Source: Labilithrix sp. (GTDB lineage Bacteria; Myxococcota_A; Polyangia; Polyangiales; Polyangiaceae). Taken from it: a DNA stretch of 64,000 nucleotides. Shown in pieces: positions 1 through 64,000 of the stretch; the stretch's first letter is position 1, and each line of letters starts with the position of its first letter. The stretch lies in contig JAHBWC010000027.1 in the NCBI GenBank assembly GCA_019637225.1, forward strand, positions 1 through 64,000, written 5' to 3'. The translations under genes were made by a program, and so were the position numbers. The notes beneath the pieces are model-generated. The model was not told the origin of the DNA and did no database searches. It saw only the letters and a program-made list of their open reading frames with translations.

Positions 1-1347
1 GGGCGCGGCGGCCGGAGCCACGACAGGCGCGGCGGCCGGCTCGGGCTCCACGACCGGAGGCGCCGTGACGGGGCTCGCGCCGATCAAGCCGGGCGGCGGA
101 GCGTTCGGGTTCGCGACCGGCGGCTGCGTCGCCGGAGCGCTCACGGGGTTCGCGGTGCTCACGGCGACCGTCGTGGCCGGCTCGACCGCGGCGGGCTGCG
201 CGCCCGCGCCTCGCGACGCGCGCGAGGGATCGACGAACGACGCCGTCGTGTCCGCGACCGAGTCGCTTCCCTGCATCACCGCGACCGCGGCGACGCCGAC
301 GAAGAGACCGCAGGCGAGGAGCGCGACCGCCCAGGACGTCGCCGGGCGACCGGACACCTTGTGCCCCGACGTCACCGTCGTCCCCGGAGGGTCCGCGTGC
401 GGAGCCTGCGGCGTCATGAAGTGCGCGGGCACCGACGCCGACATCGCGACGCCGGGCACGCTCACCGAGGCGCTCGGCACCGCTCCGTAGCCGTGCTGCG
501 CGGGGTATCCGCCGGACGCCGAGGCGGGCGCGAGGACCGCCGTGTGGTAGCTGAGCGCGTTGCTGCTCGGCGGCGGCGCGAAGCTCGCCGGCGGCGGGCG
601 GTGGCTCGGCGGACCCTCGAAGAGCGGCCGGCGGGTCGGCGGGCCCTCGAACGGCGCGTGCGCCTGCACCGGAGCGGGCGTCGGCGGCATCGTGCGATCG
701 TACGCAACGGACTGCTGCTGCAGCCCGAGGAACGGCGTGCGCGGCGAGCCGGCGACGTCCTGGAAGTCCGCGCTGTCCTCGAGCAGATCCGAGGGCGGAC
801 CCGGAATGAGCTGATCGCGACGATTCGAACGCGCCGACTCGAGCGTCGCCTTGATGACGGCCGCCGGGGAGATCGACGCGGGCGCGGACTGCGCGCCGAT
901 GTTCCTCTTCGAACGCTTGACGATCTTCGGAGCGCCGCGGACGACCGTGCGGCCGTCCTCGTCCTCCTCGTCCTCGTCCATCAACTGCTGCGACGACAGC
1001 GCGGGGCGGCTGCCCGGCGGCGGACGCATGCTCGCGGGCGGCGGACGAACGCTCACAGGACGCGAGCGCGACGGCGGCACCGTCGCAGGCCGTCCCGCCG
1101 CGGGCAGCGGGTTCGGCATCGGCAGGTTCGGCCCCGTCACGGATCGCGCGATGAGCGTCGTCATCTCGTCTTCACCCGCCGACTGCGCAGGCGGACGCAT
1201 CGCGGCGGACGACGGAGGCGGAGGCACGCTCCGCTTCACGTGCGAGACGGGCTTGCCCCCTTCGCTGCTCGGCGACTGAACGAGATCTTCTTTCGTGACG
1301 ACCTCATTGTCATCACCTCGTCCAGGGCGCTTCGTGAAGGGCAGCAT
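1..1347 (-). CDS. Disordered Pro/Ser-rich single-pass membrane protein (3' end outside window)
   Basis: The frame stays open for 449 codons from an ATG at 1347 to the left edge, so the C-terminus is missing. A GGAGG lies just upstream of the ATG. The protein begins MLPFTKRPGRGDD. It has a long Pro/Ser/Arg-rich, probably disordered region, an acidic patch (residues about 123-131) followed by GRTVVRGAPK, and two FEGPP repeats near 233 and 243. One hydrophobic helix lies at about 338-358, followed by a Pro/Ala/Val-rich tail. This matches the architecture of the 24698-26548 protein. No enzymatic domain is visible. It sits downstream of a Ser/Thr kinase on the same strand, so it might be a kinase substrate or adaptor (inference). 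Function unknown. Confidence 0.72.
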   Translation of the reverse strand, partial: MLPFTKRPGRGDDNEVVTKEDLVQSPSSEGGKPVSHVKRSVPPPPSSAAMRPPAQSAGEDEMTTLIARSVTGPNLPMPNPLPAAGRPATVPPSRSRPVSVRPPPASMRPPPGSRPALSSQQLMDEDEEDEDGRTVVRGAPKIVKRSKRNIGAQSAPASISPAAVIKATLESARSNRRDQLIPGPPSDLLEDSADFQDVAGSPRTPFLGLQQQSVAYDRTMPPTPAPVQAHAPFEGPPTRRPLFEGPPSHRPPPASFAPPPSSNALSYHTAVLAPASASGGYPAQHGYGAVPSASVSVPGVAMSASVPAHFMTPQAPHADPPGTTVTSGHKVSGRPATSWAVALLACGLFVGVAAVAVMQGSDSVADTTASFVDPSRASRGAGAQPAAVEPATTVAVSTANPVSAPATQPPVANPNAPPPGLIGASPVTAPPVVEPEPAAAPVVAPAAAP

Positions 1348-1697
1348 GATCCTCCGCTGATCCTGTGGGTCACCTGATCCATGCAGACGCTGGACCAGGA
1401 GGGGCCGAGTGTTCTTCGAAAGTAACACGCTCTTCGCCGTTGAAAAACGATTGTTCTTCTGGGCGGTAGGTGCGCGCCGCACATGGTCCAGGGCCGGCCC
1501 ACGGCCAAGGACTGCCCTGGCGCGCCTGGTAACCACCCCGGTCGGGGGGGTCCATTGATCCACCCCATGATCTGCTCTCTTGGGGCCGCTTTTTCGCAAG
1601 CGGCGCTCCGGCCGCCGCTCCTCTCGGGCAGCTCCTTTGGCCAGCTCTCCGCGCAGCTCGCCGGGGCAGCCCGTCCGGGCGTCCGCGGCCGCGCGGC
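1348..1697. other. Intergenic region, about 350 bp
   Basis: I see no convincing gene here. It separates the kinase gene from the disordered membrane protein gene on the same (minus) strand, so it should hold the promoter of the latter. The only clear structure is a 7-bp stem hairpin at 1585-1604. Confidence 0.5.
1585..1604 (-). terminator. Possible hairpin downstream of the kinase gene
   Basis: GCCGCTT and AAGCGGC form a perfect 7-bp stem around a 6-nt loop, about 95 bp past the kinase stop codon. There is no T-run on the minus-strand downstream side, so it is not a textbook intrinsic terminator. Confidence 0.3.
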
Positions 1698-3089
1698 TCA
1701 GCGTGCGAAGACGATCGCGAGCCCGACGCCGACGACGAGCGCGGCGAGGCCGACGGCGACCGCGATGAGCCACGGCGGACGTGACCCGCCGTCGAGCCCG
1801 GGGATGCCCATCGCGGGCTCGTCGTGGTGACCCCCCGCGTGCTTGAGCGCCGGCTGCCCGTGCATGTACGGATGCGCGGGCGCGGGCGCATGAACCTCCG
1901 GCCCACGGGGCGGCTGCGCGTAGCCTTGCGCCTGCGCGGGCGGCGCCATCGGGTTCGTTCCGCTCGGACCGCTCGCCATCGACGGCGCCGCGAACGGATC
2001 GGCCGCGGCCTCGAGCGCGAGAGGCGCGGGCTTGGCCGCCGGCGCGCGCGCGCGCCCCTCGGCGACGAGCCGCGCAAGCTCCGCTTGAGGCATCGTCGCC
2101 CACGCGCGGTGATCGCCCTCGAGCCCGTAGGCGTGTCCGACGGCCGTGGCGAGCTCGCCGACGGACTTCGTGCGGATGTTCGGGTTCTTCGCGAGCGCGA
2201 GCTCCATCACGTCGTCCATCGCCGGGGCGATCGGGAACTTCGCGCCGGCGCTCTTCGTGCTCGGCGGCTCCGGATCCTTGGTGAGGATGGAGAGGAGGAT
2301 CGACGGCCCGTTGTTGCCGGTGAACGGGACGGTCCCGGTCATGCACTCGTAGGTGATCGCCGCGAGCGCGAAGACGTCGGCGCGCGCGTCGAGCGTCTCG
2401 AGCCCCTGCGCCTGCTCCGGCGCCATGTAGTAAGGCGAGCCGATCGTCGTGCCGAGGACGGTGAGCTTCTTCGCGTCCTTGTTCTTGTCCTTGACCGAGC
2501 CGAAGTCGAGGATCTTGACGACGTCGCCCTCGCGCGTGCCGCACAAGAACAGGTTGTCCGGCTTGAGGTCGCGGTGGACGATCTGACGCGCGTGCGCTTC
2601 GTCGAGCCCGATGGCGACGTGGGCGAGCATCCGGATGATCCGCTCGGGCGGGATCATCTTCTCGCGCTTCAGCACGAAGCGGAGCTCCTCGCCGTCGAGG
2701 AACTCCATCACGAGCAGCCAGACGCCCTGCTCCGGGTCGCGCTGAAAGTCGAGCACCTTGACGATGTGATCGTGCGGGAGCGAGCTCGAGATCCCGTACT
2801 CGCGCTTGAAGCGCTCGAGGCTGACCTCGTCCTTCGCGACGTCGGCGTGGAGGACCTTCACCGCGATGCGCGTCTGCGTCTGCTTGTCGATGCCCTCGTA
2901 GACGCGACCCATCCCGCCGTCGGCGACGACGCGCCGGATCTCGTAGCGGCCTCCGAGCTTCGTCCCGAGCCGAGGGTCGTCGCCCGTCGCGATCGGTACC
3001 ATGCTCGCGAACTGCAGCGCGCTCCCGTCCGCGGGGCAGAAGCCCGCGTCGTCGGGGAAGACGCGCATGCATTTGGGGCAGCTCTTCAT
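1698..3089 (-). CDS. Zinc-ribbon Ser/Thr protein kinase, C-terminally membrane anchored
   Basis: 463 aa. An N-terminal zinc-ribbon-like segment (CPKC at 4-7, FCPAD near 17-21, with the fourth Cys absent) precedes a Hanks-type kinase domain. The kinase has Gly-rich loop GGMGRVYEG (58-66), Lys78 in AVKVL, HRDLKPDN (172-179), DFG (195-197) and APEQ (223-226), so it should be catalytically active. A Pro/Ala-rich linker leads to a C-terminal hydrophobic helix (about 440-462), giving a cytoplasmic kinase tethered at its C-terminus. Myxobacteria carry many such kinases. It starts 22 bp after the zinc-ribbon coiled-coil gene ends, so the two may be cotranscribed. Substrate unknown. Confidence 0.93.
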   Translation of the reverse strand: MKSCPKCMRVFPDDAGFCPADGSALQFASMVPIATGDDPRLGTKLGGRYEIRRVVADGGMGRVYEGIDKQTQTRIAVKVLHADVAKDEVSLERFKREYGISSSLPHDHIVKVLDFQRDPEQGVWLLVMEFLDGEELRFVLKREKMIPPERIIRMLAHVAIGLDEAHARQIVHRDLKPDNLFLCGTREGDVVKILDFGSVKDKNKDAKKLTVLGTTIGSPYYMAPEQAQGLETLDARADVFALAAITYECMTGTVPFTGNNGPSILLSILTKDPEPPSTKSAGAKFPIAPAMDDVMELALAKNPNIRTKSVGELATAVGHAYGLEGDHRAWATMPQAELARLVAEGRARAPAAKPAPLALEAAADPFAAPSMASGPSGTNPMAPPAQAQGYAQPPRGPEVHAPAPAHPYMHGQPALKHAGGHHDEPAMGIPGLDGGSRPPWLIAVAVGLAALVVGVGLAIVFAR

Positions 3090-3110
3090 GGAAGCCGGGC
3101 GAGTCGCCCG

Positions 3111-3842
3111 TCAGTCGACCTTCGTGGCTTCTTGGGGGGGAGCGAAGTAGATGATGCGGTTGCACGACGGGCACTGCTCGATGAGCGGCTCGCGGCGCAG
3201 GCGGTGATAGAGCTGCGGAGGAAGCGCCATGTTGCACCGGTTGCAGGTGCCGTCGGCGGTCTGCGCGATCGCCGTGCCGCGACGACCGCGGATCATCTCG
3301 TAGCGCCGGTAGAGCACGGGCGGGATGCGCTTGACGATGACGTCGCGCCCGCCGCCGCGCGTCTCGCGATCGGACTCGAGCTGCGCGACCTTCGCCTGGA
3401 TGTCGCCTTCCTTCGCCGCCAGCTCTTCGCTGAGCGCCTTGTGCTCGGCTTCGGTCGTCTCGACCTGCGCTCGCACCGCCGCGGTGTCGTTGTCGATGCG
3501 CTGGATCTCGTCCTCGCGATCGCGCACCAGCTTGCGGAGCTCCTCGAGCTCACGCTGCGCCGCCTGGCTCTCACGCTCGGTTCGTGAGCGATTCAGCTTC
3601 TCGCGCGAATGCTCGATCTGCTGGGTCATCGTGCGAATGTCGATCTGCAGCTCCTGGCGCTGCTTGTCCGCCGCCCCCACGGTCGCCCGATCCGTCAGCA
3701 GCCGCTCGTCGAGCTGCTTCAGGCTCTCCTTCAGTCCTCCGAGGACACCTCGCTCCTCGGCGAGCTTCTCCTCGAGAGCTTTCACTTCGGCATCCATCGC
3801 CGCCAGCTCTTCCAGCGCGCGGATCTGGTCCACGTTGCTCAA
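3111..3842 (-). CDS. Coiled-coil C4 zinc-ribbon protein (DUF164/CdsZ type)
   Basis: 243 aa. Residues about 5-170 are a continuous Glu/Arg/Leu-rich antiparallel coiled coil. They are followed by a C4 zinc ribbon with CNRC near 200 and CPSC near 225. This matches the zf-RING_7 (formerly DUF164) family, which is widespread and thought to act as an RNA- or protein-binding adaptor. Its exact role is unsettled. It lies directly upstream of the zinc-ribbon kinase on the same strand and downstream of a tRNA gene. The start MSNVDQIRALEEL is the first Met of the conserved region. Confidence 0.88.
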   Translation of the reverse strand: MSNVDQIRALEELAAMDAEVKALEEKLAEERGVLGGLKESLKQLDERLLTDRATVGAADKQRQELQIDIRTMTQQIEHSREKLNRSRTERESQAAQRELEELRKLVRDREDEIQRIDNDTAAVRAQVETTEAEHKALSEELAAKEGDIQAKVAQLESDRETRGGGRDVIVKRIPPVLYRRYEMIRGRRGTAIAQTADGTCNRCNMALPPQLYHRLRREPLIEQCPSCNRIIYFAPPQEATKVD

Positions 3843-3907
3843 CCGTGTGCTCCTTTGTCGTCGCTCGGGCCGCTCGGACGGCCTGCCTTCGTACCGAAAT
3901 GCCCGTG

Positions 3908-3981
3908 TGGGCCCACCTGGATTCGAACCAGGACAAGCCCGGTTATGAGCCGGGAGCTCTGACCGATTGAGCTATGGGCCC
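3908..3981 (-). tRNA. tRNA with CAT anticodon (Ile2 or elongator Met)
   Basis: On the minus strand a 74-nt cloverleaf can be folded. Its acceptor stem GGGCCC/GGGCCC is followed by discriminator A. The D arm is AGCTC...GAGCT, the anticodon arm CCCGG CTCATAA CCGGG, and the T arm CCTGG TTCGAAT CCAGG. The anticodon is CAT. CCA is not encoded. The sequence cannot be divided between tRNA-Ile2 (lysidine-modified) and elongator tRNA-Met by eye, although the GC-rich acceptor is compatible with Ile2. Confidence 0.93.
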
Positions 3982-4122
3982 TTCTCGCTCGATGCGGTCG
4001 CGCTATCGCGTCCGCCGACTTCGCTCGTCGTCGAGTCACGGCGAAAAACCTAGTCGAACCCGCGGCGCGGGGGAAGAGGCACGTGGCGTGCCTGATGGTC
4101 TTCCCGCGTTTGCTCGGGCGGA

Positions 4123-5484
4123 TCACGGAGCCGGTGGTCTCGAACGCGGCGCCGTGGTCGGCTCCGAGCCGGTCGGACAGACGAAGCGTCGCAGCTCGGG
4201 CCTCCGGCGTTGCGGCGCCTCGCCCTCGCCCTCCGACGCTCCAACGAGCGCGTAGAGCACGTCGGGCGGATGGGCGGCGAGCACGCGCGCCCCGTCGAGC
4301 GACGGCTCCGTCGCCGCTCGGCCCGACGCGACGAGCCCCGCCGCGAGAGGCGTCATGTGCACGCGCTCCGACGTGTCGGTCCACGCGAGCCAGCGCGCGG
4401 CGTCGCCCGGCGAGCTCGTCGGAACGATCTCCGCGAGCGCCTGCCCGACGCCGCCGTCGACGACGTCGGACGACTCGACCCTGTCGCCGCTGACGAGGTG
4501 CCGCACGATGCGCGCGCCGGCGCCGTCCGCCGCGGCCGCCTCGTCTTGAACCATCACCACGAGGTCGGCCCCGCTCGCCGCGAGCTCGAACGACGCCGCC
4601 CTCCCCTTCTCGGACGCGACGCGCCGCACGGGCCCCGCCGCTTCGCCCTTCGCGTCGAGCGCGACGATCTCGACCCAGCGAAACGCGCGCGTCTCGCCGG
4701 GCGCTTCGACCGCGTACGCCGATTCTTCGGAGCGACGCGCGAGCCACCCCAGCCAGAACCCGCCGCCGGGTCGCGCGAGGAGCCGCGGCGACTCGGCGTC
4801 CGACGACTCGGGCGACGCCACGCGGCGCGCCTCGGAGCCGAGCGCCTGCACCTTCACGAACCCGCGCCCTTCGTATGCGGGGGCCCCGCCGTCGCGGTCC
4901 ACCTTGAGCGGCGCGTCCTCGTCCCACGCGGCGAGGCCGGCGCCGGCCTCGTTCCACGCGACGTCGAACGCCGTCGACTCGTCGGCCTGCTGGAGCACGG
5001 TGGCCTCGAGCTTCCCGAGCGCGGTCGGCTCGAGCCGCGCGACGCGGAGCTCGCGGTGCTTCGCGCCGGCGTCGCTCGGGTGACGCGCGAAGAACGAGAC
5101 GTACGCCGTCGTCCCGTTCCATCGCGGCGAGGGGGGCGGATCGTCGCCGAGCGGAGGTCCGACGTCGACGACGCTCGACTTCGCGAGGTCGAGCGACGCG
5201 CGCACGACCGAGGCGACGCGCTTTCCGCCGTCGACGCGGATCACGCCGACGAGGAGGCCCGCCGCGCCGATCGCGACGTCGCCGACGGTGACGTCCTCGC
5301 CCGGGATGGCGAGGCGCTCGGCCTCACCGCGGCAGCGCGGCAGGAGCTCCGCGACGACGGGAGACGGCGAAGCCGACGACGCCGAGGACGAAGGCGCTCC
5401 CCCGCCCGCGTCGCCTTTGCCGCAGGACCCGCAAGCCGCGAGTCCCGTGCAGAGTACAGCTATTCCGAGGCCCGCCCTCGACAT
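4123..5484 (-). CDS. Predicted lipoprotein of unknown function
   Basis: 453 aa from the ATG at 5484. The N-terminus MSRAGLGIAVLCTGLAACG is a lipoprotein signal with a Leu-Ala-Ala-Cys lipobox. The mature part starts with an Ala/Ser/Pro linker. It then has several blocks of alternating strands (for example AYVSFFARHPSD, GGGFWLGWLARRS, RWLAWTDTSERVHM) spaced like blades of a beta-propeller. Longer in-frame upstream extensions read as low-complexity shadow of the neighbouring gene and lack a signal peptide. It starts 4 bp after the stop of the methyltransferase/MTHFR gene and is probably cotranscribed with it. Envelope location is likely; ligand unknown. Confidence 0.8.
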   Translation of the reverse strand: MSRAGLGIAVLCTGLAACGSCGKGDAGGGAPSSSASSASPSPVVAELLPRCRGEAERLAIPGEDVTVGDVAIGAAGLLVGVIRVDGGKRVASVVRASLDLAKSSVVDVGPPLGDDPPPSPRWNGTTAYVSFFARHPSDAGAKHRELRVARLEPTALGKLEATVLQQADESTAFDVAWNEAGAGLAAWDEDAPLKVDRDGGAPAYEGRGFVKVQALGSEARRVASPESSDAESPRLLARPGGGFWLGWLARRSEESAYAVEAPGETRAFRWVEIVALDAKGEAAGPVRRVASEKGRAASFELAASGADLVVMVQDEAAAADGAGARIVRHLVSGDRVESSDVVDGGVGQALAEIVPTSSPGDAARWLAWTDTSERVHMTPLAAGLVASGRAATEPSLDGARVLAAHPPDVLYALVGASEGEGEAPQRRRPELRRFVCPTGSEPTTAPRSRPPAP

Positions 5485-5488
5485 CGGC

Positions 5489-7450
5489 TCAGGCCTTCGC
5501 CGCGAGGGTCCGAGGCGGCTCCGCGGCGGGCCGCGCCTCTTCGGAGAGGAAACCGTCGACGACCTCGAGCGCGAGCTCGTAGCGCTCGAGCGGCGGCATG
5601 ACGTAGGCGCCGGCGACGCGCGAGCGCACGGCGGCGAGCATCTCGCGGGCGATCGCGACGCCTTCCTTGCGCGCGGCTGCGCCGGTGCCGGCCTTGCGCA
5701 TGCGCTCACGCACGGCGTCGGGGACCTGCATGCCGGGGACCTCGTTGTGGAGGAACTCGGCGTTGCGGTAGCTCGCGAGCGGCAGGAGGCCGACGAGGAC
5801 CGGCAAGCCGAGCGGCGCGATGTCGTCGAGGAACTTCTCGAGCACGACGGGATCGTAGACCGGCTGGGTCATGACGATCTCGGCGCCGGCCTGCTTCTTC
5901 TGCGTGAGGCGCGCGAGCTCGCGCTCGTAGTTGAGCGCGGCCGGCTCGGCGCCCGTCGCGAGGACGAACCGCGTCGCGCCGCCGAGCGGCTTGCCGCCGG
6001 GATCGATGCCGTGGTTCAAGCGCGCGGCGAGCTTGAGGATGCCGATCGAGTCGAGGTCGTAGACCGCGGACGCGTCGGGAAAATCGCCCATCTTCGGCGG
6101 ATCGCCCGTGATGATGACGAGGTTCTTCACGCCGAGCTCGTGCGCCCCGAGCAGGTGCGCGAGCGTCCCGAGGAGGTTCCGGTCGCGGCCGCAGACGTGG
6201 AGGATCGTCTCCATCCCGCACTGCTCCTGGACGCGCATCGCCATCGCGAGGTTGCCCATCCGCGACTGGGCGCGCGCGCCGTCGGCGATGTTGATGACGT
6301 CGACGCCGCCGGACTTCAGCATCTTCGCCGCGCCGATGGCCTTCGCGAGGTCGAGGCCGACGGGCGGGTTCACCTCGACGGAGACGACGAACTGCCCGCG
6401 GGCGATCTTCGCGGCGAGGTCGCTCCGCTCGGCGAAGGGCGCGGAGCTCGCCGAGTGCGGCGCGTTCGGCGGAGTCGCCGACCACGCCTCGAAGGTGTCG
6501 CGCGGCCGGAGGTCGGAGCTGTCGGCGGCGTCGCCGCCGGCGCGCCCCGGCTCGTCGGTCGCGCTCCGCTCCGCGGCGCTCGCCATCCGCGCGGCCGCCG
6601 CGATCCGCCGGACGTGGTCCGGCGTCGTGCCGCAGCAGCCGCCGACGAGCTTCACGCCGAGCTTGAACATGCGGCGCGCGTAGACGCCGAAGTACTCCGA
6701 CGTCGACACGTAGACGAGCCGCTCGTCGACGCGACGCGGGAGGCCCGCGTTCGGGACGGCCCAGACCGGCAGGCCGAGCTCGAGCATCGGCGTGATGGCC
6801 TCGAGGACGTTCATCGGGCCGTCGCAGCAGTTCACGCCGACGACGCTCGCGCCCCACTCGCGCATGAGCCGGCTGATCTCGGCGGAGGTCGTGCCGTCGG
6901 CCATGCGGCTCCGCTCGTCGACGGACGCCGAGGCGATGACGGGGATCTTCCCGCCCGCGGCGGCGACCGCGCCCTCGATGGCGATGCGGAGCTCGTTGGT
7001 CTGACGGAACGTCTCGACGAGGATGCCGTCGACGCCCGAGCCGACGAGCACCCTCGCCTGCTCGTGGAGCGCCGCGCGGACCTTCGACAGATCGTCCGGC
7101 AGCGCCTCGCCGAGGAAGTAGCCCGACGGTCCGATCGCGCCGACCACGAACGCCTTGGCGCCGGCGGCGTCGCGGGCGACCGCGACGGCCGCCTCGTTCA
7201 GCTCGGTGACCTTCGCGGCGAGGCCGTACTTCTCGAGGCGCATGGCGTTCGAGCCGAACGTGTTGGTCTCGAGCACCTGCGCGCCCGCGCGCACGTAGTC
7301 CTCGTGGACCTTGCGAATGAGCTCCGGCTTCGAGACGCAGAGCTCCTCGAGGCACGCGTTGTGGAGGATGCCGCGCTCGAAGAGCTGCGAGCCCATCGCG
7401 CCGTCGACGACGAGCGGACCTCCGGCGAGGGCTTCGAGCAACGTTGCCAT
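5489..7450 (-). CDS. Bifunctional homocysteine S-methyltransferase / 5,10-methylenetetrahydrofolate reductase
   Basis: 653 aa from MATLLEALAGG. Residues 1-300 are a betaine-homocysteine-type methyltransferase barrel with DGAMGSQL, ETNTFGSN and zinc-ligand cysteines in GVNCCDGP (Cys208) and GGCCGTTPDH (272-273). After an acidic/Ala linker, residues about 345-650 are a MTHFR barrel (FVVSVEVNPP, NLVIITGDPP, IVMTQPVYD). The same fusion order is known from Bacillus YitJ. It should make methyl-THF from methylene-THF and methylate homocysteine without a B12 domain. The Met at 7450 is preferred because the upstream extension is low-complexity and crosses the divergent promoter region. Confidence 0.93.
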   Translation of the reverse strand: MATLLEALAGGPLVVDGAMGSQLFERGILHNACLEELCVSKPELIRKVHEDYVRAGAQVLETNTFGSNAMRLEKYGLAAKVTELNEAAVAVARDAAGAKAFVVGAIGPSGYFLGEALPDDLSKVRAALHEQARVLVGSGVDGILVETFRQTNELRIAIEGAVAAAGGKIPVIASASVDERSRMADGTTSAEISRLMREWGASVVGVNCCDGPMNVLEAITPMLELGLPVWAVPNAGLPRRVDERLVYVSTSEYFGVYARRMFKLGVKLVGGCCGTTPDHVRRIAAAARMASAAERSATDEPGRAGGDAADSSDLRPRDTFEAWSATPPNAPHSASSAPFAERSDLAAKIARGQFVVSVEVNPPVGLDLAKAIGAAKMLKSGGVDVINIADGARAQSRMGNLAMAMRVQEQCGMETILHVCGRDRNLLGTLAHLLGAHELGVKNLVIITGDPPKMGDFPDASAVYDLDSIGILKLAARLNHGIDPGGKPLGGATRFVLATGAEPAALNYERELARLTQKKQAGAEIVMTQPVYDPVVLEKFLDDIAPLGLPVLVGLLPLASYRNAEFLHNEVPGMQVPDAVRERMRKAGTGAAARKEGVAIAREMLAAVRSRVAGAYVMPPLERYELALEVVDGFLSEEARPAAEPPRTLAAKA

Positions 7451-7575
7451 GGTGCGGGGAGTAGCGCGCCCTACGAGAGGAACGCAAGCGGGGATCCGAG
7501 CGAGGTCCCTCGAGCCGGCCCGGCGGGGCTCCTGTCGATGCGGGCCGCGCGCGCCCCGTATATAGTCGGCAGCGG

Positions 7576-9168
7576 ATGGCCGACTCACCGCCCCTGGCCG
7601 AGCTCACCCGCGCGCTGCCCGACGTCCGCTCGAGCAGCGATCCGGCCGATCGCGTCGCCTACGCGCGCGACCTCTGGCCACGTCACCACCTCGCGGTGCG
7701 CGCGGGCAACGTCGCCGAGCATCGCCCGGCCGGCGTCGTCTGGCCCACGTCGACCGAAGAGGTCGCGCGCGTCGTCCGCTGGGCGCACGACACGGGCACG
7801 CCCGTCGTCCCCTTCGGCGCGGGCAGCGGCGTCTGCGCAGGCGTGCTCCCGAACGAGCGGATGATCGTCCTCGACCTCAAGCGGATGACCCGCTGGCGCG
7901 AGCTCGACGAGCGCGCCCGGACGCTCGACGTCGAGGCGGGGCACATGGGGCTGCCGCTCGAGGAGGACCTGAACCGGCGCGGCCTCACGCTGGGGCACTT
8001 CCCGTCGTCCATCCTGTGCAGCACCGTCGGCGGCTGGGTCGCCGCGCGGAGCGCCGGCCAGTGCTCCGGCAAGTACGGCAAGATCGAGGACATGGTGCTC
8101 GCGCTCGAGTGCGTGACCGGCACCGGCCAGATCGTGACCCTGCGGCACCGGACGAGCGGGCCGAACCTCATCCCGCTCGTCGTCGGCAGCGAGGGCACGC
8201 TCGCCGTGGTGACGAGCGCGAAGCTCCGCCTCCACCCGAAGCCAGAGGCGCGCGCCTTCGCGGCGTTCTCGTTCCCGACCACCGAGCACGGCTGGGAGGC
8301 CATGCGCGCGCTCTTCCAGGCCGGGCTCAGGCCCGCCGTCGCGCGCCTCTACGATCCGTTCGACGCGATGCTCGCGCGCCGCGGCGCCGTGAAGAAGGAC
8401 GGCGCGGACTCCGGCGGCACGCCCGGGCTCGGCGCCGCCGCGCTCCGGAGCCTCCTCCGGCGACCCGGCGCGATCAACGAGCTGCTCGAGGGCTCGTTCG
8501 GCAGCGCCGTCTTCGGCGGCTCGCTCCTCGTCTTGATCTTCGAGGGCGACGGGAGCGCGAGCGGCGATCCGGACGCGGACCTCGCGCGCGCGCGCCGGAT
8601 CCTCGAGCCGATGAAGGCCCGCTGGGAGGGCGAAGGACCGGCGCAGAAGTGGCTCCTCCACCGATACTCGGTGAGCTACCGGCAAGCGCCCGTGTTCGCC
8701 GCGGGCCTCTTCTCGGACACGATGGAAGTCGCCGCCCCCTGGTCGAAGCTCAGCGCGCTCTACGACGGCGTGCGGCGCGCGCTCGGCGCCCACGTCTTCG
8801 TCATGGCGCACATGAGCCATGCGTACCCCGACGGCTGCTGCATCTACTTCTCCTTCGCGGGCACCGCCGGACCGCCCGAGCCGGGACGCGAGGGCTGGGA
8901 CGCGCGCTGCGAGGCGACGTACGACCGCGCGTGGCGCGCCGCGCTCGCGGCGGCCGTCGAGGCCGGAGGCACGCTCGCGCACCATCACGGCGCGGGGCGC
9001 TCGAAGGCGCCGCGCCTCTCGACCGAGCTCGGCGACGCGGGCATCGGAGCGGTGAAGGCGCTCATGCGCGCGTTCGATCCGAAGGGGATCCTGAACCCGG
9101 GCAACCTGATGCCCGACGCGCCGTCGCCCTACGTCGACGACGCGCACCCGAAGGCGGTGACCGTATGA
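7576..9168 (+). CDS. Alkylglycerone-phosphate synthase-like FAD-binding oxidase (ether lipid synthesis)
   Basis: 530 aa. An N-terminal FAD-binding type-4 (PCMH) domain (VVPFGAGSGVCAG, FPSSILCSTVGGWVAARSAGQ, VVGSEGTLAVVTSAKLRLHP) is followed by a FAD-oxidase C-terminal domain. That domain carries the AGPS-type signatures MSHAYPDGCCIYFSF and LAHHHGAGRSKAP, and ends FDPKGILNPGNLMP. AGPS enzymes exchange the acyl chain of acyl-DHAP for a fatty alcohol, giving alkyl-DHAP. In Myxococcus an AGPS homologue is needed for iso-branched ether lipids. The gene is divergent from the MTHFR gene (125 bp apart) and overlaps the next gene by ATGA. A D-lactate or glycolate oxidase role is less likely because of the HHHG motif. 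Confidence 0.85.
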   Translation: MADSPPLAELTRALPDVRSSSDPADRVAYARDLWPRHHLAVRAGNVAEHRPAGVVWPTSTEEVARVVRWAHDTGTPVVPFGAGSGVCAGVLPNERMIVLDLKRMTRWRELDERARTLDVEAGHMGLPLEEDLNRRGLTLGHFPSSILCSTVGGWVAARSAGQCSGKYGKIEDMVLALECVTGTGQIVTLRHRTSGPNLIPLVVGSEGTLAVVTSAKLRLHPKPEARAFAAFSFPTTEHGWEAMRALFQAGLRPAVARLYDPFDAMLARRGAVKKDGADSGGTPGLGAAALRSLLRRPGAINELLEGSFGSAVFGGSLLVLIFEGDGSASGDPDADLARARRILEPMKARWEGEGPAQKWLLHRYSVSYRQAPVFAAGLFSDTMEVAAPWSKLSALYDGVRRALGAHVFVMAHMSHAYPDGCCIYFSFAGTAGPPEPGREGWDARCEATYDRAWRAALAAAVEAGGTLAHHHGAGRSKAPRLSTELGDAGIGAVKALMRAFDPKGILNPGNLMPDAPSPYVDDAHPKAVTV

Positions 9169-9638
9169 GCCTCGAGATCGACCGCGCGAGCCTCCTCGTC
9201 CGCGTCCCCGGAGCCGCGACGCTCGCCTCGATCGAGCGCGCGCTCGAGGGCGCGGAGCTCACGCTCGGGATCGCCGCGAGCGAGGTCGCCGTCGGAGACT
9301 GGCTCGCGCGCGGCGCGCCGGGCGCTCCGAGCTCGTTCGCCGATCCGGCCGATCACCTCGTCGCAGGCCTCACCGCCACACTGGCCGACGGCTCCGCCAC
9401 GATCGAGGTCCGCCCGTCGCCGCGACGAGCGGTCGGCCCCGATCTGATCGCGCTGTTCGTCGGCTGCCACGAGCGCTTCGCGTCGATCGATCACGTCTGG
9501 CTGCGCGTCCACCCGCGCGCGCGCGGCGGCGAGCCTCGCCGCGTCGCCCTGCCCACCGAGCACCTCGATCTCGATCCGCCCGTGTCGAGCGACGAGGCCG
9601 CGCTCCTCGACGCGATCGCACGCGAGCTCACGCGCTGA
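9165..9638 (+). CDS. Half-size FAD-binding (PCMH-like) domain protein paired with the AGPS-like enzyme
   Basis: 157 aa. The start ATG overlaps the stop of the AGPS-like gene (ATGA), implying translational coupling. LLVRVPGAATLASIERAL resembles the first half of a type-4 FAD domain. EVRPSPRRAVGPDLIALFVG and DHVWLRVHPRA resemble the segment that in full enzymes reads as the SEGTLG...A.LRL region, with the Gly-rich part degenerate. No second catalytic domain is present. It could be a subunit or a pseudo-enzyme stabilising or regulating the oxidase, as small FAD-domain subunits do in glycolate oxidase complexes (inference). Confidence 0.75.
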   Translation: MSLEIDRASLLVRVPGAATLASIERALEGAELTLGIAASEVAVGDWLARGAPGAPSSFADPADHLVAGLTATLADGSATIEVRPSPRRAVGPDLIALFVGCHERFASIDHVWLRVHPRARGGEPRRVALPTEHLDLDPPVSSDEAALLDAIARELTR

Positions 9639-9856
9639 TCGACCGAGCGTGGCTCGGCGTGAGCGACGCGACGGCGCGGGTCGTGGCGAGGCTGTTCGGT
9701 CGAGGCGAACCGGCGCGCGGGCGCGCACGCATCGCGCGCCAACGCCGCGAGAGCGCGTCGCGGAACGCGAAGTGAAAGGGAGCGCGCGCGGTGTCTCGCT
9801 CGCCCGCCCTCACCACTCGACGATGAGGCTGGTGGGTCCGCCGCACGGTGCTCCCC

Positions 9857-10318
9857 ATGAAAAGGCCGCTCTCGTCCGTTCGGACCCGCCTAGCGTGCGC
9901 CCTCTTCGCGGGCGCGCCGCTGTGGCTCACCTCCTGCGGTACCGACAGCGTCGACTGCGAGATCGACGCCGTGTTCACCGATCGCCAGGCGGCCGAGATC
10001 CGCCGCGCCGCGGACGACTGGAATCGCTTCACCGTGCGCGAGGTGACGTTCGCCCCCGAGGGCGAGGGCGACTGGCTGATCCTGCCGGCCTCGGTGACCT
10101 TGAACCGCCTCGGCTACGCGCAGAGGAAGCGGCGACTCATCCGGATCAACCCGGTCACGCCGGACGATCAGGTCTACGCCGTCGCGCTCCACGAGCTCGG
10201 ACACGCGCTCGGCCTCGGCCACGTGAAAGAGGGCGTGATGGATCCCGATCGCCAGACGATCAAGTTCAGCGCGTTCGACATGGCCGAGTGCCGCCGCGCC
10301 GGCGCGTGCGCGAACTGA
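9857..10318 (+). CDS. Matrixin-like zinc metalloprotease lipoprotein
   Basis: 153 aa from the ATG at 9857 (a GTG nine bases earlier is possible). The signal peptide MKRPLSSVRTRLACALFAG ends in a Leu-Thr-Ser-Cys lipobox. The mature domain contains HELGHALGLGH, the HExxHxxGxxH zinc motif of metzincins, followed by a Met-turn-like GVMDP. Preceding strands (DDWNRFTVREVTF, RRLIRINPV) fit a minimal matrixin core. About 150 aa is short for the family, so it is a catalytic domain without pro- or C-terminal domains. Likely surface or periplasmic. Confidence 0.83.
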   Translation: MKRPLSSVRTRLACALFAGAPLWLTSCGTDSVDCEIDAVFTDRQAAEIRRAADDWNRFTVREVTFAPEGEGDWLILPASVTLNRLGYAQRKRRLIRINPVTPDDQVYAVALHELGHALGLGHVKEGVMDPDRQTIKFSAFDMAECRRAGACAN

Positions 10319-10377
10319 GCGGGCCGGCGCGGAGCGCGCGGCCTAAATCAGCGAGCGTGAAGCTCGATCAAAATCCA

Positions 10378-10392
10378 GCTCGCGAAGCGAGC
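10378..10392 (-). terminator. Hairpin between convergent genes, possible MFS terminator
   Basis: GCTCGC-GAA/TTC-GCGAGC is a perfect 6-bp stem with a 3-nt loop. On the minus strand a short ATTTTG stretch follows, so it could end the MFS transcript. The T-run is weak. Confidence 0.4.
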
Positions 10393-10423
10393 GCCGCGTG
10401 GGGTGGGGACCCCGGAAAACCAT

Positions 10424-11893
10424 TTAGTGCCCGGCGAACGCCTTCGCCTTCGGGCGCGCGTTCCAGACGCGCGTCGAGAGCGCAAGGCCGAGCACGGCCG
10501 CGGGGACCATGACCGCGGGCCACGTCCACCAGTTGTGCGAGTCGCCCTGCAGCTCCTTGCTCGGGAGCACCCGGCCGAGCACGAGCGCCTCGACGGCGGT
10601 GCCGAGGTAGACGCAGCCGTCGATGATCCCGACGACGATGCCGACGTTCTTCTTGCCGCCGAAGTCCATGCTCGCCGTGCCGGAGAGCATCCCGTGGACG
10701 CCGATGATCGCGAGGGTCATCGCCACGACGACCCAGCCGAGGGCGCCCGTCGAGAGCGCGGGGAACATGACGAGCGCGCCGACCAGCATCACCGCGTAGA
10801 GGACGCCGGCGACGGGGCCGCGGCGTGAGCCGAACACGCGGTCCGAGATGAGGCCGGCGACGACGCCGCCGGTGATGCCCGCCATGCAGTTGAGCATTCC
10901 CCAGTGGTCGTGGACGAACTCCCGCGGGAGCGCGGCGAGCGCCTCGGCGGCGTTGGGCGCCGCGGCGGCGGCCTTCTTCATCATCGGCGAGGCCGCGCGG
11001 TGCGTCTCCTCGGCGAACGTCTGGTAGTACTGGAGGATCGCGTTGCGGAGATACCCGCTGCAGAACTCGATCGCGGCGATGGTGATGATCGCGGGGTTCT
11101 TCACCATCTTCAGGGCGACCTCGGCCAGCGGCAGGCGCGGGCCGTCGTCGCCGGACGAGGCGTCGCCCAGGTCGAAGTCGGCGTGCCCGGCCTCGCCGGG
11201 CGTGTCGCGCACGAGGATCAGGTCGAGCACCGCGAAGACCGCGAGAATCGCCGCCGGGATGAAGAACACCCACTGGACGCTCGCGCGCTCGACGATGAAC
11301 TTGCACCAGTCGAAGGCGAAGTAGAGGCCGAGCGAGATCAGGATGCCGAAGATGCCGCCGAACGTGCCGCGCTCCCGCAGGTGGAACCACGCCGCGTTCA
11401 CCTTGACGATGGCGACCGCGCCGAAGCTCTGGAAGTACATGTTCACGGCGTAGAGGAAGCTCAGGATCGGGACGAGGCCCGCCTGCGCTTCCTTCGGGAC
11501 GGCGCCGTCCTGCATCGCGCGCATGATGACGAAGCCCATCGCGCAGTTGGCGAGGAGCGAGCCGGTCGCGGAGACGATGATCGTCTTCTTGCCGCCGAGC
11601 CGGTCGGTGAGCGGCCCGTTCAGGAGGAACGCGAAGCCGTAGGTGAGCGTCCCCCAGAAGTAGATGTTCGAGAACTGCGCCTTGTCGAAGACGATGTTCG
11701 TGCAGACGCGCAGGTTGTAGCGCCCCATGTAGAGGAACGCGTACGTCAGGCCGACCGGGAACCAGTTGGCGAAGCGGCGGCGAAGGAACGCAGGCGAGTG
11801 TCCGAGGTCGACCCGCGGCAGCCGTCCGACGATGACGACGATCAGCGCGAGGAGCAGGGCGATCGGGAGGAGCTCGGAGAGCCAGCCGGGCAT
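10424..11893 (-). CDS. MFS transporter, organophosphate:phosphate antiporter (OPA) type
   Basis: 489 aa with about 12 hydrophobic segments. Near residues 50-70 AFLYMGRYNLRVCTN resembles the OPA signature around TM1 of GlpT/UhpC-type carriers, and GPLTDRLGGKKT is the MFS loop 2-3 motif. A long cytoplasmic loop (about 230-260) carries acidic residues. OPA carriers exchange glycerol-3-phosphate or sugar phosphates for phosphate, but the substrate cannot be told from the sequence. It is convergent with the matrixin gene. Placement beside an ether-lipid synthase makes a glycerol-phosphate substrate attractive but unproven. Confidence 0.88.
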   Translation of the reverse strand: MPGWLSELLPIALLLALIVVIVGRLPRVDLGHSPAFLRRRFANWFPVGLTYAFLYMGRYNLRVCTNIVFDKAQFSNIYFWGTLTYGFAFLLNGPLTDRLGGKKTIIVSATGSLLANCAMGFVIMRAMQDGAVPKEAQAGLVPILSFLYAVNMYFQSFGAVAIVKVNAAWFHLRERGTFGGIFGILISLGLYFAFDWCKFIVERASVQWVFFIPAAILAVFAVLDLILVRDTPGEAGHADFDLGDASSGDDGPRLPLAEVALKMVKNPAIITIAAIEFCSGYLRNAILQYYQTFAEETHRAASPMMKKAAAAAPNAAEALAALPREFVHDHWGMLNCMAGITGGVVAGLISDRVFGSRRGPVAGVLYAVMLVGALVMFPALSTGALGWVVVAMTLAIIGVHGMLSGTASMDFGGKKNVGIVVGIIDGCVYLGTAVEALVLGRVLPSKELQGDSHNWWTWPAVMVPAAVLGLALSTRVWNARPKAKAFAGH

Positions 11894-12047
11894 GGGGTCC
11901 GGTCATACCATTTCCGGCACCGCGATCGCCGACGGCCGACGGGAGCTCTTGCCGTCGAGCTCGTCTCTGGGGCCCGCTCGCCGCGGGAGTACGCTCGAGG
12001 GGCTCACCCCCCGAGCGCCCCGCCTCACCCGCCCCTCGGACGACGCT

Positions 12048-13589
12048 TCACTGCGAGAGGAAGGCGATCGCCGCGTCGCGCGCGTCGTCGGGGAGCGAGC
12101 GCATCGTCACCGGCGGCATGCGGAGGCGGTTCGCCGACCCCATCTTGAGCCGCGCGATTGCGAGGTCCTTGTCGGCGCGCGACATCGAGTCGAGGCGCGT
12201 GACGTCGAACTTCGCGCGGCTGATCGTCTGATCGAGCTTCGGGTGGTGGCACTGCGCGCACGTCTGGACGAGGACCTCGCGGCCCGACGCGCCCGTCTTG
12301 GGCAGGAACGTCATCGCCTCGAGCGCGTCGTCGAGGAACACGCGGCGGATGTCCGGGAGCTCCGAGGTCGCGCCGGTCATGAACTTCTTGTACTCGTCCG
12401 TCGCGTACTGAAGCTTGTCCGGATCGGTGACCTTCACGTCGTGGTAGGGCACCGGGATGGCGTCGCCGGCGAACGCGCGGGCGTAGAGCGCGTCCCACGT
12501 CGAGCTCTGTCCGCGCGGGGTGTTGATCTCCGGCTGGAGCGAGGACGAGCTCTTGATCTCGTTCTCGATCGCCCGCGAGTTGAAGCCGTTCGGCTGGTTC
12601 TGGAACCCCTGCCCCTTCACGAGGTCCTCGAGCGCGCGGCCGTCGGCCTTCTGGATCAGCGCCGCCGGAACGCCGCCGTAGTCCTCTTGATCGCCGTGGG
12701 CGCGGAAGAAGTCCTGGAGGAGCGTGATGCCGCCGGGCCGGTCGCTCCGGAACCAGTGCGTCCACGGGTCCTCGAGCTCCTGCATGCGCAGGATCATCTT
12801 CGACGACGGGCCGTCGGGCTGATGGCAGTGCCGGCAGTCGAGCAGCGTGTTCTTGAGGTCGTCGTCGTCGTAGAGCGTGAAGCCCTTCCAGTCCTTCTCG
12901 ATCGCGGGCGTCAGCAGATCGGCGTTCTTGCAGGTGTGGGTCAGCTCGCAGGCGACGTCGAACTTGAACAGGTAAAAGGAGATCTTGCCGGTCTGCCCGT
13001 TCGGCGGACGCGCCTGCTCGGCGGCGATCTCCACGAAGGGCTCGCCGCGGGCGAACGTCATGACGACGAACGCGGGGATGCGCGTCGGCTGCCCGGCGGG
13101 CGCGGAGAAGATGAACGTGCGCGGGTTGATCGCGGAGACGGCGCGCGCGACGAGCGAGCTCGAGTGCCCGAGGAGCGCGAAGCCGGGGTTGTTGTTCGAG
13201 CCGTTCGTGCCTTGCCGGTCCGTCCGCTTGAAGTCGAGGCCGAGCGCGAGCTGCAGCTCGCTCAGCGTGGAGAACGTCTTCTTCTCCTTGCAGATCGCGT
13301 TCGTCACCGCGTTGAAGTTCGGGTTGCCCTCGATCATCTCGCCCGAGCGCGCGCAGAGCGCGTCGTTCTGCGCGGTGCCGTGCAAGAGCCCCTCGAAGGG
13401 ATCGGGGATCCCCTCCTTCTCCTTCACGCGCGGATCGTTGAAGTCCGGGAGCTCGGCGCCCGTCTCCGGATCCGTTTGCTTGCGGACCGATCCCTTGCGG
13501 GGCCGTCGCGTCGCTTCTTCCGTCGAGCAGGCGGCCGCGAGCGTCGACGCCGTGAGGATGAGGCCAAGGACCAGAGCGGAGCGAGTCAT
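12048..13589 (-). CDS. Di-heme c-type cytochrome-like lipoprotein
   Basis: 513 aa. MTRSALVLGLILTASTLAAAC is a lipoprotein signal. Two CxxCH heme-attachment motifs are visible, CRHCH in LDCRHCHQPDG (near residue 250) and CAQCH in QTCAQCHHPKLDQ (near 435), so two covalent hemes are expected. The long region between them has no familiar fold. Longer upstream starts give Arg-rich sequence without a signal peptide. The gene is monocistronic, and an inverted repeat (13591-13606) lies immediately before the start codon. Role probably electron transfer or a peroxidase-like function in the envelope (inference). Confidence 0.85.
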   Translation of the reverse strand: MTRSALVLGLILTASTLAAACSTEEATRRPRKGSVRKQTDPETGAELPDFNDPRVKEKEGIPDPFEGLLHGTAQNDALCARSGEMIEGNPNFNAVTNAICKEKKTFSTLSELQLALGLDFKRTDRQGTNGSNNNPGFALLGHSSSLVARAVSAINPRTFIFSAPAGQPTRIPAFVVMTFARGEPFVEIAAEQARPPNGQTGKISFYLFKFDVACELTHTCKNADLLTPAIEKDWKGFTLYDDDDLKNTLLDCRHCHQPDGPSSKMILRMQELEDPWTHWFRSDRPGGITLLQDFFRAHGDQEDYGGVPAALIQKADGRALEDLVKGQGFQNQPNGFNSRAIENEIKSSSSLQPEINTPRGQSSTWDALYARAFAGDAIPVPYHDVKVTDPDKLQYATDEYKKFMTGATSELPDIRRVFLDDALEAMTFLPKTGASGREVLVQTCAQCHHPKLDQTISRAKFDVTRLDSMSRADKDLAIARLKMGSANRLRMPPVTMRSLPDDARDAAIAFLSQ

Positions 13590-13987
13590 CGCTCGAGTAT
13601 ACGAGCAACGACAATGCCGAGTCGCGCGCGTGGTGGCGCTCGAACGAGGAGCCGTCGGACGCCTCACGACGGAGCACCGGCTGACCGCTGTCCGCGGAAA
13701 AATCGAACCACGCAAGAATCTGCAGGCGTCGCGCACCCTTGGGCGCCAATGGCGTTCGATGTGCGCGGGCCGCCGCGATGGCGGAAACATGATCCAGCAT
13801 CCGCGGGGTCTGGAGAGCGCGATCGAATCGATCGTACGCCGGCGCGCTTACGTTGTCGTACCGGCTGATTTTCGGGGGATCTGCCAGGTGCCCCGCGGCC
13901 TGGCGCGAGGCGGTGGGATGGACCCGAAGATGCATCTGACTCAGCCGACACGGGAGCAGCCCTCTTCCCCGCTGGAGGCCGAATCAA
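13590..13987. other. Divergent intergenic region, about 400 bp
   Basis: It lies between the cytochrome gene (minus) and the trypsin-like gene (plus). No coding pattern is visible. It contains the inverted repeat GCTCG-N6-CGAGC at 13591-13606, only 1 bp upstream of the cytochrome start where a ribosome-binding site would be expected, and an A-rich patch near 13697-13720. Promoters for both genes must lie here. Confidence 0.5.
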
Positions 13988-15535
13988 ATGACCGCTCGTC
14001 TTCGCACTCACCACATGGTGCTCATCGGACTCGGCAGTGCACTCGCGGCCGTCACGGCCTGCAGCGCCCCCGAGGTTGCCCGCGAAGTTGACGCGAAGAA
14101 GACCACCCAGGCCTCGAGCGTGGTCGTCGAGATCCTCGACGTCAACGGCACGAGCCTCGGTTCCTGCTCCGGCACGCTCATCGCGCCGAAGCTGGTCCTC
14201 ACCGCCGGTCACTGCATCGCTGGCGCGAACCAGTGGAAGGTCACCAGCAGCGCGGGCGTCTCCGAGGCGTCGGTCGCCTCGACCCCGTGGAAGAACTTCC
14301 GCTCCACGTTCTCGCACCCGGAGCACTCGGACGTCGGCCTCATCCTCCTCGACGACTCGATCAAGCTGGACAGCTACCCGCAGATCGCCACGTCGAAGGC
14401 CAAGGACGGCTCGAAGGGTGTGCGCTTCCACCGCGCGGCGGCGAACGCGACCGAGGCGACCGCGACCAGCACGCGGCTCGAGAGCGGCGCAGACCAGGGC
14501 TTCCGTCTCAACTACCTCCTCGAGATGGGCAAGAACGAGTGGCTCGACACCGGTGGGGCGGTGCTCGACTCGTCTGGCAAGATCGTGGGCGTCGTCTCCG
14601 GCAAGGGCATGCAGTCGGACCTCCTCCACGTCGCTCGCGTGGACGGCTTCGCGACCTGGACCAAGTCGGCGATCAGCTGCTCGAACGGCCTGACCACCCG
14701 CACCTGGGGCTCGGGCAACTCGCAGAACGGCGGCGGCGGCTACGGCGGCACGCCGAGCACGAAGACCGGCGGCGGCGGCTGGGGCGGCGGCGGCGGCGGC
14801 TGGGGCTCGAGCTCCGGCGGCTACGGCGGCGGCGGCGGCAAGGGCGGCGGCGGCGGCAACATGGACGGCGGCTCCACCGTTCCGGGCTCCGGCGGCGGCG
14901 GAAACGGCGGCGGCGGCGGAAACGGCGACGGGACCGGCGGCAACAACGGCTCGTCCGGCTCGACCGGCGACGACGGCAACGGCAACGGCGGCACGCCGGG
15001 CGACGGCACCGACGGCAACGGCGGCGCGGGCACCGGCAACGACGACGCGAGCAACACCTGCCCCGGCATCCCGGTCTGCACGGCCGACGACTGCGGCGCG
15101 GGCAGCAACGGAAACAACGGCGGCACGGGCAGCGACGGCTCGAGCAGCGGAAGCAACGGCAACAACGGCGGCGACGACGGCACGGGCGGCTCGTCCGGGT
15201 CGAGCGGCTCCTCCGGGTCGAGCGGCTCCTCCGGTGACGGCTCGAGCGGTTCGTCCGGCTCGTCCGGCGACGGCTCGAGCGGCTCGTCCGGCTCGTCCGG
15301 CAACGGCTCGAGCGGCTCCTCGGGCGCCGGCTCCCCCGGCTCCCCCGGCGGCGACGCCGAGAAGTGCTCGGGCGCTTCGGACAACCCCGACGTCTGCCCG
15401 GCCGCGCCGGACAGCGCGTCGTGCAGCGGCTCGAACTGCGGCGGTTGCGGCAGCGCGCCCTGCTCCGACTCGAACATCGACTACGGCGCGTGCCCGTCCT
15501 GCAAGAGCGGCAGCGGCGCCCCCGTCGTGAAGTGA
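13988..15535 (+). CDS. Trypsin-fold (S1) lipoprotein with catalytic Ser replaced by Thr and a Gly/Ser-repeat tail
   Basis: 515 aa. The lipoprotein signal MTARLRTHHMVLIGLGSAL ends Val-Thr-Ala-Cys. An S1 domain (about 40-235) has SCSGTLIAPKLVLTAGHC (His75, disulfide Cys60-Cys76) and SDVGLILL (Asp115). The nucleophile motif normally read GDSGG is WLDTGGAV, placing Thr188 at the catalytic Ser. The remainder is a Gly-rich region, then SGSSGSSG repeats, then a Cys-rich C-terminal segment (about 12 Cys). The protein may be a non-proteolytic binding module or a Thr-dependent enzyme. A GGAGG lies about 10 nt before the start, and a strong terminator follows. Confidence 0.87.
   Translation: MTARLRTHHMVLIGLGSALAAVTACSAPEVAREVDAKKTTQASSVVVEILDVNGTSLGSCSGTLIAPKLVLTAGHCIAGANQWKVTSSAGVSEASVASTPWKNFRSTFSHPEHSDVGLILLDDSIKLDSYPQIATSKAKDGSKGVRFHRAAANATEATATSTRLESGADQGFRLNYLLEMGKNEWLDTGGAVLDSSGKIVGVVSGKGMQSDLLHVARVDGFATWTKSAISCSNGLTTRTWGSGNSQNGGGGYGGTPSTKTGGGGWGGGGGGWGSSSGGYGGGGGKGGGGGNMDGGSTVPGSGGGGNGGGGGNGDGTGGNNGSSGSTGDDGNGNGGTPGDGTDGNGGAGTGNDDASNTCPGIPVCTADDCGAGSNGNNGGTGSDGSSSGSNGNNGGDDGTGGSSGSSGSSGSSGSSGDGSSGSSGSSGDGSSGSSGSSGNGSSGSSGAGSPGSPGGDAEKCSGASDNPDVCPAAPDSASCSGSNCGGCGSAPCSDSNIDYGACPSCKSGSGAPVVK
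15196..15330 (+). repeat. SGSSG-encoding triplet/hexamer repeats
   Basis: Repeated ggctcgtccggctcg/ggctcctccgggtcg units encode the SGSSGSSG tail of the trypsin-fold lipoprotein. This is an in-frame coding repeat, probably length-variable. Confidence 0.8.
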
Positions 15536-15560
15536 TCTGACCCAAACGTCCAGCGCGACC

Positions 15561-15599
15561 GCGGCGCCCCTCGAGAGAGGTGGCGCCGCGCGCTTTTTG
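15561..15599 (+). terminator. Strong intrinsic terminator after the trypsin-fold gene
   Basis: A GCGGCGCC-CCTC / GAGG-(T)-GGCGCCGC stem of 12 pairs with a GAGA loop is followed by GCGC and a five-T run, 26 bp after the stop codon. Confidence 0.85.
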
Positions 15600-15642
15600 T
15601 ACGGCTTCTGGCCGCTCGCCCGCGGCGCTATGGTCTCGCGTC

Positions 15643-16107
15643 ATGGCTCCCCCCACGATCGCGCCCGCGCTTGCCGGCGGAGCGCTCATCGGCCTCAGCG
15701 CGTCTCTCCTCTTGATGCTCACCGGCCGCATCGCCGGCATCAGCGGGATCGTCGGAGGCCTGATGACCCCTCCGGCCGAAGCGCGCGCGCGGACGGAGCG
15801 GCGCGCCGAGTCCGCGTGGCGCCTCGCGTTCCTCATCGGGCTCCTCTCCGGCGGCGTCGCGCTCTTCATGCTCCGGCCGGAATCGTTCGGACCGGTCGAC
15901 GGCGCAGGGGCGGTGAGCGCGCCGCTCGTCGCGGTCGCGGGCCTGCTCGTCGGCATCGGCACCACGCTCGGCAACGGGTGCACGAGCGGACACGGCGTCT
16001 GCGGGATGAGCCGCCTGTCGAAGCGCTCGATCGTCGCCACCTGCGTCTTCATGGCGACGGGGATGCTCGTCACGTTCGCCGTCCGTCACGTCGCGGGGGG
16101 CCGATGA
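15643..16107 (+). CDS. YeeE/YedE-family sulfur-transport membrane protein, subunit 1
   Basis: 154 aa with four hydrophobic helices. The motif [17 protein letters not shown] (about 117-133) is the conserved Cys-containing signature of the YeeE/YedE (DUF395, sulf_transp) half-module, in which cysteines line a thiosulfate path. It overlaps the following half-module gene by ATGA, the usual two-gene split arrangement. No sulfurtransferase or TusA-like gene is adjacent. Thiosulfate or related sulfur uptake is the family role; the actual substrate here is inferred. Confidence 0.9.
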
Positions 16108-16637
16108 GCGGCGAAGAGAGTGCGCGCGCCGACGATCCGCGGCTCCAGGCGCTGATCGCGTTCGGTTGCGGGCTGCTCTTCGCGATCGGCCTCGGGCTCG
16201 CCGGGATGACCTCGCCGGCGAAGGTCCTCGCCTTCCTCGACGTCACCTCGGCGGCGTGGGACCCGAGCCTCGCGTTCGTCATGGCCGGCGCGATCGGCGT
16301 GCACTTCGTCTTCGCGCGGCGCGCGGTGGCCGCGAACGCGGCCGGCCGCAGGCCCGTCGCCGGGACGCGCTTCTTCCTCCCGGAGCCGAAGGCGGTCGAC
16401 CGCGCGCTCCTCGGGGGCGCGGCGCTCTTCGGCGCCGGCTGGGGGCTCGGCGGCTACTGCCCCGGTCCGGCGCTGGTCGCGTTCGTCGTCACGCCGGTGT
16501 CGGTGGTGTTCGTGGGGGCCATGCTCGCGGGAATGCTGGGAACGCGGGCCGTTCGCGAGCGCATCGCCGCGCGAGCCGCCGACCGCGCGCAGGCGCTCGC
16601 GAACGAGCGCGCCCTGGAGCGCGAGGCGCGGGGCTGA
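16104..16637 (+). CDS. YeeE/YedE-family sulfur-transport membrane protein, subunit 2
   Basis: 177 aa, four or five hydrophobic helices. [19 protein letters not shown] near the N-terminus and [13 protein letters not shown] (about 115-127) are the signatures of the second YeeE/YedE half-module (DUF6691). Translation is probably coupled to the preceding half through the ATGA overlap. An Arg/Ala/Glu-rich C-terminal tail of about 25 residues should be cytoplasmic. The two proteins together correspond to one full-length TsuA-like transporter. Confidence 0.9.
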
Positions 16638-16746
16638 CCCGCGGCGGGGGCGGCGGGGGACAACCGCGCGGCGCCTCGTCGAACGACTGCTCGCGGGCCT
16701 TGCGCGGAGCGCGTCGCGCGCGCGATGATCGAGCGGACCCTCGCTC

Positions 16747-17637
16747 ATGTTGCACGCCGAGCTCCTCGCCCAGATCCCGCTCTTCGACACGCTCGCCGCC
16801 GAGGATCTCGAGGCGCTCGCGAGCCGCATGACGGAGCGCAAGTTCAACGCCGGCCAGTCGGTGTTCGCGCAGGGCGACCAGGGCTCGAGCATGTACGTCG
16901 TCCTCTCGGGCGCCGTGCAGATCTTCCTGCCGGGCGCCGGCGACGAGCCGCGCGTGGTGCTCAAGGACTCGCGGACGGGCGAGTACTTCGGCGAGCTCTC
17001 GCTCTTCGACGACAAGCCCCGCTCCGCGAGCGTCGAGGCGGTCGTCGACACCACGCTCCTCGAGCTCACGCGCGAGGAGTTCGGCGATCACCTCTCGAAG
17101 TCGAAGAACGCCGCGATGGCGATCCTCGCGGAGATGGCCGAGCGCCTCCGCGAGACGAACGCGATGCTCTCGCAGCGCGCCGCGCGCGACGTGGTCAAGG
17201 AGATCGAGGAGAACCTCACGTGGGGTCAGCGCCTCGCGGACAAGGTCGCCGAGCTCAACGGCAGCTGGTCGTTCATCCTCTTCTTGCTGGCGCTCACCGG
17301 CGTCTGGGCGCTCGCGAACAAGTACCTCGGCACCCCGTTCGACGAGTACCCGTACCAGTTCTACAACCTCGCCCTCGCGATCCTCGTCGCGCTCCAGGGG
17401 CCGCTCATCGTCATGAGCCAGAACCGGCAGTCGATGAAGGACCGCGCGACGGCGGAGACGGACTTCCGCGTCAACCTGAAGAACGAGGTCGGGATCGAGT
17501 CGCTCCTCCGCGAGGTCGGGGCGATGCGCGCGGAGACGAACAAGCACTTCGAGGTGCTCGAACGGATGGCGCGGTCCGAGCGGGTGCGGGCGGAGATCCC
17601 GATCAAGAAGCCGGGCGGGCCGCTCGGGCCGTCCTGA
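16747..17637 (+). CDS. Cyclic-nucleotide-binding domain protein with DUF1003-like membrane domain
   Basis: 296 aa. Residues about 10-125 are a cNMP-binding domain (GQSVFAQGDQGSSMYVVLSG, GEYFGELSLFDDKPRSASV with the phosphate-binding GEL...RSA). A helix-rich linker leads to two membrane helices (SWSFILFLLALTGVWALAN and FYNLALAILVALQGPLIVM) and a charged C-terminal helix NRQSMKDRATAE, as in DUF1003 proteins. It is not a CRP-type regulator because no HTH is present. It could couple cAMP, c-di-GMP or another ligand to a membrane process. The start follows a clear Met with no longer candidate. Confidence 0.88.
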   Translation: MLHAELLAQIPLFDTLAAEDLEALASRMTERKFNAGQSVFAQGDQGSSMYVVLSGAVQIFLPGAGDEPRVVLKDSRTGEYFGELSLFDDKPRSASVEAVVDTTLLELTREEFGDHLSKSKNAAMAILAEMAERLRETNAMLSQRAARDVVKEIEENLTWGQRLADKVAELNGSWSFILFLLALTGVWALANKYLGTPFDEYPYQFYNLALAILVALQGPLIVMSQNRQSMKDRATAETDFRVNLKNEVGIESLLREVGAMRAETNKHFEVLERMARSERVRAEIPIKKPGGPLGPS

Positions 17638-17670
17638 GGGCTGGGGGCGGGAGAGGAATCGAGAGAGAGA

Positions 17671-17705
<35 letters not shown>

Positions 17706-17916
17706 GGAGAGAGGCGGTAGGAACCGTTCGTTTCGAGGGGTCGTTTTGGCTCCCGGGCGGGCGCGGGGGTGAAATTTTCGGGGGGTGGGGAGGCGTGGGA
17801 ACCGCGCGAAATCGTCGCGATCCGCGGAGGTTCGTCGCGCGTTCATGGATGCACGGTGCCGCGTGCGCTTTCGAACACTTGCCGCTCGTGAGTTCGAGCG
17901 CTAGACCCCCCGAGAG

Positions 17917-19152
17917 ATGTCGTTCCGAACCACTCTTCCGCTCTTCGGCTTCCTCCTTGGTCTCACGGCGTTTGCCTGCGTCGGCGACGAGCCGAGCCCG
18001 TCGAACAACGATCCCACCGGCAACGGAACGGGGACGGGCGCCGCGTGCACGACGAACGACCAGTGCGCCGCGGGCACCGAGACCTGCGACACGGCGAGCG
18101 GCAAGTGCGTCGCAGGCGCCGCGGGCGCCGAGATCGGGACGGGCGACGGCTCGCCGGCCTCGGTCACGTTCACCGAGATCTACAGCGCCTCGAAGCGCGC
18201 CGAGCTCGTCGACCTCTCGTTCGCCGAGAAGGACCCGACGCAGCTCTGGGTCATCGGCTACGGCGACAGCACGGTCCACGTCGGCACCGGCGTCAGCGGC
18301 GACGAGAAGGGCACGTGGAAGGAGTACTACGATCCGGCCGCGGTGCACTTCATGTACAAGCCGCCGGCGATCGCGATGGGCGAGAAGGGCCTCTGGGGCA
18401 TCTGCGGCGACAACGACAACGCCCACAACGACCCGCGCCGCGAGCCGAACTACTTCATGGGCCCGGCGCTCTTCACGTCGGACCTCGAGATCTTCACGAC
18501 GCAGAACCAGGCGACCGGCCTGGGCTCGCACTACGACATGCTCCACAACACGTCGTTCTGCCGAGGCATCGCCCACATGGAGGCGAACATCTTCTGGACC
18601 TTCAACGGCCAGCTCGACGCGATCGAGAAGTACAACTTCAACAAGCCCCACGAGCCGGGCGGCGACGATCACTCCGACGGCGAGATCTACCGGTACGTCG
18701 AGGGCCAGGTGAAGGGCGTCGAGGGCGTCTCGAGCCACCTGTTCTACGATCCGTCCGACAAGATGCTCTACATCGCGGACACCGGGAACAAGCGCATCGC
18801 CAAGCTCGACACGACGGCGGGCACGCTCGGCGAGCGCCTCCCGCTCCGCAACGAGCAGCTCAAGAAGAACGGCGTCATGGATGGCGCGACCGTCGAGGAC
18901 GTCGTCCCCGCGGGCACGCTCGAGCAGCCGAGCGGCATCGAGGTCAAGAACGGCCTCATCTACGTCACCGACACGGCGACCGCGACGTTCCACGTCTTCG
19001 ACAAGACGGGCAAGGAGATCCGCAAGCTCGAGACCGGCCTCAAGGCGGGCGCGCTCTCGGGCTTCATCTTCGGCCCCGACGGGAAGATTTACTTCACCGA
19101 TCGGAACCGCGGCAAGGTCGTGCGCATCGATCCGGTGGCCACTCCGGAGTGA
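17917..19152 (+). CDS. Beta-propeller (NHL-like) lipoprotein
   Basis: 411 aa. MSFRTTLPLFGFLLGLTAFAC is a lipoprotein signal. A short Cys-containing module (ACTTNDQCAAGTETCDTASGKC) of the type common in myxobacterial surface lipoproteins is followed by a propeller. Repeats include MLYIADTGNKRIAKLD, GLIYVTDTATATFHVFD and GKIYFTDRNRGKVVRID, each an NHL-like D-x-G/R-N blade. The central part is rich in His, Trp and Tyr (HYDMLHNTSFCRGIAHMEANIFW), unusual for a plain NHL domain, and could be a ligand or metal site. Function unknown, surface location likely. Confidence 0.82.
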   Translation: MSFRTTLPLFGFLLGLTAFACVGDEPSPSNNDPTGNGTGTGAACTTNDQCAAGTETCDTASGKCVAGAAGAEIGTGDGSPASVTFTEIYSASKRAELVDLSFAEKDPTQLWVIGYGDSTVHVGTGVSGDEKGTWKEYYDPAAVHFMYKPPAIAMGEKGLWGICGDNDNAHNDPRREPNYFMGPALFTSDLEIFTTQNQATGLGSHYDMLHNTSFCRGIAHMEANIFWTFNGQLDAIEKYNFNKPHEPGGDDHSDGEIYRYVEGQVKGVEGVSSHLFYDPSDKMLYIADTGNKRIAKLDTTAGTLGERLPLRNEQLKKNGVMDGATVEDVVPAGTLEQPSGIEVKNGLIYVTDTATATFHVFDKTGKEIRKLETGLKAGALSGFIFGPDGKIYFTDRNRGKVVRIDPVATPE

Positions 19153-19207
19153 GCCGGGCCCGGCCGAATCGACCGCGCGACGAGCGCCGAACGCACCGAT
19201 TTTCGAA

Positions 19208-20188
19208 GTGACCGCATCCCCGTCTACGTCCGCTGACGCCGACGTCCTCGTCCTGTTCGAGCACCCGGAGTGGCAGAGGCCGCTCTTCGCGGCGCTCGAG
19301 CGGAAGGGCGTCCGCTACGACACGCTCGACCTGAAGAAGGCCGCGTTCGTCGCGGGCGATCTGCCCCCGGCTCCGATCGTCTTCAACCAGGCGAGCCCGA
19401 GCGCCTACGTGCGCGGCAACGCGCGCGCCGTTCCCCTCGCGCTGTCGTACATGAAGGCGCTCGAGGCGGCCGGGCGAACGGTGCTGAACGGCCACCGCGC
19501 GTTCGCGCTCGAGCTTTCGAAGACCGCGCAGGCGGCGCTGCTCGGGCGCCTCGGGCTCCGGACGCCGCGCTCGATCGTGTTCAACGACGTCGACGCGCTC
19601 GGCGAGCGGCTCGCCGCCGAGAAGGCGTGGCGATGGCCCGCGCTGCTCAAGCCGGAGCAAGGCGGCAGCGGCGCCCGCATCGTCAAGCTCGGGTCGTACG
19701 ACGAGGCGCGCGCCCACGTCGAGGCGACCAAGGGGATCTGGGAGCCCGACGGCGTCCTGCTCCTGCAGGAGTACTTCGAGCACGATCACGAGCACGGCAT
19801 CGTCCGGATGGAGTTCCTCGGCGGCGAGCTGCTCTACGCGATGCGCGTCGTCTCGCACGGCCGTTACAACCTCTGCCCCTCCGAGGCCTGCAACCCCGAG
19901 ACGGGCGACGGGATGTGCGAGATCCCCGCCGCAGAGGCGGCGCCGCCGGTCGAGTTCTACTCGTTCAAGGAGGTCCCCGCGGAGGCCGTCGCCGCGGGCA
20001 AGCGCATCGTCGACGCCGGCGGCATCGACGTCGGCGGCATCGAGTACCTCGAGTCCCACGGCGAGCGCGTCTTCTACGACGTCAACGCGAACTCGAACCT
20101 CCGCGGCCCGATCGCGCGCGAGCACGGCTTCGATCCGTTCGACCGCGTCGCCGAGTGGCTCCGCGCGCGCTCGCTCGCGGCGCGCTGA
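19208..20188 (+). CDS. RimK-like ATP-grasp C-N ligase
   Basis: 326 aa from a GTG at 19208; no ATG is available before the conserved core. ATP-grasp features are ALLKPEQGGSGARIVKL (ATP-binding Lys and Gly-rich loop, about 148-164), LLLQEYFEHDHEHGIVRMEFLGG, and VFYDVNANSNLRGP with the Asp/Asn metal ligands. The N-terminal preATP-grasp part (VLVLFEHPEWQRPLFAALERKG) fits RimK and glutathione-synthetase-like enzymes, which join a carboxylate to an amine. A Cys-rich insert (NLCPSEACNPETGDGMC) lies mid-domain. It is convergent with a LysR gene. Substrate not predictable. Confidence 0.85.
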   Translation: MTASPSTSADADVLVLFEHPEWQRPLFAALERKGVRYDTLDLKKAAFVAGDLPPAPIVFNQASPSAYVRGNARAVPLALSYMKALEAAGRTVLNGHRAFALELSKTAQAALLGRLGLRTPRSIVFNDVDALGERLAAEKAWRWPALLKPEQGGSGARIVKLGSYDEARAHVEATKGIWEPDGVLLLQEYFEHDHEHGIVRMEFLGGELLYAMRVVSHGRYNLCPSEACNPETGDGMCEIPAAEAAPPVEFYSFKEVPAEAVAAGKRIVDAGGIDVGGIEYLESHGERVFYDVNANSNLRGPIAREHGFDPFDRVAEWLRARSLAAR

Positions 20189-20232
20189 GCGCGCTGCGCG
20201 CCGACTGCGTCGCCGAGTGGCTCCGCGCGCGC
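20145..20232 (+). repeat. 26-bp direct repeat at the 3' end of the ATP-grasp gene
   Basis: The 26-bp sequence at 20145-20170, coding for VAEWLRAR near the C-terminus, recurs exactly at 20207-20232 after the stop codon, 62 bp later. This looks like a short segmental duplication of the gene end. Confidence 0.9.
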
Positions 20233-20260
20233 CCTCGCGACGCGCCGACCCACGCGTCCC

Positions 20261-21163
20261 TCAGCAGAGCGGCGTCGCGGCGAGCGCCGCGGCGAGCGCC
20301 TCGAACACGCTCCGTCGCGGATCGTCCGCGCGGATGACGAGGCGGAAGTAGTCGTGGAGCGGCACCGTCTTCGGCAGGACGACGCGCAGGCGCCGGCCGT
20401 CGAGGTCCGGCTGCACCAGGTACCTCGGGAGCACGCCCACCCCCGCGCCCGCGAGCACGCGCTGGCGGATCGCCTCGATGGTGCCGAACCGCGTGAGGCG
20501 CGCGAACGCGAGCGGCGTGGCCTTCGGCGCGTCGCGCCAGTACCGGAACAGGGGCAGGTCCTCGCTGACCTCGATCAGCGTGTGCTTCACCGCGTCCTCG
20601 GGCTTCGCGAACGGCAGGCGATCGAGCAGCGCCGGCGCGCCGACGAACACGTAGTCCTCGCGGTGGAGGCGGAGCGCATCGACCTTCGGATCGGCGAGGC
20701 GCGTCGACGTGATCGCGCAGTCGAGCTGGAGCAGCCGCACGCGGCTGACGAGGTCCGGACCGGAGCCGAAGTAGAGGTGAAGCTCGATCGACGGAAAGAG
20801 CTCCTTCAGGCGATCGATCTGAGGCAAGACCCAGCTCAGCCCGAGCTCGTGGCGCGTGCCGAGGACGATGTCCATCGGCGGCAGCGATCCCGACGGGCTC
20901 ACCGCGCGCGCGCAGTCCTCCATGCCGGCGAGCGCGCGCTCCGCCGCCGGCAGGAGCGCGAGGCCGGCGGTCGACAGGCGAACGCTGCGCGTCGTGCGCA
21001 CGAAGAGCTGCGCGCCGAGCTGATCCTCGAGCTGCTTGATGCGCTGCCCGAACGCCGCCGGCGTGAGCGCCACCGCCCGCGAGGCGGCGCGGAAGTTCAA
21101 GAACTTCGCGGCCGCGCAGAAGCAGCGCAGCGAGTCGACCGACGGGAGGTTCACCGCGCTCAT
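20261..21163 (-). CDS. LysR-family transcriptional regulator
   Basis: 300 aa. The N-terminal winged HTH (SVDSLRCFCAAAKFLNFRAASRAVALTPAAFGQRIKQLEDQLGAQLF, residues 8-56, given here only to mark its extent) is followed by a LysR substrate-binding domain with typical FVGAPALLDRLP and VLAGAGVGVLPRYLV. It is related to GcvA-like regulators. LysR proteins often control a divergent gene. Here the divergent side carries a cobalamin riboswitch and its lipoprotein gene, with only about 75 bp between the LysR start and the riboswitch, so regulation of that promoter is possible but not shown. Confidence 0.92.
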   Translation of the reverse strand: MSAVNLPSVDSLRCFCAAAKFLNFRAASRAVALTPAAFGQRIKQLEDQLGAQLFVRTTRSVRLSTAGLALLPAAERALAGMEDCARAVSPSGSLPPMDIVLGTRHELGLSWVLPQIDRLKELFPSIELHLYFGSGPDLVSRVRLLQLDCAITSTRLADPKVDALRLHREDYVFVGAPALLDRLPFAKPEDAVKHTLIEVSEDLPLFRYWRDAPKATPLAFARLTRFGTIEAIRQRVLAGAGVGVLPRYLVQPDLDGRRLRVVLPKTVPLHDYFRLVIRADDPRRSVFEALAAALAATPLC

Positions 21164-21238
21164 GCTACCTGGCCGCGCGCGCCGGCACAGAGCCCGCGCG
21201 CTTGCGCGCGACGCGACGCGCGGCTAAGGAGGGCCCTT

Positions 21239-21384
21239 CGCACGAGGCGGGAAGTCGGTCGAAATCCGACGCGGTGCCGCCGCTGTAGCCGGGGACTCTC
21301 CTGGAACCACGCCACTCCGGGTCGCGAGACGCGGGGGAAGGCTCCACGAGGGGACGATCCGGAAGCCAGAAGACCTCTCGTGCG
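21239..21384 (+). ncRNA. Cobalamin (B12) riboswitch
   Basis: The element is closed by a perfect 8-bp P1 (CGCACGAG at 21239-21246 with CTCGTGCG at 21377-21384). Inside are GGGAAGTCGG-TCGAAAT-CCGAC, GCCGCCGCTGTAGCC, GCCACTCC, GGGGGAAGGC and the B12 box AGCCAGAAGACC at 21364-21375, in the order of the cobalamin aptamer. The ribosome-binding site of the following gene (GGAAGGAG near 21416) is 32 nt downstream, so control could be translational or by termination. It serves only the lipoprotein gene at 21430, as no transporter or B12 enzyme gene follows directly. Confidence 0.95.
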
Positions 21385-21429
21385 GTCTCTCTCCCCCACT
21401 CCGCGCGAGCCACGCGGAAGGAGCGGTCG

Positions 21430-22233
21430 ATGTTCCCGACGTCCATTCGTGCATCTCGCCTCGCGGTCGTCCTGTTCACGCTCTCCGGAGGGGCCGCGAG
21501 CCTCGTCGCCTGCGGAGACGACGCGAGCGACGGCGCGCCGGCCCGCCCGACGATCTCGCTCGGCGACGCCGGCTACGTCGACGCCGCCGAGCCCGACGCG
21601 TCGAAGCCGCGCGTCGACGGAGGCTTCGAGGGCCCCGACGGCGGCGTCATCCGCGCCGATCGCTTCGTCACCGACGTCGTGAGCTTCACGCCCGGACCGT
21701 GCGCCGGCTTCGGCGCCGCCCAGATGCCGGACGTCGTCCTCGGCCCGCCCGTCGGAGCCGGCGACCTCGCCGGGAGCCTCGACGTCGTCTCGCTCGGCGT
21801 CGACGGCGAGATCGTGCTCTCGTTCGGCGCGAACGCGATCGTCGACGGCCCCGGCGCCGACTTCATCGTCTTCGAGAACGCGTTCTACGCCGGGGGCAAC
21901 CCGTCGCAGCCGGCCGCCGATCCCGGCGAGGTGAGCGTCAGCGAGGACGGCGTGACGTGGGAGACGTACGAGTGCACGCCGGGCGCCGCCGCGCCCTACG
22001 GCAAGTGCGCCGGATGGCACTCGGTCCACTCGGCGCCGGGCAACGGCATCTCGCCCGTCGATCCGGCGACCGCCGGGGGCGAAGCCTACGACCTCGCCGA
22101 GCTCGGGCTGACGCGCGCGCGCTTCGTCCGCATCCGCGACAAGTCGACGGCGGCGTGCGAAGGGACGCCGAAGCCCAACAGCGCCGGCTTCGACCTCGAC
22201 GCGATCGCGATCGTCCACGCCGAGACGCCGTGA
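21430..22233 (+). CDS. Cobalamin-riboswitch-controlled surface lipoprotein
   Basis: 267 aa. Signal peptide MFPTSIRASRLAVVLFTLSG ends in Leu-Val-Ala-Cys. A 50-residue Asp/Pro-rich linker follows, then a beta-sandwich-like domain: DVVSLGVDGEIVLSFGANAI, GADFIVFENAFY, GEVSVSEDGVTWETYEC, LGLTRARFVRIRDKS and GFDLDAIAIVH. These blocks resemble the discoidin/cell-surface-protein domain seen in lipoproteins near B12 uptake genes in other phyla. Control by the riboswitch implies expression under B12 shortage. A role in capturing or handling corrinoids at the surface is inferred. No TonB receptor is adjacent. Confidence 0.85.
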   Translation: MFPTSIRASRLAVVLFTLSGGAASLVACGDDASDGAPARPTISLGDAGYVDAAEPDASKPRVDGGFEGPDGGVIRADRFVTDVVSFTPGPCAGFGAAQMPDVVLGPPVGAGDLAGSLDVVSLGVDGEIVLSFGANAIVDGPGADFIVFENAFYAGGNPSQPAADPGEVSVSEDGVTWETYECTPGAAAPYGKCAGWHSVHSAPGNGISPVDPATAGGEAYDLAELGLTRARFVRIRDKSTAACEGTPKPNSAGFDLDAIAIVHAETP

Positions 22234-22524
22234 GGCGCGACGGGGGTGTAAGCCGCCGCCAGGCCGCGCGTTCGATCGAGCACACGTGCGCGACGATCCG
22301 CGAGACATCCCAGCCGTGACGTCCGACGCGCGCTCGGACCAAGCGCGTGCGTACGGAGTGCCTGACATCGCAGGCGAAAATCAGACGCGTCGAATCGCGC
22401 CGTGATTCGTCCAACGAAAGGACGACTACCTCGTGCCCGTCTCATTACCCTTCCTCAATCCGGCCCATCTCGGGGTATGCTCCCGCTTCCTCGAGATTCG
22501 GGACCGAAACCAAGGAGCCCTGCC

Positions 22525-23253
22525 GTGAATCGAACCGGCCTTGTGTCCGTGCTTGCCGTCTCCTCTGTCATGATGACGCTCATCGCGGGATGCGGCGGCA
22601 GCGACCCGCCGCCCGCGCAGCAGCCGCAGGCCTACAACGGCCAGTACCCGCAGCAGCAGCCCGGCTACCCGCAGCAGCAGCCCGGTTACCCGCAGCAGCA
22701 GCCTGGCTACCCGCAGCAGCAGCCCGGCTACCCGCAGCAGCAGCCCGGACCGCAGCCCGGCCAGGACCCCAACGCGCAGCCGAACGGCGGTGGTTTCCAG
22801 ATCCCGGGCCTGCCCGGCCAGCAGCCCGCGGCGAGCGGCGGCGGCTCGGCGCAGGCGCTGGACCCGAACCTCGCGCAGCTCGCGGTCGCTCCGCTCACGG
22901 TCTTCGCCAACACCGAGGCGCCGGGCATGACGAAGGAAGGCGCGACGATCGCCGGCAACTTCCAGGAGGGGCAGACGCTCGAGAGCGCGTTCACGTTCCA
23001 GCCGGGCAAGTGCTACACCGTGGTCGCGGTCGGCGCGGGCATCCAGAACATCGACATCGAGATGCAGTACGTGACGCCGCTCCCCGGCATCGCGCCGAGC
23101 ATCGCGAAGGACAGCCAGACCGGCGCGCAGGCGTCGATCGGCGGCAAGGGCAACTGCCTGAAGCCGATCAGCCCCTTCCCGGCCAACGCGAAGTTCATCG
23201 TCCGCGCGGCCAAGGGCGCGGGCGTCGCAGCGGCGCAGCTCTACGTCAAGTAG
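22525..23253 (+). CDS. Lipoprotein with GYPQQQP repeats
   Basis: 242 aa from a GTG at 22525 with AAGGAG seven bases upstream. Signal MTLIAGC-type lipobox (VLAVSSVMMTLIAGC). A Gln/Pro/Tyr-rich repeat of five heptads (PGYPQQQ) follows, then a Gly-rich stretch, and a compact C-terminal domain (about 115-242) with two Cys (GKCYTVVAVGAG, GKGNCLKPISPF) that could form a disulfide. The C-terminal domain recurs in myxobacterial lipoproteins of unknown role. An upstream in-frame ATG at 22402 gives no signal peptide and is rejected. Confidence 0.83.
   Translation: MNRTGLVSVLAVSSVMMTLIAGCGGSDPPPAQQPQAYNGQYPQQQPGYPQQQPGYPQQQPGYPQQQPGYPQQQPGPQPGQDPNAQPNGGGFQIPGLPGQQPAASGGGSAQALDPNLAQLAVAPLTVFANTEAPGMTKEGATIAGNFQEGQTLESAFTFQPGKCYTVVAVGAGIQNIDIEMQYVTPLPGIAPSIAKDSQTGAQASIGGKGNCLKPISPFPANAKFIVRAAKGAGVAAAQLYVK
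22645..22749 (+). repeat. Five 21-bp in-frame tandem repeats
   Basis: Unit TACCCGCAGCAGCAGCCCGGC with one or two silent changes per copy, encoding YPQQQPG. Codon-level divergence without amino-acid change suggests selection on the peptide. Confidence 0.9.
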
Positions 23254-23284
23254 CGGCCAGAGGCCCGACTTCCCATTCCCCCGA

Positions 23285-23323
23285 CGACGGCGTGCGGCTC
23301 CGGCCCACGCCGTCGGCGTTTTG
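23285..23323 (+). terminator. Intrinsic terminator after the GYPQQQP lipoprotein gene
   Basis: A perfect 10-bp stem (CGACGGCGTG / CACGCCGTCG) with an 11-nt loop is followed by GCGTTTT, 32 bp past the stop codon and before serS. Confidence 0.85.
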
Positions 23324-23368
23324 TGGCTTCGACCGCCGAAACGATCGGAGTAGTTTGTCGTCGCCCCC

Positions 23369-24655
23369 ATGCTGGACATCGCCTTCATCCGTCAGAACGC
23401 CGACGTCGTTCGCGCCGCGATCACCAACAAGCGCATCGAGCTCGATCTCGACGCGCTCCTCGCCGCCGACAAGGAGCGCCGCGAGACGATCGCGAAGATC
23501 GAGCTGAAGCGCGCGCGCAAGAACGAGATCGCGCAGCTCATCCCGAAGGCGTCGAAGGACGATCGCCCGCGCCTCATCGAAGAAGGCAAGAGCGTGAAGA
23601 CCGAGCTCGAGGAGCTCGAGCCCGCGCTGACGCAGGCGCAGAAGAGCTTCGACGACCTGATGCTGCGCGTCCCGAGCATCCCGCGCCCCGAGGTCCCGGT
23701 CGGCAAGGGCGAAGAGGACAACGTCGAGATCCGCAAGGTCGGAGCGCCGCGCAAGTTCGACTTCCCTGCCCGCGATCACGTCCAGCTGATGACGCTGCAC
23801 GAGATGGTCGACTGGGAAGGGCCGCGCAAGTTCGCCGGCGCGCGCTCGTACGCCCTGAAGGGCATGGGCGCGCTCCTCGAGGTCGCCGTGACGCGCCTCG
23901 CGCTCGACACGCTCGTCGCGCGCGGGCTCGTGCCGGTGATCCCGCCGGTCATGGTGAAGGAGCGCGCGATGCAGGGCACGGGCTTCTTCCCGCTCGGCGT
24001 CGAGGAGGCTTACTCGATCAGCGCCGACGGCCTCTACCTCGTCGGCACGAGCGAGGTGCCTCTCGTCTCGCTCCACTGCGACGAGACGCTCGACGCCGCC
24101 CAGCTCCCGATCCGCTACGCCGGGATGTCGAACTGCTTCCGCCGCGAGGCGGGGGCGCACGGCAAGGACACGAAGGGCCTCTACCGCGTCCACCAGTTCA
24201 CGAAGATCGAGCAGGTCGTCTTCTGTGTGCCGGACGAGGCCGTCGCCGAGAAGGAGCACTACCAGCTCCTCGGCAACGCCGAGGCGATCCTCGAGAAGCT
24301 CGAGATCCCCTACCGCGTCGCGATCGCGTGCACCGGCGAGATCGGGCTCGGCCAGACGCGCAAGCACGAGGTCGAGTCGTGGATGCCCGGACGCGACGAC
24401 GGCAAGGGCGCCTACAGCGAGACGCACTCGTGCTCGACGCTCGGCGACTTCCAGGCGCGCCGCTCGAACATCCGCGTGCGCATGCCCGACGGCTCGCTCT
24501 CGTACCCCTACACGCTCAACAACACGGCGATCGCGAGCCCGCGGATCTTGATCCCGCTGCTCGAGAACCACCAGCAAGAGGACGGCTCGATCGTCCTGCC
24601 GAAGGCCCTCGTCCCGTACATGAACGGCGTCGAGGTCCTCAAGCCGAAGCGCTGA
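23369..24655 (+). CDS. serS: Serine--tRNA ligase
   Basis: 428 aa, the normal length. The N-terminal coiled coil (about 30-105) binds tRNA-Ser. Class II motif 2 is CFRREAGAHGKDTKGLYRVHQF and motif 3 begins NNTAIASPRILIPLLE, both in the C-terminal catalytic domain. The TSEVPL segment that precedes motif 2 is present. The enzyme charges tRNA-Ser (and tRNA-Sec) in the cytoplasm. The gene appears monocistronic, between a terminator and a convergent gene. Confidence 0.97.
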   Translation: MLDIAFIRQNADVVRAAITNKRIELDLDALLAADKERRETIAKIELKRARKNEIAQLIPKASKDDRPRLIEEGKSVKTELEELEPALTQAQKSFDDLMLRVPSIPRPEVPVGKGEEDNVEIRKVGAPRKFDFPARDHVQLMTLHEMVDWEGPRKFAGARSYALKGMGALLEVAVTRLALDTLVARGLVPVIPPVMVKERAMQGTGFFPLGVEEAYSISADGLYLVGTSEVPLVSLHCDETLDAAQLPIRYAGMSNCFRREAGAHGKDTKGLYRVHQFTKIEQVVFCVPDEAVAEKEHYQLLGNAEAILEKLEIPYRVAIACTGEIGLGQTRKHEVESWMPGRDDGKGAYSETHSCSTLGDFQARRSNIRVRMPDGSLSYPYTLNNTAIASPRILIPLLENHQQEDGSIVLPKALVPYMNGVEVLKPKR

Positions 24656-24697
24656 GCCGGCCTCAGCGCCAGCGCGGGAGCGAAGGCGGCGCGCGAC

Positions 24698-26548
24698 TCA
24701 GCGCCGGCGCGGGAACCAGGGAGCACGGCCGCCACGCGGCGCGGACGACGCCGCGGGTGGCACGCTCTTCGGCGCGCGCACGCGCGGCGTGTCCGCCCGC
24801 CCGACGAGATCGGGGGTCACCTCCGACGCCGACCGCGGCGGCGACTCGTCGACGCTGTCCTGATGGAGCCAGAGGAAGAGCACGAGCGGGATCGCGAACG
24901 ACAGGAGCGCGACGAGCCCGACCAGGAGCCCGTAGCGCGGCTTCTTCCCCGCCCCGTTGAAGTCGAACTCGCGCATGCCCTGCGGGTGCGCGCCGTGCGG
25001 CGGATGAAAGGCCTGCTCCGTGTTCGCGAACGCCGACGGTGGGACGTCGCGGTTCGTGCGCAGATCGCCGAACGCGGGCTGCGCGCCCGAACCGCGCTCG
25101 CCGTGCATCATCGGACCGGCCGCCATCATCGCGTTCTGGCTCGCGTGATCGCCGCTCGGCGCCTCGGCGCGCGCCACGCGGAGCCCGCTGTCCGAGGACG
25201 GCTCGCGGAGGTCGGCGATCGCCGCCGCGCGCGCGCTGCCCGACTGGCCGGCGCCCGACATCACCGGCCGCGCGGCGCGGAGCGAGCCCGACGTGGAGTG
25301 CATCGGCTTCACGGGTGCGTTGAGCATCACCGCCGTCTTGTTGTCCGGCGGCTCGTCATCCTCGATCGCGTCGTCGGGCGACGCGATCACGCGGAGCATG
25401 TTGGTGAGGTGCCCCGGCGCCTGCGCGGTGATGCTCTCCACCTCGTCGGGATCGGACTCGGCGGGCGCGCGCGGCGCATGCTCCTGGCGCTTCGGCTGCG
25501 GCTTCTTCGAGCTGCCTCCACGGTCGTCGATCGTCGGCGGCTGGGCGAGCGCGGCCGGCGCGAGCGGCGCGAGCGCGTTCGGCCGCGTGACCGGCGCCTG
25601 CGCCGTGACGCTGTCATCGTCGTCGTAGCCGGCCAGGACGGGCCCGCGCGTCGTGACGCTCTCCTCGGCGTCGTAGGCGTCCTCGTCCTCCGCGGCGGCG
25701 CTCGCGACGGCGTAGGGCGCGTCCTCGCCCGGACGCCGACCCGCGGCGGGGATCGGCTGCGGAGGCCGTCCGGGCGGCGCCTTCCGCGGCTCGTCCTCCG
25801 GCAAGAGCGCGTGCAACACCGCCGAAGGCGTCTGCGTGGTCACGCTGTCGTCGGGCTCGTCGGCCTCGTGCGCGGGCGGGACGTCGACGGCCTTGCCCGC
25901 GGCGGGCGTCGGCGCCGGAGCGAGGGAAGGCTCGCCCGACGGCGCAGTGACGAGCGTCCGTACCTCGGTCTCGTCGAGCGGCTCGTCCTCCTCGATGGGC
26001 ATCTCGCGGATTTGAACCGCGCCCGGCATCGTGAGGGGCAGCGCCGCGGCCTTGATGCCCATGCGCGGCGCCGTCGCGGTGATGCTCCCGTCGTCCGCGT
26101 CGGCCTCCGTCTCGACCTTCGCGGGCTCGGAGAGCGAAGGCGGCTTCTTCGAGGGGAGCGGCGGCGGCGGCTTCGACGAGACCGGCGGCGGCGGCTTCGA
26201 CGAGACGTCGTGCCCGGCCGCCGGGCGCGTGATCGGCAGCGGCGAGCCGAGCCCGACCGCGGTCGGCCTCTTCGAGGTCATCCGCATCGGCTGCGCCGGC
26301 GGCGCCGGTCGCGGTGGTGTGGGCGGCGCCGGGACGCGCGCGCTCTCCGGTAGCCCGCGAGACGCCGTCCGCACCTTTGGATCGACCGGCTGCTGGACGG
26401 TGCGATCCTCTTCGTCGTCCGAGGACGACGCGGAAGGCGGACGGGCAGCGGGCGCCGTCGCGGCGGCGGTCGTGTCGCCATCCGGACCCCCGTCATGATC
26501 CGTCGCCGTCGCCCGCGTGGGGACGTCGTCGTCCGACGTAGCTGCCAC
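24698..26548 (-). CDS. Large disordered single-pass membrane protein with repeated acidic-S(I/V)T motifs
   Basis: 616 aa from a GTG at 26548. Mostly disordered (Ala/Pro/Asp/Ser), with a hydrophobic helix at 540-561 and a basic C-terminal tail. A short motif recurs: GSITATAP (154-161), DSVTTQTP (234-241), ESVTTRGP (297-303), DSVTAQAP (312-319) and ESITAQAP (371-378), each after acidic residues. SSKPPPP is also repeated (116-130). No catalytic domain. The repeated Ser/Thr peptides look like docking or phosphorylation sites for Hanks kinases or FHA domains (inference). Architecture parallels the protein at 1-1347. Confidence 0.78.
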   Translation of the reverse strand: MAATSDDDVPTRATATDHDGGPDGDTTAAATAPAARPPSASSSDDEEDRTVQQPVDPKVRTASRGLPESARVPAPPTPPRPAPPAQPMRMTSKRPTAVGLGSPLPITRPAAGHDVSSKPPPPVSSKPPPPLPSKKPPSLSEPAKVETEADADDGSITATAPRMGIKAAALPLTMPGAVQIREMPIEEDEPLDETEVRTLVTAPSGEPSLAPAPTPAAGKAVDVPPAHEADEPDDSVTTQTPSAVLHALLPEDEPRKAPPGRPPQPIPAAGRRPGEDAPYAVASAAAEDEDAYDAEESVTTRGPVLAGYDDDDSVTAQAPVTRPNALAPLAPAALAQPPTIDDRGGSSKKPQPKRQEHAPRAPAESDPDEVESITAQAPGHLTNMLRVIASPDDAIEDDEPPDNKTAVMLNAPVKPMHSTSGSLRAARPVMSGAGQSGSARAAAIADLREPSSDSGLRVARAEAPSGDHASQNAMMAAGPMMHGERGSGAQPAFGDLRTNRDVPPSAFANTEQAFHPPHGAHPQGMREFDFNGAGKKPRYGLLVGLVALLSFAIPLVLFLWLHQDSVDESPPRSASEVTPDLVGRADTPRVRAPKSVPPAASSAPRGGRAPWFPRRR

Positions 26549-26889
26549 GTAACCAGTCTACCGGCCTCGCGAAAAGAAGCCTAGAGCACGGCGCGGTTTA
26601 CGCCCCTCGCCCGCTCCGCCGGCGCCCGCCGCCTGGCGGCTCCGCCCGCCGGGTCCGCGGAAGGCGTCGTCGGGCCACGCGCCTCCCGGCGCTGGACGGA
26701 AAGACGCGACCCGCCCACCGCTCGGGACCGCCGACGGACGGCGTACGAGCGGGCTTAGGCCCCGCCCGCCGCGTGGCCGACGGCGGGCAGGCTGCCCCTA
26801 TTCGAGCGTGATTCCGAGCTCTTGGAGCTCGGCGAGCAGGCCCTTCGTTGGACGGAGCCGCCCGAGTCGGCCATCGGGCGGGACGTCGT
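26549..26889. other. Intergenic region with a possible gene remnant, about 340 bp
   Basis: GC-rich and mostly without structure. The half next to tRNA-Cys contains a reading frame on the minus strand ending at 26798 that looks like the C-terminus of a protein (see separate entry). The rest shows nothing recognisable. Confidence 0.4.
26798..26889 (-). pseudogene. Possible C-terminal gene fragment next to tRNA-Cys
   Basis: Immediately downstream of the tRNA-Cys 3' end, one minus-strand frame reads LGRLRPTKGLLAELQELGI and ends in a stop at 26798-26800, with protein-like composition (an amphipathic helix). No start codon is available except inside the tRNA. It could be a remnant of a gene interrupted at the tRNA, or chance. 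The parent family was not recognised. Confidence 0.25.
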
Positions 26890-26964
26890 TGGAGGCGCGG
26901 ATCGGATTCGAACCGACGTATGACGGTTTTGCAAACCGTTGCCTAACCACTTGGCTACCGCGCC
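26890..26964 (-). tRNA. tRNA-Cys (GCA)
   Basis: A 75-nt cloverleaf including an encoded CCA end. Acceptor GGCGCGG/CCGCGCC with discriminator U73, which is characteristic of tRNA-Cys. The anticodon arm reads ACGGT TTGCAAA ACCGT with anticodon GCA, and the T loop is TTCGAAT. It lies on the minus strand in an otherwise accessory region. Confidence 0.95.
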
Positions 26965-27422
26965 GCTCCAGGACGACGCATACCGGGCGCCGCTCCCGCC
27001 GTCAACCAGCTCTCGGTGAGAGCGCGGCCATTTGTCCGCGGTAGGCCGGGCGCGACGTCGCGGCGAGCGGGTCGCGCGACCGCGAGCGCCGCCTTCGCGC
27101 GACCGCGAGCGCTGCCTTCGCGCGACCGCGAGCGCCGCCTTCGCGCGACCGCGCGCGACGCCTTCGCGCGACCGCGCGCGACGCGTGTTCCCACGTCGAG
27201 CGCGCGGCCCGATCGAAGCAGGTGGCATCGGTTTTCCACAGGCTCCGCGAGGTTGCCCGTCGCGAGGCGGGACGTTCTGCCAACGCACGCAGCGTCTGGT
27301 CGCGTTGTGCCACGCAGGGGCGCGTGAACGCGGGCTCACACGCGACGCTTCCCTGCTGTGGGCGGCCGCAGGATCGACTGGCGCGCTGGTTGCTCGAGGC
27401 GGCGCTCATGGGGAGGTCATGA
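26965..27422. other. Intergenic region, about 460 bp, with a minisatellite
   Basis: It holds the 23-bp tandem repeat (27073-27187). The remainder, up to the ribosome-binding site GGAGG at 27412-27416 of the next gene, contains no convincing gene. Reading frames through it are Arg/Ala low-complexity products of the repeat. Confidence 0.5.
27073..27187 (+). repeat. 23-bp tandem repeat, five units
   Basis: Period 23. Three units of CGCGCGACCGCGAGCGCCGC-CTT type (unit 2 with one change) are followed by two more diverged units. There are no spacers between units, so it is not a CRISPR array. Confidence 0.9.
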
Positions 27423-27665
27423 ATGAAGCGCGACGCGGTCTATTACGTGATGCCGCTGGGTGAGATCTGGCTCGTGCGAGCCATCGGTTCGTCGGCCGAG
27501 GCGTATCCGACGCTCGAAGATGCGCTCGCCGCCGCCGAGCGGCTCGCGGCGCGAGGAGCGCGCGTCCGTGTCCTGTCGCGCGCCGGAAGCGAGTCGCCGC
27601 TCCCCGGGCTCGCGCGTGCCTCGGACGATCACGCGCCGGACGATCTCCGGTCCGCCGCCTCCTGA
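27423..27665 (+). CDS. Small DUF2188-like protein
   Basis: 80 aa with GGAGG six bases upstream. YYVMPLGEIWLVRAIGSS...YPTLEDALAAAERLAARG-ARVRVLSRAG matches the DUF2188 pattern of a Trp strand, an aromatic, an Ala-rich helix and a basic strand, in which a short protein folds as a beta-alpha-beta unit. The C-terminal 20 residues are acidic. The final 37 bp overlap the end of the convergent glycosidase-like gene. Function unknown. Confidence 0.7.
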   Translation: MKRDAVYYVMPLGEIWLVRAIGSSAEAYPTLEDALAAAERLAARGARVRVLSRAGSESPLPGLARASDDHAPDDLRSAAS

Positions 27666-28927
27666 TCGAAGTCGACACCATCGTCGAGCGGCGCGCCGCC
27701 CGACGCCTCGACGCGCGCGCGCAGCATCGTCGCCCGCGCCGCCTCGAGCCGCGACGTCGCCTCCAGGATCTCGCCGAGGAGATCCGGATCGGGCTCGCGA
27801 TGCCCCGCCTCGTCGGCGTCGGCCCAGAGGCCGTCGCGGCGCGGGCGCTCGTCGACCCAGCGCGGGTGGCTCACGATCGGGTAGAGCGTGACGCCGTGGA
27901 GCTCGCAGCCGCCTCGGAGGGCCGCGACGCACTCGGCGCTCACGGCGCGCAGCGACGGCGCGCGCTCGACGCCGGCGCCGCCGGTCTCCGACACGATCAT
28001 CGGGCGGCCGTAGCGCTGCCACACCTCGAGGAGCACCTTCGCGAGCGGCCGCGGGCGCACGCCCGCGCGCTCAACGGTCGTCGCGTCGACCGCGATCGAG
28101 GGGTCGTGGTCGACGCCGACGATGTCGAGGTAGCGCGGGTGCCCGCCGAGCGAAGGCCACACGCGCCCGGTCAACATCTCCCACGCCTGGTACTGGAGGA
28201 GAGCGCCGTCGGCGTCCGCGCGCGACCGCGTCCGCCAGCGCTCGCGCGACGGGACGACGTCGACCAGCGGCTCGGCCTGGAGGAAGCGCGCGCCGGGGAT
28301 GACGAGCCGGATGGCCTCGATCGCCTCGATCGTGGCCCGGACGAGCTGCGCCTTGAGCTCGACGCCGCGCGCGGCCTCGAACGGATTCAGGACGCGGACG
28401 TCGCCGCCCGCCCACGCGAGGAACGACGCCTGGCTCACCGGCGCCACGAGCGCGCGGCGATCGGTCTCCATCGAGAGCCAGCGCGCGAACGCCGACGCGT
28501 AGCGCCCGAAGCGCACGGGGAACGCGGCGCCGAACGGATCGAGGTCGTCGGGCCAGCCGAAGCGCGTGAGGTCCCAGACGACGTCCACGCCGTGACGCCG
28601 CGCGGCTTGCACCATCGGCGCGAAGCGCGCGAAGTCGAAGCGGCCGGCGCGCTCGACGAGCGCCCACGGCACGCCGTCGCGACACGCCGTCATTCCGAGG
28701 TTTCGCAAGCGAGCGTAGTCCTCCGCGACGAATGCGTCGTGACGCGTGGTCGCGAGGAGATCGAGGCGGCGGCCGCCGGCGATTCGCGGACAGGCGCACT
28801 CGAACCCTCCGAGGAACACGCCCTCGAAGAGCGGCGCGGCCGCGAGGCAACCTGCCCGCGATCGCTCCGTCGACGGCGCGCATGAAGAGCTCGGGGACAC
28901 GCCTGAGTCGGGTGCGGCGCGGACCAT
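27629..28927 (-). CDS. Glycoside-hydrolase-like (clan GH-A, beta-glucosidase-related) TIM-barrel protein
   Basis: 432 aa from the Met at 28927 (uncertain). The conserved part begins GVFLGGFECACPRIAGGRRLDLLATT. Barrel-like elements follow: DYARLRNLGMTACRDGVPW, HGVDVVWDLTRFGWPDDLDPFG, FLQAEPLVDVVPS, DIVGVDHDPSI and GRPMIVSETGGAG, where SETG carries the position of the barrel-strand-7 nucleophile Glu. The strand-4 acid/base is usually NEP; here the equivalent region is VSQASFLAWAGG, so activity is uncertain. Similar proteins are annotated as GH1-like with an epimerase partner elsewhere. It overlaps the convergent DUF2188-like gene by 37 bp. Confidence 0.72.
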   Translation of the reverse strand: MVRAAPDSGVSPSSSCAPSTERSRAGCLAAAPLFEGVFLGGFECACPRIAGGRRLDLLATTRHDAFVAEDYARLRNLGMTACRDGVPWALVERAGRFDFARFAPMVQAARRHGVDVVWDLTRFGWPDDLDPFGAAFPVRFGRYASAFARWLSMETDRRALVAPVSQASFLAWAGGDVRVLNPFEAARGVELKAQLVRATIEAIEAIRLVIPGARFLQAEPLVDVVPSRERWRTRSRADADGALLQYQAWEMLTGRVWPSLGGHPRYLDIVGVDHDPSIAVDATTVERAGVRPRPLAKVLLEVWQRYGRPMIVSETGGAGVERAPSLRAVSAECVAALRGGCELHGVTLYPIVSHPRWVDERPRRDGLWADADEAGHREPDPDLLGEILEATSRLEAARATMLRARVEASGGAPLDDGVDFDQEAADRRSSGA

Positions 28928-29257
28928 CTCGACGCCGCCTGCAAGGCACGGACGCGACTCGACCGGGCCACGTCGTCGCGTCGCCGCGCGCGCGCGTCGT
29001 CGCGGTCGCCGCGTCATCGCCCGCCCGCGTCGTCGCGTCGTCGCCCGCTCGCGTCGTCGCGTCGTCAGACGCCCGCATCGTCGCGTCGCGCTGCGGCGTC
29101 GTCGCGTCGCGCTGCGGCGCCACCGCGTCGTCGCGTCGCGCTGCGGCGCTGCCGCGTCAGCCGTAGCCCGCCGCCACGATTCGTCACACGAGCAGAACGC
29201 CGCGCTCGAGGAAAGCCGCGAGCTTGGAGCGGGCACGTCACGTGCTGCCCGGTCGGC
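28928..29257. other. Repetitive region upstream of the glycosidase-like gene, about 330 bp
   Basis: Dominated by TCG-rich imperfect repeats (about 28970-29150). All six frames through it give Arg/Thr/Ser low-complexity sequence, so I do not call a gene here. Confidence 0.5.
29078..29148 (+). repeat. 21-bp repeat, three exact copies
   Basis: TCGTCGCGTCGCGCTGCGGCG (one base longer than 20 here) begins at 29078, 29099 and 29128. The first two are tandem and the third follows after 8 bp, embedded in a longer degenerate GTCGTCGCG-rich tract from about 28970. Confidence 0.85.
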
Positions 29258-29395
29258 ATGCTCCCCGCTCCCGCGCTTCTACTCGGTCCAGACGACGAGG
29301 TCGTCACCCTCGACGACGAGGACATCCTCGACGACGAAGACGACTGCCCCGTCAGCATGCTCGACCACGAGAAGGCCCACGACGACGCTTGCTAG
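29258..29395 (+). CDS. Possible small acidic protein
   Basis: 45 aa: starts MLPAPALLLGPDDEVV, then alternates Asp/Glu with hydrophobics (TLDDEDILDDEDDCPVSML) and ends HDDAC. Codon third positions are mostly G or C, as in real genes here. The segment CPVGML just upstream in frame and CPVSML inside suggest an internal repeat and perhaps an earlier start. Its TAG stop shares the palindrome CTAG with the stop of the convergent gene. No family recognised. Confidence 0.35.
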   Translation: MLPAPALLLGPDDEVVTLDDEDILDDEDDCPVSMLDHEKAHDDAC

Positions 29396-30687
29396 CGGCG
29401 ACGACGCGCGCGCGCCGCGCCGACGACGAGCGCCACCGTCGCGAGCGCGACGGGCGCGCCTGCGCGCGACGGCGCGGGCACCGGCGAGCATCGCGCCGCG
29501 CGCGTCTTGGCGATCGCCTCCAGCTCGTCGTCGCTCGAGGCTGTCCACTCGGCCTCGAGATCCACCGTCGCGCGCGGCGCCCCGGCGTCGGGGCTCGGCG
29601 CCAGCGCTGCGCTCGCCAGCGCTCCGCCGTCGCCGACGAGCGACGCGACCGGAGGCGCGGGGGGCGGCGCCGGGACGGCGGCGTTCGACTCGCCGCAGCA
29701 GCGGAAGCTCTGCTGGTACGCGACGAAGTCCTCGTTGTGCGCGCGCGTCGCGGGACGGCAGCGCGCGCGGACGGGACCCCAGTAGCCTCCCTTGAGGATC
29801 GACGTGTAGCCCTTGGCGTTCACGCTGCGCGTCCACTCGTCGACGTTCCCCGTCAGGTCGTAGACGCCGAACGGGCTCCTGCACCCGCCGCGGGAGCCGG
29901 ACGGCTCGCCTTGCCAGAGCCGATCGAGCTCCTCGCGCGCGGTCTTTCCGTCGCGCGGCGAGAGCGCGCCCTCGGTGAACGGGCGCCACGAGCGGTCCAT
30001 CACGCAGGCCGTCGTGTCCCGCGTCCAGCCGTACGGGTACGGGCGGACCTCTTCGCCCTCGCACGCGAACGTCCACTCGTTCTCGGTGCAGAGCCGCTTG
30101 TTGCCCCGCTTGCACGTCGCCTCGGCCTCGCGGAACGTCGCCACGATCATCGGGTACTCCCCGAGCACGTTCGGGTACTCGAAGCGATCGATGCAGTAGT
30201 CCATCGCCTGCGTCGGGAGCTTCGCCACCTCGGTCGCGATCTTCTCGCGGTCGAAGGTGCGGCAGCGCGCGGGGAAGTCACGGCTGATCCAGTCGGTGCA
30301 CGCCGCGTCCTGCAAGCGCTCGACCTCGCCCGTCGCGGCGCCGTGGAGCTCCCGGCGGAACGCGCCCTTCACGCGCACCATCCCCGCAGGACAGCCGGCG
30401 CTCGTCCCTTCGCGCGCGTCGGTGACCTCGACGCTCTCGCCGGGCGTGTCGGAGACGGCCTGCCAGTGCTTCTTGTCGACCGATCGCCACTCGAAGCGGG
30501 CCGCGTCGCCGCGACGGAGCTCGCTCGCGAGCTCGAACGCCGTGAGGCCGCGCGTCTCGAGCCAGTAGCCCATGCCCAGCACACCCGCGAGCGCGACGCC
30601 GGCGAGCGCCTTCGCGAGGAGGACGATCCGGAGGCCTCGATGGGCGGAGCGCGGTCGGCGCGCTCCGTTGTCGTCGCTGTCGTTCAC
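29392..30687 (-). CDS. Membrane-anchored FGE/sulfatase-modifying-factor-fold protein
   Basis: 431 aa from a GTG at 30687 (a GTG at 30732 would add 15 residues). An N-terminal membrane helix (IVLLAKALAGVALAGVLGMGYWL) precedes an FGE-sulfatase (PF03781) domain: YCIDRFEYPNVLGEYPM, CKRGNKRLCTENEWTFACEG, GVYDLTGNVDEWTRS, SILKGGYWGPVRARC and QSFRCC. The two catalytic Cys of true formylglycine-generating enzymes are not at their usual place in the KGG(S)...C...C segment. A C-terminal Pro/Ala region ends in a second hydrophobic stretch plus Arg tail, like a sorting signal. Likely a non-FGE member of the fold. Confidence 0.82.
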   Translation of the reverse strand: MNDSDDNGARRPRSAHRGLRIVLLAKALAGVALAGVLGMGYWLETRGLTAFELASELRRGDAARFEWRSVDKKHWQAVSDTPGESVEVTDAREGTSAGCPAGMVRVKGAFRRELHGAATGEVERLQDAACTDWISRDFPARCRTFDREKIATEVAKLPTQAMDYCIDRFEYPNVLGEYPMIVATFREAEATCKRGNKRLCTENEWTFACEGEEVRPYPYGWTRDTTACVMDRSWRPFTEGALSPRDGKTAREELDRLWQGEPSGSRGGCRSPFGVYDLTGNVDEWTRSVNAKGYTSILKGGYWGPVRARCRPATRAHNEDFVAYQQSFRCCGESNAAVPAPPPAPPVASLVGDGGALASAALAPSPDAGAPRATVDLEAEWTASSDDELEAIAKTRAARCSPVPAPSRAGAPVALATVALVVGAARARRRR

Positions 30688-31012
30688 GGTTCTTCGCTGT
30701 AGCTGACGATGCCGTCGCGCACGATCGCGCACGGTGAGGATGCCACGGGCGCGACGGGACGGATGGACGGCGGATCGACCGATCGATTCATGGGTCCGCC
30801 GGCCGCAGCGCGGCGAGCGAGGACCGCGGTCCTCTGTGCCTGCCCGCGAGCGGCAAAATCACCATTCATTTCAATCAGTCAAACGCTCCGTGAGTACCAC
30901 GCGGCGCGTCGTGAGCGGGACCGCCCGGCAAGAATCCCCGTGCAAAGGTGCCAGTTTTCCTTGACGGACACCCTCCAAACGACGGAAAACACCCGCCCTG
31001 GAGGCAATAATC
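30688..31012. other. Divergent intergenic region, about 325 bp
   Basis: It lies between the FGE-fold gene and the small lipoprotein gene. It is less GC-rich than the surroundings from 30850 on, consistent with promoter function. A possible -35 TTGACG lies at 30961-30966, but no good -10 follows at the right spacing. GGAGG precedes the lipoprotein start. Confidence 0.4.
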
Positions 31013-31225
31013 ATGAAGAAGCTCCTCGTTCTTTCCGCCATTGCGGTCCTCGCGGCCTGCGGCGGCAGCGACAACAAGCCGGCGGAAGACCCGTCGACCA
31101 CCAACAACACCAGCTCGACGCCGCCGGCCAGCACGGACACGGCTCCGGCCCCCGCGTCGACCGACACGGCGGCGCCCGCGTCGACCGACACGGCCGCTCC
31201 TTCGACGACCCCGCCGAAGAAGTGA
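31013..31225 (+). CDS. Small lipoprotein with STDTA repeats
   Basis: 70 aa. MKKLLVLSAIAVLAACGGS is a classical lipoprotein signal with an SD (GGAGG) eight bases upstream. The mature 55 residues are Thr/Ser/Pro/Ala-rich and disordered, with three STDTA units and a C-terminal PPKK. Lys-initiated signal, good SD and a strong terminator suggest high expression. It may serve as an abundant envelope spacer or surface lipoprotein, and no domain exists to predict more. Confidence 0.87.
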   Translation: MKKLLVLSAIAVLAACGGSDNKPAEDPSTTNNTSSTPPASTDTAPAPASTDTAAPASTDTAAPSTTPPKK

Positions 31226-31264
31226 GCTCGCTGCGCGGCTAGCCGCGCGACGAGAGAGAGAAGG

Positions 31265-31297
31265 GCCCGCTTGAATCAGGCGGGCTTTTCTCATTTT
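31265..31297 (+). terminator. Intrinsic terminator of the small lipoprotein gene
   Basis: GCCCGC-N9-GCGGGC stem (31265-31285) is followed by TTTTCTCATTTT, 40 bp after the stop codon. Confidence 0.92.
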
Positions 31298-31322
31298 GTC
31301 CCGATGGAGTATGGCAGGTGCG

Positions 31323-32177
31323 ATGAAGGTCGCCCTCGCCACCTGCGTGAAGCTTCCCGAGCACGACGCCGACGCAGCGCCGCTCATCGCCGCGCTCGAG
31401 GCGGCGGGCGCGAGGGTCCGGTCAATCGCGTGGGACGATCCGGCAGCCGTGCCGGACGCGGACGAGATCGTCGTCATCCGCTCGACGTGGAACTACTTCA
31501 CGGACGTCGGCGGCTTCCTCGCGTGGGTCGAACGGACGGCGAAGACGGCGCGGCTCTTCAACCCGGCGCCGATCGTCGCCGGCAACGCGCGGAAGACCTA
31601 TCTCCGCGACCTCGAGCGGCGCGGCGTCGACGTCGTCCCCACCGAGTACGTGGCGCGGGGCGAGGCGCGGTCGGTCCGCGACCTGATGCGCGAGCGCGGC
31701 TGGGACACCATCGTGATCAAGCCGGTCGTCTCCGCCGGATCGTTCTCGACGCAGCGGTTTGGAGCCGGTCGCGAGGACGACGCAGCGCGCTTCCTCGCCG
31801 AGCTCACGTCCCAGCGCGACGCGATGATCCAGCGCTGGATGCCCTCGGTCGAGGGCTACGGCGAGCGCTCGCTCGTGTGGATCGACGGCGAGATCACGCA
31901 CGCGATCCGCAAGACGCCGCGGTTCACCGGCAACGCCGAGGCCGTCTCCGCGGTGCCGATCGCCGCCGACGAGCAGGCCTTCGCCGAGGCGCTCCTCGAG
32001 CCGATCCGGCAGAGCCTCCTCTACGCGCGCGTCGACGTCGTGCGCGACGAGGCGGGCACGCTGCGCCTGATGGAGCTCGAGCTCATCGAGCCGTCGCTCT
32101 TTCTCGTCGAGAGCGCGCGGGCGCTCGAGCGCCTCACCGGCGCCATCGTCCGTCGCGCGAAGGGCGACCTGGCGTAA
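31323..32177 (+). CDS. ATP-grasp domain protein (DcsG/glutathione-synthetase-like)
   Basis: 284 aa from the ATG at 31323, which has an AGG at good spacing; starts at 31296 (TTG) or 31311 lack one. The N-terminal part (MKVALATCVKLPEHDADA, EIVVIRSTWNYFTD) is typical of the COG0189-like ATP-grasp group that includes the cycloserine ligase DcsG. WDTIVIKPVVSAGS holds the ATP-binding Lys, and LRLMELELIEPSLFL the metal-binding Glu residues. It joins a carboxylate to an amine with ATP. It lies 9 bp before the HIT gene, so the two may be cotranscribed. Substrate unknown. Confidence 0.87.
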   Translation: MKVALATCVKLPEHDADAAPLIAALEAAGARVRSIAWDDPAAVPDADEIVVIRSTWNYFTDVGGFLAWVERTAKTARLFNPAPIVAGNARKTYLRDLERRGVDVVPTEYVARGEARSVRDLMRERGWDTIVIKPVVSAGSFSTQRFGAGREDDAARFLAELTSQRDAMIQRWMPSVEGYGERSLVWIDGEITHAIRKTPRFTGNAEAVSAVPIAADEQAFAEALLEPIRQSLLYARVDVVRDEAGTLRLMELELIEPSLFLVESARALERLTGAIVRRAKGDLA

Positions 32178-32186
32178 GCTCGGGGC

Positions 32187-32528
32187 ATGGGCTGCCTGTT
32201 CTGCAACATCCTCGAGAAGAAGATCCCCGCGACCGTCGTGTACGAAGACGAGCACGCCCTCGCCTTCCGCGACATCCGGCCCGTCGCGCCGACGCACGTG
32301 CTCGTCATCCCGAAGCAGCACATCGCGGCGATCCACGACCTCGAGGACGCGCACGCGGAGGCGGTCGGACGCGTCCTCGTCGCCGCCCGCCGGGTCGCGG
32401 ACCAGGAAGGCCTCACGGCGGACGGCTACCGGCTCGTCGTCAACGACGGCGACGCGGCCGGCCAGACGGTCCACCACATCCACGTCCACCTCCTCGGCGG
32501 ACGCGGCCTGAGCTGGCCGCCGGGCTGA
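32187..32528 (+). CDS. HIT-family nucleotide hydrolase (HINT-like)
   Basis: 113 aa, full family length. N-terminal CLFCNILEKKIPATVVYEDE (zinc-binding CxxC as in many HINT proteins), LVIPKQHIAAIHDL, and the histidine triad VHHIHVHLLGGR (His-x-His-x-His) at about 95-106. HINT proteins hydrolyse adenosine phosphoramidates and aminoacyl-adenylates in the cytoplasm. Pairing with an ATP-grasp gene is interesting because AMP-derived side products could be the substrate (inference). No pathway is apparent. Confidence 0.94.
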   Translation: MGCLFCNILEKKIPATVVYEDEHALAFRDIRPVAPTHVLVIPKQHIAAIHDLEDAHAEAVGRVLVAARRVADQEGLTADGYRLVVNDGDAAGQTVHHIHVHLLGGRGLSWPPG

Positions 32529-32551
32529 GCCGCGCCAGGCCGCGGGCAGCG

Positions 32552-32630
32552 CGGCGGACGCGGAACGCCGCGGCGGACGCGGAACGCCGCGATACGCGGA
32601 ACGCCGCGGCGGACGCGGAACGCCGCGATA
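32552..32630 (+). repeat. Alternating 19-bp and 17-bp tandem repeats
   Basis: Units A (CGGCGGACGCGGAACGCCG) and B (CGATACGCGGAACGCCG) occur in the order A-A-B-A then a partial B, between the HIT stop and the convergent stop at 32638. Confidence 0.88.
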
Positions 32631-32637
32631 CGCGCGA

Positions 32638-33174
32638 TCAGTCGCTCGAGGGGGGTACGAGATCGCGGGCGGCGCGGGCGACGTCGCGCGAGAGCTCGCC
32701 GTCCATGAGCTTCGCGAGCGCCTTCGCCACGAGGTCCCTGTCGCCCGCCGCGGGCGGCAGGCAGCGGACGTTGGCGCGCTCGGCGACGAGGCGGAGCGCC
32801 GCGAGCTCGGCGCCGGAGAGCTCGACGACGCGCGTGAGGCGGACGGCGAGGACGACGTAGCGGAGGACGAAGCTCGTCTCGCCGCCGCGCGCCTCGCCCG
32901 AGACCGTCACCGTCGTCGCCCGCGCGAGCTGCGGGACGATCCCGCGGACGATGCCGGCGCGCGCGCGAGCGCGCCGCGCTCCCGCCGTCGTGAAGAGATC
33001 GAACATGCGGTTTCGCGCGTACACGCCCGGCGCGACGATCATGGCGACGGTGAGCGCCTCGATCTGCCGCTCGCCGAGCTCGCGCGCCGGGCGTGCGCGC
33101 GGCGCGGCATCCCGCGACGGCCCCGCACGCGACGCGACGTCCGGCGACGGACGCCCGCGCGCCGCGCTCGGCAT
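32638..33174 (-). CDS. Uncharacterised Ala/Arg-rich protein downstream of prfA
   Basis: 178 aa from the ATG at 33174, 29 bp after prfA ends. The first 45 residues are Arg/Pro/Ala-rich. The body (ERQIEALTVAMIVAPGVYARNRMFDLFTTAGARRARARAGIVRGIVPQL and what follows) alternates helices and strands. It ends with strands FVLRYVVLAVRLTRVVELS and an Ala/Leu-rich helical domain. No family recognised. Its position where prmC is often found after prfA in other bacteria does not extend to sequence, as no methyltransferase motif is present. Confidence 0.65.
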   Translation of the reverse strand: MPSAARGRPSPDVASRAGPSRDAAPRARPARELGERQIEALTVAMIVAPGVYARNRMFDLFTTAGARRARARAGIVRGIVPQLARATTVTVSGEARGGETSFVLRYVVLAVRLTRVVELSGAELAALRLVAERANVRCLPPAAGDRDLVAKALAKLMDGELSRDVARAARDLVPPSSD

Positions 33175-33203
33175 CCGAGGTGGCGGCAGCGTCGGGCGAC
33201 GGC

Positions 33204-34319
33204 TCAAAGGTCCTCGTCGTCGCCGGCGGCGAACATGCTGCTCATCGCTCCGCCGCCGTTGACCTGGTTCAGCAGCGCCGCCTGGCGGTGCGTCCGGAGG
33301 GCCGTCACGAGCTCTTCGAGATCGCCCTCGACGATGCGCTCGAGCTTGTTGAGCGTGAGCTTGATGCGGTGGTCGCTGACGCGGTTCTGCGGGTAGTTGT
33401 ACGTGCGGATCTTCTGGCTGCGCTCGCCGGTGCCGACCATGCCGCGCCGCTCGGCCGAGACCGCGGCATCTTGCTTCTCGCGCTCCATGTCGAGCAGGCG
33501 GCTCTTCAGGACCTTCAGCGCCTTCGCCTTGTTCTTCAGCTGCGAGCGCTCGTCCTGGCACTTGACGATGATGCCCGTCGGCTTGTGCTGGATCTGCACG
33601 GCGCTGTTGGTCGTGTTGACGCCCTGACCGCCGGGGCCGCCGCTCGCGGCGATCGAGATCTCGAGGTCCTTGTCGTCGATCTGCACGTCGACGTCGTCGG
33701 CCTCGGGCAGCACCGCGACGGTCGCGGTCGACGTGTGGATGCGCCCCTGCGTCTCGGTCGCGGGGACGCGCTGGACGCGGTGAACGCCGCCCTCGAAGCG
33801 GAGCTGCGAGTAGACGTCCTTGCCGCTGACGAGCGCGATGCACTCCTTGTAGCCGCCGGTCGCGCTCTCGCTGAGCGACATCACCTCGAGGCCCCAGCCC
33901 TTCGTCTCGGCGTAGCGGCCGTACATCCGGAAGAGATCGGACGCGAAGAGCGCGGCCTCCTCGCCGCCCTCGCCGCCGCGGATCTCGAGGATGACGTTCT
34001 TCTTGTCGTTCGGATCGGCCGGGAGGAGGAGGACCTGGATCTCGCGCTCGAGGTTCGAGAGCGACGCCTGGAGCTCCGGGATTTCCGCCTCGACGAGCTC
34101 ACGGAGCTCGGGATCGGCGAGGGCCTCCTCGTCTTCCTTCAGCTTCTTGTGAACGTCACGGTAGCGCCCGTAGGCAGCGACGAGCGCTTCGAGGTCGCTC
34201 CGCTCCTTCGTCAGCTTGCTGAGCTGGTTGCGATCGCCGAGCACGTCCGGCCGGCACATGAGCTCGTCGAGCTCGCTGTAGCGACGCGTCAGCTGCTCGA
34301 GCTTCTCGAGGGGAAGCAT
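33204..34319 (-). CDS. prfA: Peptide chain release factor 1
   Basis: 371 aa. The codon-recognition PxT motif is in RVQRVPATETQGRIHTS, the RF1 (UAA/UAG) form. The peptidyl-tRNA hydrolysis motif GGQ is in ASGGPGGQGVNTTNSAVQ. KNKAKALKVLKSRLLDMERE and NYPQNRVSDHR complete the family pattern. The C-terminus has a short acidic extension ending GDDEDL. It is preceded by DUF1385 and rpmE genes on the same strand, a conserved order in many bacteria, and followed closely by an unknown gene. Confidence 0.97.
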   Translation of the reverse strand: MLPLEKLEQLTRRYSELDELMCRPDVLGDRNQLSKLTKERSDLEALVAAYGRYRDVHKKLKEDEEALADPELRELVEAEIPELQASLSNLEREIQVLLLPADPNDKKNVILEIRGGEGGEEAALFASDLFRMYGRYAETKGWGLEVMSLSESATGGYKECIALVSGKDVYSQLRFEGGVHRVQRVPATETQGRIHTSTATVAVLPEADDVDVQIDDKDLEISIAASGGPGGQGVNTTNSAVQIQHKPTGIIVKCQDERSQLKNKAKALKVLKSRLLDMEREKQDAAVSAERRGMVGTGERSQKIRTYNYPQNRVSDHRIKLTLNKLERIVEGDLEELVTALRTHRQAALLNQVNGGGAMSSMFAAGDDEDL

Positions 34320-34394
34320 TGGTCCGTGAGGCTACCACGCGCGGCGCTCCTTCCGCGCGCGGGAAGGACGCGCGCGGCAAGACGGCGCGCGCGC

Positions 34395-35666
34395 TCAGGC
34401 CGCGCGACGAAGCTTCGGCGCCTTCATGAGCGCGTCGAACGTCGCGTAGCGGACGTCGCCGCTCGCCTTCGGCATCTCCTCGCCCTTCTCGCGGAAGAGC
34501 GTGACGCGGAGCGAGGCGAGCGCGACCTCGAGCTGATCGTCGTCGGGCTCGATCGTCGTGATCTTCTGGCAGAGGAAGCCGGGCCAGAGCAGGACGCGGA
34601 GCGGGCCGGTCGTGCAATACCGCGCGAAGATGCGCTGGATCTCGAACGTCACCGCTGCGATCAGCGGGAGGAACGGGAGCTTCTCGAGGAAGAAGACCAC
34701 GTTGTCGAGGGCGCCGTTGCCGGTCTGGATCTTCGGGAGGAAGCCGCCGACCGCGGTGAAGACGAGGATCGAGACCATCGCCACCATGACGAGGAACGTC
34801 GTGCCGCAGCGCGGGTGGAGCGTGGTCTTCGCGCGCGCGTTCTCGACCGTGAGCGGGAGGTTGTCCTCGTAGGTGGTGATCGTCTTGTGCTCGGCGCCGT
34901 GGTACTGAAAGACGCGCCGGATGTCCGCGAACACGTTGCGGACGAGCAGCAGGTAGCCGATCACGATCGCGAGCTTGAAGCCGCCGGTCAGCGCCTGGAA
35001 GCCGGGCGACTGCACCTCGAGCCCGAGACCGAGCAGGCGATTGATGCCCGCCGCCGCCGCCTGCGGCAGCGCGATCATGAACGCGACCATCACGACGACC
35101 ATGAAGGTCATCGGGGCGCGCGAGCCCTTCTTCTCTTCCTTCGGCGCCTCGGTGACCGCCGGCTTGTTCGCGTCCGCCGGCGCCTCGCTGCGAGCGGACT
35201 CGGGCGGGCTCGCCGCGCCGTCGGTGTCGGCGGTCGTCAGGAGGAACAGCGTGTAGCCGATCGTCCGGAGCACGTTCAGGATGTTCGTGCCGACGCCGGT
35301 GCCCTTCGAGGCGACGCTCTTCGACGCGCCGGCCTTCGACGCGGCTTCTTCCGCCTCGAGATCGCGCTCCATCTGCTCGGCCGAGAACCGGAGCGCCTCG
35401 CCGCCGAGGCGCAGGCTCTCGCCGAGCGACGCCATGCCCCGGATGAACGGGAGCTTCGCGAAGCCGCTGCGACCGTCCGTCATCCCGCGCTCGCGGACGT
35501 GGAGCGAGCCGTCCCGGCGGCGCACCACGATCGCGAACGACGTGGGCGCCCGCATCATGACGCCTTCGAGAACGGCCTGCCCTCCGATGTAGGGTCGTGT
35601 AGGCCCTACACCGTCGGGGCTGTTTCCGGAGCCGGGAGCGCGTTCGGGGTCAGTCGACTCGGGCAT
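34395..35666 (-). CDS. DUF1385 (YqhQ-like) membrane protein
   Basis: 423 aa. Family signatures are YIGGQAVLEGVMMRAP at the N-terminus, VFQYHGAEHKTITTYE, LHPRCGTTFLVMV and a C-terminal KITTIEPDDDQLEVAL. Five or six membrane helices lie between, and a Lys/Ala-rich insert of about 60 residues (after residue 110) is unusual compared with shorter homologues. The family is usually found with rpmE and prfA; its function is still unclear. The gene starts 35 bp after rpmE ends and prfA starts 75 bp after it. Confidence 0.93.
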   Translation of the reverse strand: MPESTDPERAPGSGNSPDGVGPTRPYIGGQAVLEGVMMRAPTSFAIVVRRRDGSLHVRERGMTDGRSGFAKLPFIRGMASLGESLRLGGEALRFSAEQMERDLEAEEAASKAGASKSVASKGTGVGTNILNVLRTIGYTLFLLTTADTDGAASPPESARSEAPADANKPAVTEAPKEEKKGSRAPMTFMVVVMVAFMIALPQAAAAGINRLLGLGLEVQSPGFQALTGGFKLAIVIGYLLLVRNVFADIRRVFQYHGAEHKTITTYEDNLPLTVENARAKTTLHPRCGTTFLVMVAMVSILVFTAVGGFLPKIQTGNGALDNVVFFLEKLPFLPLIAAVTFEIQRIFARYCTTGPLRVLLWPGFLCQKITTIEPDDDQLEVALASLRVTLFREKGEEMPKASGDVRYATFDALMKAPKLRRAA

Positions 35667-35701
35667 GGACCGACAACTTTACGCACGAGAGGCGTGCGCG
35701 G

Positions 35702-35995
35702 CTACTCGGAGGCTGCCGGAGCTTCGGCCGCCGGGGTCTCCTCGGCCTCGGCCTTCTTCTCGGCCTTGGGGGCGGCCTTCGCGGCGGCCGGCTTCGTGCC
35801 GTCACCGTAGCGCTTGCGGAAGCGATCGACGCGGCCGGCGGCGTCGATGAGCTTCTGCGTGCCCGTGTAGAACGGGTGGCAGTTGGAGCAGACGTCGACC
35901 TGGAAGTCGCCGCGGGTCGAGCGGGTGACGAACGTGTTTCCGCAGGCGCAGCTGACCGTCGCCGGCGGGTACTCGGGGTGGATGCCTTCGCGCAT
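35702..35995 (-). CDS. rpmE: 50S ribosomal protein L31
   Basis: 97 aa from [27 protein letters not shown]. The zinc-type (C+) signature is complete, with CACGN and [22 protein letters not shown] ends the core near residue 68. A 30-residue Ala/Lys/Glu/Pro extension follows, common in high-GC delta-group L31 proteins. The longer start at 36046 adds Arg-rich sequence and is rejected. It is the first gene of the rpmE-DUF1385-prfA cluster. Confidence 0.95.
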
Positions 35996-36122
35996 GGTTC
36001 CTCGTCTTCTTTCCTCCGTTGGCCGGCGCGACAAGACGCGGGGCATATAGGAGGGCCGGCTCTCTTAGCGAAGGCGTGCCGTCAGGGCAAGCACAACCCG
36101 CCAGAATGCCTCGGTTTGACGC

Positions 36123-36620
36123 TCAGAACGGGATGTCGTCGTCGCCGCCGCCGGCGAAGTCGCCGAAGTCTTCGGCGGGCGGAGGCGCGGACTGCTCGCG
36201 CGCCGGGCCACGACCGCCGCCGCCGCCGCTGTCGCGCTGCGGTGCGCGGCGCTCGTAGCCGCCGCCGTCACCGGCGTCGCCGCCCTTGCCGCGGCCGCCG
36301 CCGAGGATGATGTTGCTCGCGACGATCTCCGTCCGGTAGCGCTTGTCGCCGTCCTTCTCGTAGCTCGACGTCCGGAGCGAGCCCTCGACGAAGATGCGCT
36401 CGCCCTTCGTGAGGAACTTGGCGAGCGCCTCGCCGCGCTTGCCCCAGAGCGTCACCGAGTGCCACTCGGTCCGCTCCTGGCGGGTCTGGTTGCGATCGAG
36501 ATAGGTCTCGGTCGTCGCGAGGCGAAGCTTCAGGATCGCCTGACCGCCCTGCGTCACGCGCAGCTCCGGATCCGCGCCGAGGTTCCCGAGCAACATGACC
36601 TTGTTCAGACCTTCCGCCAT
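36123..36620 (-). CDS. ssb: Single-stranded DNA-binding protein
   Basis: 165 aa from MAEGLNKVMLLGNLGADPELR with GGAG upstream. One OB fold (about 1-110) with TEWHSVTLWGKRGEALAKFL and ERIFVEGSLRTSSYEKDG. A Gly/Arg-rich linker follows, ending in the acidic interaction tip DDDIPF used to recruit replication and repair partners. Length and tip are standard. Confidence 0.96.
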   Translation of the reverse strand: MAEGLNKVMLLGNLGADPELRVTQGGQAILKLRLATTETYLDRNQTRQERTEWHSVTLWGKRGEALAKFLTKGERIFVEGSLRTSSYEKDGDKRYRTEIVASNIILGGGRGKGGDAGDGGGYERRAPQRDSGGGGGRGPAREQSAPPPAEDFGDFAGGGDDDIPF

Positions 36621-36815
36621 CGCACGCTCCTTCTCGAGCGGAAACCCGCCGAGGACGCTCGCATCCTTCGTACGGTGCGTCGCGCATGTCAACGGTGCGC
36701 GCGGGCTCGCCCGCGATTTGCGGGCCGCGGGCGACGCGCCCTGTGGACAAGCCGTGTACGGCGTGAGGAGATCCGGTGCACGAGCGCGCGGTCGAGCTCG
36801 CGCGAGCGCGCGGCG

Positions 36816-37868
36816 CTACTTGCCCGGCGTCTCGACGAGCTGCTTGGCCTTCTGGACCTGCGTGATCGTCTGCTTGCCGCCGCCCTTCGGGTCCGGCACC
36901 TCGATCGTCTCGTTGACGGTGAGCTCGCCCTCGGACCTCGAAGCCATCTGATTGAAGCGGATCTGCTGGGTGTATTTGCCCTTGCCGTCCACCTCGATGA
37001 ACATCATCCCGCCGCGCGGGCTCTGCGTCGCGCGCTTCGGGACCTTGACCTCGATCTCCGAGTCGACGACGGCGCCCTCGGCCGAGACCTCTTTCAGCGT
37101 GAAGCGCTTCATGCCCTGCTCGGCCTCGGTCTTGCCACCGAGCTCCCACTTGGCGCCCGCGCCGATCGGAACCGTGGGCAGCGGCGTGACGAGCAGCTGC
37201 ACGCCCTGGCTGAGGCCCTGGAGGATGCTCTCGGCGAGCTGGTTCTTCATCTGCGCGTTGCCGACGAACGAGACCTCGCCCGCCTCGCCGTTCGAGGTGA
37301 TGTCGAACGTGCCCGCCAGGCCGTTCATCGCCGCGAGCATCTGCGCGGCCTGAGGCGGCGCGCCAGGGAGCTCGACCTTCGTCACCTTCGCCTCGATCGT
37401 CGCGCCCTGCGGCTTCACCTGCTTCGGCGTGAGGTCGAGGTGGAGCTTCAGCGTGATCTCCTGCGCCGGCGCCGTCTGGCCGCCCGCGCTCTGCGACACG
37501 GCCTGCGTGACCGTGAGGATGCGCTTGTCGACCTTGTTCGGCACGAAGGTGTACTTGCGAACGGCGCGCGGTTCGCCGCCCGGGTCGGTGACCTTGACCG
37601 TGAGCTTGTCGTCGCCGGGCTCGCTCGCGCCGCTCGGCTCGCCGCCGGACACCTCGGCGAGGCCGCTCTCGAGCCCCGCGTCGCGCACGCCGAGGCCGGC
37701 GCCGCCGCCGGTCGACGGGATGAAGTCGTTGAAGACGAGGTCCGAGGGCACGGGAGTCGGCTCGGCCTTCTTGTCGTCGTCCTTGGGCTTGTCCTTGCTG
37801 CAGCCGGCGAGGGCCACCGTGAGGACGACGAGCGCGCCGAACAGCGAGGATGAGCGAGGGCGAGTCAT
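36816..37868 (-). CDS. DUF6263-type lipoprotein
   Basis: 350 aa. Signal MTRPRSSSLFGALVVLTVALAGC. An Asp/Lys-rich linker is followed by an all-beta domain: RKYTFVPNKVDKRILTVTQAV, EITLKLHLDLTPKQV, VPIGAGAKWELGGKTEAEQG and GMMFIEVDGKGKYTQQIRFNQM. The VPIG.GA.W pattern is typical of DUF6263 lipoproteins in Bacteroidota and Myxococcota. Function unknown. Same strand as ssb but 195 bp away. Confidence 0.85.
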   Translation of the reverse strand: MTRPRSSSLFGALVVLTVALAGCSKDKPKDDDKKAEPTPVPSDLVFNDFIPSTGGGAGLGVRDAGLESGLAEVSGGEPSGASEPGDDKLTVKVTDPGGEPRAVRKYTFVPNKVDKRILTVTQAVSQSAGGQTAPAQEITLKLHLDLTPKQVKPQGATIEAKVTKVELPGAPPQAAQMLAAMNGLAGTFDITSNGEAGEVSFVGNAQMKNQLAESILQGLSQGVQLLVTPLPTVPIGAGAKWELGGKTEAEQGMKRFTLKEVSAEGAVVDSEIEVKVPKRATQSPRGGMMFIEVDGKGKYTQQIRFNQMASRSEGELTVNETIEVPDPKGGGKQTITQVQKAKQLVETPGK

Positions 37869-37988
37869 CGGCGGGGACCCTACTCGAGGCGACTTGGCGG
37901 CGCCACCTCGCCCGTACTAAAAGGAACGCCTCCGCTTTCTCCATTTCTCCTTCCGCTTCCCTGTTCTTTCGTGGGGAGGGAGCGATCC

Positions 37989-38723
37989 ATGGCCACGTCC
38001 GACACGCCGCGCATCTCGATCGTCATTCCCATCTACAACGAAGAGGCCATCCTCCACGCGGCGATCGTGGACGTCCGCGAGCGCTTGAAGCCGCTCGGCT
38101 GGACGTACGAGATCATCCTGGCGGAGAACGGCTCGAAAGATCGCACCATCGAGATCGGCCGCGAGCTCGCCGCGAAGTACGGCGACGCGCAGGACGGCCA
38201 GGTGAAGATCATCAGCATGGGCGAGCCGAACTACGGCAAGGCGCTCAAGCAGGGGATCTTGCTGTCGCGCGGCGACCTCGTCATCTGCGACGAGATCGAC
38301 CTCTGCGACGTCGACTTCCACCGCCGTGCCGTCGACATCCTCGAGAGCGGCGAGGCCGACCTCGTGATCGGCTCGAAGCTCGCCCACGGCGCGGAGGACG
38401 ATCGCCCGGCGATTCGCCACGTGGCGAGCATCGCCTACTCGTCGATGCTCAAGGTGCTGCTCGGCTTCCGCGGCACGGACACGCACGGGCTGAAGGCGTT
38501 CCGCCGCCTCGCGCTGCTCGACATCGTCCGCTCGTGCCTCGTCGACAAGGACGTGTTCGCGAGCGAGCTCGTCATCCGGGCCGACCGCGGCGGGGTGCGC
38601 ACGAAGGAGATCCCCGTGCGTGTGATCGAGAAGCGCCCGCCTTCGATCAACCTCTTCAAGCGCGTCCCGAACGTCATGAAGAGCGTGCTGAAGCTCACCT
38701 ACGCCATTCGCGTCCGGGGCTGA
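37989..38723 (+). CDS. Family 2 glycosyltransferase (dolichol-phosphate-mannose-synthase-like)
   Basis: 244 aa from the ATG at 37989, with GGGAGGGAG upstream. The GT-A fold signature is ISIVIPIYNEEAIL, then EIILAENGSKDRTIEI, MGEPNYGKALKQGI and VICDEIDLCD in the place of the DxD. GTDTHGLKAFRR and EIPVRVIEKRPP complete the DPM1/DPG synthase-like pattern. It should transfer a sugar from a nucleotide donor, perhaps to polyprenyl phosphate. A small membrane protein follows 61 bp later and may be its partner. Confidence 0.9.
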   Translation: MATSDTPRISIVIPIYNEEAILHAAIVDVRERLKPLGWTYEIILAENGSKDRTIEIGRELAAKYGDAQDGQVKIISMGEPNYGKALKQGILLSRGDLVICDEIDLCDVDFHRRAVDILESGEADLVIGSKLAHGAEDDRPAIRHVASIAYSSMLKVLLGFRGTDTHGLKAFRRLALLDIVRSCLVDKDVFASELVIRADRGGVRTKEIPVRVIEKRPPSINLFKRVPNVMKSVLKLTYAIRVRG

Positions 38724-38784
38724 AGAGCCGCACGGGGGGGCTCGCGCCGGTGGTAGCCTCGAGCAGCGTGAAGGGCCGCGTCCG

Positions 38785-39171
38785 ATGATGTATCCTGGTC
38801 CCCGGCTCGAAGTGGAAGATCAGGTTTCCAGGCGCGCGGCGTTCCTCGCGTCGATCGCGCTGCTCTCCTTCAGCGCGTTGACGGGGTTCGCGCTGGTCGG
38901 CTGGTTCTACCGGACCGACGTCCCGTGGAACTGGAAGAGCGTGCTCGCCGTCGGGTGCGCGGTCCTCGCGGTGACGACGAGCGCCCTCGTCTGGCGAGCG
39001 CCCTCGCGGATGCACGCGATCATGGGCATCGCCGTGATGCTCTTCTCGCTCCTCCGCATCGGTCCGCCCGGCGAGTGGACCTGGGTGAGCTTCGCCCTCG
39101 TCGCGGTGACGTTCATCCTGCTCATGCCGCTCGTCCACGCGGCGATCGTCCTCCGCGACGACGCGCGCTGA
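38785..39171 (+). CDS. Small four-helix membrane protein
   Basis: 128 aa. Four hydrophobic segments (about 18-42, 50-68, 76-90 and 97-120) with short loops. Two adjacent ATGs (38785, 38788) are both possible. It follows the GT2 gene in the same direction and may be a membrane partner of that enzyme (inference). No family recognised. Convergent with ctpA. Confidence 0.75.
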   Translation: MMYPGPRLEVEDQVSRRAAFLASIALLSFSALTGFALVGWFYRTDVPWNWKSVLAVGCAVLAVTTSALVWRAPSRMHAIMGIAVMLFSLLRIGPPGEWTWVSFALVAVTFILLMPLVHAAIVLRDDAR

Positions 39172-39206
39172 GGCCGGCGCTCACAACGACGCGCGCTCCT
39201 GTCGCC

Positions 39207-40661
39207 TTACTTCGCGAGCGGAGCCTTCGCGGACATCTGCGACCGGAGCATCTGGTAGCCGACGCGCAGGACGACGTCGTGCGACGTCGAGGGATCGAGC
39301 GGGATGTCGCGCGCGATCGTGCCCGCGACCTCGTCGACGCCCGCGTCGAGACGGACGCTCGCGCCGCCGTCGCGCGGAGCGCTGCCGCCCTGCGGGCCCT
39401 CCGCGGAGAGGTGGCCCGGCAGATCGCGCTCGCGAATGACCTTCGGCGACTCGGACGGCGCGCGCGTGCCCGGCTCGAGCACGACGTCGGGGTGGATGCC
39501 GTCGGCCTGGATCGCGTGGCCGCTCGGCGTGTAGTAGCGCGCCGTCGTCAGCTTGAGGCCCGCGCCGCTCGGCAACGGGAGGATCGACTGGACGCTGCCC
39601 TTGCCGAAGGTGCTCGCGCCGACGACCGTCGCGCGCTTGTTGTCCTGGAGGGCGCCGACGAGCAGCTCGCTCGCGCTCGCGCTCCACTCGTTGACGAGGA
39701 CGACGACGGGGAGGTCGACGAACGCGCCGCCGGGGCGCGCCTTGAGGTCCTCGATGATCTGTCCGCGATGGCGCATGGAGTAGATGCCGCCCGTCGCGAG
39801 GAACTCGTCGGCGATCTCGGTGGCCTCGTCGACGAGACCGCCGGGGTTGCTTCGCACGTCGAGCAGGACGCCGGCGAGGCCGCCGCTCTTCGACTCGGCG
39901 CGCATCTTGGAGGTCGCGGCGAGCAGCTCGGCGTGCGTCCGCTCCTGGAACTGCTTGATGCGGAGGTAGCCGACGTTGCCGTCGAGCAGCTTGTGGAGGA
40001 CCGCCGAGACGTGGATCACCTCGCGCGTCAGCTCGAACGTGAGCGTCTGACCGGTGCGCTCGGGCGGAGCGGCGTCGCCCGCGGCGCCGGCGTCGGCGGC
40101 CTCTTCCTTGAGCTCCTTCGCCTCGCGCGCCTCGCGCTCCTTCGACTTCGCGCCCTTCACCTCGCGGAGCATCGTGATCTTGACCTTGGTGCCCGCGCCG
40201 CCGCGCATGCGCTTCACGACCTTGTCGAGCGGCTGACCGAGCACGTCCTCGCCGTCGACCGCGACGATCTGGTCGCCGCTCTTGATGCCGGCCCGCTGCG
40301 CCGGAGATCCCTCGATCGGCGCGATGACGATCAGCTTGTCGCCGCGGCCGTCGACCTCGAGGCCGACGCCGCCGAACTTCCCCTCGGTGTCGTTCTGGAA
40401 CTGACGCCACTCCTCCGGCGGCAGGTACGCCGAGTGCGGATCGAGGTTCTCGACCATCCCCTTGATCGCGCCCTCGACGAGCTTGTCGCGCTCGACGGGG
40501 TCGACGTAGTGGTTCTCGACCTGGACGAGGACGCGCCCGAGCTGGTTGACCGACTGATACGGGTTGTGGTTCTCGGGCGTCGCGTCGGCGCGGTAGGTGC
40601 CGAGGACGAGCCCGCCGACGAACGCGCCCAGCGTGGGAAAGAGGATGCGCAGCAGCTTCAC
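39207..40661 (-). CDS. ctpA: Carboxy-terminal processing peptidase, S41A with PDZ domain
   Basis: 484 aa from a GTG. An N-terminal hydrophobic export/anchor helix is followed by a PDZ domain (GKFGGVGLEVDGRGDKLIVIAPIEGSPAQ region, about 93-170). An Ala/Glu-rich insert (about 170-200) is not usual. The S41 core has VLLDVRSNPGGLVDEA, the nucleophile in NEWSASASEL and the general-base Lys in STFGKGSVQ. The 60-residue C-terminus is variable. It cleaves C-terminal parts of envelope proteins. It is monocistronic, convergent with the small membrane protein gene. Confidence 0.94.
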   Translation of the reverse strand: MKLLRILFPTLGAFVGGLVLGTYRADATPENHNPYQSVNQLGRVLVQVENHYVDPVERDKLVEGAIKGMVENLDPHSAYLPPEEWRQFQNDTEGKFGGVGLEVDGRGDKLIVIAPIEGSPAQRAGIKSGDQIVAVDGEDVLGQPLDKVVKRMRGGAGTKVKITMLREVKGAKSKEREAREAKELKEEAADAGAAGDAAPPERTGQTLTFELTREVIHVSAVLHKLLDGNVGYLRIKQFQERTHAELLAATSKMRAESKSGGLAGVLLDVRSNPGGLVDEATEIADEFLATGGIYSMRHRGQIIEDLKARPGGAFVDLPVVVLVNEWSASASELLVGALQDNKRATVVGASTFGKGSVQSILPLPSGAGLKLTTARYYTPSGHAIQADGIHPDVVLEPGTRAPSESPKVIRERDLPGHLSAEGPQGGSAPRDGGASVRLDAGVDEVAGTIARDIPLDPSTSHDVVLRVGYQMLRSQMSAKAPLAK

Positions 40662-40879
40662 GGTCGCCAGCGTATCCGTTCTTCCGCCGTCCCGCCGTCT
40701 CCGCCGCCTCCACGCGCCGGCGGAGCGGCGGCGGAGAAAACCCTCACGATAACGAACACGATCGAAACCTGTGGACGGACTCGCCGCAGAAGTGGATCAT
40801 TGTCGGTGCACGGGGCAAGAGGGCTCATAGCGTCACCGACGTGCCCAACAGAGCCCTGACCGTCCACAGGAGGCCTGCC

Positions 40880-41119
40880 TTGGCGAACGACAAGGACTCG
40901 ATCAGCAATCTCCGCAGTGAGAGCTCCAAGACCGATAAGAGGAAGCAGAGCCTCTACTTCCCCGAGTCGATGCTTCAGGAGATCAAAGAGGAAGCGGCTC
41001 GTCTCGACCGCTCTCTCTCGTGGGTCGTCCAGCGTGCCTGGAAGATCTCACGCCTCGAAATCAAGAAGTTGCCGAGCGTCAACGAGGTTGAAGGCGGCGA
41101 CGACGACGACGAGGGTTGA
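40880..41119 (+). CDS. TIGR04563-type small protein
   Basis: 79 aa. A perfect AGGAGG (40868-40873) six bases before a TTG at 40880 decides the start, giving MANDKDSISNLRSES. A GTG at 40841 lacks a ribosome-binding site. The core KRKQSLYFPESMLQEIKEE-AARLDRSLSWVVQRAWKI matches the TIGR04563 family of small proteins, multi-copy in Myxococcales, with a ribbon-helix-helix-like pattern (strand, two helices). The acidic C-terminus ends GGDDDDEG. DNA binding is plausible by fold; no target is known. Confidence 0.88.
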   Translation: MANDKDSISNLRSESSKTDKRKQSLYFPESMLQEIKEEAARLDRSLSWVVQRAWKISRLEIKKLPSVNEVEGGDDDDEG

Positions 41120-41142
41120 GCTCGAGCGTACGTGCGACGACG

Positions 41143-41171
41143 GAGCGTCCCGCTCTCGAGCTGGGACGCTC
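41143..41171 (+). terminator. Hairpin after the TIGR04563-type gene
   Basis: GAGCGTCCC / GGGACGCTC is a perfect 9-bp stem with an 11-nt loop, 23 bp past the stop codon. No T-run follows, so termination would be weak or the hairpin may serve another role. Confidence 0.4.
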
Positions 41172-41252
41172 GTTGGCCGCGTACGTGCTTGATTCAGGCT
41201 CGATGGGGTCGTTTCACCACCTGGACACCCACGCGCGGAGCGAGAGGCTCTC

Positions 41253-42206
41253 GTGAGCGAAAGCGTTCGTCCTCCCTCCCTGCCGCCGCCGCCGTCGGGC
41301 CGGCCGCCCCCGCCCGATCCGCGCGAGGACCAGCACACCGTGGCGGCGGAGGACGGCACACGCCTGTTCATCCGGGCGATGCCGGCGCGCGACGAGGCGC
41401 ACAAGCTCGGCGTCTCGGTGGTCTTCTGCGACGGTATCCTCTGCGACGGCTTCATCTGGAAGTACTTGTGGAGCGAGCTCGCGGAGGTCTGCGACGTCGC
41501 GCACTGGCACTACCGCGGCCATGGGCGCAGCGGCGCCCCGGTCGACAAGTCGCGGATCGACATCGGCGCCCACGCCACGGACCTCAAGACCGTCCGCGAC
41601 GATCTCGGCGACAAGCCGTGCGTGATCGTCGGTCACTCGATGGGCACCCAGGTCGCGCTCGAGGAGTGGCGGCGTTACCCGAAGAACGTCAAGGGCATCG
41701 TCCTCATCTGCGGGAGCTACGGCAAGGTCACGCAGTCGTTCCGGGGGATGCCGATCCTCGACATGATCCTCCCCAAGCTGATGGACATCGTCGACAAGCA
41801 GCCCGACGTCGTCCGCGCGATCTGGTCGCGCATTCCGCCCGAGATGGCGCTCAAGGCGGCGCTGCTCGCGCGCGACGTCGACCCGAGCCACGTCCGGCGC
41901 GAGGACATGCTGCCGTACCTCAAGCACATGACCCACGTCGATTTCCCGATGTTCCTGCGCATGCTCCGCGCCGCGGGCGACCACAGCGCGGAGGAGTGGC
42001 TCGGCGAAGTCGACGTCCCTGTGCTCGTCGTGGCGGGAGAGAAGGACACGTTCACGCCGGCGTCGCTCTCGGAGGCGATGGCCGAGCGGATCCCGAACGC
42101 CGAGCTCTTGATGGTGGCGGGCGGGAGCCACGTCGCTCCGATCGAGCAGCCCGAGCTCGTGGGCTCGCGCATCCGGGCCTTCGTCGAGCGTGTCGCCTCG
42201 CCTTAG
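41253..42206 (+). CDS. Alpha/beta-fold hydrolase
   Basis: 317 aa from a GTG at 41253. A Pro-rich N-terminal segment precedes the hydrolase fold. VSVVFCDGILCDGFIWKYL leads to the oxyanion region, HYRGHGRSG follows, and the nucleophile elbow is VGHSMGTQ (Ser near 129). The acid Asp is in VAGEKDTFTP and the catalytic His in GGSHVAPIEQ. This is a complete catalytic triad. No lid identifies the substrate (ester, haloperoxidase-like or lipid). Overlaps the next gene by 17 bp. Confidence 0.88.
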   Translation: MSESVRPPSLPPPPSGRPPPPDPREDQHTVAAEDGTRLFIRAMPARDEAHKLGVSVVFCDGILCDGFIWKYLWSELAEVCDVAHWHYRGHGRSGAPVDKSRIDIGAHATDLKTVRDDLGDKPCVIVGHSMGTQVALEEWRRYPKNVKGIVLICGSYGKVTQSFRGMPILDMILPKLMDIVDKQPDVVRAIWSRIPPEMALKAALLARDVDPSHVRREDMLPYLKHMTHVDFPMFLRMLRAAGDHSAEEWLGEVDVPVLVVAGEKDTFTPASLSEAMAERIPNAELLMVAGGSHVAPIEQPELVGSRIRAFVERVASP

Positions 42207-43377
42207 CGCGTGGGCGCTCGCGCTGGCGCTCGTCGCGTGCGAGGACAAGCGGTCGGGGCGAGCGCCGGACGCGAGCGACGCGGCGAGGGACGCGAGCGAC
42301 GCGGCGAGGGACGCGAGCGACGCGGCGAGGGACGCGAGCGACGCGGCGAACGGCGCCGTGACGCCGGACTCGAGCGAGGTGCCGCCGGGCTCGAGCGACG
42401 TGGCCAGCGATGACGCCTCGAGCTTCGTGCTGCCGGAATCGAGCGACGGCGCGCGGGCCGACGCCTCGAGCGACGCGGCGCGGGCCGACGCCTCCTCGGC
42501 CGTCCGCGCGGAGGACCCGGACGGCGGCGCGGCGGACGCGAAGCCCGCGTGGGCCTTCGACTGCACGGACGCGAGCGCGCCGAAGGCCGGCAAGAGCATC
42601 GGGCACACCTCGGTGGTCTTCAAGGTCGAGCTCGCGAGCGGGAAGAAGGCGGCCTGGAAGCCGAACGCCAAGAACGTGAAGGGTCGCTACAAGGGCGAGG
42701 CCGCCGCGTATCGGCTGGCGGAGGCGCTCGGCATCCCGAACGTCCCGCCGGCGTGCGTCCGCGCGTTCGACGCGCGAGCGGCCGCCGCGGCGCTCGCGCC
42801 GAACGCGGCCGCCGCGAAGCTCTTCGCCGACGAGGCGATCGTCGAGGGCGGCAAGGTCTACGGCGTCGTGATCCCGTGGATCGACGGCCTGTCGTTCTGG
42901 CCGCTCGAGCGAGAACCGCTCCGGAGCGAGGCGCGCGCGTGGCTCGCGGCGGGCGGCGCGATCCCACCGGCCAAGCTCGAGCTCGCGCGGCAGGCGAGCA
43001 CGCTCGTCGCGTTCGACTTCATCACGGGCAACTGGGACCGCTACAGCGGCGAGAACGTCGGGCTCGACCGGAGCGGCTCACGCGTCCTCTACGTCGACAA
43101 CGACGCCGCGTTCATGGAGCTGCCGCCGAAGGACCGGCTCACCGAGAACAAGGCTCGGCTCGACGCCACCGCTCGGTTCTCGCGGAGGCTCATCGCGCGC
43201 GCGCGCGCGCTCGACGAGGCTCGCCTCGCTTCGGTGCTCGGCGAAGAGGCGCCGGGGCGCCCTCTCGTCTCCGCGACGGTGGTGTCGGCCGTCGCGCGAC
43301 GCATCGCGGCCCTCGTCGCGGTCGTCGACGCGAAGATCGTCGCGCGCGGCGAGGCCGCGACGCTCTATTTCCCCTGA
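42190..43377 (+). CDS. Secreted Fam20/HipA-fold kinase-like lipoprotein
   Basis: 395 aa from a GTG overlapping the previous gene by 17 bp. Signal MSPRLSAWALALALVAC. Residues 26-115 are Asp/Ala/Ser repeats. The C-terminal domain has atypical-kinase features: KAAWKP (Lys157), GEAAAYRLAEALG (Glu170), GVVIPWIDG, DFITGNWDRYSGENV (Asp283, Asn289) and VLYVDNDAAF (Asp303). These correspond to the Lys, catalytic Asp-x(5)-Asn and metal-binding Asp of the PI3/4-kinase, HipA and Fam20 superfamily. Location outside the cytoplasm is the unusual point. Substrate unknown. Confidence 0.82.
   Translation: MSPRLSAWALALALVACEDKRSGRAPDASDAARDASDAARDASDAARDASDAANGAVTPDSSEVPPGSSDVASDDASSFVLPESSDGARADASSDAARADASSAVRAEDPDGGAADAKPAWAFDCTDASAPKAGKSIGHTSVVFKVELASGKKAAWKPNAKNVKGRYKGEAAAYRLAEALGIPNVPPACVRAFDARAAAAALAPNAAAAKLFADEAIVEGGKVYGVVIPWIDGLSFWPLEREPLRSEARAWLAAGGAIPPAKLELARQASTLVAFDFITGNWDRYSGENVGLDRSGSRVLYVDNDAAFMELPPKDRLTENKARLDATARFSRRLIARARALDEARLASVLGEEAPGRPLVSATVVSAVARRIAALVAVVDAKIVARGEAATLYFP
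42268..42351 (+). repeat. Four 21-bp in-frame tandem repeats
   Basis: Unit GACGCGAGCGACGCGGCGAG-G, identical in three copies and with two changes in the fourth, encoding DASDAAR in the linker of the kinase-like lipoprotein. Confidence 0.92.
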
Positions 43378-43408
43378 CGTCACGGCTTCGCGCGCGTGAT
43401 CGGCGCGC

Positions 43409-44896
43409 TCAGGGCGGCGACGGCTTCGGCCTCGATCCGAGCGCTCGCAAGGACCAGCCGCGCGAGCGCGGCGACGTGACGTCCGCGATCGCGCGCGGCG
43501 CGGGGTAGAGGCGTTCGGCGACGAGACGCGCGTGGAAGAGCATCGCGTCGAGGCGCGTGTACGAGCCGTGCCCGAGGCCGCTCGCGAAGAGCCCCCGATC
43601 GCCGTATTCGACGAACGCGACGTCGCCGTTCGTCGGCAAGCCCGCCTCGGCCCAGAGCGCGCTCGCGACCCGCGCCGGCGCGAAGCCGCCGTGGCCGAGC
43701 GAGGCCGCGAGCGCGGCGTTGATGCGCCGGTCCTCGACGCCGAGCGGCGGGAAGTCGGAGCCCTCGACCGCGAGGCGGCGGATCCAGTCGGCCTCCGCGG
43801 CGCCTCCGCGGCCCGCTCCGCTCGGGACGGCGACGACGTGGAGCGCGCGGACGCTCGGGATCGTCGCCCACGCGTAGCGGCTCGGCGCGCCGAACGTGAC
43901 GAAGTCGACCGCCACGCGCGGCGCGCGGCGTTCGTCCGGCGCGCCGAGCAGCGTGGTGAGGTCGGCCTCGAGCGAGGCGACGTCGAGCTCGCGCGCGCGG
44001 GCGACGTCGAGGATCGCGTCGGTCGCGATCGAGCGCGCGAAGAGCTGCGTGACGAGCGCGAAGAGCTGCCCGGCGTGGCTGTGGCCGATGACGAGGATCC
44101 GACGCACGCGCCCCTGGCGCGCGACGGCGTCTCGCCCGGCGAGCTCGGCGTGCGTCGCGAGCACGCGCACGAGCCCGAGGGCGCCCTCGAGGCGCCCGAC
44201 GTGGTGATTCTCCGACGACCAGACGAAGTCCGTGCACGGGATGCGTGCGCCGCGGGGGCGGATCGCCTCCTCGAACAGGCGCACGTACGCGGCGCCGAAG
44301 TTGCCGAGGTCACCGAGCACGCGCCCGAGGTAGCCGCGCGTCTTCTTCTTCAACCTCCGCGCGACGTACGGTCCGATGCCGCGAGGCAGCGCGCGCTGGA
44401 CGACGCCGTAGGCCGAGAGCGGATCGGTGCCCGCGAAGGTGCCGTGCACGAAGACGACGGCGACGACGTCCGACGCCGCGAACCGCTCTCCCACGGCGGC
44501 CATCGCGGCGCGCCACTCCGGAGCGTGCTCCTCGAGCTCGAGCGACTGGGTCCCCCGCGGCGCGACCGGCTCGAAGCGGATGCTCGGCGCGCGCGGGATT
44601 GCGACCGGCGACGCCGCGACGGCTGCGACCGGCGACGCCGCGACGGCTGCGACCGGCGACGCCGCGACGGCGCTCGCGATGGGCGACGCCTCGACGACGC
44701 TCGCGATCGGCGACGCCTCGGCGACGCTCGCGATGGGCGACGCCGCGACCGCCGGCGCGCCCGCGTCGGACGCCGCGACGAGCGCGACCGGCGACGCCGC
44801 GACGCCCGGTGCGCGCGGAAACGCCCGGCGGCGCGCGAGCGTGAAGCCGGCGGCGAACGCCGCGACGATCAGCACGAGCACCAGCGCGAGCAGCAT
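43409..44896 (-). CDS. Membrane-anchored alpha/beta hydrolase (lipase/PGAP1-like)
   Basis: 495 aa from MLLALVLVLIVAAFAAGF, an N-terminal anchor. Residues about 35-110 are ASP-V/I-A repeats. The catalytic domain begins near VVAVVFVHGTFAGTDP (oxyanion His-Gly), has nucleophile elbow VIGHSHAGQL, VTFGAPSRYAW, and a His-rich end (ASGLGHGSYTR). These are lipase-class or PGAP1-like features. The enzyme is probably tethered to the inner membrane facing out. It is convergent with the kinase-like lipoprotein gene. Upstream Met at 44977 would remove the clear anchor start and is rejected. Confidence 0.83.
   Translation of the reverse strand: MLLALVLVLIVAAFAAGFTLARRRAFPRAPGVAASPVALVAASDAGAPAVAASPIASVAEASPIASVVEASPIASAVAASPVAAVAASPVAAVAASPVAIPRAPSIRFEPVAPRGTQSLELEEHAPEWRAAMAAVGERFAASDVVAVVFVHGTFAGTDPLSAYGVVQRALPRGIGPYVARRLKKKTRGYLGRVLGDLGNFGAAYVRLFEEAIRPRGARIPCTDFVWSSENHHVGRLEGALGLVRVLATHAELAGRDAVARQGRVRRILVIGHSHAGQLFALVTQLFARSIATDAILDVARARELDVASLEADLTTLLGAPDERRAPRVAVDFVTFGAPSRYAWATIPSVRALHVVAVPSGAGRGGAAEADWIRRLAVEGSDFPPLGVEDRRINAALAASLGHGGFAPARVASALWAEAGLPTNGDVAFVEYGDRGLFASGLGHGSYTRLDAMLFHARLVAERLYPAPRAIADVTSPRSRGWSLRALGSRPKPSPP
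44601..44760 (-). repeat. 24-bp coding tandem repeats in the hydrolase linker
   Basis: Three near-identical 24-bp units (plus strand GCGACCGGCGACGCCGCGAC-GGCT) at 44601-44672, then degenerate 24-27 bp copies, encoding AAVAASPV and ASPIASV repeats. Confidence 0.88.
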
Positions 44897-45028
44897 GGTC
44901 GGACGAAGGTCTAGCGCACATGACGCACCGCGGCACGCCCCGAAATCTTTCCCCTGAAGCTCCAAAAATACGGCCACTTGGCCGAAACTGTGCCCCCGCG
45001 ATCGCCGGCCGCCCTATCGTGCGCGGCG

Positions 45029-46153
45029 ATGGCCGACGCCCTGAAGGAGTTCTTCTCGCCCGACCTCGTGAAGCGCCTCGGCCGCGCCCTCGCCGGCGCC
45101 CATCCCCCCTTCCCCGAGCGCGCCTTCGTCCGCGACGCGACGCGCGGCCTGGGCGAGCTCGAGCTCCTCGCGCGCGGGCGCCACATCTCCGAGGCCATGC
45201 GCGCGCACCTCCCGGCGCCCTACCGCGAGGCGATCGACGTCATCGTCCGATCGCTCGGTCCGAAGGGCGCGACCGCGGACGGCGAGAGCTCCGGCATGGC
45301 GCCCTTCTTCTACCTGCCGCACACGACCTTCGTGGGCGACTACGGGCTCGACGACTTCGAGACGTCGATGCGCGCGCAGCACGCGATCACGCAGCGCTTC
45401 AGCTGCGAGTTCAGCATCCGCGGATACCTCGAGCGCTACCCGGACGAGACGCTCGCCATGCTGAAGCGGTGGGCGGTCGACCCGAGCGCGCACGTGCGCC
45501 GCCTCGTCTCCGAGGGCACGCGTCCACGGCTCCCGTGGGGGAAGCGCGTCAGGTGGCTCGAAGAGAAGCCGGACCTCCTCCTCCCGCTGCTCGAGACGCT
45601 CAAGGACGATCCGTCCTCCACGGTCCGGCGCTCGGTCGCCAACCACCTCAACGACCTCTCGAAGAGCGATCCCGATCGCGTCGCGGCGGTCGCGCGCCGC
45701 TGGCTCCGCGGAGCGTCGCCGGAGCGGCGCGCGCTCGTCGAGCACGCGCTCCGCTCGTCGGTGAAGCGCGGTCATCGCGGAACGCTCGAGGCGCTCGGCT
45801 TCGGCGAGAAGCCCCGCGTCGTCGTGTCGAACGCGCGCTTCTCCCCCGCGCGCGTCCGCGTGGGCGAAAAGGTGCGGATCGCCTTCGAGGTCGCGGCCGC
45901 GCGCGGCGCGCCGGCGGCGCAGGCGCTCGTCGTCGATCTCGTCGTCCACTTCGTCAAGGCGCGCGGGCACGCGAGCCCCAAGGTGTTCAAGATCGCGCGC
46001 CTCGATCTCGCGCCTCGATCTCGCGCGGAGCTCGGCAAGAGCGTCTCGCTCGCCGTTCACACGACGCGCAAGCCGAACCCCGGAGCCCACCGCGTCGACG
46101 TGCTCGTCAACGGCGTGCGCTTCGAGCTCGGCGCCTTCCGCGTGGATCCGTGA
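45029..46153 (+). CDS. AlkC-family DNA alkylation repair glycosylase
   Basis: 374 aa from MADALKEFFSPDLVKRLGRAL. The N-terminal half is an HEAT-like ALK domain (RAHLPAPYREAIDVIVRSLGP, FETSMRAQHAITQRFSCEFSIRGYLERYP, WAVDPSAHVRRLVSEGTRPRLPWGKR, DPSSTVRRSVANHLNDLSKSDP). The last 100 residues form an Ig-like beta domain (SNARFSPARVRVGEKVRIAFEV), as in AlkC but not AlkD. AlkC removes 3-methyladenine and 3-methylcytosine from DNA. The stop codon abuts that of the convergent lipoprotein gene. The frame opens earlier at 44978, without homology. Confidence 0.9.
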   Translation: MADALKEFFSPDLVKRLGRALAGAHPPFPERAFVRDATRGLGELELLARGRHISEAMRAHLPAPYREAIDVIVRSLGPKGATADGESSGMAPFFYLPHTTFVGDYGLDDFETSMRAQHAITQRFSCEFSIRGYLERYPDETLAMLKRWAVDPSAHVRRLVSEGTRPRLPWGKRVRWLEEKPDLLLPLLETLKDDPSSTVRRSVANHLNDLSKSDPDRVAAVARRWLRGASPERRALVEHALRSSVKRGHRGTLEALGFGEKPRVVVSNARFSPARVRVGEKVRIAFEVAAARGAPAAQALVVDLVVHFVKARGHASPKVFKIARLDLAPRSRAELGKSVSLAVHTTRKPNPGAHRVDVLVNGVRFELGAFRVDP

Positions 46154-47260
46154 TCAGTCCGGCTGCGGGATGATCGGTCCGGACTCGACGATCTCGAAGT
46201 CCGCGCCCTTGATCTTCCCGAGGTCGCGGTTCAGCGCGCCCATGTCCCACGTGTCGTTCTGCTCGCCGCTGATGTACCAGTCCGACCCGTTGTCGGCGAG
46301 GATGAGGCCGTACTTCTTCATCGCCTTCACGATGACGAGCGAGGCTCCGCTGAACTGCCCCTCGTCGATCGCCGCCTTCAACCGCACGCGGAGCCCCATC
46401 GGCGGCAGCGTCGCGTCGGCGGAGCCGGCCGCGTGGGTGGCCGGGTGGATGTACGCGTGGCGCGACTTGCTCATCGTGAAGCGGAGCGCGTGCGTGATCT
46501 CGCCCTTGTCGACCTCCTCCTTGCGGACGAGGCCAGGAAGGATCGGCAGGCCCGCCGCGTCCGCGCTCGTCCAGCCTTCCGGCCGGCGCGCGTTCGAGTC
46601 GAGCTTGAAGATCGCCGCGCTCGACGCGGTGAACCCGGCGCCGGTCTGCCGCGCCGCGAAGAGCTCGTAGAGCACGCACTTGTCGGGAGCGCCGTCGGTC
46701 GCGAGAAAGAGGATGTGGCGATCGCCGCCGCCCTCGATCTTCGCGTCGAGCGGGATCGGGTAGCAGAACTCCCCGCCCCCGCCGGCGCACGGGAGCTTGT
46801 CGCTCTCGCGCGGGCCGTAGCTCGTGTCGAACGCGATCGGGACCGGAGCGGCGGCCTTTCCGAAGGTGATCGGAATGCCGTAGTCCTCCGCGGCGGAGCC
46901 CCAGTCGGGGTGAAGCCCGCGCGACGGGTTCATCTTCGGCATTACCGTCGACATGAGATCGGTGGCGACCGGATCGCCCGAGATGTCCTTGTTCCACGCG
47001 TTGTCGTTCGGGAAGATCCTGCAGCCCGCGTGCGTCGTGCCGGGCCCCGCGACACCTCCCGACGTCCCGCTCGTACCGCTCGTCCCGCTCGTACCGCTCG
47101 TGCCGCCGGAGCTGCCGTTCGGGCCGCCGGCGCTCCCGCTGCTGCCGCCGGAGCTCGACGTCGACGCGTTCTTGCCGTCGCCGCAGGCGCCGATCGCCGC
47201 GAGCGACGCACCGACCACGACGACCAACCCCACCCCCAGGCCCATCGACACGTTCATCAT
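46154..47260 (-). CDS. Lipoprotein with Ser/Gly/Thr linker and an N-W-N/D-I-type domain
   Basis: 368 aa from paired ATGs (47260 or 47257). Signal MNVSMGLGVGLVVVVGASLA ends Ile-Gly-Ala-Cys. An SGTSGTSG linker is followed by CRIFPNDNAWNKDISGDPV, a pattern seen in secreted proteins of many soil bacteria. Other blocks are AFDTSYGPRESDKLPC, GGGDRHILFLATDGAPDKCVLYELFAAR and HALRFTMSKSRHAYIHPATHAAG. The last suggests a catalytic or metal-binding His cluster. Function unknown; surface location likely. Convergent with the AlkC gene, stops adjacent. Confidence 0.82.
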   Translation of the reverse strand: MMNVSMGLGVGLVVVVGASLAAIGACGDGKNASTSSSGGSSGSAGGPNGSSGGTSGTSGTSGTSGTSGGVAGPGTTHAGCRIFPNDNAWNKDISGDPVATDLMSTVMPKMNPSRGLHPDWGSAAEDYGIPITFGKAAAPVPIAFDTSYGPRESDKLPCAGGGGEFCYPIPLDAKIEGGGDRHILFLATDGAPDKCVLYELFAARQTGAGFTASSAAIFKLDSNARRPEGWTSADAAGLPILPGLVRKEEVDKGEITHALRFTMSKSRHAYIHPATHAAGSADATLPPMGLRVRLKAAIDEGQFSGASLVIVKAMKKYGLILADNGSDWYISGEQNDTWDMGALNRDLGKIKGADFEIVESGPIIPQPD

Positions 47261-47339
47261 CGCACCGAGGCGGAGCTTAGCCCGCGGCACGGGCCGACGC
47301 CACGCGATCGTCCGAAGGCGCGGCGCGGTGGCCCGCCCG

Positions 47340-48581
47340 TCAATACTGGACGATCACGACGCGGCCGTCGTCGCGGAGGCTCACGGCGCCCTGCTCCCCC
47401 GCGCAGCTCCAGCACGTCGACCAGCGCAGCTCCTTGCGGCGCGACGGCTCGTAGGCGAGCGCGACGGGCGCGGCGTCGTCGAGCAGGAGGAACGACGAGG
47501 CGAAGCGGTACTTGCCTCCCGGCAGCGGCCACAGCGCGACGACGAAGCCGGTCCTCTTCGCGCGCCCCGTCGCGACGAGGAGCTCGACGCCCGGCTCCGG
47601 GCTCCAGAGAATGGGCGACGTCGCGAAGTGGATGCCGGCGGCCCAGGGTGTGGTCGACCCTTCCGCGCGGGCGCGCGGCGCCCCTCGCGCGATGATGGCC
47701 TTCACCTCGGGATCGCCGTAGAGCCGGACGTTGTCGCTGATGCGCCGGAGCTCGGGCACGCCGGCGAAGATGCGCGCGAGGTCCGATGCGTCGAGGTCGG
47801 TCTTGCGGAACGCCGGCCGCGGCTCGATCGGCGCGACGGCGACGTCGTTGCGCGCGCCGTGGCAACAGCGGAACGCCATCGCGTGAGGCGATCCCTTCGC
47901 CGTCGCGCTCGCCCGCGCGCCGCAGCGCCGCGCGCTCGCGGGACCGCCGCGAACGACCGGGCTCTCCTCTCCGCCTCTCCACACGGCCGTGCTGTCGGTC
48001 CACTCGCGCATGAACCCCATCGCGCGCGCGCCGAAGCCCGAGGCGCACTGCGAGGGCGCGCGGTCGCACGCGTCGTTCCAGATCGGGCCGGTGGCGTAGC
48101 GATCGCCGTCCGGCCCCTTGCACGCGCGCTCCCACTCGAGCTCCGTGCAGAGGCGCGCGCCGCGCTCGCTGCAGAGCCGCGCGGCCTCGCCTCGCGAGCT
48201 CGCGAGCGTCGGGACGGCGCCCGGATCGTTCGGGTACGGCAGCGCGTCGATCGCGAACGCGCCCATCGTCACGTCGACGAGCGCCGGCTCGAACGCCGCG
48301 TCGCGCCCCTCGTCACCGGGCGTGCTGCCGCTCACCAGCGTGCCGGCCGGGACGTCGTGCCGCGTGCCGGCCGCCTCCGCGGGCACGAGAGGCCGCGCGC
48401 CCCCGGCGTCGACGGCGTCGACCGCGAGCTCGGACGCGGCGCTGACGAACCCGCCGTCGAGCTCGACGCTGGCGGCGGAGATCTCGACGGCGGACACCTC
48501 GGCGGCGCCCTCGGAGCTCGGGCGCCGGCCGCAGGCGAGGAGCGCCACGGCCACGAGCGAGAGCGCGACGACGGAACGCAT
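47340..48581 (-). CDS. FGE/SUMF-fold lipoprotein with C-terminal extension
   Basis: 413 aa. Signal MRSVVALSLVAVALLAC. The FGE-like domain (about 95-245) has VTMGAFAIDALPYPNDPG, AARLCSERGARLCTELEWERACKG, RAMGFMREWTDS, SPVVRGGPASARRC and AFRCCHGARND. As in the 29392-30687 protein, the catalytic Cys pair of formylglycine-generating enzymes is absent and the domain ends FRCC. About 165 further residues are unrelated beta-rich sequence including ELRWSTCWSCAGEQG, a possible redox or metal Cys pair. Probably an envelope binding protein. Confidence 0.82.
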   Translation of the reverse strand: MRSVVALSLVAVALLACGRRPSSEGAAEVSAVEISAASVELDGGFVSAASELAVDAVDAGGARPLVPAEAAGTRHDVPAGTLVSGSTPGDEGRDAAFEPALVDVTMGAFAIDALPYPNDPGAVPTLASSRGEAARLCSERGARLCTELEWERACKGPDGDRYATGPIWNDACDRAPSQCASGFGARAMGFMREWTDSTAVWRGGEESPVVRGGPASARRCGARASATAKGSPHAMAFRCCHGARNDVAVAPIEPRPAFRKTDLDASDLARIFAGVPELRRISDNVRLYGDPEVKAIIARGAPRARAEGSTTPWAAGIHFATSPILWSPEPGVELLVATGRAKRTGFVVALWPLPGGKYRFASSFLLLDDAAPVALAYEPSRRKELRWSTCWSCAGEQGAVSLRDDGRVVIVQY

Positions 48582-48591
48582 CGTCCCGCTT

Positions 48592-49011
48592 TTAGCCCGA
48601 GGCGCGCGGCGCGGGCGAGTTCGAGGCGGTCCTGTCGTGTCCGGTCCGCTCGTCGAGCCGGCGGCGGCCGACGGCGACGAGCATCGAGGTCAAGGCGAGG
48701 AAGGAGAAGCCGAGGATGCCGGGGCTCGTCGACTCGGCGAGCCCCTCGATCACGATGTGCAGCGCGCGCGGCGCGCCCTCGCGCTCGTCCTTATCGAAGG
48801 ACTTCTCGGCCGCGTAGAGCGTGGCGCCCGCGTCCGCGCAGGACGCCGCGAGCGTCCCGAACAGGGTGGCGGCCGCCATTCCCTTGATGAAGCCGAGGCT
48901 TTGCTTGCGGGCGCGGAGCGCGAAATGAAACGCCGCCGCGAGCCCGACGAGACCCGTCACGAGGATGAAGAGCATCGGCGGTACCCCGCCGTTCCGAATG
49001 AGCGTCCACAT
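48592..49011 (-). CDS. Small membrane protein, possibly ExbB/TolQ-related
   Basis: 139 aa, three hydrophobic helices (about 10-32, 42-65 and 95-115) and a charged tail. MWTLIRNGGVPPMLFILVTG resembles the start of myxobacterial MotA/TolQ/ExbB-like small proteins, but the family's core motif is not clear. It lies 10 bp upstream of the FGE-fold lipoprotein gene on the same strand and is probably cotranscribed. Confidence 0.7.
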   Translation of the reverse strand: MWTLIRNGGVPPMLFILVTGLVGLAAAFHFALRARKQSLGFIKGMAAATLFGTLAASCADAGATLYAAEKSFDKDEREGAPRALHIVIEGLAESTSPGILGFSFLALTSMLVAVGRRRLDERTGHDRTASNSPAPRASG

Positions 49012-49169
49012 GCCCCCATGACTCGCCGGGGCGGGCGCCGTGACGACAAATCGACCGCCGGCGCTCGGCGGCGCGTTCGCCGCGCGCCGAGAGGCGTCAC
49101 CGCCCGTGAAACGGTCGCGCGAGCGTTTTTCTCTGTCACGGCCTGCGCGGGCGTGCGTTCCTGATCGCG

Positions 49170-49820
49170 ATGGGAGGACCGCCCGCCACGATGACGCTCG
49201 GGACCGCCGCCGCGCGCCCGGACGAGCTCGACGAGCGGGGCCTCGTCGACGGGCTCCGGCGCGGCGATCTCGCGTCGTTCGATCGCGCCTACGCCGCGTA
49301 CCGCGGACGGATCTTCTCGTTTCTGCTCCGGCTCTCGGGCCGACGCGACACGGCCGAGGACCTCGCGCAGGAGACGTGGATGAAGCTCGCGAACGCCGCC
49401 CCCGGCCTCCGTGAGGACACGCGCCTCGGACCGTTCCTCTTCACGATCGCGCGCAACGCCTTCCTGAGCTACCGGCGCTGGGCGATGCTCGATCTCTCGA
49501 GGCTCGTGACGATGGGCCTCGACACGCTCGTCGCGATCTCGCCGGATCCGACGCCGGATGAAGAGCACGAGCGCGCCCGCGCGATCGCGCTCCTCGAGCG
49601 GGCGCTCCAGGCGCTGTCGGTCGGCTCGCGCGAGGTGCTGCTGCTCGTCGGCGTCGAAGGGCTCGAGCACGACGAGGTGGCGGCGATCCTCGGCGTGTCG
49701 CCCGAGGCCATGCGCCAGCGCCTGAGCCGCGCGCGCGCGCAGCTCGCCGAGAAGATGCACGCGCTCGAGACGCGCGCCAACGCCAGAGGCGCCGCCAGGC
49801 GGCAAGGAGACACCGCATGA
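49170..49820 (+). CDS. ECF-family RNA polymerase sigma factor
   Basis: 216 aa (an ATG at 49191 is also possible; GGAGG at 49173-49177 is 13 nt before it). Sigma region 2 is DLASFDRAYAAYRGRIFSFLLRLSGRRDTAEDLAQETWMKL. Region 4 is ALSVGSREVLLLVGVEGLEHDEVAAILGVSPEAMRQRLSRARAQL. It directs RNA polymerase to an extracytoplasmic-stress-type regulon. Its ATGA overlap with a small membrane protein gene marks the likely anti-sigma partner. Confidence 0.92.
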   Translation: MGGPPATMTLGTAAARPDELDERGLVDGLRRGDLASFDRAYAAYRGRIFSFLLRLSGRRDTAEDLAQETWMKLANAAPGLREDTRLGPFLFTIARNAFLSYRRWAMLDLSRLVTMGLDTLVAISPDPTPDEEHERARAIALLERALQALSVGSREVLLLVGVEGLEHDEVAAILGVSPEAMRQRLSRARAQLAEKMHALETRANARGAARRQGDTA

Positions 49821-50104
49821 CCCCGCTCGATCGGCACACGGACGCGGACGCGAGCGCGAACGCGAGCCCCGACGACGACCCGCTCCTCCGCGCGCTCCGC
49901 GCGCTGCCGGTCCACCCCGATCCGACGCCGCGCCACGCCAGCGCCGCGGCGCGTGCGGCGTTCGTCCGCGCCTTCGACGATGCGCCGTGGTACGCGCGGG
50001 CGTTCGGGGCCGCGGGCCGCGCGACCGTTCCGGTCGTGCTCGCGAGCGTCGTCGGGCTCTACCTCTTCTGGGCGTTCGCGACCGCGATCGCCTTGAACCA
50101 GTGA
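49817..50104 (+). CDS. Small membrane protein, probable anti-sigma partner
   Basis: 95 aa, ATGA overlap with the sigma factor gene. An Asp/Ala-rich N-terminus, a helix (RHASAAARAAFVRAFDDAPWYARAF) and one membrane helix (VPVVLASVVGLYLFWAFATAIAL) ending at the C-terminus. No zinc anti-sigma (HxxxCxxC) motif is present. Size, position and topology suit a short anti-sigma factor, but the assignment is by context only. Confidence 0.7.
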   Translation: MTPLDRHTDADASANASPDDDPLLRALRALPVHPDPTPRHASAAARAAFVRAFDDAPWYARAFGAAGRATVPVVLASVVGLYLFWAFATAIALNQ

Positions 50105-50176
50105 CGGCTGTGTCATCGCGCGCGCTTCGCGATCCGAAAACGTGACGGACGCCGGTCCGAGTGCCACGATCGAGGG

Positions 50177-50959
50177 GTGATTCCGCTCGCTCACCCCACG
50201 GTCGAACGCCTCCTCGCGATCATGGACCAGAAGCACCACTGGGCGTACCCGTCGCTGACGCGGCCGGGGCTCTCCCGTGCGCAGCTCCTCGCCCACTTCC
50301 GGCACGAGTACGCGGTCTACGTGCGCGACTTCCCCGTGCTGCTCGCGCGCTGCCTCGGGCAGGTGCCGGATCTCATCGACGTGCGCCGCGCGCTCGCCGA
50401 AAACCTGTACGAGGAGCAGACGGGAGGGCTCTCGAAGAGCGCGCCGCACCCGGAGCTGTTCTTGCGGATGATGGAGGGCCTCGGCTTCGCGCGCACGCAG
50501 TTCGACGACTCCGATCTGCACCCGGCCGCGCAGAGCTACAAGGACTGGCTCTTCGCGACGTCGGCCAAGGGCCCGTGGCAAGCGGCGGCGGCGCTCCTCA
50601 CGATCTTCGTCGAGGGCAGCGTCAACGAGCGCGGCGAGCTCGCGGGGACCTACGCGCGCCCGCACGGCGACGCGGCGGTCGGCCGCCACGCGCTCGTCGT
50701 CCACTACGGCTGCCCGCCCGAGGCGATGCAGCTCGTCCGAGCGCACGGCGACGTCGAGGGCGGCCACCGCGGCGACGCGTGGAAGATCCTCCTCGACAAC
50801 GCCGGCGATCCCGAGATCGCGAACACCGTCGTCAGCACCTGCATGGACGCCCTCGTCCGCTGGCACCGCTACCGCGACGGCGTCGCCGAGCGGATGGGCC
50901 TCGAGCGCGACGGCGCGACGACCGCGCCGCCGCCCGTCGTGGTGAAGCGCACCGGCTGA
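50177..50959 (+). CDS. Heme-oxygenase-fold diiron enzyme (PqqC/TenA-like)
   Basis: 260 aa from a GTG. The all-helical HDO pattern of metal ligands is visible: LLAHFRHEYAVYVRDFP (His/Glu), ENLYEEQTGG (Glu), LTIFVEGSVNER (Glu) and LVRAHGDVEGGHRGDAWK (His, Asp, His). These fit heme-oxygenase-like diiron oxidases/oxygenases (HDOs) rather than heme oxygenase itself. Such enzymes oxidise amino-acid or fatty-acid substrates in natural-product pathways. No pathway partner is adjacent. Substrate unknown. Confidence 0.87.
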   Translation: MIPLAHPTVERLLAIMDQKHHWAYPSLTRPGLSRAQLLAHFRHEYAVYVRDFPVLLARCLGQVPDLIDVRRALAENLYEEQTGGLSKSAPHPELFLRMMEGLGFARTQFDDSDLHPAAQSYKDWLFATSAKGPWQAAAALLTIFVEGSVNERGELAGTYARPHGDAAVGRHALVVHYGCPPEAMQLVRAHGDVEGGHRGDAWKILLDNAGDPEIANTVVSTCMDALVRWHRYRDGVAERMGLERDGATTAPPPVVVKRTG

Positions 50960-51091
50960 TCAGGGCCGGCGCATCATCTGACAGCACTGGCCGTGTCGGT
51001 TAACACGACGGCGAGAGCTCGCCCTCGTCGCGGGCGCTCGCGGAACGCCGGACCGCTTCGTCGGGCGCGGGCGCTTCCGCGAAGCGAGGGC

Positions 51092-52018
51092 TCACCAGAC
51101 GCACGTGCCATCGCGGCAGCCGTCGAAGCCGAGGGCGCGGCAGTCGAGGCTGCGCTCCTGCCCGTCGCAATAACGAAGGCTCGCGCCGTCGCAGACATCG
51201 GCGTACGCGCTCGGGCTGCATCGCAGGCGGGGGGACGCGACGCATTCGCCGCCGGAGCATGTCATCGGCAGTGGAAACACAGCGCAGCGCGTCCTGAACT
51301 CTTCGCCGCCGAAGCACGAGACGACGTCGTCGCCCTCGCAATGGCGGCTCTGTTCCCGCGCGCATGCCCGCGGGAGCGCCGCGCAGGAGCCGCCTCGACA
51401 GACCATTGCCTCACGCCCAAGCGCCGGACGGCAGTCTCGATGTTGAACCGCGCCGTTCGCGCAGAAGACCGCCGTGTCACCGTCGCACCGCCGCGCAAAT
51501 GTGTCGTCGCACGTACCGAACCCGCAGGTCGGGGTCGCGACGGCAACGCATGTACCACCGAGAGGCTGCTCGTCGCATGCTCGATCGTCCTCGCAATTGC
51601 GAACCCGACAGTCGATCTCCACGCGCTCGCCGCGCGCGCAGTCGATGACCGCGTGACCCTCGCAGCGGCGCGGACCGTCGCAAGGGCCGCGGATGTGATC
51701 GACGCACGCGACGACGCGGTCGGCGTCGCTCGCCGCAGTGAGGCACTCGAGGAGAGAAAAGCTCGCGTTCCCGAAACCGTCGATCGCGTACGCGACGCGC
51801 TCGGGATACCGACTCGCGTGGGGACCGAGGTTCAGCTCCAGACATTGGCTCAGTGTGCGATTCGTGCCCTGACCGGCCGCGCGGAGACGCGCGCACGCCA
51901 AGACGAGCGTGGCCGGCGCAGGCGCGGAGTCCAGCGGCGGGAGCGGTGCCTCGGTGCCCCCACACGCCGCCGCGATCACGAGCGGGACGAGAAAAGAAGC
52001 ATTCCCAACAGCACTCAT
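51092..52018 (-). CDS. Cys-rich surface lipoprotein with repeated disulfide modules
   Basis: 308 aa. The signal MSAVGNASFLVPLVIAAAC is a lipoprotein type. The mature protein has about 30 Cys arranged in repeated modules of the form C-x(n)-C-D/E-G-x-x-V-x-x-C-x-x-G (for example RRCEGHAVIDCARGE, RRCDGDTAVFCANGA, RHCEGDDVVSCFGGE), four to five times. This repeat is typical of Myxococcota surface proteins of unknown function. It is a lower-GC3 region than neighbours. Monocistronic. Confidence 0.82.
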   Translation of the reverse strand: MSAVGNASFLVPLVIAAACGGTEAPLPPLDSAPAPATLVLACARLRAAGQGTNRTLSQCLELNLGPHASRYPERVAYAIDGFGNASFSLLECLTAASDADRVVACVDHIRGPCDGPRRCEGHAVIDCARGERVEIDCRVRNCEDDRACDEQPLGGTCVAVATPTCGFGTCDDTFARRCDGDTAVFCANGAVQHRDCRPALGREAMVCRGGSCAALPRACAREQSRHCEGDDVVSCFGGEEFRTRCAVFPLPMTCSGGECVASPRLRCSPSAYADVCDGASLRYCDGQERSLDCRALGFDGCRDGTCVW

Positions 52019-52305
52019 GCGTTCTTACAGCGGCTGGCTTTCCCAGCGGACAGCCCCGGCTCGCGACGCTCTTTCGAGCGCGGCCGCGAGGACCGTCGCC
52101 GCGCGGACGTCGACACGCGTTCCGAGCGTACGAGCGCTGCGATCACGCAAACGAACGCAGGCATGCGTAGGCCGATAGCCCCCATCCGAACCCCCTCGTG
52201 CGATCGAGAGTAGTACGTTTTCGCGAGTATTCACGAACCGCGTTGGATGGGAACCGCGTGTTCGGCCCGCGCGACGCGTCACGGCCGCTTTGCTACGCTC
52301 GCGTA

Positions 52306-53118
52306 GTGCGGCCCTCCCCTCCCGCGCTCTTCGTCGTGGCCGCGCTCGCGCTCGCGGGCGGGCTCGGCGCCATCGCGACGCGGACGGCCGAGGGCGCCGC
52401 CGACGGCGGGCCGGCGCTCCCGAGCGACGCGGCGAGCTTCGGCTTCGTCGTCCAGAGCCACGCGAACGGCGTCCCGCTGCTGGCGTCGACGAAGCCCTTC
52501 TCGCTCCCGCTGGCGAACGGCCCCGTGCACGGGGTGCCGCCGACCGGAGATCGCCTCGCGCGCGGCGCCGCGATCGTCGCGCGCGAGCTCGGGCGTTACC
52601 CGAGCGCGTTCCTTCGCGGGGTGCACCTCGCCGGGGTCGTGCTCGCGGACGATCTCGCCGAGAACGAGATGGCGATCCCCTCGCTCCCCAACGTCGGGGG
52701 CCTGCTCCTCCTCGACGTCTCGAGCGTCGAGAAGGACCTCGTCCGGAGCCTCCATCACGAGGTGTTCCATTTCTTCGATCTCGCCGACGACGGACACGTC
52801 GCGCCCGATCCCGAGTGGAGCCGGCTGAACCCGACCCGCTTCGTGTACGGATCGGGAGGCCGGACGCTCCGAGGTGCGTGGGCCGCGCACCCCGTCGATG
52901 ACGCGCCCGGCTTCGTGTCGGCGTACGCGACGAGCGGCGTCGAGGAGGACAAGGCCGACACGTTCGCGTTCGCCGTCGCCCGCGCCGAGGAGCTACGGCC
53001 GAAGATGAAGTCCGACGCCGTGCTTCATGCCAAGGTCGCCGAGCTCGCGCGCCGCGTCGCCCTGCTCGACGCCGACTGCGCACGCCGCCTCGGCCTCGAG
53101 GGTCTTCTGGCCCCCTGA
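52306..53118 (+). CDS. Secreted HExxH-type metalloprotease-like protein
   Basis: 270 aa from a GTG, with an N-terminal signal (SPPALFVVAALALAGGLG). LVRSLHHEVFHFFDLADDG carries HExxH (zinc ligands His and Glu). GVEEDKADTFAF supplies a likely third Glu/Asp ligand about 75 residues later, as in gluzincins. DDGHVAPDPEWSRLNP is Asp/Trp-rich. The earlier ATG at 52198 gives no signal peptide and is rejected. It precedes the propeller lipoprotein gene by 25 bp, so they may be cotranscribed. Confidence 0.8.
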   Translation: MRPSPPALFVVAALALAGGLGAIATRTAEGAADGGPALPSDAASFGFVVQSHANGVPLLASTKPFSLPLANGPVHGVPPTGDRLARGAAIVARELGRYPSAFLRGVHLAGVVLADDLAENEMAIPSLPNVGGLLLLDVSSVEKDLVRSLHHEVFHFFDLADDGHVAPDPEWSRLNPTRFVYGSGGRTLRGAWAAHPVDDAPGFVSAYATSGVEEDKADTFAFAVARAEELRPKMKSDAVLHAKVAELARRVALLDADCARRLGLEGLLAP

Positions 53119-53143
53119 GCCCGACGCCGGCTATGCTCAGGCG

Positions 53144-54154
53144 ATGTCTTGGCGGGGTTCTTCGACCGCGCGCCTCCGGCGTCGACTCGTGTTCACCGCG
53201 GCGCTCGGAGCCGCGGGCTGTGGGCTCGGCGTCGTCGGCAGCGAGAGCGCGCCGCCGAGCGACGTGGACGCAGGGCGCGAGGGCGGCTTCCGCGATCCCT
53301 CCCCGCCGGTCGACGCGCCGGTGACCGACGCGCCCGTCCTCTGCGACGGCGCGCCGGCGGACACCCCGGACAACTGCGGATCGTGCGGTCGCGACTGCGC
53401 CGGCGGGGCGTGCGTCGCGGGCCGCTGCGCCGCGCTCGATCTCCTCGTGCTGCCGCCCGGTCAGACCGTCCGCGCCGTCGCCGTCAACAGCACGAACCTC
53501 TACTTCATCGACAACATGTCGCGGACGATCGTTCGCGCGGAGCTCGACGGATCGACGCCGTCGAACATCGTCACGACGAGCCTGCCGGGGTCGCAGCTCG
53601 CCGTCGACGACACGTACCTCTGGTACACCACCACCGGTCTGCGCCGAACCTCGGCGACCGGCACGGACGAGGTCCTCCTCGCCGACAACGTCGGCGGGTG
53701 CGTCGCGATCGATCCGGACAAGACGCGGGTCTACGCCGCCGACTTCGACGGCGATCGCATCGTCGCCGTCCCCTACGGCGGAGGCCTCGCGACCGATCTC
53801 CTGACCGCCGACGCCGGCGTCAGCTTCCCGTGGGGCGTCGCGGCGAACGCGACCCACATGTTCTTCACGACGTCGGGGAACGACCCGGGGCGCATCTTGC
53901 GGCGTCCGAAGGCGGACGACAGCGGCACGACGACGGTCAAGGTCGCGCAGAAGAACCCGAACTGCCTCGCGTTCGACGAGGCCGGGCTCCTCTACTGGGT
54001 GACCCACAACGACGGCGTCATCCACCGGAGCAAGGCCGACGGGAGCGACGAGGTGGTGCTCGCGACCGATCAGGCCGAGGTCACGCAGGTCGCGATCGAC
54101 GAGAAGTTTCTCTACTGGGGCACCGGCAACAAGGTGCGCCGTCTCGTTCGCTGA
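53144..54154 (+). CDS. Beta-propeller lipoprotein (DUF5050-like)
   Basis: 336 aa from MSWRGSSTARLRRRLVFTAAL; an Arg-rich twin-arginine-like start leads to AAGCG. A short Cys-rich module (LCDGAPADTPDNCGSCGRDCAGGAC) is common in Myxococcota lipoproteins. The propeller follows, with repeats such as NLYFIDNMSRTIVRAELDG, LWYTTTGLRRTSA, RVYAADFDGDRIVAVPYGGG, LLYWVTHNDGVIHRSKADG and FLYWGTGNKVRR. These are the S/T-L-Y-W/F-x-D blades of DUF5050. Surface or envelope location, ligand unknown. Confidence 0.85.
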   Translation: MSWRGSSTARLRRRLVFTAALGAAGCGLGVVGSESAPPSDVDAGREGGFRDPSPPVDAPVTDAPVLCDGAPADTPDNCGSCGRDCAGGACVAGRCAALDLLVLPPGQTVRAVAVNSTNLYFIDNMSRTIVRAELDGSTPSNIVTTSLPGSQLAVDDTYLWYTTTGLRRTSATGTDEVLLADNVGGCVAIDPDKTRVYAADFDGDRIVAVPYGGGLATDLLTADAGVSFPWGVAANATHMFFTTSGNDPGRILRRPKADDSGTTTVKVAQKNPNCLAFDEAGLLYWVTHNDGVIHRSKADGSDEVVLATDQAEVTQVAIDEKFLYWGTGNKVRRLVR

Positions 54155-54175
54155 GCGCTACGCGGGCGCGCGGGC

Positions 54176-55339
54176 TCAGTCGGCCGCGTGCTCGAGCTGA
54201 CGCTCGAGCGTGAGGCGCTCGGCCTCCTTGCGGACGCGCCGGTAGCCGAGCAGGTGAAACACGTCGAGGCGGTAGAGCCGCGTCGCGCGCTCGTCGACGA
54301 CGAGCTTCGACGGCCTCGCGGGATCGCGCGCGATACCGGGGAGCAGATGGAGGAAGCGGTCGAGCTTCATGTGGCGGAGCGCCTCCGACACGCGCATGCG
54401 CGTCGCGCTCACCTCGCGGCCCCAGAAGAAGCCGTCGGCGCCCTGTCCCTGGTAGAGCGGGAGGATCACCATGCCGTCCTTCGGCGCGCGCACCTTGCCG
54501 GCGCGGCTCTTCGCGAGGAGCTGGCCGGCGCGCGCGCGCGCGAGGTTCTGGAAGCCCGGCTCCATCACGAACTCGTCGGCAGCCGTGATGGCGTGGCGCG
54601 AGACGACCTCCATCACGCGCGGGAGATCGCCGCGGCGCCGCTCGAGCAGCGCGTGCGCGGCGCCGGTCTCGGTGAGGAGCCCCGAGCCGAACAGGCCGGC
54701 GGACTCCGCGCCGAGGAGGACGACCGCCTCGAGGTTGTCGACCGAGCCCGGATCGTCGTGCTGACCACCCTCGACGCCGAAGGTCACGCAGCCCTGCGTG
54801 GTGAAGTACGCGGAGAGGACGCCGTCGACCTGCTCCTCGAGCCCGATCACGAGCGGCAGCGGGATCGCGCTCGCGAACTTGCGCTGGCGAAGCGTGTCGC
54901 CGAACAGGATGAACGGGAGGCCGTGCGCGCTCGTCGTGTGGAGATCGACGAGGTAGACGGGGCCGCGCGCGCGGGCGATGGCGGCGCGGATGGCGCCGAG
55001 GAGCTCGAGCTGCTCGTGATCCTCCGCGTCGAGCGCTCCGCCCGCGGCGGCGCGTGCCTCGAGGTCCGCGACGCGCGCGGGCGTCCAGACGCGGTTCATG
55101 TCGCGCTCGCGGTAGCGAACGCCCTGACGCATCGCGCCGAGGTTGCCGGCGAACGCGACGAGCTCGCCCATCACCCTGCCCTGCCGGCGCGCGAGCGTGG
55201 CGAGGACGCGCCGGACGGCGCCGACTCCCGCGCGCTCGTTGCCGTGGATCCCGGCGACGACGATCAGCGTGGGGCCGGCGGCGTCGCCGACGACGCGTCC
55301 AATCTCTCGCCCCTCCGGCAAATCGTGACCGTCGCTCAT
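54176..55339 (-). CDS. Succinylglutamate desuccinylase/aspartoacylase-family (M14-like) amidohydrolase
   Basis: 387 aa from MSDGHDLPEG with GAGGAGG eight bases upstream. Zinc ligands of the M14 fold: GIHGNERAG (His32, Glu35) and YLVDLHTTSAHG (His134). The RERDMNR motif (77-83) binds carboxylate. The C-terminal RMRVSEALRHMKLDRFL part is typical of ASTE/AspA proteins. The family hydrolyses N-acyl amino acids or C-terminal amide bonds. It is last in the minus-strand operon with the GCS2-CBS and esterase genes, 5 bp after the former, so its substrate is probably a product of that pathway (inference). Confidence 0.9.
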   Translation of the reverse strand: MSDGHDLPEGREIGRVVGDAAGPTLIVVAGIHGNERAGVGAVRRVLATLARRQGRVMGELVAFAGNLGAMRQGVRYRERDMNRVWTPARVADLEARAAAGGALDAEDHEQLELLGAIRAAIARARGPVYLVDLHTTSAHGLPFILFGDTLRQRKFASAIPLPLVIGLEEQVDGVLSAYFTTQGCVTFGVEGGQHDDPGSVDNLEAVVLLGAESAGLFGSGLLTETGAAHALLERRRGDLPRVMEVVSRHAITAADEFVMEPGFQNLARARAGQLLAKSRAGKVRAPKDGMVILPLYQGQGADGFFWGREVSATRMRVSEALRHMKLDRFLHLLPGIARDPARPSKLVVDERATRLYRLDVFHLLGYRRVRKEAERLTLERQLEHAAD

Positions 55340-55344
55340 CGAGA

Positions 55345-57477
55345 CTACCTCCTCGCGTCCTCTGCTTGCGCCGTCGGCTCGGTCGTCTTCTCCCGCGTCG
55401 CGCTCCTCGCGGAGGGCTCCTCGGTCGACTCGAGCGCGCCGAGCTTCTCTTCGAGCAGATCGGCGGCGATGCCCATGAAGTCTTCCTCCATGACCATCGC
55501 CACGATGCGGCCATCCTTGACCACAGGCAAGCACCCAATGCGGTGCCGGCGCATCAAGGCGATCGCAGCGAGGGTGGACGTCTCGGGCGACACCGTGACG
55601 AGGTCTCGCTTCATGACCTCGCCGACCGTCACATTTGCCGGGGGCGGCGTGCTCCCGAGGCGCGTGAGGTCCGCGAGCAGCGACGTGGAGCTGTCCGAGC
55701 GCGGCAGCATGGCTGAGCTCTCGCTGCGCGGGAGCATCGAGGAGCTCTCGGTGCGGGCGCCCGGGAGGTTCGCGAAATGACGCAGCACGGCGCGCGACGT
55801 CACGAGTCCGACGAGCTTGCCGCTCTCATCCTCGACGGGCAGGTGGCGGATGCGCTCCCAGCTCATGATGTCGGCCGCGAGCTCGACCGGATCGTTCGGG
55901 TGCACGATGAGCAGATCGGTCTGCATGTACTGCGAGACCTTCGCCCAGCCCGTCCGGCGGGCCGGCACCTCGTCGAGGCGCGCGCGCTCCCACTCCGCGA
56001 CCGGACGCGCCGTGTCCTGCCGCGCGATGGTCGCGGCGACGAGGGCGGCGAGGTGCTCGCCCGGCGTGCCCTTCGGCTTCATGTCCGCGAGCGAGCGCAG
56101 CGCCCAGCGCGAGCCGGTGTGGAGCGTACGGACGCGCTTGTCGACGACGCCGAGGTACCGCTGCGCGTCGGCGGGCTCGACGCCCGCGCGCGCGAGGCCG
56201 GCCTCGGCGATGGGCAAGAGGCGGTCGAGGACGAACGGCTGCGCGATCACCTCCTCGCCGTCGAGCCAGATGAAGCGGGCGGCGAGACCCTCGCGCGCGG
56301 CGTTGTAGAAGTTCGCCTGCGCCTGGTCGAAGTCCATCCGCGACGGGAGGTCCTCGATCGTCACCGAGAGCTCGCGCATCAGGCCGATCCAGAACGCGGC
56401 GTTCGCGACCTCGTCGATGATCGACGGGCCCGACGGGAGCGCGCGGAGCTCGATGCGGAGGTGCGGCTTGCCGCTCGGGGAGACGCCGTAGCACGCGCGG
56501 TTCCAGCGGTAGATCGTGCCGCTGTGGAGACGCAGGGCGCGGAGCTCGGGGACGCCGCCCTCGTCGAGGACCTTGAGCGAGTCCTCGTCGACGCTCATGC
56601 CCACGAGCGGGCGGAAGCGCGTGACGTTCTCCTTGAAGATGCCGAGCGCGCCGCCGCGCGTCGCCCAGCCCTTGCCGAACGAGACGCGCGGGGCGTCCTG
56701 CCGGGCGTGGAGGGTGCGCGTGCGGATGTCGCACGACTGCTCGAAGAGCGCGATGCGCGTCTCCGCCCAGAGGCGCTTGCCGAGGAGCGTCGGGGAGTTG
56801 GTCCCGATCGCGAGCGTCGGCGCGAGGACGAGCTGCGCGACGTCGTAGTCGTGACCGAAGCGGCTCGGGTCGAGCGACTGAAGGTGAACTTGGAAGCTCG
56901 CGTTGCACGCCTCGAACATGAGCGAGTCGTGCTTCGCGACGAGCTCGTCGAGGCCCTTGATCGAGATGTCGTAGCCGTCCCCCTTCGCCGCGCTCATCAC
57001 GCGGTTCAGCGTGAGGTAGCGGGGGTTCGGCACCATGTTGTCGAGCGAGAGATCGGTCCGCGCGAGCGTGGGGAGGATGCCGGCGAGCACCGGCTGGACG
57101 TGGAGCTCGGCGGCGGCCGCCTGGACGCGGGCGTAGAGCGACGTGAGCTGCGCCTCGAGCCGCGCGAGCCCTCCGCCCTCGAGCGACTGCGGGTCGGCGT
57201 TCATCTCGAGGTTGAAGAGCCCGAGCTCCGTCGTGAAGTGCGGATCGGCGACCTTGTCGATCAGCTCGAGCGCCGTCGGCGACGCGTTGTAGGCGCGATC
57301 GACGAGGAACATCTCCTGCTCGGCGCCGATCGTCGAGATCCCCGCCTCGAACCTGCCCTCCGCCAGCATCCGCTCGAGCGCGCGGAGATCGCTGAGGAGC
57401 GCGCGCACGTAGCGCGCGCGTTCGGGGCCTTCGAGCTCGCCGGCGGACGTCTTGTCGTTCCTAGGACCGCCTTCCAT
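55345..57477 (-). CDS. GCS2-family carboxylate-amine ligase fused to tandem CBS domains
   Basis: 710 aa. The N-terminal GCS2 (glutamate-cysteine ligase type 2, COG2170) domain has TIGAEQEMFLVD (49-60), LNLEMNADPQSLEG and CNASFQVHLQ, and HLRIELRALPSGPSIIDEVANAAFW. About residues 520-575 and 615-670 are two CBS domains (MQTDLLIVHPNDPVELAAD..., VGEVMKRDLVTVSPETSTLAA...), a fused Bateman module that usually senses adenosyl nucleotides. A Ser-rich SSSML-type repeat sits between them. It joins a carboxylate to an amine with ATP. The stop of the upstream esterase gene nearly abuts its start (one base apart). Confidence 0.93.
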   Translation of the reverse strand: MEGGPRNDKTSAGELEGPERARYVRALLSDLRALERMLAEGRFEAGISTIGAEQEMFLVDRAYNASPTALELIDKVADPHFTTELGLFNLEMNADPQSLEGGGLARLEAQLTSLYARVQAAAAELHVQPVLAGILPTLARTDLSLDNMVPNPRYLTLNRVMSAAKGDGYDISIKGLDELVAKHDSLMFEACNASFQVHLQSLDPSRFGHDYDVAQLVLAPTLAIGTNSPTLLGKRLWAETRIALFEQSCDIRTRTLHARQDAPRVSFGKGWATRGGALGIFKENVTRFRPLVGMSVDEDSLKVLDEGGVPELRALRLHSGTIYRWNRACYGVSPSGKPHLRIELRALPSGPSIIDEVANAAFWIGLMRELSVTIEDLPSRMDFDQAQANFYNAAREGLAARFIWLDGEEVIAQPFVLDRLLPIAEAGLARAGVEPADAQRYLGVVDKRVRTLHTGSRWALRSLADMKPKGTPGEHLAALVAATIARQDTARPVAEWERARLDEVPARRTGWAKVSQYMQTDLLIVHPNDPVELAADIMSWERIRHLPVEDESGKLVGLVTSRAVLRHFANLPGARTESSSMLPRSESSAMLPRSDSSTSLLADLTRLGSTPPPANVTVGEVMKRDLVTVSPETSTLAAIALMRRHRIGCLPVVKDGRIVAMVMEEDFMGIAADLLEEKLGALESTEEPSARSATREKTTEPTAQAEDARR

Positions 57478-57478
57478 G

Positions 57479-58237
57479 TCAGACCTGCGCCGCCGCTTCG
57501 GCCTTCTTGGGCGCCGTCCAGTCGTCGAGGTACTTCGGCAGCTTGGAGCGCCACGTGACCCAGTCGTGATCGACGTTGCCCCAGGACTCGACCCAGTTCG
57601 GGATCCCCTTGTCGCCGAGCACCTTGCCCATGCGGAAGCTCTCGCCGATGTTCTCCCACTTGCCCTCGCCCGAGGCGAGGTGGATGTAGCGCGTGCGGAG
57701 CACGTCGAGGTGCAGGCCCGAGAGCGTCGGCACGAAGTGGAGCGGCGACGACACGCGGTAGTAGTCGGTCGGCTGCGGGTGATCGATGAACCGCAGGAGC
57801 TCGTAGCTCCCGCTCATCCCGAGCGCGCGGTGGAACAGATCGGGGAAGCGGCAGGTCACCGCCACGGCGTGGAACGCGCCGATGGACGCTCCCGTCGTCC
57901 AGATCGGGATCTCGGGCGACCTGCAGTCCGTGCGGATCGCGGGGACGACCTCGTGCTTCACGTACTGGTGGAACTGGTTCATCACGTACATGCGGTGCTC
58001 GACCGACTGCTGCTTGTCGAAGAACACGCGACCCGCGACGCTGTCGCAGGAGTAGACCTTGATGCGCCCCGCGGCGAGCAACGGCTCGAGCACGTGGATC
58101 ATCTTGAAGCGCTCGATCTCCTCCGCGTCGCCGCCCGCGGTCGGGAAGACGAGCACCGGCTGACCGGAAAACCCCCAGCGCGCGAGCGTCGTGTCGCACT
58201 GCAAACGAGACGAGTACCAGGAAGACTTCTCGAACAT
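57479..58237 (-). CDS. Alpha/beta-hydrolase esterase (COG4947-like)
   Basis: 252 aa from MFEKSSWYSSRLQCDTTLARWG. GQPVLVFPTAGGDAEE is the oxyanion side. The nucleophile elbow is TTGASIGAFHA (Ser118), and catalytic His224 lies in NVDHDWVTWR. The family is an uncharacterised putative esterase, recurrent with GCS2 and ATP-grasp ligases. It is first in the minus-strand operon esterase - GCS2-CBS - M14. The intergenic 239 bp upstream is shared with the divergent Ser/Thr kinase, so both may respond to common control. Confidence 0.88.
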   Translation of the reverse strand: MFEKSSWYSSRLQCDTTLARWGFSGQPVLVFPTAGGDAEEIERFKMIHVLEPLLAAGRIKVYSCDSVAGRVFFDKQQSVEHRMYVMNQFHQYVKHEVVPAIRTDCRSPEIPIWTTGASIGAFHAVAVTCRFPDLFHRALGMSGSYELLRFIDHPQPTDYYRVSSPLHFVPTLSGLHLDVLRTRYIHLASGEGKWENIGESFRMGKVLGDKGIPNWVESWGNVDHDWVTWRSKLPKYLDDWTAPKKAEAAAQV

Positions 58238-58476
58238 GTTTCTGTCCCCGTCCTCTCGTGGACGGACCCTCCAACCCCAGTCGCAGCTCCAAACCGAAGA
58301 GCTTCGTCCCCGTCGTAGCGGCGCGCGCGTCCGGTCGCAAGTAAACCCTGAAACCCCGCGCATTTGAGGGCTCTCGACGGGCTCCCGGTCCGAGCCGGGG
58401 CGCCTCCGGGTTGCGATCCGATGTCCCCGCACGCGGCTGCGAGACGCCCTCGGGCTCGTGTAGTCTTGCGGCGGGC

Positions 58477-60528
<2,052 letters not shown>

Positions 60529-60570
60529 CGCGGCGCCGCGGGCTCTCCGGCGGCGCCGCAGCGATGCGCG

Positions 60571-61029
60571 TCAGCCCTTCAGCGTCGCGATGTCGTCGAG
60601 CACGGTCTTCTCGTGCCCGTTCGGATCGACCTTCGCGTAGACCTTGCGGACGACTCCGCTCGGATCGACGAGGAACGTGGTGCGGTCCCAGTAGAGCGTG
60701 CCCTTGTACTCGGACTGCCCGACGCCGAGCGCGCCGAGGAGCTTCGTCTCCGGATCGGCGAGCAGCTCGATCGTGAACGAGAACTTGTTGCAGAAGTCCT
60801 TGTGGGACTTCGCGTCGTCGGCGCTGAGGCCGACGACGACCGCGCCGGCGGCGTCGTAGTCTGCCTTCGTCGCGGTGAACGACTTGCCCTGGATGGTGCA
60901 TCCGGGGGTGTCGTCCTTCGGGTAGACGTAGAGCACGAGCCACTTGCCCGCGTAGCTCGCGTTCGTCTTCTTCTGCGCGTCTTGGTTCTCGAGGCTGAAC
61001 TCGGGGAGCTTCTGTCCGACGTCGATCAT
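60571..61029 (-). CDS. bcp: PrxQ/BCP-type thiol peroxidase
   Basis: 152 aa from MIDVGQKLPEFSLENQDA. The peroxidatic Cys44 is in KDDTPGCTIQGKSF. The segment DDAKSHKDFCNKFSFTIELLAD (Cys80) is a candidate resolving position. TTFLVDPSGVVRKVYAKVDPNGHE ends the fold. It reduces peroxides with thioredoxin. It is 65 bp after the ATP-grasp gene on the same strand, so may be part of the operon. Longer in-frame starts read as low-complexity. Confidence 0.94.
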   Translation of the reverse strand: MIDVGQKLPEFSLENQDAQKKTNASYAGKWLVLYVYPKDDTPGCTIQGKSFTATKADYDAAGAVVVGLSADDAKSHKDFCNKFSFTIELLADPETKLLGALGVGQSEYKGTLYWDRTTFLVDPSGVVRKVYAKVDPNGHEKTVLDDIATLKG

Positions 61030-61094
61030 GGCGCCGGATCTACCACGACCGCGCCGGGGAGGGACGCGGAGTCGCCTGCTGCATGCGTCCGCAG

Positions 61095-62345
61095 TCAGGC
61101 GCGCTTCGACGTCGCCTCTTCCGACTTGCGCCAGTCCTGGATGCGGCCCCAGAAGTGCTCGGTGAACTTCTCGTGCTCGTGGGCCGGGAAGAGCGCGGCG
61201 ACCTTCTGGCGGACGGCGTCCTTCGCCGCGTCGGTGCCGAAGAAGCTCCACGCGACCTCGTCGAGGTGCGACAGGTGCTTGGCGCTGAACTCCTCGAAGC
61301 GCGCCGTCTCGAAGCGCTCGTCGGCGAGCTTCGCGTAGCGATCGAGCTTCTCTTCGAACGGGATGTCCGTGTCGGCGATCGCGATGAACGGCGCCCAGTC
61401 CTGGTTTTTCCGCATCTTGCGCTTCGTCGCGGCGCAGAACACCGACCAGCGGACGTAGGCCTTCACCATCCACGGGAAGTGCCAGTGCAGCGACGTCACC
61501 TGCGAGTCGGGGCACGGGTTGGCGTAGTCGATCGGGTACCAGATCCCGTCCTTGCGGAGCGCCTCGCAGGAGTTGAACTCCCAGTCGAAGAACGCGTTGA
61601 TCGTGAGCGTGACCTTGCGAAGGTGCGCCTCTTCTTCCTTCGAGATGAACCCCTGCTGCGTCGTGTAGCGCTCGTGCAGCGGCGCCGACGGATCGTAGAG
61701 CACGCAGTGCGTCTGCGGGCCGAAGCCGATGCAGCGGACGAAGCGATCGAAGTCGTGGATCGCCTGCTGGACGTGCATGACCGACTTTCCGCTGTCGTCG
61801 TAGGCCTTCCACATCCCGTCGGCGTCGTCGACCTTCGTGACGCCGCGCCAGCCGCCGCCGTCGTACGGCTTCATGAACATCGGCCAGCCGAGGCGCTTGC
61901 CGAGGAGGCTCACGTCGAAGAGCTTCGCGTGCCGCGAGAGCGTGAGCTTCAAGTCCGGGTTCGGCTCGTACGTCTTCGGCGGGATCATCCACGTCTCGGG
62001 GATGCGCATCCCGAGGCGCATCATCGCGCAGTACGTGGTGTGCTTCTCGTTGGCCTGGACGCTCCACGGGTTGTTGAAGACGTAGAGGTCATCCATGAGG
62101 ATGGCCTTCTTTATCCACTCGCGGCTCGTGTGGTACCAGTGCGTCAAGCGGTCGACGACGAGGTCGTACTTGCAGCCCTGGCGCAGATCGAACGGCTCGA
62201 TCATCACGCGCTCGACGGCGAAGCGAACGGTGTCGCCCTCGACCGGGACCTTGAGGTCGAGCTCCTTCATGATCGCTTCGAAGCAGAGCGGCCAGCAGAT
62301 GTCCGCGCCGAGCGACAGGCCGATGTGACGTGTGACTTCTCCCAT
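61095..62345 (-). CDS. ATP-grasp ligase of the GCS2/esterase locus
   Basis: 416 aa. The ATP-grasp fold is visible: WPMFMKPYDGGGWRGV (Lys159 and Gly-rich loop), FDWEFNSCEALRKDG (Asp254, Glu256, Asn258) and WYPIDYANPCPDS (Asp273, Asn276), which give the metal/nucleotide acid residues. The N-terminal part (EVTRHIGLSLGADICWPL) has the preATP-grasp look. It catalyses ATP-dependent carboxylate-amine joining. The Fes-like esterase gene ends 43 bp upstream in the same operon. Substrate not known. Confidence 0.88.
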   Translation of the reverse strand: MGEVTRHIGLSLGADICWPLCFEAIMKELDLKVPVEGDTVRFAVERVMIEPFDLRQGCKYDLVVDRLTHWYHTSREWIKKAILMDDLYVFNNPWSVQANEKHTTYCAMMRLGMRIPETWMIPPKTYEPNPDLKLTLSRHAKLFDVSLLGKRLGWPMFMKPYDGGGWRGVTKVDDADGMWKAYDDSGKSVMHVQQAIHDFDRFVRCIGFGPQTHCVLYDPSAPLHERYTTQQGFISKEEEAHLRKVTLTINAFFDWEFNSCEALRKDGIWYPIDYANPCPDSQVTSLHWHFPWMVKAYVRWSVFCAATKRKMRKNQDWAPFIAIADTDIPFEEKLDRYAKLADERFETARFEEFSAKHLSHLDEVAWSFFGTDAAKDAVRQKVAALFPAHEHEKFTEHFWGRIQDWRKSEEATSKRA

Positions 62346-62387
62346 GTTCCTCTTCCCCTGCTCCCCAGTCTCGTGCCTCGTGCCGCG

Positions 62388-63569
62388 TTACTCGTAGATG
62401 AACATCAGCGGGCCGGGGAAGAGCCACGAGAGCCCTTCACGCAAACGATCCCGCCAGTTCTCCCAGTTGTGACCGTCGCGCGACTCGACGAACTTCACCT
62501 GCATGCCCGTAGCGTCGAGTAGCGGGACGAGCGAGCGATTTTCGTAGATGAGCGACTCGTAGACGCCACAGCTCATGAAGATGCGCTCGCTCACCGGCAC
62601 CGGATTCGCGCGCACCTGGTTGACGAACTCGACCACCTTGTCGAAGAGCGGGCCGCGGCGGTTCGTCTTGCCGATGTCGGTGAACGCGAACGAGCCCGAC
62701 TGGAGGAGCAGCCGGCCCCACACGCCGGGGTACCGGTAGGCCGTCGAGAACGCCGCGACGGCGCCGAAGCTCGCGCCCATGAGGCAGCGCGCCTGCGGGC
62801 GGTCGATGATCGGCAGCCGGTGCGTGAGGTCCGGCAGGAGCTCCTCGGTGAGGAAACGCGCGTGCTGCTCGTCGTTCGGGTACTCGCGGATGCGGTCGGG
62901 CGAGTCGGTGAACGCCACGATCATGTCCGGGATCTCGAGGCGCTCGATCAGGTTGTCGAGCACCGTCTTCATCACCGCGAAGTTCAGGTAGTCCCGGCCG
63001 TCGTGCACGACGACGAGCGGGTAGAGCCGCGTCTTGCGGAAGCGCGCCGGCAGGTAGATGTGGCCGCTCCGCATCCCGCCGAACGCCTTGCTGTGGAAGC
63101 CGAACGGCTCGAGCAGGCCGGAGCGCGAGGTCGGGTCGGGACGGACCCAGTCGGGGACCGCGTAGCCCTCTCCCTGGAGGACGGAGTTCGCGCCGAACGG
63201 ATCGCGCGCGCGGTTCGGGTTCCGCGGGTCCTCGATCCACTCGCTGCGATCGGAGCGGTGGACCTCGAACTTGTACTCGACGCGCGAGCCGTGGGGGATG
63301 TCGAGCGTGAGGTACCAGAGGTCCGTGTTCGGGATCCGCGCGAGGGCGCTGCCCGACTCGAGGCCGAAGATCCAGTGGCGGAGGCTCACGCCGTTCGCCT
63401 CGCCGCGCCAGACGAACGTGACCGCCGGCCCCTCGACGATCGGGATGGCGCGCCCCTCGAGGAAGCGGTCGACCTTGGCCGCGTCGGGCCGCGAGTCGAT
63501 GAGCTGCTGGATCGCCGACTTGGGGGCGGCGCGCATCGACGCCGAGCTCGGCTTCATCGGGCGCTTCAT
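62388..63569 (-). CDS. Enterochelin-esterase (Fes)-like alpha/beta hydrolase
   Basis: 393 aa from MKRPMKPSSASMRAAPKSAI; overlaps the upstream gene by ATGA. The N-terminal CBM48/Fes-like beta domain (about 45-145: VTFVWRGEANGVSLRHWIFG, YLTLDIPHGSRVEYKFEV) is followed by an esterase domain. There HIYLPARFRKTRLYPLVVVHDGRDYL, nucleophile elbow MGASFGAVAAF (Ser267) and His367 in SRDGHNWENWR are found. The catalytic His motif resembles that of the COG4947-like esterase in the next operon (VDHDWVTWR). It should hydrolyse esters or amide-linked groups of a secreted or small-molecule product. Confidence 0.88.
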   Translation of the reverse strand: MKRPMKPSSASMRAAPKSAIQQLIDSRPDAAKVDRFLEGRAIPIVEGPAVTFVWRGEANGVSLRHWIFGLESGSALARIPNTDLWYLTLDIPHGSRVEYKFEVHRSDRSEWIEDPRNPNRARDPFGANSVLQGEGYAVPDWVRPDPTSRSGLLEPFGFHSKAFGGMRSGHIYLPARFRKTRLYPLVVVHDGRDYLNFAVMKTVLDNLIERLEIPDMIVAFTDSPDRIREYPNDEQHARFLTEELLPDLTHRLPIIDRPQARCLMGASFGAVAAFSTAYRYPGVWGRLLLQSGSFAFTDIGKTNRRGPLFDKVVEFVNQVRANPVPVSERIFMSCGVYESLIYENRSLVPLLDATGMQVKFVESRDGHNWENWRDRLREGLSWLFPGPLMFIYE

Positions 63570-64000
63570 GAGCCAAGCCCCGCCGCGCCCGAGACCTCGA
63601 AGCGCGTGTGCATGCCGTCGTCGCGCAGCGCGAGCACGCCGGACGGGTTCTTCGGGCCCCGCTTGAGCCACGTCACGCGCGAGCGGGCCGGCAGCGCGAG
63701 GCAAGTCGCCGGCGCGAAGCGGCGCGCCATGACCTGGATGCGCTCGCGATCGTCGAGGCGGAGGCGGAACTCCGGCTGCGGGAGGCACACGACGTCGCCG
63801 ACGAGCGCGAGTCCCTCGTCGAGGACCTCGGCGGCGCCGGGCCCTTGCGGCGGCGAGTGGTGGAAGAGGACGACACGCTCGCTCACCGCCATCGCGCCGC
63901 CGCACCACGCGAAGACGACCTTGCCGGCCGTGAGCTTCGCGACGTCGAACAACCGGAGGCGGTTGAGGAGCGACGCGACGTGACCGCCCGCGATCGCGAT
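63566..64000 (-). CDS. Peptidase S51/glutamine-amidotransferase-fold hydrolase (5' part outside window)
   Basis: 144 codons are visible and the frame is open at the right edge, so the start lies beyond 64000. GGHVASLLNRLRLFDVAKLTAGKVVFAWCGGAMAVSERVV resembles the nucleophile region of cyanophycinase/dipeptidase-E-like enzymes, where WSAGAM is usual; here the nucleophile position is Cys (AWCGGAM), as in class-I glutamine amidotransferases. LFHHSPPQGPGAAEVLDEGLALVGDVVCLPQPEFRLRLDD is also family-like. A TTG at 63952 would give a 128-residue stub and is rejected. It overlaps the Fes-like gene by ATGA. Confidence 0.75.
   Translation of the reverse strand: MAIAGGHVASLLNRLRLFDVAKLTAGKVVFAWCGGAMAVSERVVLFHHSPPQGPGAAEVLDEGLALVGDVVCLPQPEFRLRLDDRERIQVMARRFAPATCLALPARSRVTWLKRGPKNPSGVLALRDDGMHTRFEVSGAAGLGS

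What the first reader, a model, noticed from the sequence alone, without database searches (positions are those of the whole stretch)
54176..64000. Two-operon GCS2-CBS / ATP-grasp amidoligase locus with dedicated hydrolases around a Ser/Thr kinase
Two ATP-dependent carboxylate-amine ligases (GCS2 fused to CBS, and an ATP-grasp) are encoded beside an M14 aspartoacylase-like amidohydrolase, an S51/GAT-fold hydrolase, two esterases with nearly the same catalytic-His context (DGHNWENWR, NVDHDWVTWR) and a PrxQ. Tight spacing (ATGA overlap, gaps of 1, 5 and 43 bp) argues for coordinated function. The families are known to occur in predicted amidoligase clusters, but this exact composition with CBS fusion and a divergent membrane kinase is unfamiliar to me. 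Inference: it makes and recycles a short peptide or amide-linked compound under nucleotide sensing and phospho-control.
Basis: partly seen in the sequence, partly recalled or inferred. Interest (0 to 1): 0.88.

Follow-up and report, generated by a model that had tools for sequence, protein, structure and literature searches.

The report
Amide-ligase cluster tied to glycogen synthase
A bacterium carries a conserved set of about ten uncharacterised enzymes that probably build and recycle a small amide-linked compound inside the cell, and in several phyla the set travels with its own version of the enzyme that makes glycogen, which hints at an unknown link between sugar and nitrogen storage.

The parts
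54176..55339 (-). AstE/aspartoacylase-like M14 amidohydrolase (387 aa); accessory; other loci have FGase instead
   Evidence: Pfam PF24827 E 4e-19; motifs GIHGNE and DLH; follows GCS2-CBS within 400 bp in 19 of 80 loci
55345..57477 (-). GCS2-like carboxylate-amine ligase fused to two CBS domains (710 aa); accessory, Myxococcota-biased
   Evidence: Pfam CBS E 3.7e-27, GCS2 21.3 bits at cut-off 21; hhalign to two YbdK-type GCS2 over 296 columns, prob 88.5, E 2.7e-6
57479..58237 (-). Esterase1, PF00756 alpha/beta hydrolase (252 aa)
   Evidence: Pfam E 4.7e-6; GASIG elbow here, GxSxG-type in 54 of 63 homologues; within 400 bp after ATP-grasp A in 54 of 80 loci
58477..60528 (+). Ser/Thr kinase with C-terminal hydrophobic stretch; lineage insertion, not part of the conserved set
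   Evidence: Pfam Pkinase E 4.2e-39; between ATP-grasp A and Est1 in only 2 of 80 loci
60571..61029 (-). PrxQ-like peroxiredoxin; lineage insertion, not part of the conserved set
   Evidence: AhpC-TSA E 8.9e-32; found in only 2 of 80 loci
61095..62345 (-). ATP-grasp A, RimK-like fold plus helical C-terminal domain (416 aa); core
62388..63569 (-). Esterase2, enterochelin-esterase/CE1-like hydrolase with E-set-type N-terminal domain (393 aa); core
   Evidence: Pfam Esterase E 6.3e-18 and Enterochelin_N 29.2 bits; PDB 2b20 E 1.4e-13 and CE1 esterases, one with a CBM48 domain; GASFG-type elbow in 76 of 77
63566..64000 (-). S51/cyanophycinase-fold hydrolase, continues to contig position 64531 (321 aa); core

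Best explanation
This is one conserved cytosolic pathway that makes and recycles an amide- or peptide-linked small molecule and is functionally tied to alpha-glucan (glycogen) metabolism. Shown here: recurrent clustering of the RimK-like ATP-grasp A, ATP-grasps B, B2 and C (B closest to L-amino acid ligases), esterases 1 and 2, the cyanophycinase-fold hydrolase, and a separate clade of glycogen synthase; GCS2-CBS plus an M14 or FGase amidohydrolase is an add-on seen mainly in Myxococcota. Inferred: the B/C ligases condense amino acids, ATP-grasp A and GCS2-CBS extend or cap them with ATP, the CBS pair senses adenylates, the S51-like and M14/FGase enzymes cleave amides for recycling, and the two PF00756 enzymes move or cleave an ester, possibly between the product's carboxyl group and a glucan hydroxyl. 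The product is probably an intracellular carbon/nitrogen reserve or a decoration on an alpha-glucan.
For: S51, Est2 and ATP-grasp A together in 76 of 80 loci, with short gaps. GlgA in the held DNA (up to 10 kb each side) of 46 of 80, in the same direction just before ATP-grasp B in 28, divergent from it in 10; of 31 loci with full flanks 20 have it. This genome has 3 GT5 genes in 8.2 Mb, so under 1% of such stretches would hold one by chance (my arithmetic). 41 of 42 linked GlgA rows fall in one clade, SH-aLRT 100, with this genome's two other GlgAs outside. In 31 genomes searched for both, all 14 with ATP-grasp A have clade GlgA, against 3 of 17 without. GlgC near 9 and MalQ near 5 of 80 loci, one locus with GlgP-GlgB-GlgA-GlgC alongside. 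GlgA matches E. coli glycogen synthase over residues 1-485, E 3e-90. ATP-grasp B's best PDB hit is an L-amino acid ligase, E 2.6e-16. Crude hydropathy shows no membrane-type stretch in the cluster proteins except the kinase.
Against: No substrate or product evidence exists. The GlgA link is not universal: 34 of 80 loci lack it in the DNA held (11 of these have full flanks; in one of them, L058, GlgA lies just beyond), and only 4 of 20 further, mostly distant Myxococcota loci have it. In 6 of those 20, ATP-grasp A stands without S51 and Est2. Two genomes keep the GlgA clade without ATP-grasp A (G026, G055), and G003 has only an 80-residue piece of it on another contig. Proximity could reflect co-regulation, not chemistry. 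The S51 nucleophile is Cys here and Ala, Thr or Gly in 8 of 76, so hydrolysis is not certain. The 80 loci are the closest of 339 and are related to one another.
Confidence: 0.42

Rival explanations
1. A diffusible intracellular dipeptide or gamma-glutamyl amide (osmolyte, thiol-like or ophthalmate-like compound). The glycogen synthase is a neighbour through shared starvation regulation only.
For: L-amino-acid-ligase-type ATP-grasps, GCS2-CBS, amidohydrolases; no GlgA in the held DNA of 34 of 80 loci.
Against: A separate GlgA clade follows the cluster through four phyla, often as a same-direction neighbour with short gaps; two esterases are hard to place in a pure amide pathway.
Confidence: 0.28
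2. A protein-tagging system: RimK-like ATP-grasp A adds amino-acid tails to a protein and the S51-like and M14 enzymes trim them.
For: RimK heads the fold list; M14 enzymes remove polyglutamate tails in eukaryotes (recalled).
Against: No tag or substrate protein showed up among recurrent neighbours, but only ORFs of 90 aa or more were compared; the BacD-like ligases and GlgA stay unexplained.
Confidence: 0.12
3. One reading: two operons under phospho-control by the kinase with a redox arm by PrxQ.
For: Kinase and PrxQ sit between the two gene blocks in the window and in two close relatives.
Against: Not at that place in 78 of 80 loci (some of them cut by contig ends); ATP-grasp A and Est1 adjoin in 54.
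Confidence: 0.05
4. A cyanophycin-like amino-acid storage polymer system.
Against: ATP-grasps A, B and C are proteins of 408-445 aa with no Mur-ligase domain hit, unlike CphA; the rest of the genome was not searched for CphA.
Confidence: 0.08

Closest known systems
Predicted amidoligase clusters (Iyer et al. 2009, Mol Biosyst; recalled, paper not held)
   Same: ATP-grasp and GCS2 ligases encoded with peptidases and amidohydrolases
   Different: I could not check whether this exact set was described there; the glycogen synthase clade, four ATP-grasps and the GCS2-CBS fusion are the distinctive points
YbdK-type GCS2 / ATP-grasp A' / Est1-like clusters (L150, L151, L163)
   Same: ATP-grasp A relatives at about 30-35% identity beside a GCS2 gene (L151, L163) or an Est1-like esterase (L150, L151)
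   Different: GCS2 there is the YbdK/PRK13515 kind without CBS; no S51, Est2 or GlgA match in the stretches held
RimK and LysX/ArgX ATP-grasp ligases
   Different: No NCBIfam hit for this protein; extra helical C-terminal part
Cyanophycinase and peptidase E (S51)
   Different: Long helical insertion (about residues 64-173 of the model); Cys instead of Ser at the nucleophile in the window
Bacterial glycogen synthase GlgA (GT5)
   Same: Full-length homology; KTGGL, SRLAWQKG and SRYEPCG here
   Different: Separate cluster-linked clade beside two other GlgAs in the same genome

Membership tests
ATP-grasp superfamily (ATP-grasp A) | ATP-grasp fold | tested here: met
ATP-grasp superfamily (ATP-grasp A) | conserved nucleotide Lys and metal-binding acid/Asn | tested here: met
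   K159, D273 and N276 invariant in 41 rows; stricter text patterns matched 67 and 62 of 80; residue roles assigned by analogy
RimK family | passes a RimK family model | tested here: not met
   no NCBIfam hit at E 0.001; only distant relatives hit rimK_fam, below its cut-off
Plain glutamate-cysteine ligase (GshA) | passes a GshA equivalog model | tested here: not met
   only TIGR02050 at 22.4 bits, cut-off 176.4; a separate TIGR01436-type protein, 447.6 bits against a cut-off of 463.15, on another contig
GCS2 superfamily | GCS2 domain homology | tested here: met
   Pfam 21.3 bits at cut-off 21, no single stretch passing alone; hhalign prob 88.5, E 2.7e-6; borderline but consistent
Peptidase S51 | S51 fold | tested here: met
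Peptidase S51 | Ser nucleophile at the SAGA-type elbow | tested here: not met
   AWCGGAM in the window; Ser in 53, Cys in 13, Ala/Thr/Gly in 8, pattern missed in 2 of 76 homologues
Cyanophycin system | CphA synthetase with ATP-grasp and Mur-ligase domains | tested here: not met
   no Mur-ligase hit in ATP-grasps A, B and C; cluster only, B2 of this genome and the rest of the genome not tested
Glycogen synthase GlgA | full-length GT5 homology and catalytic motifs | tested here: met
   E 3.3e-90 to 2qzs over 1-485; three motifs present here; in 44 linked homologues the patterns matched 41, 37 and 35
Glycogen synthase GlgA | uses ADP-glucose and elongates glucan | not testable with these tools
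   needs an enzyme assay

The most novel reading that the evidence does not exclude
The cluster makes a new kind of storage or protective polymer: an alpha-glucan, built by a dedicated glycogen synthase, that carries amino acids or short peptides put on by ATP-grasp and GCS2 ligases and moved on and off by two esterase-fold transferases, so that one polymer stores carbon and nitrogen together.
Probability: 0.14. Interest if true: 0.9.

Novelty: new variant of a known kind. Interest (0 to 1): 0.6.

Why it matters
A set of enzymes that recurs together in at least four phyla, with no membrane-type protein in the conserved set by a crude test and no transporter among the recurrent neighbours I identified, looks more like unknown core metabolism than a one-off natural product. 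If the glycogen link is chemical, it joins carbon and nitrogen reserves in a way that I did not find in the papers I could search. It also gives a handle for tests: a complete genome that I infer to be Sandaracinus amylolyticus, and Enhygromyxa salina by title, carry most of the set.

Tried and rejected
Rejected: kinase and PrxQ as parts (2 of 80 loci). Rejected: GCS2-CBS as plain GshA. Rejected: anti-phage system; PADLOC matched none of the seven cluster proteins tested, and the kinase matches many kinase models there, which says little. Tried without yield: for 9 orphan GCS2-CBS loci, no other gene family was shared with three or more of the loci; in the plasmid collection no record covered 80% of GCS2-CBS. 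Recurrent long antisense ORFs (families 7, 9, 12) were set aside as probably spurious because they overlap cluster genes; they were not tested further. Some text patterns were poor tests: the second Est1 pattern missed the window itself and 34 of 63 rows, and the ATP-grasp C loop pattern matched 9 of 26; I do not use them.

Papers: ten searches (the first and the last three of the strict ones gave 0-1 papers, others longer lists) showed nothing in titles and abstract starts that describes this set. The library lacks most subscription journals. Passages only were seen of PMC2824669 and PMC5010890; no paper was read whole.

Failed runs: file name; time limit; redone smaller. In one search I scanned the wrong strand of L001; searches corrected it. 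One search was a recount for this report.

Full report
Observation. The genes reported are in the window, with the spacing claimed but for one base. The contig is 80,127 bases long; I fetched 50,000-80,000 and examined ORFs and cluster matches there. Beyond the window lie the rest of the S51-like gene (63566-64531), ATP-grasp B (64614-65840) and ATP-grasp C (67464 to about 68690), all on the minus strand. On the plus strand are GlgA (65969-67444), between B and C, and a fourth ATP-grasp, B2, from about 68.8 kb (47% to a Gammaproteobacterial B2). Coordinates past 64000 are contig positions.

Is it conserved? A scan of genome contigs with an alignment of nine ATP-grasp A proteins found 339 relatives; the best 80 were kept with up to 10 kb of flank. 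Of 80: ATP-grasp A 80, Est2 77, S51-like 76, Est1 63, ATP-grasp B 59, GlgA 46, GCS2-CBS 42, C 26, B2 25, M14 21, FGase 14, a kinase anywhere 13, GlgC 9, MalQ 5, PrxQ 2 (before B2 was a query, gave C 27). Only 31 of the 80 have full flanks, so the counts are lower bounds. Record titles name Myxococcota, Acidobacteria, Planctomycetota, Gammaproteobacteria and one Eisenbacteria bin. Frequent neighbour pairs within 400 bp: S51>Est2 76, Est2>A 71, A>Est1 54, B>S51 43, Est1>GCS2-CBS 41, GlgA>B 28. The window's two blocks are therefore best read as one ancestral operon, split by kinase and PrxQ in this lineage (window, L057, L058).

Order-wide test. In 144 genomes, GCS2-CBS matches of 43% or more over most of the protein (one a fragment) occur in 45, and of 55% or more in 27. 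ATP-grasp A at 64% or more occurs in 37, including all 27 (Fisher p 3e-21, not corrected for kinship). Of the 27 pairs, 18 lie within 10 kb, 2 lie about 37 and 54 kb apart on one contig, and 7 are on separate contigs (my count). Of the 18 genomes with the weaker GCS2-CBS, 12 lack a strong ATP-grasp A; the 9 such neighbourhoods that I read showed no cluster genes. In the wider phylum, the profile finds ATP-grasp A or a distant relative in 77 of 235 genomes. Twenty of those neighbourhoods, mostly distant, held Est1 14, Est2 14, S51 13, B 11, B2 9, C 8, GlgA 4, FGase 3, GCS2-CBS 2, GlgC 1; in 6 of 20 ATP-grasp A stood without S51 and Est2.

The glycogen link. The linked GlgA is glycogen synthase by full-length homology, with three motifs present here; the same text patterns matched 41, 37 and 35 of 44 linked homologues. 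The genome has three GT5 genes. A tree of 79 rows puts 41 of 42 cluster-linked rows in one clade of 67 (SH-aLRT 100), with both other GlgAs of this genome outside; the exception is L124 of Enhygromyxa, next to GlgC (quick method, no bootstrap, some long branches outside the clade). In 31 genomes searched for both, clade GlgA occurs in 14 of 14 with ATP-grasp A and 3 of 17 without: G026, G055, and G003, which has only an 80-residue ATP-grasp A piece. In G026 and G055 no cluster gene lies near GlgA, and in G005 GlgA is not near the cluster. GlgC, MalQ and, in L133, GlgP-GlgB-GlgA-GlgC lie beside the cluster. This is the strongest clue to function, but it is association only.

The proteins. ATP-grasp A has no Pfam hit even at E 10; its AF2 model matches RimK best, with a helical part of about 100 residues after it. 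The S51-like protein (model of the L058 homologue) matches cyanophycinase and peptidase E with a helical insertion. Its nucleophile position is Ser in 53, Cys in 13 and another residue in 8 of 76; the window has Cys. Est2 resembles enterochelin esterase and CE1 esterases, one described as having a CBM48 domain. ATP-grasp B resembles L-amino acid ligases. M14 and FGase never occur together (21 and 14 of 80 loci), which suggests that one replaces the other, though many loci are truncated. By crude hydropathy only the kinase has a clear membrane-type stretch; signal peptides were not tested by a dedicated program.

A related, perhaps older arrangement. Distant ATP-grasp A relatives (about 30-35%), often two per genome, occur beside an Est1-like gene (L150, L151) or a YbdK-type GCS2 (L151, L163). 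The ATP-grasp A, GCS2 and Est1 association may therefore be older than the CBS fusion.

Interpretation. Shown: recurrent set, fold classes, separate GlgA clade, lineage-specific kinase and PrxQ. Inferred: amide synthesis and recycling in the cytosol, energy sensing by CBS, ester chemistry by Est1 and Est2, coupling to an alpha-glucan. Not shown: any substrate, product or phenotype. Amidoligase clusters as a kind are known (recalled from Iyer et al. 2009, not held), so I file this as a new variant.

Possible hosts. G012 is a single contig of 10,327,335 bases; the Sandaracinus amylolyticus genome paper gives 10.33 Mb (PMC5010890, passages), so I infer they are the same. It carries the set in three places within about 80 kb. 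L124 is titled Enhygromyxa salina SWB007.

Noticed in passing
63566-64531 (S51-like) and homologues in L057-L136: The nucleophile position of the S51-like protein is Cys in the window's lineage, Ser in 53 of 76 homologues and Ala, Thr or Gly in 8.
   Followed up: partly
L057-L136: M14 (21 loci) and FGase (14 loci) never occur in the same locus, which suggests replacement of one amidohydrolase by another.
   Followed up: partly
L051-L054, L156, L158, L160, L162, L164: GCS2-CBS genes at about 43-47% identity stand apart from the cluster; no other family was shared with three or more of these loci.
   Followed up: partly
L151:399-7129: Compact distant cluster: two ATP-grasp A relatives, YbdK-type GCS2, Est1-like esterase and a 418-residue protein without Pfam hit that looks ATP-grasp-like by eye.
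   Followed up: partly
L200 and L201 (G026, G055): Two small, near-complete genomes of the same genus keep the clade GlgA but have no ATP-grasp A match and no cluster gene near GlgA.
   Followed up: no
L056:8720-11155: A second, CBS-free GCS2-like gene in this genome (contig 135, 39% identical) lies beside an M14-like match at 43% identity.
   Followed up: partly
53027-54154: Plus-strand ORF whose product looks like a lipoprotein with a repeated, beta-propeller-like sequence, beside the cluster's end; judged by eye only.
   Followed up: no
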